A stretch of 32,663 bases of DNA from Planctomycetota bacterium. GTDB lineage: Bacteria; Planctomycetota; MHYJ01; JACPRB01. The stretch lies in contig DATLZA010000151.1 in the NCBI GenBank assembly GCA_035574235.1, positions 1 to 32,663 on the forward strand, read 5' to 3'. Each line of letters begins with the position of its first letter. The first letter of the stretch is position 1. Position numbers and translations under genes: made by a program. Positions 1 to 32,663 of this stretch are shown here, piece after piece. The notes beneath the pieces are model-generated. The model was given only the letters and a program-made list of their open reading frames with translations, ran no database searches and was not told the origin of the DNA.

Positions 1-2
1 GG

Positions 3-131
3 CGCGACGCCGACGCGGCCGGGATCGCCGACGCGTGGGCCTCGGAAGCCGCCGGCTGGAGCGCGGAGGAGGCGCGGGCGCTCCGCCGGGCGTGCGAGGC
101 GCTCCGGGACGCGCGGCTCGTCCGCGCGTGA
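3..131 (+). CDS. C-terminal fragment of an unidentified protein (cut by window start)
   Basis: An open frame enters from the left edge and ends at TGA 129-131. The 42 visible residues are rich in Ala, Arg and Glu and end in an amphipathic-looking helix (EEARALRRACEALRDARLV). The third-position G/C bias of this frame matches the neighbouring genes. The stop lies directly against the stop of the convergent ParB-like gene (TAG at 134-132), which is typical of packed convergent ends and supports it being real. Too little is visible to name a family. Confidence 0.5.
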   Translation, partial: RDADAAGIADAWASEAAGWSAEEARALRRACEALRDARLVRA

Positions 132-1022
132 CTACTCGGCCAGGCGCGCCAGCTTCCGGGCCAGCGACCGCGCGGCCGCGCGGATCGCGGAGACGTTGCG
201 GCCCGGGAAGAACCGCCGGTACGCCAGAAGCTCGTCCGCCTTCTCGTTCCAGTGGTTGAGGATGTACGCCCAGTCCGAAAGCACCCGGTCCAGATCCTCC
301 GGCGGCTTGATCTTGCGGCCCTTGAGCATCTTGCGGGCCGTCTCGTCCACGCGCTCGGGCTCGATCAGCCGCCCGCGGACGACGTCGCGCCGGATCTTCT
401 CGCGCACCTCGGGGTCGGGGATGGAACGGACCTTCTTGGCGAGGGCGCTGATCTTGTGGACGGGCAGCTTGTGCTCCACGGCCGTGGCGACCATCTCCTT
501 GCCGCCGAACCGGTGCGCCTCCAGCGCCGTGCGGCCGGCGATCTTGCGGTCCCGGATGGCGCGCTGGACGGGCGCCTCCATCTCGAGCATGGACAGAAGG
601 TCGCGGATCCACGCCTCCGAGAGGCCCACGTAGCGCGACACGCGCCGCAGGGCCTCCGCCTCCGGGATCTTCTGCGAGACGAGGAGCCGCACCATGTTGT
701 GGAGGCCCTCGGCCTTTTCGATGTCGCTGAGCCCCTCGCGCTGGAAGTTTTCGGCCAGGGACTGAAGCGCCATCTCCTCGTCGGAAAGCTCCTCGACCTC
801 GACTTCGACCTTGTCCCAGCCGAGGTGCTTGAGCGCGGCCAGGCGGCGGTGGCCGTAGCAGAGCTCTACCTTGTCCCCTCTCATGCGGCCGCGCAGCGAA
901 CCCGGCCACAGGCCCGAGTGGCGGATCTCCTCGGCGAGCGCGCGGATGGACGCGGGGTCCATCTTCTTTCGGGCCTGGTACGGATTCGGCAGGACGTTCT
1001 TGATCGGAACGACGACTTTCAT
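132..1022 (-). CDS. ParB/RepB/Spo0J-family partition protein
   Basis: A 296-residue protein of the ParB family, whose members are DNA-binding CTPase clamps that load at centromere-like parS sites. Visible motifs are NPYQARKKMDP (residues 13-23, the start of the ParB N domain), GHRRLAALKHLG (57-68, corresponding to the GERRxxA box that binds nucleotide), ENFQREGLSDIEKAEGL (91-107, ParB box) and a helix-turn-helix around 124-145 (RRVSRYVGLSEAWIRDLL). The C-terminal half is charged and does not clearly resemble the usual dimerisation domain. I chose the ATG at 1022 because GGAGGAGGGG lies just upstream; an in-frame extension to 1079 would run back through the promoter. No parA adjoins it, so it may be an orphan ParB or Noc-like factor. 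It sits divergent from FHA-dnaA and about 2 kb from the oriC candidate, a usual place for parB. I found no TGTTTCACGTGAAACA-type parS site in the window. Confidence 0.88.
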   Translation of the reverse strand: MKVVVPIKNVLPNPYQARKKMDPASIRALAEEIRHSGLWPGSLRGRMRGDKVELCYGHRRLAALKHLGWDKVEVEVEELSDEEMALQSLAENFQREGLSDIEKAEGLHNMVRLLVSQKIPEAEALRRVSRYVGLSEAWIRDLLSMLEMEAPVQRAIRDRKIAGRTALEAHRFGGKEMVATAVEHKLPVHKISALAKKVRSIPDPEVREKIRRDVVRGRLIEPERVDETARKMLKGRKIKPPEDLDRVLSDWAYILNHWNEKADELLAYRRFFPGRNVSAIRAAARSLARKLARLAE

Positions 1023-1069
1023 GGAAACCCCTCCTCCCAGCGGCGGAACGGCGCGACGCGCCTGCAGGC

Positions 1070-1098
1070 GTTCTACCACACGCGGCTCGAGCTGTCAA
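1070..1098 (-). promoter_or_regulatory. Promoter of the parB-like gene
   Basis: On the minus strand, TTGACA (1098-1093) and TAGAAC (1075-1070) are separated by 17 bp. This is a perfect -35 and a 4/6 -10, and it leaves a leader of about 40 nt with a strong GGAGG-type ribosome site before the ATG at 1022. Confidence 0.65.
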
Positions 1099-1120
1099 AT
1101 TCGCGCGGGCGCCGCGCGGC

Positions 1121-1148
1121 TTGACAGTCGCGGATCGCGGGCTAGAAT
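1121..1148 (+). promoter_or_regulatory. Promoter of the FHA-dnaA operon
   Basis: TTGACA (1121-1126) and TAGAAT (1143-1148) are spaced 16 bp apart. The leader to the FHA start is about 100 nt. The -35 mirrors that of the divergent parB promoter: CTGTCAA (1092-1098) and TTGACAG (1121-1127) form an inverted repeat around a GC-rich imperfect palindrome (1103-1117). Confidence 0.7.
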
Positions 1149-1253
1149 ACTCGAGCTTTCGACGGCTGTGACGCGCGCGCGGGGGAGCGCGCGCGGCCCG
1201 CGGGTGGGGGAAGGCCACCGATCTCCGGCGACCGAGGGAGGGATCGTCCCGCC

Positions 1254-1760
1254 ATGGCGCGCTTGATCCTGGAGTCGGGAGGGGAGCGAAAGGAGATCCG
1301 GATCCGGGGCGCCGTGACCATCGGCCGCGCGCCCTCGGCGGACGTCTCGATCGATGACCGGACGCTCTCCCGGGAACACACGCGCGTCTACGGCGAGAAC
1401 GGCCGCTACTTCGTCCGCGACCTCGAAAGCAAGAACGGCACGTACCTCAACGGCGAACTCATCCGCCGGCCGGAGGCGCTCAAGCCGGGCGACCGCATCC
1501 GGATCGGACCGGCCACCTTCGTCTTCGCCGCCGATCCGGACGATCCTCCGCCGCCTTCCGCTCCCGTTCCGGCGACCGAGGGCCGCCCCTCCGCCGCTCC
1601 GGCGCCCGCTCCGCGGCCCCGGCCCCGCGCGGAATCCGGAGCGGCGGCCGACGCCGCCGCGGCGATCCTGGCCCGGATCGCGCTTTTCGGAATCGCCGCC
1701 GCCACCGCGTGGTTCTCCAAGGATTTCTTCGCCCGGCTCCTGGAGCGGATCCCGACATGA
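1254..1760 (+). CDS. FHA-domain protein with C-terminal membrane anchor
   Basis: A 168-residue protein. Residues 1-93 are a forkhead-associated domain, a phosphothreonine-peptide binding module. The conserved positions are all present: GR at 24-25, SREH at 39-42, KNGT at 60-63 and the following N66. Residues 94-130 are a Pro/Ala-rich linker. Residues about 134-154 (AAAAILARIALFGIAAATAW) form one hydrophobic helix close to the C-terminus, so the protein should be tail-anchored with the FHA domain in the cytoplasm. A GGGAGGG purine tract lies about 14 nt before the ATG. Its TGA overlaps the dnaA ATG (ATGA, 1757-1760), so it is translationally coupled to the replication initiator. The family fit is firm. 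The partner is unknown; a Ser/Thr-kinase substrate is the natural inference, but no kinase gene is in the window. Confidence 0.9.
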   Translation: MARLILESGGERKEIRIRGAVTIGRAPSADVSIDDRTLSREHTRVYGENGRYFVRDLESKNGTYLNGELIRRPEALKPGDRIRIGPATFVFAADPDDPPPPSAPVPATEGRPSAAPAPAPRPRPRAESGAAADAAAAILARIALFGIAAATAWFSKDFFARLLERIPT

Positions 1761-3130
1761 CTTCCCTCGACCTTAAGGACAAGGAGCGGATCCTCTCGTT
1801 CCTCGAGTCCCGGCTCGAGGGGAAGATCTATGACACCTGGTGCCGCTCTCTCCAAATCGAGGCCGTCAACGAGCGCCAGGTGCGGGTGCCGGCGGCCAAC
1901 CCCTTCTACCGCGACTGGCTTGAGAAGCTCCTGCGCAAGCCCCTCGAGGACGCCTTCCAGCACCTCTTCGGACAGGTTCCGGAAATCGTCTTCCAGGTGG
2001 CGCCCTCCTTCGCGCCGCCCGACCCGCGACCGGCGGAGCCTTCGGGCTGGACGAAATCCGCCGGGCCGGCCCCGGACCGCGTCGAGCCGCCGCGGCCGCC
2101 GGCCCCCGATTTCCCCTTCAATCCCGCCTACACCTTCGAGAACTTCATCGAGGGACCGTCGAACCGCATGGCCTACGCGGCCGCCGTGGCCGTGAGCGAG
2201 AACCCCGGAACGCTGTACAACCCCCTCTTCATCCACGGAGGCGTCGGACTCGGCAAGACGCATCTCCTCCAGGCGATCTGCCACGCGATCCTCATGCGCA
2301 ACGCGGCGGCGAAGGTCGTGTACCTCTCGTGCGAAGACTTCGTCAACGGGTACATCTACGCGCTTCAGAAACGGGAGCTTGAAGCCTTCCGCTCGCGCTA
2401 CCGGAACGCCGACGTGCTCGTCGTGGACGACATCCATTTCCTGGCCGACAAAGAGGGCAGCCAGGAGGAGTTCTTCCACACCTTCAACGCGCTGCACCTT
2501 GGAGGCAAGCAGGTGATCCTCTCGAGCGACCAGCCGGCCCAGGACATCCGCGCCCTCAAGCAGCAGCTGCTCTCCCGCTTCCGCTCCGGCTTCGAGGTCA
2601 AGATCATGGCCCCGACGTACGAGACCCGCCTGGCCATCCTGCGCCGGAAGGCAGACACCCGGGCGAAAGACGTGCCCCAGGACGTGCTCGGATACATCGC
2701 GTCGGCCGTGGAAACGAATATCCGGGAGCTGGAGGGAGCGCTCACCAAGGTCCTCGGGTACGCCTCCCTCTCCAAACGCCCCGTCACGGTGGACCTGGCC
2801 AAGGAAGTGCTGCGCGACACGACGCCCCCGGCGGCCTCGCCCTTGTCGGTCGCCGAGATCCAGCAGGTCGTCGCCCGCTACTTCAACCGCAAGGTTTCGG
2901 ACCTCCAGTCCCGCCGCTGGACGAAATCGACATCCCTCGTCCGCCAGATCTGCATCTATCTCTGCCGGAAGCTTACGACCGCGTCTCTGGAAGAACTGGG
3001 CAACCAGTTCGGCGGCAAGGACCATACCACGATGCTCTACTCCGTGCGCAAGGTCGAAAGACTCATCGCGCACGACGCCGCCGTCCGCGCCGACGTAGAT
3101 CGGCTCACGCGCGAGCTTCGCCGCCCATAA
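1757..3130 (+). CDS. dnaA: Chromosomal replication initiator DnaA
   Basis: A 457-residue AAA+ ATPase that binds DnaA boxes at oriC and opens the duplex; the length is typical. Domain I spans residues 1-80 and a Pro-rich domain II spans about 85-120. Domain III starts near TFENFIEGPSNRMAYAAA, with Walker A GGVGLGKTH (161-169), Walker B VLVVDDIHF (220-228), sensor 1 around VILSSDQP, box VII LLSRFRSGF with its arginine-finger region, and sensor 2 NIRELEGAL (321-329). Domain IV carries the signature FGGKDHTTMLYSVRK (418-432). The ATG at 1757 overlaps the stop of the FHA gene; an upstream in-frame start at 1709 would lie inside that gene and adds residues unlike DnaA. The AT-rich gap immediately downstream is the oriC candidate. 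None of the usual neighbours (dnaN, recF, gyrB, rpmH) is present. Confidence 0.98.
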   Translation: MTSLDLKDKERILSFLESRLEGKIYDTWCRSLQIEAVNERQVRVPAANPFYRDWLEKLLRKPLEDAFQHLFGQVPEIVFQVAPSFAPPDPRPAEPSGWTKSAGPAPDRVEPPRPPAPDFPFNPAYTFENFIEGPSNRMAYAAAVAVSENPGTLYNPLFIHGGVGLGKTHLLQAICHAILMRNAAAKVVYLSCEDFVNGYIYALQKRELEAFRSRYRNADVLVVDDIHFLADKEGSQEEFFHTFNALHLGGKQVILSSDQPAQDIRALKQQLLSRFRSGFEVKIMAPTYETRLAILRRKADTRAKDVPQDVLGYIASAVETNIRELEGALTKVLGYASLSKRPVTVDLAKEVLRDTTPPAASPLSVAEIQQVVARYFNRKVSDLQSRRWTKSTSLVRQICIYLCRKLTTASLEELGNQFGGKDHTTMLYSVRKVERLIAHDAAVRADVDRLTRELRRP

Positions 3131-3375
3131 TACCGAGCGCCACCACCCGCCCAAGTCGGCCCGCCGCGCGATCGCTTTAATGTTAGCTGAGTGTTCGATC
3201 TAACAATCCAATCCACCGCCGGAAAGGATTGTGGAAACTCAACATCCTCTACCAAACCGCTTCCGAGAATATCCAACACCTTCCCAACCCCATCCACACT
3301 TTACCCACGATCCTACACAGTACGCGGACGGTAAAAGTCCTTGCTTACAAATCACTTACTAAACCCATTAACAAA

Positions 3376-3384
3376 ATATCCACA
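3376..3384 (+). promoter_or_regulatory. Best DnaA-box match
   Basis: ATATCCACA differs from the TTATCCACA consensus only at the first base. It is embedded in the most AT-rich part of the oriC candidate and lies 2 bp before a perfect 12-bp palindrome. Confidence 0.6.
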
Positions 3385-3386
3385 AA

Positions 3387-3408
3387 AGAGACGTCTCTGA
3401 AGAAGAAG
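3387..3408 (+). repeat. Palindrome followed by AAG triplet ladder in the oriC candidate
   Basis: AGAGACGTCTCT (3387-3398) is a perfect palindrome. After one base it is followed by three AAG triplets (3400-3408). A DnaA box followed by tandem A/G-type triplets resembles the DnaA-trio unwinding element known from Bacillus oriC. Functional equivalence is inferred. Confidence 0.4.
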
Positions 3409-3457
3409 ATGGGGTCTTTAGAGATAAGAAGTCTTTCTTACGTAAGGGAGAGACACG

Positions 3458-4213
3458 CTACGGCTTGCAGCGTTTGCAGGGTGTCTTTCCGGCGTCACGC
3501 GCGTGCCACTTGCTCTCGTAGTAGATCCGGTCATCCTCCGAGAGCTTTTGCGCCAGGCTGCAATACGAGAGATGGAAGTACCGAGTATGGGCCGCCGAGA
3601 TGTACTCGGCGAGGGCGCCGCGGGACATGTATTCATCGATCGGAAGTTCGAAGGCCTTGAGGGCTTCATCCTCCCGCGCGAAGATCTGGATGAAGGCGGT
3701 AAGACCGAGGCGCTGCAGGACGAACCGGGCATCGGGGGTAAGACCGAAGAACTTCATGTCCCCGCCTCGGGCGCGAGCCTCGTCGACGTAGGCGAGCAGG
3801 CCGGACACTCCCGAGCTGTCGAGGAAGACGAGCCGCGTACAGTCGAGGGCGATGCGGGCGAACCCCCGGTTCATCAGCCGCTCGAAGACCCGGGTGACGG
3901 CATCGAGCTTGCTCCCGTCGAGCCGCCCATCCAGGACGACGATCGCGACCCCGCCGGCGTCGCGAAGATCCAGTCGGAGAACGCGCTTCTCGCCCCGGCC
4001 GATGCGCTGCTCCTCGAGAATCTCGCGGATCGTGGCGCGGTCGAGAACCTTGCGTTCGACGAGAATGTCCCCGAGTCGCGGCGCGCTGCGGCGGCGCTCG
4101 AGCGCGGCCCGCTGGACGGCAAGAGCCTCGTCGATGACCTCGGGGGGCGCGAGGTTCTTCCGGACGAGAAGCTCCCCGATCTTGTGGTACGTCTCACGGA
4201 CTTTGCGCGGCAT
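3458..4213 (-). CDS. MshEN-like / STAS / Ada-like zinc-site fusion protein
   Basis: A 251-residue protein in three parts. Residues 10-70 hold two copies of a helical pattern (KIGELLVRKNLAPPEVIDEALAVQ and LGDILVERKVLDRATIREILEEQ) like the MshEN / type II secretion ATPase N-domain. Residues about 76-190 are a STAS (anti-anti-sigma) domain with LDSSG at 131-135, where Ser is the normal phosphorylation target. Residues 212-251 resemble the Ada metal-binding module: HxxxC (H214, C218), an A..G..PC spacing, and CKRC (C246, C249). The ATG at 4213 has GGAG 7 nt upstream. Its own promoter is visible. It probably acts in the cytoplasm as a phospho-switch in a partner-switching pathway, but no anti-sigma kinase is nearby. 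The domain calls are good; the combination is unusual. Confidence 0.85.
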   Translation of the reverse strand: MPRKVRETYHKIGELLVRKNLAPPEVIDEALAVQRAALERRRSAPRLGDILVERKVLDRATIREILEEQRIGRGEKRVLRLDLRDAGGVAIVVLDGRLDGSKLDAVTRVFERLMNRGFARIALDCTRLVFLDSSGVSGLLAYVDEARARGGDMKFFGLTPDARFVLQRLGLTAFIQIFAREDEALKAFELPIDEYMSRGALAEYISAAHTRYFHLSYCSLAQKLSEDDRIYYESKWHARDAGKTPCKRCKP

Positions 4214-4236
4214 CGTTGGGCTCCAGCGTACGACTA

Positions 4237-4266
4237 ATTATACACTGCGGGGAGGCCGGCTCCCAA
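4237..4266 (-). promoter_or_regulatory. Promoter of the STAS fusion gene
   Basis: On the minus strand, TTGGGA (4266-4261), an 18-bp spacer and a perfect TATAAT (4242-4237). This gives a leader of about 17 nt carrying the GGAG ribosome site. Confidence 0.6.
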
Positions 4267-4287
4267 GCGGACTTCCGCCCGCCGCGG

Positions 4288-6436
4288 TCAGTCCCGTTCA
4301 AGTTCGACCAGCCGGGTCTGGCCGTAGAGAAGCGTGGTGAGCGTCAGGCGTCGCGCCCCAGCGGCCAGCTCCCGGAAGTGCGCGAGGTCGCGCACCGCCA
4401 CGTCGTTCACCCGGAGGATCACCGACAGGGGCGCGAGTTTGGCGACATCCGCGCGGCTCCCGGACTCCACCCGCGCGACGACCACGCCTCCGGTTCCGGC
4501 GTCGAGCTTGTAGAAGTACCGCACCTCGTAGGTGAGCTCCTTGACGGTCAGGCCGAGCGCGTCGTCGCGGTAGCGCTCGGCGGTTTCGTAGTCCGTCGGC
4601 GCGTACTCCAGCTTCAGCTCCACGCGGCGCTTTTCGCGGCCGCGGAGAAACTCGAGAGTCACCTTGCGGTCGGGTCCGATTTCCGTCAGAAGCGACGTCA
4701 GGTAGTTCCGCGCCGGCCGCCACGGCGGCGCGGTCTCCCGTCCCGGCAGGCGCGCGAACCGCGCGAAGGGCGGCGCGAAGCGGTCGGGCTCGGCCACCAG
4801 GTCGCGCGGCACGGCATCGCCCTCCGGCTGGACGGCCAGGAGAACGTCCTCGACCCGCAGCCCGGCGCGCTCCGCGGGAGAGCCGGGGTAGATATCGGTG
4901 ACGACGAGCCCGCGGCGCCCGTCGTTGGTGAGATCCCGCGCGCGGATCCCGAGCGCGTCGGCCAGCTCCCGGGTCATTTCCTGGAATTCGACGCCCAGCC
5001 AGACGCGCCGCCCGGCCTCGCGGCGGGACATGGGCACGGCCCGGGGGTCGAAGTGCGGCGCCGGTTCGGCGAGCACGCCCGCGATTTCGGAGAAGAACAG
5101 GAGTCGGCGCAGGTGCTCCGCCGTGAATCGCCCGCGGACGTCCGGACCGCCGCCCGCTTCGTCGAAATCCTCCGCAGGCCTGTCCACCGTGGAGCAGCCG
5201 ATGACGCGCCCCTCGAGGTCCAGGAGAAACGATCCCGGGCGGATGCGGCGGCGCGGCTGGAGCCGCGGGGCGCCGCCGAGCCCCCGCTCGAGGCGGAAGA
5301 GGCGATTGGGTTCCAGCCGATAGCGGGCGTGCCCGAAGCGGTCCTCGACGGCCGCGGCGAAAAAGAGACGCCCGGGCGGGGGCGGGAGGGCGTCGCGGGC
5401 GACGCCGGGACGGGTGGCCAGCCCGTCGGCGCGCGCGAGGAATCCCCCGAACTCCCGGAATGACCCGAGGAACGCGACAGGGTACGAGCGGCCGCCTTCG
5501 GAGACACGGAGCTCCTCGATCTTCCGGACGGCGTCCCGCGGGAGGTCCTCCGGAACGAAAAGCGTGCCGCGCTCGTCGAGCGTGACGCCGAAGAAGACGG
5601 CCCGCCCGGAACGGGTCTCGTCGGACATCGCGGAGCGGCGATCCGGCGGAGCCTCCAGGCGGAACGAGGCCTCGATGCGTTTGATGACCGAGGGAAGCGC
5701 CTGGCGCAGGGCGTCGGCCCGGCGTTCCAGGTCTTCGACGCGCGGGTCGGCCAGGAGGGCGGGACCGAGGAACGAGCTGCGGCCGTCCGGCCGGACCCAC
5801 AGGTAGTGATCAAGGGCGACGCCGACGGGCGTGCCGTGGCGGTCGGAGACGACGGAGCCGGGCCGCAGCAGGTCGATGCAGAACCATCCTTCTGTGGGGA
5901 CGAGGGGCGCGTTCGTCTGGATGTAGGGGCTGACGTTCAGGTGCCAGCGTCCGTCCACGCGTTCGGCGAAGGTGACGTGGAAGCGCTCGCCGAGAGCGGG
6001 GGCGCGCCAGGGCCCGAACGTCAGGGGCGTCAGGGGCCGGGGATCGGCGGGGCGGAGCAGGAGGAAGTCATGGTCCAGCCCGACGCCGGCGGGCCGGGCG
6101 GAGAAGCGGGTCCCTGTGGCGTCCACGGCGTCGATGCGCACGAGGTCCCCTTCGCGCAGGCCGCGGTCGTGGGTCAGGATGAGGTCCGGGGCGACGGCGA
6201 CGCCCCAGGCTTCCAGGGGGAGTCCCTGCTCGGCGGCCTCGTAGGCGGCGCGGAGCTCGGGGTCGGGCGGATCCTCCTCGAGCTCCGCTTTCTCGATGCG
6301 GGTCCGTTTGCGGACGGCGATTTCGAGGGCGACAAAGGAGGGGTGGACGGCGGCGTGGGCGCGGCGGACGGCCTCTTCCTCGTCCGGGGCGGGTCCGGCC
6401 GCCTGCGCGGCCAGCGCGAGGAGGGCGGCGAGCGCG

Positions 6437-6444
<8 letters not shown>
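4288..6444 (-). CDS. Tandem degenerate HtrA-like (pseudoprotease) protein with two PDZ domains
   Basis: A 718-residue exported protein with a signal peptide at 1-17 (ALAALLALAAQAAG). Residues about 30-215 follow the trypsin/HtrA fold order: GVAVAPDLILTHD (81-93), GLDHDFLLLRP (122-132), RPGSVVSDRHGTPVGVA (194-210). Compared with the intact neighbour, the catalytic GNSGG is replaced by GSVVS. Residues about 280-420 repeat the pattern: GVTLDERGTLFVPEDL (286-301), FLGSFREFGGFLARAD, RPGSFLLDLEGRVIG (402-416). Here the His, Asp and Ser positions all look substituted. Two PDZ domains follow (about 480-545 with GLVVTDIYPGSPAERAGL, and about 630-700). The ATG at 6444 overlaps the upstream htrA stop by 8 nt (6437-6444), so expression is coupled. 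It is probably a periplasmic scaffold or regulatory partner of the active protease. The alignment was made by eye, so residue equivalences are inferred. Confidence 0.75.
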
Positions 6445-7780
<1,336 letters not shown>

Positions 7781-7788
7781 TCTCATCG

Positions 7789-7817
7789 ATTTTGGCTCGG
7801 GGCGCCCGAGGTGTCAA
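7789..7817 (-). promoter_or_regulatory. Promoter of the htrA-pseudoprotease operon (apparently leaderless)
   Basis: On the minus strand, TTGACA (7817-7812), a 17-bp spacer and CAAAAT (7794-7789). Eight bases separate the -10 from the ATG at 7780, so transcription should begin at or within a base or two of the start codon. Confidence 0.6.
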
Positions 7818-7897
7818 CGCGCGGGCGGAAGATTTCGCGCGCCGCGGGGGCGGCGGAAGCGTATCATCGGCGGAAGCTTTTTAGGGGAGGGACGGCG

Positions 7898-8263
7898 ATG
7901 CGCGCAGGGTTCGTGGCGGCGTTCCTGGCGGCGGGCGTTGGGGCGTGGGCGCAGGGCGCCTCGAAGGACGACAAGCCCAGGACGATCAAGGACGTGATGG
8001 CCTTCCACAAGGGGAAGGACTCGTTCCTGAACAAGATCCTGGCGGGGAAGGGGACGGACGAGGATCACCGGAAGCTCGTGACGTATTACGAGGTCATGGC
8101 CGCGCTCAAGCCTCCGCAGGGGGACGAGAAGAGCTGGAAGGAGAAGACGGAGGCGCTTCTGGCGGCGGCGCGCGACGTGGCCGCGAAGAAGGACGGGGCG
8201 ATCGAGCGGCTGCGCAAGGCGAGCGACTGCAAGTCCTGCCACGGCCCGCACAAGCCCAAGTAG
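7898..8263 (+). CDS. Small periplasmic cytochrome c, class II-like
   Basis: A 121-residue protein. The signal peptide ends about residue 19 (VGAWAQG). The mature part is helical and Lys-rich, and a single heme-binding motif CKSCH (111-115) lies near the C-terminus. That position is characteristic of cytochrome c'-type four-helix bundles, in contrast to class I cytochromes with an N-terminal CXXCH. I see no obvious distal Met ligand; His in GPHKPK is too close to be a likely axial ligand. AGGGGAGGG lies about 8 nt before the ATG at 7898. It is divergent from htrA and followed by the phosphate-uptake genes, which have their own promoter. An electron-transfer or gas-binding role is possible; the redox partner is unknown. 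Confidence 0.75.
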   Translation: MRAGFVAAFLAAGVGAWAQGASKDDKPRTIKDVMAFHKGKDSFLNKILAGKGTDEDHRKLVTYYEVMAALKPPQGDEKSWKEKTEALLAAARDVAAKKDGAIERLRKASDCKSCHGPHKPK

Positions 8264-8275
8264 CCGCCGTTCCGG

Positions 8276-8305
8276 TTGACACGCGCGCGCGGCCTTTGCT
8301 CTAAT
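8276..8305 (+). promoter_or_regulatory. Promoter of the DUF47-pit operon (apparently leaderless)
   Basis: TTGACA (8276-8281), an 18-bp spacer and TCTAAT (8300-8305, 5/6). Only nine bases, with no purine-rich ribosome site, lie between the -10 and the ATG at 8315. Confidence 0.6.
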
Positions 8306-8314
8306 ACGCGCGCC

Positions 8315-8947
8315 ATGTTCAATCTGCTGCCCAAGGAGGAGATTTTCTTCGATCTCTTCGAGCGCTCGGCGGCCAACGTCCACAAGGGCGCCGCGAAGCT
8401 CCTGGATCTCATGGAGAACTTCCGGGACATCCCGGCCCGGGCGCAGGAGATCAAGGACATCGAGCACGAGGGGGACCGGCTCACCCACGAGATGATCGAG
8501 CGCGTGAACCGGACCTTCATCACCCCGCTGGAGCGCGAGGACATCCACGAGCTGGCCTGCCGCCTGGACGACATCCTCGATCTCGTGGACACGGCGGTCA
8601 ACCGGATGATGCTCTACAAGTTCAAGGAGCCCACGGGGGACGCGGTGGCTCTGGCGCGATGCCTGGAAAAGGCCACGGGCTTCATTCGCGACGCGGTGCC
8701 CAAGCTGCGGCAGCTCGGCAACCGGCGCCACGTGGAGGCGCTCCTGAAGTGCTGCGTGGACGTGCACACCCAGGAGAACGAGGGGGACCGGATCGAGCAG
8801 CACGCGCTGGCGTCCCTCTTCGAGAACGGGCACGACCCGATCTTCGTCATCAAGTGGAAGGACATCTACCAGGACCTCGAGGCGGCCACGGACCGGTGCG
8901 AGGACGTCGCCAACGTGATCGAGGCCATCGTCCTCAAAAACGGGTAG
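8315..8947 (+). CDS. DUF47 (PhoU-like) phosphate transport accessory protein
   Basis: A 210-residue, almost wholly helical cytoplasmic protein of the DUF47/PhoU-like family that accompanies Pit permeases. The recurring E/D patterns typical of the metal-binding helices are visible: IEHEGDRLTHEMIERVNRTF, EREDIHELACRLDDILDLVD, CVDVHTQENEGDRIEQHAL and DIYQDLEAATDRCEDVANVIE. I chose the ATG at 8315 (MFNLLPKEE) because the family starts here and the promoter -10 lies just upstream; an in-frame extension to 8276 would overlap the promoter. The pit gene follows after 16 nt, so the pair is an operon. It probably regulates or stabilises Pit. Confidence 0.93.
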   Translation: MFNLLPKEEIFFDLFERSAANVHKGAAKLLDLMENFRDIPARAQEIKDIEHEGDRLTHEMIERVNRTFITPLEREDIHELACRLDDILDLVDTAVNRMMLYKFKEPTGDAVALARCLEKATGFIRDAVPKLRQLGNRRHVEALLKCCVDVHTQENEGDRIEQHALASLFENGHDPIFVIKWKDIYQDLEAATDRCEDVANVIEAIVLKNG

Positions 8948-8963
8948 GGGCCGGGCGGGGCTC

Positions 8964-10121
8964 ATGGATCCTCTAGCTCTGGTCGCGCTGGCGGTGCTGG
9001 CGGGGATCATCTTCGACCTCACCAACGGCTGGAACGATTCGGCCAACGCGATCGCCACGGTCGTGTCCACGCGCGTCCTGACGCCGCTGCGGGCGCTTCT
9101 TCTTTCGGCGGGGCTGAACTTCGTGGGGGCCCTCGTCTCCGTCAAGGTGGCCAGGACGATGGGGGCGGGGGTGGTGGAGCTGGCGCCCCGGCTGGATTCC
9201 GTGGTGATCGTGCTTTCGGCGATGCTGGCGGCGGCGGCGTGGGTGACGTGGTGCACGAAGCTCGGGCTTCCGATCAGCTGCTCGCACTCGCTCGTGGGGG
9301 GCCTCGTGGGGGCCACGGTCTTCGTCTCCGGCTGGGATTCCGTGAAGACGGCGGGTCTCGTGAAGATTCTGGTGGCGCTCCTGGCGTCGCCGCTGATCGG
9401 GTTCGTTCTGGCGTACCTCCTGGTCGTTTTGGCGACGTGGCTGGCGCACGATCTGGAGGCCACGCCGCGGCAGGGGCGGCGGGTGTTCGGGTTCTTCCAG
9501 CTGTGCTCCTCGAGCTTCATGGCCTTCGAGCACGGGAAGAACGACGCGCAGAAGGTGATGGGCGTGATCGCGCTGGCGCTTTTCGCCGGCGGGTATCTCA
9601 AGGACGACCAGGGCCGGGTCCTGACGAATCTCGATCAGCTCTACATTCCGCTGTGGGTGAAAATCGCCTGCGCGACGGCGATGGCGGTGGGGACCGCGGT
9701 CGGAGGATGGCGGGTGATCCACACGCTGGGTTCCCGGCTCGCGAAGATTTCGACGCTGGAAGGGTTCTCGGCGGAGACGGGGGCGGGCGCGGTGCTGGAG
9801 GTCGCGGCGAGCCTCGGAGTGCCGGTCTCGACGACGCACACGATCACGGGCGGGATCATCGGAGTGGGGGCGGCCAAGGGCGCCCGGGCGGTGCGGTGGG
9901 GGATCGGCGCGAAGATCGTCTGGGCGTGGGTTTTCACCCTTCCGGTCTGCTTCGCTCTGGGAGGGACGCTTTCGTGGTTCGCCGCGCGCACGAGCGCGGC
10001 CTGGATGGCGGCGGCGGTGGCGGCGGTGACGGCGCTCACGTTCGCGGCGGCGCGGGTCCGCTCGGCGCGCGCCGCGCAGGAGCCCTATCCGGCGCCGAAG
10101 CGCTCCGCCGTGAACGCGTAA
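8964..10121 (+). CDS. pit: Pit-family inorganic phosphate transporter
   Basis: A 385-residue inner-membrane protein of the PiT (PHO4) family, which imports phosphate or metal-phosphate coupled to the ion gradient. Both halves of the family's internal repeat carry the signature: FDLTNGWNDSANAIATVVSTR (about 17-37) near the N-terminus and FEHGKNDAQKVMGVIALAL at mid-protein. GLPISCSHSLVGGLVG and GVPVSTTHTITGGIIGVG are the matching substrate-site loops. About ten hydrophobic segments are visible, with a cytoplasmic loop between halves. It follows the DUF47 gene by 16 nt. The last 37 bp of its coding sequence overlap the end of the convergent AMMECR1 gene. Confidence 0.96.
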   Translation: MDPLALVALAVLAGIIFDLTNGWNDSANAIATVVSTRVLTPLRALLLSAGLNFVGALVSVKVARTMGAGVVELAPRLDSVVIVLSAMLAAAAWVTWCTKLGLPISCSHSLVGGLVGATVFVSGWDSVKTAGLVKILVALLASPLIGFVLAYLLVVLATWLAHDLEATPRQGRRVFGFFQLCSSSFMAFEHGKNDAQKVMGVIALALFAGGYLKDDQGRVLTNLDQLYIPLWVKIACATAMAVGTAVGGWRVIHTLGSRLAKISTLEGFSAETGAGAVLEVAASLGVPVSTTHTITGGIIGVGAAKGARAVRWGIGAKIVWAWVFTLPVCFALGGTLSWFAARTSAAWMAAAVAAVTALTFAAARVRSARAAQEPYPAPKRSAVNA

Positions 10122-10618
10122 AGCTCCGCCTCGGGGTCTCCCGGCGGGAGTCCCGCTTTCTCGAACGCGCGCCTCAGGAATTCCTCGCGATCCCACCCCC
10201 GTTCCGCGGCCACCTGCGGCAGAAGCAGCCCCGCGCGGGATCCTCGCCGGACGTAGAGGCCGTGGAGTCCGGGGACGATCTCCTCGGGGCGGACGGGACG
10301 GATCGGGGAGAGGATGGAAATCTCGATCGCGAGGTCCGCGAGTTCCTCCGGGCGGAGCGGTTCGAAGCGCCCATCCTGCCGGGCGGCCGCGCGGGCCATG
10401 TCCCGGACGGATTCCCACAGGGGGGCGACGGCCTGGACGTGGCCGACGCACCCGCGCAGGCGTCCGGCGGCGCGCAAGGTAACGAAAGCGGCGCCCTTCT
10501 CGCGAAGGGCGCCGCGAAGAGACGCCGGGGCGGGCGGCGGGTCGCCGTCGCGGACGGCGGCTTCCACCGCGCGTCGGGCCAGGTCCAGGAGCGCGCGCCG
10601 GTCCTCGTCCGGGAGCAC
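10085..10618 (-). CDS. AMMECR1-domain protein
   Basis: A 177-residue AMMECR1-family protein (the AmmeMemoRadiSam protein A type). Recognisable blocks are GAAFVTLRAAGRLRGCVGHV (the family LRGCIG motif), ESVRDMARAAARQDGRFEPL, LADLAIEISILSPIRPV, GLYVRRGSRAGLLLPQVA and WDREEFLRRAFEKAGLP. These correspond to the conserved order VTLxxxGxLRGCIG, A...D.RF.PL, E.SVLSP, G.....G...G.LLPQV. The biochemical role of the family is not settled. The start is taken as GTG at 10618, the only standard start between the upstream gene's stop (10642) and the domain. No Shine-Dalgarno is seen, but a TACACT -10-like hexamer lies six bases upstream. It lacks the MEMO and radical-SAM partners often found with it. Confidence 0.88.
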   Translation of the reverse strand: MLPDEDRRALLDLARRAVEAAVRDGDPPPAPASLRGALREKGAAFVTLRAAGRLRGCVGHVQAVAPLWESVRDMARAAARQDGRFEPLRPEELADLAIEISILSPIRPVRPEEIVPGLHGLYVRRGSRAGLLLPQVAAERGWDREEFLRRAFEKAGLPPGDPEAELYAFTAERFGAG

Positions 10619-10641
10619 CGGATCAGTGTACCCGGATCGTT

Positions 10642-11331
10642 CTATTTGAGCGAGGTCCGGGCGCCCGTCGGGGCGGCCGCGGCTTCGACGAAGATCTCGA
10701 CGCGGCGGCAGGCCTTGTCGCCGCCGGACCGGGGCTCCGTGGATCCCTTGGCTTCGATCCACATGTTGCGCTCGGGGACGCCGTTCTTGAGGAGCTCGCC
10801 CATCACGGCGACGGCGCGCTTGGCGCTCAGCTCGAGGTTGGTGTCGGTGTCGAGCTTCTGCTTGGTGGAGGCCAGCGCGACGCGGCGACGGTCCGTGTGG
10901 CCCACGATCTTGAGCCGCCCGGAGCGGTGGGACTCGGCGAACTTCTTGAGCACCTCGCGGCCCTTGGCGCTGATCTCGTAGCTTCCGGAGTCGAAAAGGA
11001 GGTCCGTCGCCATGACGACGGCGCCGGTGCGGGGGTCCACGTAGACGTCGCGCTCGTCCACGCCCAGACCGGCCAGCGCCCGCTTGAGGCTCTCGGCGAG
11101 CTCCGCGTTGATGCGGTTGGCCTCGGCGGTGAGGTCCATCTCGCCCTTGAGCTTGTCGTAGGCGTCGGCCTTGGGCCGGAGGGTCGCCACCTCGCGCTCG
11201 AGGGCCTCGATGTACTCCTTCTGCTGGGCCGTGTCGCGGTCATACTGCTGCTTGGGGACGAAGACGCCGCTGCAGCCGACGGAGGCCAGACCCGCCGCCG
11301 CCAGGCACGCCAGGAAGAACTTGGACGACAT
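10642..11331 (-). CDS. OmpA-family peptidoglycan-associated lipoprotein
   Basis: A 229-residue lipoprotein with signal peptide and lipobox ASVGC (Cys20). Residues about 28-90 form a heptad-like coiled coil (QQYDRDTAQQKEYIEALERE...) followed by a short beta/helix region. From about 100 onward is an OmpA C-terminal domain with LLFDSGSYEISAKGREVLKKF, the VGHTD motif whose Asp binds diaminopimelate, LSAKRAVAVMGELLKNGV and the closing RRVEIFV. It should sit in the outer membrane and grip peptidoglycan, as Pal does, but no tol genes are near. It differs from plain Pal by its coiled-coil spacer. A strong promoter and a GGAGAGAGGGGGAG ribosome site precede the ATG. AMMECR1 follows 23 nt downstream. 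Confidence 0.92.
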   Translation of the reverse strand: MSSKFFLACLAAAGLASVGCSGVFVPKQQYDRDTAQQKEYIEALEREVATLRPKADAYDKLKGEMDLTAEANRINAELAESLKRALAGLGVDERDVYVDPRTGAVVMATDLLFDSGSYEISAKGREVLKKFAESHRSGRLKIVGHTDRRRVALASTKQKLDTDTNLELSAKRAVAVMGELLKNGVPERNMWIEAKGSTEPRSGGDKACRRVEIFVEAAAAPTGARTSLK

Positions 11332-11371
11332 GACGCTCCCCCTCTCTCCAATGAGGAAACCCGACGCATCC

Positions 11372-11392
11372 GGCCCGGCCCCTTGCCGGGCC
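11372..11392 (-). promoter_or_regulatory. GC-rich hairpin in the OmpA lipoprotein leader
   Basis: GGCCCGGC (11372-11379) and GCCGGGCC (11385-11392) form an 8-bp stem with a 5-base loop. It lies in the transcribed leader about 12 bases past the -10. No U-tract follows on the minus strand, so mRNA stabilisation or leader control is more likely than termination. Confidence 0.45.
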
Positions 11393-11403
11393 CGACGTCG
11401 TAA

Positions 11404-11431
11404 AGTCTAAAGCATAAATTACGATTGTCAA
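11404..11431 (-). promoter_or_regulatory. Promoter of the OmpA lipoprotein gene
   Basis: On the minus strand, TTGACA (11431-11426), a 16-bp AT-rich spacer and TAGACT (11409-11404). It lies just downstream of the terminator of the preceding operon, as expected for a new transcription unit. Confidence 0.7.
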
Positions 11432-11450
11432 GGTCGCCTCCCTGCGGAAG

Positions 11451-11481
11451 AAAAAAACCCCCGGCCGGGGGGCCGGGGGTT
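11451..11481 (-). terminator. Rho-independent terminator of the HTH-membrane operon
   Basis: On the minus strand an 11-bp stem (AACCCCCGGCC / GGCCGGGGGTT, 11456-11481) with a 4-base loop runs straight into seven T residues (11457-11451). It begins 22 bp after the stop at 11503. Confidence 0.9.
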
Positions 11482-11502
11482 CGGAACGGTCGATGCGGAA
11501 CG

Positions 11503-12396
11503 CTACTGCGGAGCGGCCGCCTCCCCGCCGATCGGCTGGGGGGGCTTGCGGAACGTGGGGCCCGTATAGGCCTCATGCCGCACGCGCGGATCGGGGTCCA
11601 GCAGCGGCGGCGCCTTGCCTTCGAAGCGGCTCTCGTGGAACCGGCGCCAGTTGGGATCCTCCCAGAACTTGTTGAGGATCCATTCCGCCACGCCGGCCGT
11701 GACGCCCGAAGGCTGATCCACCTTGCCGCTTTCCATCCGAACGGAATCGTAGACGAAGAACATTCCGTACAGGGACGCCAGGAACGCCAGGAAGACGAAG
11801 AGCGTCCAGACGGGATGAGGCCGCTTGCGCTCGATCTCCTCCTCGACGGCCACGGGGATCCGGGCGCTGACCTTGCGCTGAATGCCCGTCTGGCCCGTGC
11901 GCTTGCGGGCGGGAGCGACCGGAGGGGGAGCGGCCGGAACCTCCGCTTCGACCGCCTCGGCGGCGACGGTCTCCTCCGCCGCGTCTTCGGCGAGCTTGAG
12001 AGGCTCGGTGCTCAGGCCCGTGTCCGTGTCCTCCTCGATGAAAGTTTCCTCTTCCTCCCGGCCGACCTCCTCCGTGGGGAGCACCAGGTCGTCCTCCTTG
12101 CCCTTGCCCACCGCGGCCAGCTGGGCGGAGGTGTCCGAGAGGGCCGCCGTCTCCTGGCCGATGTCGAGATCCAGGACCGTCTCATCGGTCGTCTCCGACG
12201 AGGGCGTGGAGGGAAGGATGATCGTAGGCTCCGTGATGCGCCCCTTCTTGAGGCTCTCCACGTCCTCCTTCTTGAACTTCATCTTGTTTTCGTCCCGGAA
12301 GGCGCGGAGTTCCCCTTCCGAGACCATGCGCTTGAGCTCTTCTTCGCCGAGCTCGAGCTCGCGCATGACGTCTTCGAAGCTGAAGTAGTCGGCCAC
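11503..12396 (-). CDS. Membrane-anchored protein with N-terminal HTH (MerR/excisionase-like) domain
   Basis: A 297-residue protein. Residues 1-50 (YFSFEDVMRELELGEEEL...GELRAFRDENKMKFKKEDVESL) match the small winged-helix excisionase/MerR type, where a helix-turn-helix is followed by a GELRAFR-like wing. Residues 52-160 are acidic and low in complexity, and 160-195 turn basic. One membrane helix lies at about 197-216 (WTLFVFLAFLASLYGMFFVY). About 80 residues follow outside (N-in topology), including a Trp-rich stretch WEDPNWRRFHESRF. A membrane-tethered DNA-binding or anchoring protein is the natural reading, but no target is visible. It lies 15 nt after the small membrane protein and is closed by a strong terminator. 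No named family is recognised. Confidence 0.75.
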   Translation of the reverse strand: MADYFSFEDVMRELELGEEELKRMVSEGELRAFRDENKMKFKKEDVESLKKGRITEPTIILPSTPSSETTDETVLDLDIGQETAALSDTSAQLAAVGKGKEDDLVLPTEEVGREEEETFIEEDTDTGLSTEPLKLAEDAAEETVAAEAVEAEVPAAPPPVAPARKRTGQTGIQRKVSARIPVAVEEEIERKRPHPVWTLFVFLAFLASLYGMFFVYDSVRMESGKVDQPSGVTAGVAEWILNKFWEDPNWRRFHESRFEGKAPPLLDPDPRVRHEAYTGPTFRKPPQPIGGEAAAPQ

Positions 12397-12411
12397 GGCG
12401 TCCTCCGTATC

Positions 12412-12852
12412 CTACTTGTTGTCCTTGCTGTCCCCGCCGCCCCCGGACGCCCGCTTCTGCTTGCGGAGGTCCTCGACGATGTCCCGGACGTGGGGCCGGT
12501 CGTTGGAGAGCTCCAGGAGGTCCATGTCGTACGTGATGTCGCGGACGGCCGCCAGCTTGATCGTGCGGGCGCCGTTGGAAACCTGATAGCAGCAGAGGGT
12601 GAGCCGCTCGCTCTTTTTGAGGTCGGAAGGGCCCGTTTCGGCGGGTCGCTTGTAGATGACCCAGAGGATGTCGTTCATGTTGGATTGCGAGGCTCCCGTG
12701 CCGATGAGAAGCCCGGCGCCGGCGGCGCTGTCGGCCGTCTGAAGCGGCGAGGCCTCCGCGCGCGGCTCGCGGTTCTGCAGAACCACCACGGTGAGAAGCA
12801 CCGCGATGATCCCGGACATGATCCCCATCGAGAAGTAGCTCCACTTCTGCAT
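12412..12852 (-). CDS. Small single-pass membrane protein of unknown function
   Basis: A 146-residue protein with one N-terminal membrane helix (about residues 8-26, MGIMSGIIAVLLTVVVLQN). A soluble exported part of about 115 residues follows and ends in a charged Gly/Lys tail. The mature part holds a plausible beta-rich segment (LTLCCYQVSNGARTIKLAAVRDITYDMDLLEL). I do not recognise the family. I use the ATG at 12852 because AGAAGGGGG lies 6 nt upstream. It is the first gene of a two-gene operon with the HTH membrane protein 15 nt downstream, and both span the inner membrane once, so they may form a complex. Confidence 0.75.
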   Translation of the reverse strand: MQKWSYFSMGIMSGIIAVLLTVVVLQNREPRAEASPLQTADSAAGAGLLIGTGASQSNMNDILWVIYKRPAETGPSDLKKSERLTLCCYQVSNGARTIKLAAVRDITYDMDLLELSNDRPHVRDIVEDLRKQKRASGGGGDSKDNK

Positions 12853-12893
12853 CGCTGACCCCCTTCTGCGGAGACGCCCGCCCAAAGGACGAT

Positions 12894-12920
12894 TTGATAC
12901 CGCCCCCCGGACGGTGTCAA
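12894..12920 (-). promoter_or_regulatory. Promoter of the small membrane protein-HTH operon
   Basis: On the minus strand, TTGACA (12920-12915) is perfect. TATCAA (12899-12894) follows after 15 bp, which is short; a weaker -10 at 17 bp is also possible. The -35 and position are convincing, the -10 less so. Confidence 0.45.
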
Positions 12921-12987
12921 GCGAATTCGGCCGCTCCTTATGTATAGACGACGCGGGGGGGCCTTTTCCCGCGAAAATCGGGACGCC

Positions 12988-13644
12988 CTACTTGGGCGGG
13001 GGCTCGACCCGGACGCCCCGCAGGACGACGTCGTCCCAGTCGGCCGTGTCGTCGAACGTGCCCAGACCCACCCGGCCCCAGGCGAAGGTGCGGTCCTCGG
13101 CGGTCTGAACGGGGCGGGAGAAGTCGTCGAAGAAGACCTCGATCCGCCCGTCCGAGACGCGGCGCGTCACCCGGATCCGGTGCCATCCGTCGGTCCAGGG
13201 AGTGCCCTCGGTGGTGCGGGAGGAAATCTTCCGCCGGGGAGCGCCGTTGACGATGAAGATCTGGTGCGCGTGGTCGTCGGCCTTCTTGCCGAGATGCGTG
13301 TAGTAAAAGCGCGCCGGGTCCTGGTAGCCGAAGATGACGCAGACGTCCCGGTGGTTGTAGTCCCGCGCGGTGCTGCGCACCCGGGCCTCCAGGACGAAAT
13401 CCCCGACCACGACGTCCTTGAGGAGCGCGATGTTCAAGGGGCTCCGGTGGGGAGGCTCGTAGGCGCTTTTTCGGAACTGGCTGTAGATCTTGCCCGAAGG
13501 CGTCTCCACGATCTTCCAGGCGGCCGGATCCGTAGGTTCCCAGCGCGCCGCGCCGCCCTCGAAGTCCTCCGTCAGCAGGACGGGCGGTCCGTCCTCCTGC
13601 GCCGCCGTCAGAGCCGCCGCCGCCAGGATCGCCAGCGTCCGCAT
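12988..13644 (-). CDS. Secreted concanavalin-like (LamG/DUF1080-type) protein
   Basis: A 218-residue exported protein. The signal peptide is MRTLAILAAAALTAAQ. The remainder is a beta-sandwich pattern seen in lectin/glucanase-like and DUF1080-type domains: EDFEGGAARWEP, WKIVETPSGKIYSQ, DFVLEARVRST, VIFGYQDPARFYYTHLG, GWHRIRVTRRVSDGRIEVFFDD and GRVGLGTFDDTADWDDVVLRGV. Such proteins bind or cleave glycans in the periplasm or outside; no catalytic residues can be assigned by eye. GGGAGG precedes the ATG at 13644. It stands alone, divergent from prfB. A second DUF1080-like gene lies at 21785. Confidence 0.78.
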   Translation of the reverse strand: MRTLAILAAAALTAAQEDGPPVLLTEDFEGGAARWEPTDPAAWKIVETPSGKIYSQFRKSAYEPPHRSPLNIALLKDVVVGDFVLEARVRSTARDYNHRDVCVIFGYQDPARFYYTHLGKKADDHAHQIFIVNGAPRRKISSRTTEGTPWTDGWHRIRVTRRVSDGRIEVFFDDFSRPVQTAEDRTFAWGRVGLGTFDDTADWDDVVLRGVRVEPPPK

Positions 13645-13680
13645 CGGATTCCTCCCTTCGTCGCCGCCTCCCGGGGCGAC

Positions 13681-13710
13681 ATGATACCCCGGCCGGACGC
13701 GCGATGTCCA
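13681..13710 (-). promoter_or_regulatory. Promoter of the secreted lectin-like gene
   Basis: On the minus strand, TGGACA (13710-13705), an 18-bp spacer and TATCAT (13686-13681). The leader is about 30 nt and contains the GGGAGG ribosome site. Confidence 0.5.
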
Positions 13711-13721
13711 TTCCGGGACGG

Positions 13722-13750
13722 TTGCTTTCCGCGGCGCCGGCGACTACACT
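13722..13750 (+). promoter_or_regulatory. Promoter of prfB (apparently leaderless)
   Basis: TTGCTT (13722-13727), a 17-bp spacer and TACACT (13745-13750). Eight bases without a ribosome site separate the -10 from the ATG at 13759. Confidence 0.5.
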
Positions 13751-13758
13751 AGGCCGCC

Positions 13759-14860
13759 ATGAAAGACGAGGTCATCTCTCAGCTGCGCTCCCTCCTGGCC
13801 CGCCTCGAGTCCCTCCGGGACTCTCTTTGAGATCGACCGCAAGGAAGCCCGCGTCCGCGAGATCGAAGCCTTGATGTCCGCGTCCGGCTTCTGGAACCGG
13901 CCGGACGAAGCCCGCGGCGTGGTCGCCGAGCTCAAGTCCGTCAAGGGCGTCGTCGAATCCTACCGTTCCCTTCGCCGGGACCTCGAGGACGAAATCGGCC
14001 TGCTCGAGCTGTGCGACGAGGCCAAGGACCACGCCCACGTGGCCCAGACCGCCGAAAAGGCGCGCGACTACCAGCGGCGCGTCGAGGCGGTCGAGGTGCA
14101 GGCGCTTTTCACCGGCAAGAACGACGCGCGGGACGTCTACCTCTCGATCCACGCGGGGGCCGGGGGCGTGGACGCGATGGACTGGGCGCAGATGCTGGAA
14201 CGGATGTACCTGCGGTGGCTCCAGCGGCGCGGCTACGAGGCGGAGGTGATCGACGAGCAGGAAGGCGAGGAAGCGGGCCTCAAGCGCGCGGTCATCGAGG
14301 TCCGCGGGCCGTACGCCTTCGGGTACCTCAAGAGCGAAATCGGCGTCCACCGCCTGGTGCGGCTGTCCCCGTTCGACGCCAACCACCGCCGCCAGACGAG
14401 CTTCGCCTCGGTGGATGTCGTGCCGCAGTACGACGACATCGAGGTGGAGATCAAGGAGGGCGATCTCAAGATCGACACCTTCTCCGCGGGCGGTCCCGGC
14501 GGCCAGCACGTCAACAAGACCCAGAGCGCCGTGCGGATCACGCACCTGCCCACGGGCGTCGTCGTCTCCTGCCAGAGTCAGCGGTCGCAGCTTCTGAACC
14601 GGAAGTACGCCCTCCGGGCGCTCGCCTCCAAGCTCCACCAGCTCGAGGAGGCCAAGCGCGAGGCGGAGTTCGCCAAGATGTACGGCGAGAAGGGGGAGAT
14701 CGCCTTCGGCAACCAGATCCGGTCCTACGTGATGCAGCCCTACACGCTCGTCAAGGACCACCGCACCGAATACGAGACCGGCAACATTCAGGCGGTGCTC
14801 GACGGGGAGATCGATCCCTTCATCGAGGCCTTCCTGCGCTGGAAGGGGCGGAAGTATTAA
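13759..14860 (+). CDS. prfB: Peptide chain release factor 2 (programmed +1 frameshift)
   Basis: RF2 of 366 residues, which releases peptides at UGA and UAA codons. It is read as 23 codons from the ATG at 13759 to CTT (13825-13827), then a +1 slip over TGA and continuation from GAG at 13829 to TAA 14858-14860. The joined protein runs ...RDSL-EIDRKEAR... and matches RF2 in length and order. The stop-recognition SPF motif lies in RLSPFDANHRRQTSF and the catalytic GGQ falls at about residues 247-249 (GGPGGQHVNKT), almost the E. coli position. The in-frame TGA at codon 24 is the usual autoregulatory device: low RF2 favours the frameshift. The normal AGGGGG stimulator before the slip site is weak here. 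The gene ends in a TTAA shared with metF on the other strand. Confidence 0.96.
13825..13831 (+). promoter_or_regulatory. prfB programmed frameshift site
   Basis: The heptamer CTTTGAG is a slippery CTT codon followed by an in-frame TGA. The classic site is CTTTGAC preceded a few bases earlier by AGGGGG. Here the following base is G and the only upstream anti-SD complement is a short GGGA (13817-13820). Confidence 0.88.
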
Positions 14861-15783
14861 CCCCGCGGCCGCCCCGGGTCCGCCGCGCGCGCCAGCCCCA
14901 GGTTGAGGTAGATCTGCAGCGTCGCGTCCGACTGGTTGAGCGTGTAGAAGTGGAGTCCCCGCGCCTCGTGGTCCAGAAGATCGCGGCACTGCTCGGTCGC
15001 CCAGTGGATGCCCACCCGCCGGACGGCCTCCGGATCCCCCTGGCAGCGGCGGATCGCCCGCAGGAGCGCCGCCGGAAAGTTCGTGCCCGCCGCCAGCTCC
15101 GCCATCCGGTGCATCCCCGACTCGGAGGTGATCGGCATGATCCCCGCCAGGATGGGCACCCGGATTCCGGCCAGCTCGCAGCGGTCCCGGAAGTCGTAGA
15201 AGACGGCGTTGTCGAAGAAAAGCTGCGTGACGATGTAGTCGGCGCCCGCGTCCACCTTGGCCTTCAGGTAGTCCATCTCGCGCAGCCGGTTGGGCGTCGC
15301 CGGGTGCCCCTCGGGGAAGCCCGCGACCCCGATTCCGAACCCGCGCGGGTCCGGATGCCGGCCGGCCGCGTTGAACGTGCGGATGTGCCGCACCAGATCC
15401 GCCGCATAGCGGAAGGCGTCCCGCGAACGGTCCCAGCCGGGGCGGTCCCGCGGAGGGTCCCCCGAGAGCGCCAGGATGTTTCCCACCCCCGCCGCCGCCC
15501 AGCGCTCGAGGATCTCGTCGATCTCCCGCCGGCTGTGGCACACGCAGGTGAGGTGCGGGATCGCCTCCAGGCGCGTCTCGCGGCGCAGGCGCAGGACGAG
15601 CGCGTCCGTGAGGTCCCGCGTGCTCCCCCCGGCCCCGTAGGTCACGTCCACGAAGCTCGGCTTGAGGGGCTCCAGCTGCGCGATCGTCCGGAAGAGCCGC
15701 TCCGAGGCCTCCGGCGTCCTGGGGGGGAAGAACTCGAAGGAAAACGTCGTCGGATGGGCCCGGAAGATGTCCGCGATGTGCAC
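14857..15783 (-). CDS. metF: Methylenetetrahydrofolate reductase
   Basis: A 308-residue FAD enzyme that reduces 5,10-methylene-THF to 5-methyl-THF, feeding methionine synthesis or acetyl-CoA-pathway carbon. Typical blocks are present: FSFEFFPPRTPEA at the N-terminus (with the catalytic Glu of the FEFFPP box), FVDVTYGAGGSTRD, IPHLTCVCHSR, NILALSGDPP, VAGFPEGHP, DYIVTQLFFDN and VPILAGIMPI. The start is GTG at 15783, the codon opening the conserved N-terminus. There is no Shine-Dalgarno, and the promoter -10 lies six bases upstream. Its TAA (14859-14857) shares bases with the prfB stop. It lies 32 nt after potD on the same strand but has its own promoter. Confidence 0.96.
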   Translation of the reverse strand: MHIADIFRAHPTTFSFEFFPPRTPEASERLFRTIAQLEPLKPSFVDVTYGAGGSTRDLTDALVLRLRRETRLEAIPHLTCVCHSRREIDEILERWAAAGVGNILALSGDPPRDRPGWDRSRDAFRYAADLVRHIRTFNAAGRHPDPRGFGIGVAGFPEGHPATPNRLREMDYLKAKVDAGADYIVTQLFFDNAVFYDFRDRCELAGIRVPILAGIMPITSESGMHRMAELAAGTNFPAALLRAIRRCQGDPEAVRRVGIHWATEQCRDLLDHEARGLHFYTLNQSDATLQIYLNLGLARAADPGRPRG

Positions 15784-15789
15784 CGGGCG

Positions 15790-15819
15790 ATCTTACGGGA
15801 GCCCCGCGGACGAGGTCAA
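15790..15819 (-). promoter_or_regulatory. Promoter of metF (apparently leaderless)
   Basis: On the minus strand, TTGACC (15819-15814), an 18-bp spacer and TAAGAT (15795-15790). The -35 overlaps the potD stop. Only six bases lie between the -10 and the GTG. Confidence 0.5.
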
Positions 15820-16940
15820 GTTCGGCTCTCGCGCCGGCGGGGCACAAGAAGGGCCGCGAGGGCCGCCAGCACGGCCGCCGCCCCCAGAACCGCCAGAACC
15901 GGAAATCCCCCGCCGCCCCCGCCCGCCTTCACCTGGCTCCAGGCGTCCTCGAGCGCGGCCTTGAGGTCCGGCGAAAGCTCTCCCAGCAGGGCGCACCGCC
16001 GGAGGTCCTCCTCCCGGGGATAGACGAGCGGATCCTCCAGAAGCTCGCGCGGCAGGAGCTTCTGCGCTTCCGCGTTCGGCGTGGCGAAACGCACGGCCTT
16101 GGAAATGGCCGCCGCGACCTCGGGGCGCAGGAGGTAGTCGATGAACCGGTGCGCGAGCCCGGGGTTCGGCGCCCCCTTGGGAATGCAGAGGTTGTCGATC
16201 CACAGGGTGCCCCCTTCGCGCGGGACGACGTAGCCGATGTCCCCGGCGCGCTCCGGCGCGGAGGCGGCCTGAAGCGCGTCGCCGTTGAACGCCTGCGCGA
16301 GCCACGCCTCGCCCCGGATGAGGCGGTCCTTCGGGGCCGACTCGAAGGCCAGCGGGCGAAGCTCGCGCAGCCGCGCCGCCGCGCGGGCGATCCCCTCGCG
16401 GGTGAGCGGGCCCGCCCCCTCGCCGAGCGCCCGCCGCGCCGCTTCGAACGCCTCGCGCGCGTCGTCGAGAATCGTCACGCGCCCGGCCCAGCGGGGATCC
16501 CAGAGCGCCGTCCAGGAGTCCGGCGCGGGCGACACGCGGGCCTTGTTGTACGCCAGCCCCGTCGTTCCCCAAAGATACGGGACCGAATGCTCCTGCCGGG
16601 GATCATAGGCCGGCCCCCGGAATCTCGGCGCCAGATGGCGGACGTTCGGGATCTTCGAAAGCTCGAGCTTCTCGAGGAGTCCGCGCGCGACGAGTTCCCC
16701 CAGGACCTCGTCGCTCGGGAAGACGACGTCGTAGCCGGAGCGCCCGCCGGCGAGCTTCGCGCGCAGCGTGTCCGAGGATTCGATGTAGTCGAGCGTGACG
16801 CGGCAGCCGAATTCTTTTTCGAAGCCCGGGATCGTGTCGGGAGCGAAGTAGTCGGACCACGTGAGGACGTGGAGCTCGGGGGGGCGGTCGGGCGTCCCCG
16901 CCGCCAGCGCCGCCAGAACAAGCGCCGCGCGGGCGTTCAC
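15816..16940 (-). CDS. potD: Polyamine ABC transporter substrate-binding protein with C-terminal membrane anchor
   Basis: A 374-residue spermidine/putrescine-type binding protein. After a short N-terminal signal (ALVLAALAAG) come the family blocks LHVLTWSDYFAPDTIPGFEKE, YDVVFPSDEVLGELVARGLLEKL, VPYLWGTTGLAYNK, WTALWDPRWAGRVTILDD and GGTLWIDNLCIPKGAPNPGLAHRFIDYLL. The aromatic residues match the polyamine pocket of PotD by family knowledge. The signal lacks a lipobox. Instead the C-terminus has a Gly tract followed by one membrane helix (PVLAVLGAAAVLAALAALLV) and a basic tail RRRESR, so the protein is probably tethered at its C-terminus. The GTG start overlaps the potC stop by four bases (GTGA, 16937-16940). 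Confidence 0.92.
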   Translation of the reverse strand: MNARAALVLAALAAGTPDRPPELHVLTWSDYFAPDTIPGFEKEFGCRVTLDYIESSDTLRAKLAGGRSGYDVVFPSDEVLGELVARGLLEKLELSKIPNVRHLAPRFRGPAYDPRQEHSVPYLWGTTGLAYNKARVSPAPDSWTALWDPRWAGRVTILDDAREAFEAARRALGEGAGPLTREGIARAAARLRELRPLAFESAPKDRLIRGEAWLAQAFNGDALQAASAPERAGDIGYVVPREGGTLWIDNLCIPKGAPNPGLAHRFIDYLLRPEVAAAISKAVRFATPNAEAQKLLPRELLEDPLVYPREEDLRRCALLGELSPDLKAALEDAWSQVKAGGGGGGFPVLAVLGAAAVLAALAALLVPRRRESRT

Positions 16941-17713
16941 CGTCCCACTCCCGCCGCCGGCACGCGCGAGATCCGCAGCGCCAGCGCGATCAGCGCGAAG
17001 GACACCGCCAGGATCGCCGCGGCGACCGCGTTCATTTCCGGCGTCACCCCGAAGCGCACCATCGAGTAGATGCGGACCGGGAGGGTGGCCCCCCCGGGAC
17101 CCGTGGTGAAATACGTTACCACGAAGTCGTCGAACGACAAGGTAAAGGCGAGAATCGCGCCCGAGAGGATTCCGGGGGCGACGGCCGGGAACGTCACCTT
17201 CCAGAACGCCCGCCAGGGGGTCGCCCCCAGGTCCTGCGCGGCCAGCTCGACGGACCGGTCCAGCCCCTCCAGGCGCGCCGAGACGACCAGCGCGACGTAC
17301 GCGAGGTTGAAGGTCGCATGCCCGATGACGGCCGTGCCGAGGGAGAGCGGCACGCCGAGCGCGCGGAAGAGGGACAGAAGCGCGATCGCCAGAACGATGT
17401 CCGGCACGAGGACGGGAAGCGTGACGAGCGTCGCGTAGAGCTTCTTGCCCCGGAAGGACGCGCGCGCCGCCAGGGCCGCCAGCGTTCCGAGCACGGTCGA
17501 AAGCGCGGTGGAGGCGGCCGCCAGGGTCAGGGTGTTCCCGAGCTCCCCGAGGAGGCGCGCGTCGCCGAACGCCTTGCGGTACCATTCGAGCGTGAAGCCG
17601 GTCCAGGCGGTGGGGTGGCGGGATTCGTTGAAGGAGAAGGCGACGAGCGCGCCGATCGGAAGATAAAGCGCGGCCAGAAGAAGCGCCGTGTACGCCCCGA
17701 GCGCCTTCCTCAC
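16937..17713 (-). CDS. potC: Polyamine ABC transporter permease (PotC-type)
   Basis: A 258-residue inner-membrane permease with about six hydrophobic segments, starting GAYTALLLAALYLPIGALVAFSFN. The cytoplasmic EAA loop that docks on the ATPase reads ELAAQDLGATPWRAFWKVTFP. The segment LSFDDFVVTYFTTGP is characteristic of PotC. The GTG start at 17713 overlaps the potB stop (GTGA, 17710-17713), and its own stop overlaps the potD start in the same way, so translation is chained. Confidence 0.94.
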   Translation of the reverse strand: MRKALGAYTALLLAALYLPIGALVAFSFNESRHPTAWTGFTLEWYRKAFGDARLLGELGNTLTLAAASTALSTVLGTLAALAARASFRGKKLYATLVTLPVLVPDIVLAIALLSLFRALGVPLSLGTAVIGHATFNLAYVALVVSARLEGLDRSVELAAQDLGATPWRAFWKVTFPAVAPGILSGAILAFTLSFDDFVVTYFTTGPGGATLPVRIYSMVRFGVTPEMNAVAAAILAVSFALIALALRISRVPAAGVGR

Positions 17714-18462
17714 GCCAGTCCCTCCGAGTGGCGCAGGCGGATGTAGGCCCACGCGAGAAGCCCCGTGAGGGCCAGAAGCACGAGCGTGAGCGCCGAGCCG
17801 GCCGCCGAGTTGGGATTCTTCTTGAAGAAAAGCTCGATCTGGTTGCCCACCAGCGGCGTGCTCGCCCCGCCGAGGAGTTCCGGCAGCGCGAAGATTCCGG
17901 CGGCGGGGATGAAGACGAGGATGCAGCCCGCTCCGATTCCGGCGCGCGTGAGCGGCACGGTCACCTTCCAGAAGGTCTGCCACGGGGAGGCGCCCAGGTC
18001 CTGCGACGCCTCCAGGAGTCGGCGCGGGAGCTTCTCGATCGATCCGTAAAGAGGCAGGATCATGAAGGGCAGGAAGCTGTGGACGAGGCCGAGAAGGACG
18101 GCCCCCGGCGTGTTGAGGAGGCCGGCCGGGAGGATCGTCCTGAGCGCGTAGATCCGCACGAGGAGGTTCGTCCAGAAGGGGAGCACCACGAGGAAGAGAA
18201 GGAGGTTCCGCCGGCGGGGGGAGCAGCCCGCAATGAAATACGCGGCCGGGTACGCGAGCACCAGGCAGAGCGCCGTCGCCAAGGCGGCCATTCCCAGGGA
18301 CCGGGCCAGAAGCTCCCAGGTCGCCGGGCGGGCCAGCAGGCGGAGTCCTTCCGGCGACAGGCCCGCTGCCGCCAGAAGCGCCGTCGGCAGAAGGAGAAAC
18401 GCGGCCAGCCAGAGGGTCGGGGGCAGGAGAAGCGCCAGGAACCGCCGCCGGGAGGAGGTCAT
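17710..18462 (-). CDS. potB: Polyamine ABC transporter permease (PotB-type)
   Basis: A 250-residue inner-membrane permease with about six membrane helices. The EAA docking loop is EASQDLGASPWQTFWKVTVP, and LLVRIYALRTILPAGLLN is the PotB-type block before the central helices. GIFALPELLGGASTPLVGN is another conserved stretch of the family. The ATG at 18462 overlaps the potA stop (ATGA). A GGAGGAGG-like purine run lies inside the end of potA, giving a good ribosome site. It pairs with PotC as a heterodimeric channel. Confidence 0.94.
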   Translation of the reverse strand: MTSSRRRFLALLLPPTLWLAAFLLLPTALLAAAGLSPEGLRLLARPATWELLARSLGMAALATALCLVLAYPAAYFIAGCSPRRRNLLLFLVVLPFWTNLLVRIYALRTILPAGLLNTPGAVLLGLVHSFLPFMILPLYGSIEKLPRRLLEASQDLGASPWQTFWKVTVPLTRAGIGAGCILVFIPAAGIFALPELLGGASTPLVGNQIELFFKKNPNSAAGSALTLVLLALTGLLAWAYIRLRHSEGLA

Positions 18463-19487
18463 TCCCTCGGGAGGACCAGGACGTCTTCGGGCCGCCAGGA
18501 GACGGTGATCGTCTCGCCGGGCCGCACCTGGGCGAGGGCGCCGTCGTTGGCGTCCTCCGCCACGATGCGGCGCGCGCCCGCCCGCAGGATGATCGACGCC
18601 GACGAGCCCTGGTAGAGGACCTCCTCGACGCGGGCGGGGATGCCGTCGGACCCTCCGGGGATGCGGATCTTTTCGGGCCGCACGAGGAGGGTCACTTCGC
18701 CCCGGGCCGGGGCCTCGATCGTCAGGCCGTCGCGCGTGCGGACGACGCGGCCGTCGCCGGTTCCTTCGAAGAAGTTGCCGGAGCCCACGAACTCCGCGAC
18801 GAAGCGGGTGGCGGGGCGCTCGTAGATCTCCTCGGGGGTCCCCACCTGCTCGAGGCGTCCCGCGTTCATGACCGCGACGCGGTCGCTCATGGCCAGGGCT
18901 TCCTCCTGGTCGTGGGTGACGTAGAGGAAGGTCATTCCGAGCTCCCGCTGGAGGCGGCGCAGCTCCTCCTGGAGGCCCTTGCGCAGCTTGAGGTCCAGGG
19001 CCGAGAGCGGCTCGTCGAGCAGCAGCACGCGGGGCCGGGTGACGATGGCCCGCGCCAGGGCCACGCGCTGCTGTTCGCCGCCGGAAAGTCCGCTCACGGC
19101 GCGGCCGCCGGCGTCCGCCAGGCCCACGCGGGCCAGCGCCTGGCGCGCCCGCGTCTCGGCGTCCGGGTCGCGGGCGATGCGCAGCCCGAACGCCACGTTT
19201 TCGAGGACGGTCAGGTGGGGAAAGAGCGCGTAATTCTGGAAGACCATGTTGACGTCGCGGCGGTGGGGCGGAACGCGGGTGACGTCGCGGCCGGCCAGGA
19301 GGAGGGTTCCGGCGTCGGGCGTTTCGAAGCCGGCCACGAGGCGCAGGAGCGTCGTCTTGCCGCAGCCCGAAGGGCCCAGAAGGGAAAAGAACTCGCCCCG
19401 GCGGATGTCGAGCGTGACCCCGTCCACCGCGCGGCGCCCGCCGAGGATCTTCGTCACGCCGCGCAGGGAGACGTCGAAGTCCTCCAC
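18459..19487 (-). CDS. potA: Polyamine ABC transporter ATP-binding protein
   Basis: A 342-residue ATPase of the spermidine/putrescine importer. It shows Walker A GPSGCGKTT, the Q-loop VFQNYALFPHLTV, signature LSGGEQQRVALARA, Walker B RVLLLDEPLSALD and switch His THDQEEAL, then a C-terminal TOBE-type regulatory domain. I prefer the GTG at 19487 (VEDFDVSLRGVTK) because AAAGGAGGT lies ten bases upstream and homologues begin near the DVSLRGVTK strand. A longer frame opens with GTG at 19556 but would start within the upstream terminator/promoter region. First gene of potABCD. Confidence 0.95.
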   Translation of the reverse strand: MEDFDVSLRGVTKILGGRRAVDGVTLDIRRGEFFSLLGPSGCGKTTLLRLVAGFETPDAGTLLLAGRDVTRVPPHRRDVNMVFQNYALFPHLTVLENVAFGLRIARDPDAETRARQALARVGLADAGGRAVSGLSGGEQQRVALARAIVTRPRVLLLDEPLSALDLKLRKGLQEELRRLQRELGMTFLYVTHDQEEALAMSDRVAVMNAGRLEQVGTPEEIYERPATRFVAEFVGSGNFFEGTGDGRVVRTRDGLTIEAPARGEVTLLVRPEKIRIPGGSDGIPARVEEVLYQGSSASIILRAGARRIVAEDANDGALAQVRPGETITVSWRPEDVLVLPRE

Positions 19488-19546
19488 TCCTCGGGCCACC
19501 TCCTTTACGCGCCGGGCCTTGCCTGCGGCGCTCGGTCCGGGATCGA

Positions 19547-19575
19547 TTGATAACACAAAGGCCCCCGGCCTTCAA
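19547..19575 (-). promoter_or_regulatory. Putative promoter of potABCD
   Basis: On the minus strand, TTGAAG (19575-19570), a 17-bp spacer and TATCAA (19552-19547). The elements are interleaved with the terminator hairpin of the preceding gene, so the DNA may serve both purposes. Confidence 0.4.
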
Positions 19576-19586
19576 GACCGGGGGCC
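19551..19586 (-). terminator. Terminator of the DUF1570-like peptidase gene
   Basis: GGCCCCCGG and CCGGGGGCC (19578-19586 and 19560-19568 on the plus strand) make a 9-bp stem with a 9-base loop. On the minus strand it is followed by TTTGTGTT, an imperfect U-tract. It begins about 15 bp past the stop at 19602. Confidence 0.7.
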
Positions 19587-19601
19587 CGGAGCGGACGAAC
19601 G

Positions 19602-21437
19602 TCAACGGGCCTGCTTCTTCTCGGGCTCTTGGGGTTTCTCCCCGCCCTTTTCCTGCTCCTTCTTTTCGAGCTCCTTGGCGATCGGGAGCGAGAGCATGAA
19701 CTCCTTCCACTCCTCTTCCATCTTCTTGAGGTCGAGTCCGCCGAAGACTTTCTGCGTGGCCTTTTCCCAGTCGGCCGACGTCTTGAGTTCCTCGAGCATC
19801 CGGCGGGGCAGGAGATGGTAGCCCTTGCGGCGGGCCACGTCGCTCTGCTGGAAGAAGTAATTGAGCGCCCAGCCTTCGGCGTAGCAGAGGCCGGGATTGG
19901 CGTAATACTGGGCCTGCTCGTAGCGGATGATCTGCGAGATCGGAACGTGCTCGTTCTTGCGGATCGCCGAGAGGATGGTGCGGATGCGCCAGTCGTTGAT
20001 CCCGATCGTGAACTTCCGGCGGTCCGCGGACCATTCGCCGCCGAAGAAGTAGTCGCCCAGACCTTCGTTCATCCACGACGGGACGTAGACGCCCCGGTCG
20101 CGGCCCATATAGAAGTACATGTACTGGTGGAACCCCTCGTGGTAGAGGACCTTGATGGTGACGTCCTCGGGGTTGCGCTCCTCGGCGATCTCGAATTCCT
20201 CCTCCGTTTCGCGGGACCGCAGCTTGTCGCCCTCGAACCGGTAGCAGACGATTTCCTCCTGCCCCGGGCTCCAGTAGGCCGCCGCGCCGTAGGCGAAGGA
20301 GTAGTACTGGAAGTCCTCCTCGCGGTCGAAGACCTTGATGCGGCAGGGCGGAATCGCCTTCTGGGTGGGGATGATCTGTTTGTAGAGCGCGAGGATCTGC
20401 TCCATTTCCTCTCCGACGCGCTTGGCGAACTCGGGGCGGGTGGCGTACTCGATGATGTAGTTGCCCCTCGGAGACTTCATGATGTTCCAGTCGGCGCACA
20501 GGGCCCCGCGGTCCATCTGGGTGCGCTTGCCCTGACGGGTCGCCTGGTCGTAGATCCGGAAGGTCTTGGCGGTCTGATCGAAGATCTTCAGCGCTTCGCC
20601 GAAGTCCTTGGCGTCCACCGGAAGTTCCTTGGTCTTCCGGGATGAGGTTCCCTGGGAGGTTACGGTCGTGACCCGGACGAAGATGCTCTCCTCGCCGCCG
20701 GCCCGCCAGATCCCGGCCAGCATGAGGCCCACCCGTTCCGCGTAGTAGTAGTACGCCACGACGCGGTCGCCGGCCGCGCTCGTGAAGACCTTGCGCACGT
20801 AGGGCATCCGGCCGGCGCCTTGGCTTTTCTGCTCCTCCCGGAGGCCCTTGAACTGTCCTTCCAGAGTGCTGGTCGCGCGCGTCTCGAGGTCTTCCAGATT
20901 CGAGCAGTCGAAGGTCTTGTACACCTCGAGGTAGAGCTTCTCCAGGTACGGAGCGGTGTACCGCGCGATGCGGTAGGTGCGGCCCCGATAGAGGGTCTCG
21001 CTGCTGTCCTGGTCGCCGAACCACTGGGCCAGGGGGGGCACCCCCTTCCAGGCTTCCGGCGGCGTGAACTCGTATCCGTACCAGGAGTCCACATGGGCGC
21101 GCTTGGACGGCGCGGTCTTTCCCAGGAAGCCGACGGCCAGCCTCTGCCCCAGCTCGTTGAGCTTGTCGATGATGTCGATGAGGTGGTGCCTGTAGACATG
21201 GGTGGACCGGTAGCGGGATCGAAGCTCGCGGAGCTTCGCCTGGGCTTCGGCGAACTTGCCTTCCTTCTCGAGCTGAAGCGCGGCGTCCCAGAGTTCCTGC
21301 GCCCGCTTCTCGCGCTGTTCGCGCCGGGCGTCCGAGTCCTGGGCCCGGGCCGGGACTCCTCCGCCCTGCGGGGCCCCGCCCGAAAGCGTCAGGGCCGCCG
21401 CGGCGGCCAGAAGGGAGCCCCAAAGTTTCGTGCCCAT
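19602..21437 (-). CDS. Exported gluzincin metallopeptidase, DUF1570-like
   Basis: A 611-residue protein with an N-terminal signal (WGSLLAAAAALTLSGG). A TPR-like helical stretch covers about 40-100 (ELWDAALQLEKEGKFAEAQAKLRELRSRY is in this style), followed by a mixed alpha/beta middle region. The catalytic part has HEGFH (433-437, the HExxH zinc site) and WMNEGLGDYF (455-464), where E458 is the likely third zinc ligand 21 residues after the second His. This is the gluzincin layout and the arrangement of DUF1570 proteins common in Planctomycetota. The C-terminus is Lys/Glu-rich. The ATG at 21437 has GGGAGGT six bases upstream. It forms a single-gene unit with its own terminator. Substrate is unknown. 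Confidence 0.85.
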   Translation of the reverse strand: MGTKLWGSLLAAAAALTLSGGAPQGGGVPARAQDSDARREQREKRAQELWDAALQLEKEGKFAEAQAKLRELRSRYRSTHVYRHHLIDIIDKLNELGQRLAVGFLGKTAPSKRAHVDSWYGYEFTPPEAWKGVPPLAQWFGDQDSSETLYRGRTYRIARYTAPYLEKLYLEVYKTFDCSNLEDLETRATSTLEGQFKGLREEQKSQGAGRMPYVRKVFTSAAGDRVVAYYYYAERVGLMLAGIWRAGGEESIFVRVTTVTSQGTSSRKTKELPVDAKDFGEALKIFDQTAKTFRIYDQATRQGKRTQMDRGALCADWNIMKSPRGNYIIEYATRPEFAKRVGEEMEQILALYKQIIPTQKAIPPCRIKVFDREEDFQYYSFAYGAAAYWSPGQEEIVCYRFEGDKLRSRETEEEFEIAEERNPEDVTIKVLYHEGFHQYMYFYMGRDRGVYVPSWMNEGLGDYFFGGEWSADRRKFTIGINDWRIRTILSAIRKNEHVPISQIIRYEQAQYYANPGLCYAEGWALNYFFQQSDVARRKGYHLLPRRMLEELKTSADWEKATQKVFGGLDLKKMEEEWKEFMLSLPIAKELEKKEQEKGGEKPQEPEKKQAR

Positions 21438-21784
21438 GGTACGACCTCCCTGCAATAGGTCGGGATACGCCTCCCTAGCATTTTTAGACGATGGCGGGTC
21501 GAAATGGTTGATAAAAATTAATTTCTGAACGCCCTCGGCGGTCAAACCGGCCGCCCTCCGGCTCCCGGCGAAATCCGCCCCCGCCGTGCCCTGAAAAGGG
21601 CCGGCCGTCATTTAATTGCATATGAGATTATTATGGGGGTCCTCACGGAGGACGCTCGGACTGAATGGGATCACCAGCATTGTAATGTGCCTCGCTCTTC
21701 GGAAAAGGCCCGGAATGTTTATTGCAAATGAAATTTCTTGCGGGCGCCCGGCGTATGTTCCAGCGGCGGTTGGAGGAACCGGGT
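21438..21784. other. Divergent intergenic region without a gene
   Basis: This 347-bp region separates the divergent DUF1570-like and DUF1080 genes. It is clearly more AT-rich than its surroundings around 21470-21530 and 21605-21740. It must hold both promoters, but I could not fix a -35/-10 pair with a good spacer for either. Visible structure is a GTCCTC-ACG-GAGGAC hairpin (21639-21653) and an imperfect direct repeat (ATTGCA-ATGA-ATT) at 21615 and 21721. I see no RNA gene. Confidence 0.6.
21615..21735 (+). repeat. Imperfect direct repeat pair in the divergent spacer
   Basis: ATTGCATATGAGATT (21615-21629) and ATTGCAAATGAAATT (21721-21735) match at 13 of 15 positions and lie 106 bp apart, about ten helical turns. 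They could be binding sites for one regulator. Chance similarity in AT-rich DNA cannot be excluded. Confidence 0.35.
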
Positions 21785-22555
21785 ATGAGGATCGCCGCGG
21801 TCGTTCTGGGCGCCTTCCTCGGGGCGGGGTCCGCGCCCCGCCAGGAGCGCATCGCCCTTTTCAACGGGAAGGACCTCTCCAACTTCTACACGTATCTGCA
21901 CGCCAAGCCCGGAGGCGGCGAGCCGCTCGGGAAGAACAACGACCCGCTCGGCGTCTTCACGGTGCGGGACGGCGTGATCCGCGTCTCGGGAGAGGTCTTC
22001 GGGTACCTTTCGACCGAGAAGGAATTCGAAAACTACGAACTTATCGTGGAATACCGGTGGGGTGAGAAAACGTATCCTCCCCGCGAGACCCAGGCGCGCG
22101 ACAGCGGCATCCTCTTTCACGTTCAGGGAGAGGACAAGATCTGGCCCTGCTCGCTCGAGTTCCAGATCATCGAGGGCGGAACGGGCGATCTCCTCCTCGT
22201 CGGAGGGGCGAGCATGGACTTCGATCCCGCGCTGGAGCCCCGCTTCGCGGGAAAGGGGATGCTCTCGCCGGACGGAAAACGGATCGTGAAAGGACGCGTC
22301 AACTGGCCCGGACGGTCCCGTCAATGGAAGGACGTCCTGGGGTTCCGGGACGCCGGGGATCTGGAGAAGCCGCGGGGGGAATGGAACCGGCTGGAGCTGC
22401 GCTGCCGGAAGGGAACGTTCTCCTACGTCGTCAACGGCGCCTTGGTCCTCGAAGGGCGCGGCGCGTTCCCGGGCAAAGGGCGCATCCTCCTTCAGTCCGA
22501 AGGGGCGGAGATCTTCTTCCGCAAGGTGGACCTCGTGCGGATCCCGGGGGATTGA
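21785..22555 (+). CDS. Exported DUF1080 (3-keto-disaccharide hydrolase-type) protein
   Basis: A 256-residue protein with signal peptide MRIAAVVLGAFLGAG and one DUF1080 domain. Characteristic strands are IALFNGKDLSNFYTYLH (the NGKDL...W-like opening), FTVRDGVIRVSGEVFGYLST, YELIVEYRWGEKTYPP, ARDSGILFHVQGED, CSLEFQIIEGGTGDLLLVGGA, GEWNRLELRCRKGTFSYVVNGAL and GRILLQSEGAEIFFRKVDLV. The family is a concanavalin-like sandwich very common in Planctomycetota; some members act on 3-keto-disaccharides. The ATG at 21785 has GGAGG eight bases upstream, and an in-frame extension to 21722 has no signal peptide at its start. It stands alone and is divergent from the metallopeptidase. Confidence 0.9.
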   Translation: MRIAAVVLGAFLGAGSAPRQERIALFNGKDLSNFYTYLHAKPGGGEPLGKNNDPLGVFTVRDGVIRVSGEVFGYLSTEKEFENYELIVEYRWGEKTYPPRETQARDSGILFHVQGEDKIWPCSLEFQIIEGGTGDLLLVGGASMDFDPALEPRFAGKGMLSPDGKRIVKGRVNWPGRSRQWKDVLGFRDAGDLEKPRGEWNRLELRCRKGTFSYVVNGALVLEGRGAFPGKGRILLQSEGAEIFFRKVDLVRIPGD

Positions 22556-22564
22556 CCCCGGGGC

Positions 22565-22599
22565 GCCGTCCGTCGATCGGAAAGGCGGAATCGGACGGC
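22565..22599 (+). repeat. Inverted repeat after the DUF1080 gene
   Basis: GCCGTCCG (22565-22572) and CGGACGGC (22592-22599) form an 8-bp stem with a 19-base loop, ten bases after the stop. There is no U-tract, so at best it is an inefficient or Rho-assisted terminator. A TATACT hexamer (22609-22614) that may be the -10 of the next gene follows at once. Confidence 0.35.
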
Positions 22600-22640
22600 C
22601 CTCCGCCGTATACTGGGAAGGGATCCTTCGAGGGCTTCCG

Positions 22641-23858
22641 ATGCGCTCCCTTCTCCTCCTGACGGCCCTGCTCCTGCAGGCGACCCCCGGCGCGGTCACG
22701 CTCCCGGACGAGGAATTCGCCCGCCGGCGCGCCCGGCTGGCCGAGATCCTTTCCGGCGGGGCCGTGGCCCTCGACACGGGCCCCCTGGCCGAGGTCGGAA
22801 GCGACGCCAACACCCCGCTTTTCGATTTCAAGTACCTCACGGGCTTCCACGATCCCGAGGGCCTCCTCCTCCTGGCGGGCGGACGCGCCGTCGCGTTCGC
22901 CTCCGATCCCGCCCGGACGCCCGCGCGCGGCGAAGGCCTGACGGTTCTGCCGCTCGATCGCTTCGACGCCTGGGCGGCCGAGCATCTCAAGGACGTCGAG
23001 CGCGTCTATACCAAGCTCCGGAGAAAAAACCTCGACCGCCTCGCCCGCGCCGCCCCCCGCGCGGAGCTCGTGGGCGGACGCCTGGGCGCGGAGCTGGCGC
23101 GCCTCCGGCTCGTCAAAAGCGACGCCGAGATCCGCCTGATCCGCAAGGCGTCGGACGCCACCTGCGCCGCCCACCGCGCGGCGCTTCGGGCGCTCAAGCC
23201 GGGAATCAACGAGCGCGCCATCCAGGATCTCGTCGAATCCACCTTCCGGAAGGAAGGCTGCCCGGAGCTGGGCTTCCCCTCGATCTGCGCCTCCGGCCGC
23301 AACGGAACGATCCTGCACTACATGAAGAACGATCAGCCCGTGCCGCCCGAGACCCTCATGGTGATCGACATCGGCGCGGCCCTCGAGAATTACGTGACGG
23401 ACATCACCCGCACGCTGCCCACCTCCGGGCGCTTCTCCCCCGATCAGCGCCGGGCCTACCAGACCGTCCTCGACGCTCAAAAGGCCGCCGAAGCGGCGCT
23501 CCGTCCCGGCGCGACCTTCGCGGAGCTCGACGAAGCCGCCCGCCGCGTCTTCGAGGAACGCGGAATGACCCGGTGGTCCTACGCCCACTCCCGCGACGGC
23601 TCCGTCCGGCACGCTCTGGGGCACTACGTCGGCATGGCGGTCCACGACTCCGGAAGCTACCGCGAACCCTTCCGCCCCGGCGTCGTCCTGACGATCGAGC
23701 CCGGCTGGTACGACAAGGACGCCGGCTACGGCATCCGCATCGAAGACATCTACCTCGTCACCGAGAACGGCTTCGAACGCCTTTCCGCCTCCGCGCCGCG
23801 CGAAATCGAGGAAATCGAAAAGGCCATGGCCGAGCGGGAGCAGGAGGATCGCCGATGA
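22641..23858 (+). CDS. Exported Xaa-Pro aminopeptidase (M24B)
   Basis: A 405-residue protein with an N-terminal signal (MRSLLLLTALLLQATPG). An aminopeptidase P N-domain (about 22-150, EEFARRRARLAEIL... FKYLTGFHDPEGLLLL) precedes a pita-bread M24 catalytic domain. All five dimetal ligands can be placed: D243 (VIDIGA), D254 (YVTDITRTLP), H328 (HALGHYVGMAVHD), E353 (LTIEPGWY) and E368 (GIRIEDIYLVT). It should cleave the N-terminal residue before proline from peptides. Most bacterial PepP is cytoplasmic; the signal peptide suggests a periplasmic version here. The ATG follows TATACT by 26 nt, with GAGGG as ribosome site. Its TGA overlaps the next gene's ATG (ATGA, 23855-23858). Confidence 0.92.
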   Translation: MRSLLLLTALLLQATPGAVTLPDEEFARRRARLAEILSGGAVALDTGPLAEVGSDANTPLFDFKYLTGFHDPEGLLLLAGGRAVAFASDPARTPARGEGLTVLPLDRFDAWAAEHLKDVERVYTKLRRKNLDRLARAAPRAELVGGRLGAELARLRLVKSDAEIRLIRKASDATCAAHRAALRALKPGINERAIQDLVESTFRKEGCPELGFPSICASGRNGTILHYMKNDQPVPPETLMVIDIGAALENYVTDITRTLPTSGRFSPDQRRAYQTVLDAQKAAEAALRPGATFAELDEAARRVFEERGMTRWSYAHSRDGSVRHALGHYVGMAVHDSGSYREPFRPGVVLTIEPGWYDKDAGYGIRIEDIYLVTENGFERLSASAPREIEEIEKAMAEREQEDRR

Positions 23859-24961
23859 TCGCGAGTCCGTTCCTTTTGGCGTGGGCGCTGGCCGCCCTTC
23901 AGGATTCCGCGCCCGAAAACGCCGGCAACGTCCGTTTCGTCCGTCCCCAGGGCTGGGTGCGGCGGGACGGACCCGAAGGCGTTCTCCTCTACCCGCCCGA
24001 CCGCCCGCCGAACCGTCAGTACGGCATCGCCCTCCTCAAAGGGCAGGAATTCAAAGGCGCCTTCGCCGACTGGTTCGAGGCCCGCTGGAAGGAGCTCGCC
24101 GCCCGGTACCGCTTCCCGGACGCCGAGACGCGGACGATGCGCTACAACGACGTCGAGTTCCTGTACCGGGAAACCCGCGTCCAGACCCCCGCGGGAACCC
24201 TGACCCACGTGCTCTTCATCGCCGCCCCGGCCGGGTCCCGCGCCGAAAGCTTTCTCCTGACCGCCGAAGACGCCGCCGATTGGGTCGACGCCCTGACCGC
24301 CCTCGACGCGCTCCTCAAAAGCGTCGAGTTCGTGAATCTCGCCAAGCCCCCGCCCGCGGCCCCCCCGCCGCCCCTTCCGGAGATCGAGGCGGCCTTCTGG
24401 GGCCTCACGCCGGCCGGCACGATGAGATTCCTCGTCCTGTTCAAGGACGGCACCGCCTGGCGCGACTGGCGGCCCGAGGGACTGGACGGCTGGGACCTCG
24501 CCAAGGCCAAGCGCGAAGACACGGTGGGAAACTTTGGCCGGTGGAAACGGACGGGGGATTCCTTCGAGGTCTCCTGGACCCCCGACTTCCAGACGGTTTA
24601 CGTTCCCAACGAAAAAAAGACGCTCTACACCGGCGGCGGCGCCGTCTTCCGTCCCATGATCCCCGCCGACGGACTGAAGCTCGAGGGGACCTTCGAGCGC
24701 GACGTGTCGCCTTTTCCGCCGGTGCGGATCCGCTTCAAGAGGGACGGCACGTTCGCCGACGAAGGCGCCATTCCCACCGTCGCTTCCATCCTCCAGGAAC
24801 CGCCGGCGCGCGGACAGGGCCGCTACGAGATCCGCCACTTTACCCTCATCCTCACCTACGAGGGCGGGAAGAAGGTGCGCACCTGCTTCTGGATCTCCCC
24901 GGAAGAGGCGCGGGAGCCCCGGACCCTTTTTATCGGCTCGTACGTTCTCGAGCGGCGCTGA
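23855..24961 (+). CDS. Exported protein of unknown function coupled to the aminopeptidase
   Basis: A 368-residue protein with a short signal peptide (SPFLLAWALAALQDSAP). Two parts are apparent. Residues about 22-165 resemble the small alpha/beta fold of proteins that begin NVRFVRPQGWVRRDGPEGVLLYPP, ending in a helix (WVDALTALDALLKSVEF). After a Pro-rich linker (KPPPAAPPPPLPE), residues about 185-368 are beta-rich with repeated FKDGTAW / FKRDGTF / YEGGKKVRTCFWIS strands, suggesting a lipocalin-like barrel. I recognise no named family. The start overlaps the aminopeptidase stop, so the two are co-translated and likely act in the same compartment. It converges on the CBM lipoprotein gene, with 17 bp between stops. 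Confidence 0.78.
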   Translation: MIASPFLLAWALAALQDSAPENAGNVRFVRPQGWVRRDGPEGVLLYPPDRPPNRQYGIALLKGQEFKGAFADWFEARWKELAARYRFPDAETRTMRYNDVEFLYRETRVQTPAGTLTHVLFIAAPAGSRAESFLLTAEDAADWVDALTALDALLKSVEFVNLAKPPPAAPPPPLPEIEAAFWGLTPAGTMRFLVLFKDGTAWRDWRPEGLDGWDLAKAKREDTVGNFGRWKRTGDSFEVSWTPDFQTVYVPNEKKTLYTGGGAVFRPMIPADGLKLEGTFERDVSPFPPVRIRFKRDGTFADEGAIPTVASILQEPPARGQGRYEIRHFTLILTYEGGKKVRTCFWISPEEAREPRTLFIGSYVLERR

Positions 24962-24978
24962 ACGGGACCGCCGGGGCG

Positions 24979-25515
24979 CTACTTCGGCCGGACGGCGATC
25001 GCGTGCACGTACAGGTTCCGGTCGAACTCGTTCTCCTTGTACGCGTCGTTGGTGAACTCCACCGCGATCTTGCGGTCCCCCGCCCTGAGGCGCGCCGGCA
25101 CCTTGTACTCGCGCGCTTCGGTCGAGGTCAGGGCGATCTCGCCGCCCGCCGGAGCGCCGTCCACGCTCACGCGGAACCGGGCGTTCTCGTTCTCCGCCGC
25201 GTCGCAGGAGGCCGTGATCACGATCTCATACTCGCCGTCCGCCGCGACGCGCACGACGGCCTCGGCGGCGCCGTTGGTGTAGAAGAAGAGCTTGCCTTCG
25301 CCCTCGTTGTAGCCGAAAAGGTCGGTGTTCTCGGCCAGGAACTTCACCTTCGAAAGCTCCACCGAAACCGGCTGCGGCTTGGGAGCCGCCGGAGCCGGCG
25401 CGGGCTTGGCTTCGGCCGGCCGCGCCATCGCCGGAGCCGGCGCCGACTCCTTCTTCGGAGCCTCGGACGCGCATCCCGCCAGGACCAGACCGGACGCCAG
25501 GAGAATCTTTCGCAT
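24979..25515 (-). CDS. Lipoprotein with xylan-binding-type carbohydrate-binding domain
   Basis: A 178-residue lipoprotein with signal peptide MRKILLASGLVLAGC and lipobox LAGC (Cys15). A long Ala/Pro/Lys linker (about 18-57) projects the domain from the membrane. Residues about 60-178 form a beta-sandwich matching the calcium-dependent xylan-binding module type: GEGKLFFYTNGAAEAVVRV, DGEYEIVITASCDAAENENA, FRVSVDG and the diagnostic end AGDRKIAVEFTNDAYKENEFDRNLYVHAIAV. The ND..-DRNLYV pattern is the hallmark of that family. No catalytic domain is attached. I chose the ATG at 25515 because GGGAGGCGG lies upstream and the lipoprotein signal starts there. Confidence 0.87.
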   Translation of the reverse strand: MRKILLASGLVLAGCASEAPKKESAPAPAMARPAEAKPAPAPAAPKPQPVSVELSKVKFLAENTDLFGYNEGEGKLFFYTNGAAEAVVRVAADGEYEIVITASCDAAENENARFRVSVDGAPAGGEIALTSTEAREYKVPARLRAGDRKIAVEFTNDAYKENEFDRNLYVHAIAVRPK

Positions 25516-25610
25516 CGTTCCGCCTCCCTGTAGGAATCCCAATCATCGATGACCGGACGTCCCCGGAACTTTACCGGCCGCGCCCCGGGCCGATCAAGGG
25601 GAAAAGGGCC

Positions 25611-25640
25611 TTTACGTCCGGCGGGGGGTTGCCTTAGAAT
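25611..25640 (+). promoter_or_regulatory. Promoter of the tamB-omp85 operon
   Basis: TTTACG (25611-25616), an 18-bp spacer and TAGAAT (25635-25640, 5/6). The leader is about 12 nt and contains GAGGA eight bases before the GTG. Confidence 0.5.
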
Positions 25641-25658
25641 CGATCGAGGACGACCTTC

Positions 25659-28600
25659 GTGCTCTCCGGAAAACGCGCCCGCCGGGCCGTCGCCCTGGTT
25701 TCCCTTGTGGCCGCCGCCGCGGCGCTGGCGTACCTCCTTCGTTGGCCGCTCTTCGGCGGAATCGTCCGCGCCCGTCTGGAAGACCTCGCCGCGCGCCGCC
25801 TCGGGGCGGATCTGGCCCGGGCCCGCCTCGAGGGCTCCCTCCTGACGGGCGTCTCCGCCCGCGACGTCGTTCTGAGTCCGCGGCCGGGCGCCCCCTTCCG
25901 CGAGGCGCGCGCCGACCGCCTGAGCGCCCGCTACGGGCTCCTCGGCGCCGGGCTTCTGCGGGTCGAAGTCCAGGGCGCCCGCGTGGTCCTGGCCGAACCC
26001 GCCGGGCCTCCCGCTCCCGTCCAGGAGGTCGTGCGCGACGCCTTCGGAGCCTGGCTGGGCTTCCGATTCCCCGGCCGCCTGCGCATCGAACGCTCCGAAA
26101 TCGTCCTGCCCGGAGGCGAAACCGTGCGGATCGAGCGCGCCTCCTTCGACGCCCGGGGCGGCGCGATGCGGTTCGAGGCCCCCGGCTGGGGCCGGTCGGC
26201 GGCGGCCTTTCACTTCAGTTCCGCGGGGGCCGCGTCGCTCGAGCTCGAAACCCAGCGGGGCCCGCTCGAGACCCTGCGGTTCGAGCTGGGTCCGGCGGAC
26301 GGGGCGCGCCCCTTCTCGGCCCGTCTCGCCCGCGGGGACCTGGCGCTCGAGGCGCGCGGGCGGCTGACCTTCGACGCCCAGGGCAAGCTCGCCCGGGCGG
26401 AGGCGGATCTATCCGCCCGGCAGGGACACGCGCGCGTGGAAGCGGATTTCATCGGCGGACACGTGTGGGCGGGCGGGAGGCTCGAGTTCGCCCTCGAGGG
26501 AAACCTGTCCGCGCGGATCTCGATCGAAGGACGAATCGAAGGGCCCCTGGCGGGCCCGCCCGAAGCGTGGACCGTCCGGGCGCTTTCCGCCCGGGCGCGC
26601 GACGCGTCGGCCGGCGGTCTGGCGATCGACGGGCTGGAAGCGGAGTCCCCCGGAGGAACCCTCGGCGAGCTTCCCTGGAGCGCGCGCGTCCGGCGGGGGC
26701 CCGACGAAGCCGAGGTTCGCGGAATTCTGCGCTGGACGCCCGGCGGCGCTCCGAGGATTTCCGGCGCGGGGTCGCTCCGGGCGGAGGATCTGGAGCCGTA
26801 TGCGCGGTTCCTGAATTCCCCCGTGGCGGTCCGCGCGCGCGATGTGCGGGTTTCCGCCGCGGGCTCCTGGGAGGCCGGGGCGCTTCGGATCGAGGGGGAG
26901 CTTGAAACGGGCCGCGGAGCGGTGGGCGAGGAGGGGTGGGAGGCGCTGCGTTTGGCGGGAAGCTTCCGCTCCGGCGCCGCCGAGATCCGGGAACTCGCGA
27001 TCCGCGGGACCGCCTGGGCCCCGCTCGTGCGGGCCCGGGGGCGGCTGGAGACCGCGGATCCCGAGGGCCGCCGAAGGTTCTCCGCCTCGCTCGAGGCGGA
27101 GGGCGACGCGTTGCGTGCGGAGGGGTTCTGGACGCCGCGCGACGGGACGGAACTCGAGTTCGTCGCCGAGGGTCCCTTCCGGTGGCTCGGCGCCTTCGGA
27201 GTCGAAGTGCCGCCCTCGTGGGCGCCGGTGCGGGCCAGCGGCGAGGTTCGCGGATCGTTCGACGGGCTCTCCGCTTCGCTCGAGCTTGCGGTGCCCGGGC
27301 GGCTTCTCTGGGCGCCGGAACTTTCCGCGCGGCGGGAGGGGCCTTCGTGGGTCGTCGAGGCGCGGCCGGGCGCGGCGTGGGCGGCGGGCCGGTGGGTGGA
27401 GCTTTCGGACTTCCGCGCGGAACTCGGGCCCGGCCTGGCGGCCGTCTCCGCCTTGCGGTTCCGCACGCGCGAGCCGGATCTTTCCGCCCGTCTGGACGCT
27501 TTCGCCGCCTGGGACGGGCGCGAGGTGCGCGCGGGGCTCGAGGCGAACCAGGTCTCCGTCGCGGGCGTGAGCCTGGACGGATTCGAGGCGCGGGCGGAGC
27601 TGGACCGCCGGGCGGGCACGGGGCGGATGCGCTTCTCATGGGGCTCCGAGGCGGGAGACCACCTTCTCCTCTCCGGCGCCGTGGGGCGGAAGCTCGACAT
27701 CCATCTTCGGGCTCGGCTGGGCGACCTGGGCCACGGGGCGGTCCGGGAACTCTTCCCGGGGCTTGAGCTTTCCGGCGGGGCGGCGCTGGAGGTTCGGATC
27801 GCGGGGCCGCGGGAACGGCCTTCGGCTTCGGGTCGGCTGTCGCTTTCGGAAGTTTCGGCCCTCGGGACGCCGCCGCTGAGCCTGGAGGTGCCTCTGCGCA
27901 CGGAGGAGGGGCGGCTCCGCGCGCGCGGCCGGGCCCCCGCCAGTCCGTTCGGCGATCTCGTCGTGGAGGCGGACGTGCCGCTGGCGGATCTGGGCGCGCG
28001 GACGCCGCTCAACGTGGCGGTGCGCCTGGAGACATCCGACCTGGATCCGATTCTGGAACGGGTTCCGGAAGAGGTTCGCCCGCACCTGCCGCGGGACGGG
28101 CGGCTGCGGGCGGCCCTTCTTGTGGGGGGCACCGTAGGCGCTCCGGCCCCTTCCGCGAGGGCGGAGCTTGAGGCGAGGGGGTTTCCGACGCCGGGCCCTC
28201 TGGGGCCGGGGACCGAGCTGCGGGCCGAGGCGCGCTGGGAGCCCGGGACGCTCTTCCTGGAGAGTCTCCAGGCGCGGCTGGGGTACGGCCGGCTGCAGGC
28301 GGAAGGCCGCTGGGATGCCTCTCGGCCGGCGCGTCCTCTGGCGCTGCGGGTGACGGGGAAGGACCTCCTGGTCGTGGACGGCGCGCGCGTGCGGGTCCGG
28401 GTCGATCCGGACCTTCGCGTCACGTGGCGGGAGGGGGAAGGCTGGCGGGCGGCCGGGAAGGTGGACGTCCCCCTTCTTCTCTATTACGAGGAGCTGGGCG
28501 GGGGCCCCCGTGGGGCGGCGCCTTCTCCGGGGGCGGCGCGCGAGGTCCGGCCGCCGTCGGTGCGGCTGCCGGTCGCGCCGGGAGGCGGGACGGTGCTCCC

Positions 28601-29303
28601 GGGCGTGCGCGAGCTCCGGGGACTGGCGCTCGACCTCGAGGTGACCACGCCGGGGGAGATCCGCGTGGAAAACGCGACCGTGGCGGCGCTTCTTTCGGCG
28701 CGCCTGCGGGTGCGCGGGACCGGAGCGGAGCCGGTCGTGACCGGAACGGTGCGCGCCAAGAGCGGCGAGGTCAAGCTCGCCACGGGCGTTTTTCTGCGCC
28801 TTCGCTCGGCGGAGGTCGTGTTTCCCGCCGAGCCCGGCGCGCTCCCGCGCGTGCGGTTCGAGGCGGAAGCCGGCTCGGGAACGGCGTCGGTCCTCGTGAT
28901 CGTGGACGGTCCGCTCGAGGACCCGGAGCTCTTCCTGCGGTCGGAGCCGCCGCGCCGCCAGGAAGACCTTCTGGCGTTTCTGGCCTTCGGTCACTTTCCG
29001 GGCGAAGTGAGCGGGGGCGGGGCGCTCGGGACGTTGGCGCTCCGGTTCTACCAGGAGCAGGTGGGGGCGCGGCCGAGCGCGGAGCCGCGCACGGGCCTCC
29101 TCGAGCGGCTGCATCCCTCGATCGTGATCGAGGAGAGCTCGGCGGAGCGTCGCGCCCCCTGGGAGCTTCCGGCGGCGGGGACCGGCCGGGGCACGGTCTT
29201 CCGGACGGAGTACTTCCTGAGCCCTCACGTCTCGGTCGTCGTGGAGACCGACCGGGAGGCGCACGTGAGCGGGGACGTCAAGCTGCGGCTTCGGTTCCGA
29301 TGA
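25659..29303 (+). CDS. tamB: TamB-like translocation/assembly protein
   Basis: A 1214-residue AsmA/TamB-superfamily protein. One N-terminal membrane helix (about 11-27, AVALVSLVAAAAALAYLL) anchors it in the inner membrane. The long middle is a monotonous run of short beta strands (patterns such as RLRIERSEIVLPGGETVRIE), expected to form the hydrophobic groove that bridges the periplasm. The C-terminal about 250 residues are the TamB domain, with SGEVKLATGVFLRLRSAEVVF, VLVIVDGPLEDPELFLRSEP, RRQEDLLAFLAFG and an ending rich in beta signals (SVVVETDREAHVSGDVKLRLRF). GTG at 25659 is the start. The stop overlaps the ATG of the Omp85 gene (ATGA). It is thought to move outer-membrane proteins or lipids together with its Omp85 partner. 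Confidence 0.92.
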   Translation: MLSGKRARRAVALVSLVAAAAALAYLLRWPLFGGIVRARLEDLAARRLGADLARARLEGSLLTGVSARDVVLSPRPGAPFREARADRLSARYGLLGAGLLRVEVQGARVVLAEPAGPPAPVQEVVRDAFGAWLGFRFPGRLRIERSEIVLPGGETVRIERASFDARGGAMRFEAPGWGRSAAAFHFSSAGAASLELETQRGPLETLRFELGPADGARPFSARLARGDLALEARGRLTFDAQGKLARAEADLSARQGHARVEADFIGGHVWAGGRLEFALEGNLSARISIEGRIEGPLAGPPEAWTVRALSARARDASAGGLAIDGLEAESPGGTLGELPWSARVRRGPDEAEVRGILRWTPGGAPRISGAGSLRAEDLEPYARFLNSPVAVRARDVRVSAAGSWEAGALRIEGELETGRGAVGEEGWEALRLAGSFRSGAAEIRELAIRGTAWAPLVRARGRLETADPEGRRRFSASLEAEGDALRAEGFWTPRDGTELEFVAEGPFRWLGAFGVEVPPSWAPVRASGEVRGSFDGLSASLELAVPGRLLWAPELSARREGPSWVVEARPGAAWAAGRWVELSDFRAELGPGLAAVSALRFRTREPDLSARLDAFAAWDGREVRAGLEANQVSVAGVSLDGFEARAELDRRAGTGRMRFSWGSEAGDHLLLSGAVGRKLDIHLRARLGDLGHGAVRELFPGLELSGGAALEVRIAGPRERPSASGRLSLSEVSALGTPPLSLEVPLRTEEGRLRARGRAPASPFGDLVVEADVPLADLGARTPLNVAVRLETSDLDPILERVPEEVRPHLPRDGRLRAALLVGGTVGAPAPSARAELEARGFPTPGPLGPGTELRAEARWEPGTLFLESLQARLGYGRLQAEGRWDASRPARPLALRVTGKDLLVVDGARVRVRVDPDLRVTWREGEGWRAAGKVDVPLLLYYEELGGGPRGAAPSPGAAREVRPPSVRLPVAPGGGTVLPGVRELRGLALDLEVTTPGEIRVENATVAALLSARLRVRGTGAEPVVTGTVRAKSGEVKLATGVFLRLRSAEVVFPAEPGALPRVRFEAEAGSGTASVLVIVDGPLEDPELFLRSEPPRRQEDLLAFLAFGHFPGEVSGGGALGTLALRFYQEQVGARPSAEPRTGLLERLHPSIVIEESSAERRAPWELPAAGTGRGTVFRTEYFLSPHVSVVVETDREAHVSGDVKLRLRFR

Positions 29304-31282
29304 GGGTCATCGCGGCGGCGTTCCTGGGCGCGGCGCTTTCGGCGTGCGCCGCCTCCCCGGCTCCCCTTGAAGGGGACGGCGTCGTCTTCGAGGGGGCGGA
29401 GGCCTTCTCGCACGGCGAGCTTCTCGAGGTCGTCCGCAACGACCTGGAGCGGTATCGGGCGGACCCGCGGCCGTCGCCGCTGGACGACGCGGCGTTCCGC
29501 CTGATTCATCGCTATCAGATCGACGGTTACGCGACGGTCTCCGTGCAGTTCGACGTCAAGGACGGTCGCGTGATCTTCCGGATCCGGGAGGGGCCGCGGT
29601 ACGCGCTGGGCCGGGTGCGCTTCCGGGGGAACGACGCTTTTTCGGACGACGAGCTTCGCGCGGTGCTGCCGACGCCGCTCCTGGGCGGAGCGCTGCCGTA
29701 CACGGGGGCGACGGTGGAGATGCTCGCGGCGGAGGTGCGGGCGGCGTATCTCGAGCGGGGCCACCTGGACGTGTCCGTGGACGACCCGAAGCTCGAGGTG
29801 GATCCTCAGGAACACCGGGTGGACGTGACGGTGCGGATTCGGGAGGGCCCGCGATATCGGTTCGCGGGATTCGAGGGGGTGGACGCGTATCCGGAGCTGG
29901 CGGAGGCGCTTCGAAAGCGGGCGGGGGAGCATTATGCGGCGTCGCTTCCGGGACGCGCGGAGGCCGCGGCGGCGGACTATTTCCGCGAGCGCGGGCATCC
30001 TTTCGTGCGGGTCGGAGCGGAAGCGAAGGTGGATCGCGGAGCGGCGAGCGCGGCGGTGGCGTTGCGGATCGAGCCGGGACCGGCGGCGCGCGTGGCGGGG
30101 GTGAGGATCGTCGGCGCGGAGCGGGTGCGGGAGGGCTTCGTGCGGGCGCGGGCGGACGTCGAGGTCGGAGAGCCGTTTCGCGCGTCGGACCTGCGGGAGG
30201 CGGAGGAGCGGCTGCTGCGGACGGGTCTTTTCCGCACGGTGCACGTGTCGCCGGGGGCGTTCCAGGAAGGGACCGGGGATCTGGTCGTGGACGTGGCGCT
30301 GGAGGAGGCTCCGGCCGGCGAGGCGGCGTTCCTGGCGGGCTACGGATCGCTGGACGGGCCGCGCGTGGGGGTGGAGGGGTCGTACCGGAATCTTCTGGGC
30401 GGGAGCGAGTTTGTCCGGCTGGCCGGGACGGTCAGCCTGCTCGGATTCCGGGGCGACGCGGAGGCGGGGGTGTCCTATCTTCTGGGGACGGATCTTCGGC
30501 CGGGCGTGAGCGCGTACTACGAGGACCGTGAGTTTCCGAGTTTCGAGGCGATCTCGTACGGCGGGGCGGTTTCGCTTTCCTATCCTCTCCTTGCGGAGCT
30601 TCAGGCCACGGGGGGCGCGCGGTACGCCCGGATCCGGACGGTGGAGGTCGATCCGGAGCTGCCGCCGGAGGAGCTTCTGGATTTCAATTACGTGGCGACG
30701 TTCCTGCAGCTCACGTGGGACCGGCGGGACCATCGGGTGTTGCCGACGCGGGGATTCCTCCTGAGCGGGCTGGGGGAGCTGTCGGACGAGTCGTTCGGCT
30801 CGGACGTGCAGTTCCTTCGGGGGAGCGGGCGGGGGGTCGTCCTGGTCCCCTTGCCGTGGGATCTCGTCTGGGCGACGTCGCTTCAGGGGGGCGTGATCGC
30901 CCCGATCGACGAGACGGAGCAGATTCCGATCGCGCTTCGGTACTTCGCCGGGGGGACGAGCACGGTGCGGGGCTTTCGGGCGGACACGCTGGGCCCCCAG
31001 GCGGATGGGGAGCCGCTCGGCGGGGAGGTGTTCCTGGCGCTGCAGACGGAGCTGCGGTTTCCGATCTGGCGGGAGCTGCACGGGGCGGTCTTCACGGATC
31101 GAGGCGGCGTGTGGTTCAAGCGGGACGAGATCGACCTGGACGACACGCGGTATTCCGTGGGGGCGGGGCTGCGGTATTACACGCCGGCGGGGGCGTTCGT
31201 GGTGGACGTGGCGTGGAACCCGGATCCGGAGGAGGAGGAGCGCCCCGTGGAGGTGCACGCAAGCATCGGGTTCCCGTTCTGA
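29300..31282 (+). CDS. tamA: Omp85-family TamA/TamL-like outer-membrane protein with lipobox
   Basis: A 660-residue Omp85 protein. The N-terminus MRVIAAAFLGAALSACA carries a lipobox (LSAC), so the protein is probably N-terminally lipidated, a feature of TamL rather than standard TamA or BamA. Residues about 28-340 hold roughly four POTRA-like repeats, with the boundary motif FRIREGPRYALGRVRFRG and its echo VRIREGPRYRFAGFEG. A 16-stranded-type barrel follows from about 345, with the L6 motif STVRGFRADTLGP and a terminal aromatic beta signal (ASIGFPF). Paired by ATGA overlap with TamB, it should act in the TAM pathway. It could instead be the genome's BamA, but the context favours TAM. Confidence 0.9.
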   Translation: MRVIAAAFLGAALSACAASPAPLEGDGVVFEGAEAFSHGELLEVVRNDLERYRADPRPSPLDDAAFRLIHRYQIDGYATVSVQFDVKDGRVIFRIREGPRYALGRVRFRGNDAFSDDELRAVLPTPLLGGALPYTGATVEMLAAEVRAAYLERGHLDVSVDDPKLEVDPQEHRVDVTVRIREGPRYRFAGFEGVDAYPELAEALRKRAGEHYAASLPGRAEAAAADYFRERGHPFVRVGAEAKVDRGAASAAVALRIEPGPAARVAGVRIVGAERVREGFVRARADVEVGEPFRASDLREAEERLLRTGLFRTVHVSPGAFQEGTGDLVVDVALEEAPAGEAAFLAGYGSLDGPRVGVEGSYRNLLGGSEFVRLAGTVSLLGFRGDAEAGVSYLLGTDLRPGVSAYYEDREFPSFEAISYGGAVSLSYPLLAELQATGGARYARIRTVEVDPELPPEELLDFNYVATFLQLTWDRRDHRVLPTRGFLLSGLGELSDESFGSDVQFLRGSGRGVVLVPLPWDLVWATSLQGGVIAPIDETEQIPIALRYFAGGTSTVRGFRADTLGPQADGEPLGGEVFLALQTELRFPIWRELHGAVFTDRGGVWFKRDEIDLDDTRYSVGAGLRYYTPAGAFVVDVAWNPDPEEEERPVEVHASIGFPF

Positions 31283-31335
31283 GAACGTCCGGCGCCGTGT
31301 CGTTCTCCTCGCCGCCGGGGGGGGACGGGGCGCTA

Positions 31336-31364
31336 TGGACGGCCCGTTCGGGGGCCCGTATAAT
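31336..31364 (+). promoter_or_regulatory. Promoter of fhs
   Basis: A perfect TATAAT (31359-31364) with TGGACG (31336-31341, 4/6) 17 bp upstream. Eleven bases lie between the -10 and the ATG, and no Shine-Dalgarno is seen, so the transcript is leaderless or nearly so. Confidence 0.6.
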
Positions 31365-31375
31365 TTCCGCCGTTC

Positions 31376-32663
31376 ATGGCCCTCGAGACCGACGTCCGCC
31401 TCGCCCGCCAGGCGCGCCTCAGGTACATCATCGAGATCTCCCGCGAGCTGGGACTGCCTCCGGAGGCGGTCGAGCTCTACGGGCCCTACAAGGCGAAGAT
31501 CCGCCTCGACGTTCTTCCCTCCCTTCCGCCGCCCCGGGCCCGCTACGTCGTCGTCACCGCCATGACCCCCACGCCGCTGGGCGAGGGCAAGACCGTCAAC
31601 ACGATCGGCCTGGCGCTGGGGCTCAACCGCCTGGGACGCAAGGCGGTCTGCACCCTGCGGCAGCCGTCCCTGGGCCCGTTCTTCGGCGTCAAGGGCGGCG
31701 CCGCCGGCGGCGGGCGCTCGCAGGTCCTTCCGATGGACGACATCAACCTGCGCTTCACCGGCGACATCGACGCCGTCGCGGCGGCCCACAATCTCCTGGC
31801 CGCGCTCGTGGACAACCATCTGCACCACGGCAACCGTCTGGGCCTGGATCCGGCCTCGATCTCCTGGACGCGCTGCGTGGACATGAACGACCGGGCGCTG
31901 CGGCGCGTGCGCGTCTCGGTGGGCGAGCCCGAGGAGCGCGAGACGGAATTCGAGATCGCCGTCGCCAGCGAGGTCATGGCCATCCTGGCCCTGGCCGGGT
32001 CGTACCGGGACCTGCGCGAGCGGCTGGGGCGGATCCTCGTGGGCCGGACGCGCGACGGGCGTCCGGTCACCGCCGAGGATCTCAAGGCCGCCGGCGCCAT
32101 GGCGGTCCTCGTCCGGGACGCCTTCAAGCCCAATCTCGTCCAGACGATCGAGAACACGCCCGCCTTCATTCACGCGGGCCCGTTCGGCAACATCGCCCAC
32201 GGAAACAGCTCCGTCGTCGCCGACCTCATCGCGGTCCGCTGCGCCGACTACGTGGTGACCGAGAGCGGCTTCGGGGCGGATCTGGGATTCGAAAAGTTCA
32301 TCGACATCAAGTGTCCGGCGGCGGGCCTGGCGCCCCATGCGGCCGTCGTCGTGGCGACCGTGCGGGCGTGCAAGCTGCACGGGGGGGAGCATCGGGTGCG
32401 TCCGGGCCGGCCGCTTCCGGACTCCCTCCTGCGGGAAAACGTCGAGGAGGTCGAGAAGGGGGCGGCGAACCTGGCGCACATGATTTCGCTCGTCCGCCGC
32501 GCGGGCGTTCCCGCGGTCGTGGGGATCAACCGGTTTCCCGAGGACACGGACCGGGAGATCGAGGCGGTGCGGCGCGCGGCGCGGGCGGCCGGCGCGGAGG
32601 CGGCGGAGGTGGTCGAGGCGTATGCGCGGGGCGGGGAGGGCGCCCGGGCGCTGGCGGCGGCGG
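31376..32663 (+). CDS. fhs: Formate-tetrahydrofolate ligase (cut by window end)
   Basis: The first 429 residues of formyltetrahydrofolate synthetase, which makes 10-formyl-THF from formate, THF and ATP. Family blocks are in order: YGPYKAKIRLDVL, the P-loop TPLGEGKTVNTIGL, LRQPSLGPFFGVKGGAAGGG, SQVLPMDDINLRFTGD, AAAHNLLAALVDNHLHHGN, NLVQTIENTPAFIHAGPFGN, IAHGNSSVVAD, TESGFGADLGFEKFIDIKC and VVGINRFPEDTDREI. The frame remains open at the right edge; the normal length is about 550-560 residues, so roughly a quarter is missing. With metF in the same window it points to an active folate one-carbon pathway. The start is supported by the adjacent -10 and by the conserved N-terminus. Confidence 0.97.
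   Translation, partial: MALETDVRLARQARLRYIIEISRELGLPPEAVELYGPYKAKIRLDVLPSLPPPRARYVVVTAMTPTPLGEGKTVNTIGLALGLNRLGRKAVCTLRQPSLGPFFGVKGGAAGGGRSQVLPMDDINLRFTGDIDAVAAAHNLLAALVDNHLHHGNRLGLDPASISWTRCVDMNDRALRRVRVSVGEPEERETEFEIAVASEVMAILALAGSYRDLRERLGRILVGRTRDGRPVTAEDLKAAGAMAVLVRDAFKPNLVQTIENTPAFIHAGPFGNIAHGNSSVVADLIAVRCADYVVTESGFGADLGFEKFIDIKCPAAGLAPHAAVVVATVRACKLHGGEHRVRPGRPLPDSLLRENVEEVEKGAANLAHMISLVRRAGVPAVVGINRFPEDTDREIEAVRRAARAAGAEAAEVVEAYARGGEGARALAAA

Follow-up and report, generated by a model that had tools for sequence, protein, structure and literature searches.

In one family of the Planctomycetota (f1), the gene for a small protein with an FHA domain and a predicted C-terminal membrane anchor lies immediately upstream of dnaA, the two genes sharing an ATGA stop/start overlap behind what is presumed to be a single promoter. 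This layout is real and conserved within the family and, as far as we searched the open literature, has not been described before: no published FHA-dnaA operon or FHA-DnaA pair was found in open-access sources, in line with a preliminary description of this DNA, which knew of no established system of this kind. That description suggested that Ser/Thr phosphorylation acts through the FHA protein on the initiation of replication or on the membrane placement of DnaA or its partners. We instead favor, at slightly better than even probability, the reading that it is a tail-anchored phosphothreonine (pThr) adaptor of the Ser/Thr kinase network and that its gene came to lead the dnaA operon within this lineage. 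The window analyzed here, 32,663 nucleotides long, is the whole of contig C151 from an assembly (G000) that totals 4.06 Mb over 203 contigs.

The FHA gene (positions 1254 to 1760, + strand) begins with ATG and encodes a protein of 168 amino acids, identified through its PF00498 match, an AF2 model, and its relatives, that consists from N to C terminus of an FHA domain, a Pro/Ala-rich linker, and a hydrophobic helix. The domain (residues 21 to 85; 1314 to 1508, + strand) matched PF00498 with an E value of 7e-21 and 74.9 bits against a gathering cut-off of 20.7, and its pThr-pocket signature (GR / SREH / NGT..NG), read from the profile match and alignment, is complete (G24-R25, S39-R40-x-H42, N61-G62-T63, and N66-G67), bearing out the intact pocket of the preliminary description. 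Most pocket positions were invariant or nearly so in an alignment of 17 related proteins; in G002 and G007, the N of NGT is replaced by C. AF2 produced a poor model from the single sequence, and the 17-row alignment was used instead, giving a confident FHA fold (a beta-sandwich with a pLDDT of 95 to 98) followed by a low-confidence linker. The nearest PDB folds found with Foldseek were the FHA domains of GarA, OdhI, and Bdellovibrio DgcB, and the closest PDB sequences were those of GarA and OdhI. The best NCBIfam match was FhaB/FipA (NF049868), at 69.9 bits, below the 125-bit equivalog cut-off. From these features, we infer that the domain binds pThr.

The AF2 model continues as a helix over residues 130 to 164 (1641 to 1745, + strand; block mean pLDDT of 90 to 98), which, together with hydropathy, predicts a tail anchor. 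Hydrophobicity is modest in the window protein itself, where the best 19-mer has a KD value of 1.91, and equal or stronger in its relatives (1.93 to 3.01), so that the membrane helix previously proposed is well supported by homology. Sixteen residues remain on the C-terminal side of the best 19-mer, a layout shared by 16 relatives, and the charge flanking the predicted anchor is mostly positive on the N-terminal side of the helix. The N terminus would be cytoplasmic.

The downstream gene (1757 to 3130, + strand) encodes a 457-amino-acid protein that matched the DnaA equivalog TIGR00362 at 488 versus 344 bits, with domains I, III, and IV present (PF11638, PF00308, and PF08299); the closest named DnaA belongs to “Planctomycetota bacterium GW928_bin.9.” The same genome also encodes, at another location (G000:C70:20994-21944; L045), a further DnaA-like protein with 35% identity. 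The ATGA overlap occupies positions 1757 to 1760 (+ strand). A motif scan of both strands from 1000 to 3500 found a sole sigma-70-like site (0.1 expected), TTGACA-16-TAGAAT at 1121 to 1148 (+ strand), upstream of the FHA gene, so the earlier account of an overlap under one promoter stands. Ahead of the FHA gene, each of the four family genomes with dnaA (G000, G001, G002, and G003) has a promoter-like site whose spacer is 16 nt long, and by the same rule there is none in any of them between the start of the FHA gene and that of dnaA. Because both the overlap and the promoter geometry recur in four genera, the arrangement is more than chance. The two genes would be cotranscribed from the single presumed promoter, and the levels of both proteins would therefore rise and fall together; a shared dosage is likely, and we infer equal, coupled synthesis. 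Two further kinds of control were considered and rejected. A leader hairpin or Shine-Dalgarno-sequestering stem 5' of the FHA gene seemed conserved by eye between G000 and G001 and gave folding z-scores of about 0, and the leader had no credible match in Rfam. DnaA autoregulation was sought as boxes in the FHA promoter, of which there were none in G000, G001, or G003 and one weak example in G002.

The family sample comprised five genomes, with dnaA recovered in four, and in each of these four, which belong to four genera, the FHA gene overlaps dnaA by an identical ATGA. The adjacency is thus not restricted to one genome, an outcome that the preliminary description had named as refuting its reading. 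The fifth genome (G004), which is 64% complete, yielded no dnaA and no relative of the FHA protein at full length. Identity to the window proteins across the family is 41 to 57% for the FHA protein and 52 to 71% for DnaA. The genes upstream of the pair vary: they are ParB-like in G000 and G001, sigma factor-like in G003, and kinase-like in G002. Two kinase-like genes flank the FHA-dnaA-STAS block of G002 (L050:4301-5158, - strand, and L050:8349-10913, + strand) and look like pseudokinases because HGR replaces the HRD of active kinases.

Persistence of the pair in four genera despite changed upstream neighbors, with the promoter kept before the FHA gene and not before dnaA, argues against mere operon inertia, in which the two genes, unrelated in function, would share a promoter through a historical rearrangement near the origin and overlap through compaction. 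We regard that explanation as possible but doubtful. ATGA overlaps are common in operons, and the variety of gene contexts across the class is in keeping with inertia, as is an overlap of the same kind of protein gene with a cysteine desulfurase gene in family f6. There, in four genomes, the order is FHA-TM > cysteine desulfurase > dnaA > dnaN, and the first two genes overlap by 4 nt (GTGA or TTGA); a 4-nt overlap is therefore not specific to DnaA.

Beyond f1, we compared 60 dnaA regions belonging to other families within the phylum (55 of which included 2 kb or more upstream of the gene) and 80 named genomes from many phyla, and none of these had a same-strand FHA gene upstream of dnaA; in two, there was an opposite-strand FHA match, which in one case was borderline. 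The FHA-dnaA arrangement is family limited. A profile search showed, however, that most genomes of the class hold one full-length protein of the same plan, with an FHA domain from residue 2 or 3, a variable linker, one hydrophobic helix, and a tail of 5 to 32 amino acids. The genes for these proteins neighbor nifS in f4 and f6, tatA in f7 and f8, and parA-parB in G011; in three f7/f8 genomes (G013, G017, and G019; L283, L284, and L285), tatA is followed directly by the tail-anchored FHA gene. Since genes for similar proteins in sister families lie next to, or overlap, genes with no relation to dnaA, the ATGA overlap is no argument for control of initiation. Proteins of this plan are neither confined to nor always found with dnaA, as a dedicated DnaA regulator should be, and on this point the preliminary description was not supported. 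In a tree built from 103 FHA columns, the 17 proteins grouped nearly but not strictly together: they needed two label changes, versus 14.7 in shuffles, and a single clade was borderline rejected (p-AU of 0.047); a protein of similar build also occurs in another class (L006). For these two reasons, we describe the class-wide proteins as sharing an architecture, their orthology being unproven.

Dedicated control of initiation would require a kinase to phosphorylate DnaA, the FHA protein to hold phospho-DnaA at the membrane, and the operon to set the stoichiometry. We consider this unlikely, even with strict ATGA adjacency in 4/4 f1 genomes. A disordered linker is the usual location of the pThr bound by an FHA domain; the DnaA linkers of the four f1 proteins contain 4, 2, 5, and 1 Ser/Thr residues (the single one in G002), none of them aligned, which leaves the linker with no visible conserved docking site, and a conserved pThr docking motif there was rejected on this four-protein comparison. 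A candidate phosphosite, T392, lies instead in the DNA-binding domain, within a K-S-T-S motif; each of the four f1 DnaAs has Thr at this position, and the 14 other DnaAs of the class have Val, Ile, or Leu. The pattern may nevertheless be due to chance, as T392 is just one of eight family-specific DnaA residues, and we treat it as a test target, not as evidence of phospho-DnaA binding. In favor of dedicated control, the phosphoproteins listed in a review include DnaA of Streptomyces (PMC4754617); against it, similar FHA proteins elsewhere in the class do not adjoin dnaA.

Downstream of dnaA is a relatively AT-rich gap (3131 to 3457, no strand assigned; GC 0.48) with DnaA-box-like sites at 3230 (- strand), 3290, 3301, and 3376. 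These four boxes, counted with up to two mismatches, compare with 0.9 expected and a maximum of five in 300 shuffles, a suggestive result, and the gap is probably oriC. Facing dnaA across it is a convergent gene (3458 to 4213, - strand), retained in all four f1 genomes with dnaA, for a protein with an MshEN-like domain, a STAS domain, and a C-terminal CxxC; the MshEN-like c-di-GMP motif scored 38.1 bits with NF053729 against a cut-off of 38. It is a second signaling protein fixed at the probable origin in these genomes. By eye, from gene names, dnaN is not the next gene after dnaA in f1 (window positions 3131 to 3457; L048-L050), and most of the class has the order dnaA-dnaN(-gyrB). Next come two adjacent HtrA-like protease/PDZ genes (4291 to 7786, - strand), the first with a good PDZ match and a weak trypsin-like domain; a pair resembling them in sequence also lies 3' of the STAS gene in G001. 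Farther along, prfB (13760 to 14860, + strand) carries, at 13826 to 13832, CTT-TGA-G, the classic site of programmed +1 frameshifting. On the other side of the FHA gene is the gene for a divergent ParB/Noc-like protein (132 to 1022, - strand), present at this position in G000 and G001 only, whose product has GHRR in place of GERR; a canonical ParB is encoded elsewhere (G000:C139).

Wherever dnaA and the tail-anchored FHA gene were on one contig (f1, f3, f6, and f7), they were within 30 kb of each other, a hint, noted after the fact and for few genomes, that the FHA gene resides near the origin. One might imagine a general origin-region role, in which the protein is an adaptor for positioning or segregating the chromosome at the membrane (Par/oriC) and dnaA is one neighbor among several. 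The FHA gene is directly downstream of parA-parB in G011 (L282:3737-6790, about 29 kb from dnaA) and opposite the ParB-like gene in G000 and G001, and it is 20 to 29 kb from dnaA in G006 and G011. The neighborhoods with tatA and nifS are at odds with such a role, the sample is small and was judged after the fact, and most genomes are too fragmented to inform it; we hold this role to be very improbable. A wider version, in which the protein is a class-wide origin-region membrane tether linking kinase signaling to initiation and segregation, with DnaA as its partner in f1 and ParAB in G011 and the dnaA operon as its tightest form, seems distinctly unlikely.

Among known systems, FhaB/FipA (Rv0019c) of mycobacteria resembles the window protein as a small single-FHA protein and its best NCBIfam match (~70 bits). 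It is membrane linked, and its gene belongs to the origin-proximal pknA-pknB-pstP-rodA-pbpA cluster, a kinase setting near oriC. Its membrane segment is, however, N terminal and its gene is outside the dnaA operon, whereas the window protein falls far below the equivalog cut-off and has no kinase/phosphatase cluster at its locus. GarA and OdhI, closest in fold and sequence, are soluble proteins with an N-terminal phospho-tail and no membrane anchor that regulate oxoglutarate metabolism. An FHA domain with a C-terminal tail anchor is found in SLMAP (and yeast Far9/Vps64); SLMAP binds the autophosphorylated linker of MST2 (PMC5663475; PMC2712456). As a eukaryotic STRIPAK scaffold with coiled coils, SLMAP offers an analogy only, homology being limited to the FHA domain. 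It is the nearest analogue in working plan, the nearest by sequence being the FHA domains of GarA, OdhI, and FhaB.

In the adaptor reading that we prefer, the cytoplasmic FHA domain would bind pThr on a Ser/Thr kinase or kinase substrate and the C-terminal helix would keep the bound partner at the inner membrane. The protein would be a member, by architecture, of a class-wide group usually present as one full-length copy per genome. In the class, the gene often lies near the origin; in the f1 lineage, it would have come to head the dnaA operon, one sigma-70-type promoter then serving both genes. We think that the main partner is a kinase network protein rather than DnaA; we rate direct control of DnaA as less likely, and although direct regulation of initiation is possible, we found nothing that specifically supports it. 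The pocket and helix, about 50 Pkinase matches above the cut-off in the window's genome, and the variable contexts in the class support the adaptor reading, as do the retention of the pair while upstream genes differ, its absence from the phylum regions and named genomes, and the lack of a conserved Ser/Thr in the DnaA linker. On the other side, descent of the f1 protein from a common ancestor with the class group is unproven, survival of the linkage down to ~52% DnaA identity could reflect a specific bond with DnaA, and proximity to dnaA in four families is a hint that the protein has a role connected with the origin.

In such kinase-rich bacteria, Ser/Thr kinases number in the dozens and FHA proteins are numerous, yet very few of their targets are known. 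The conserved operon joining a membrane FHA adaptor to the replication initiator is a concrete, testable entry point to the question of whether Hanks-type kinase signaling touches replication timing, and if the link should prove to be shared expression only, it would caution against inferring function from 4-nt overlaps.
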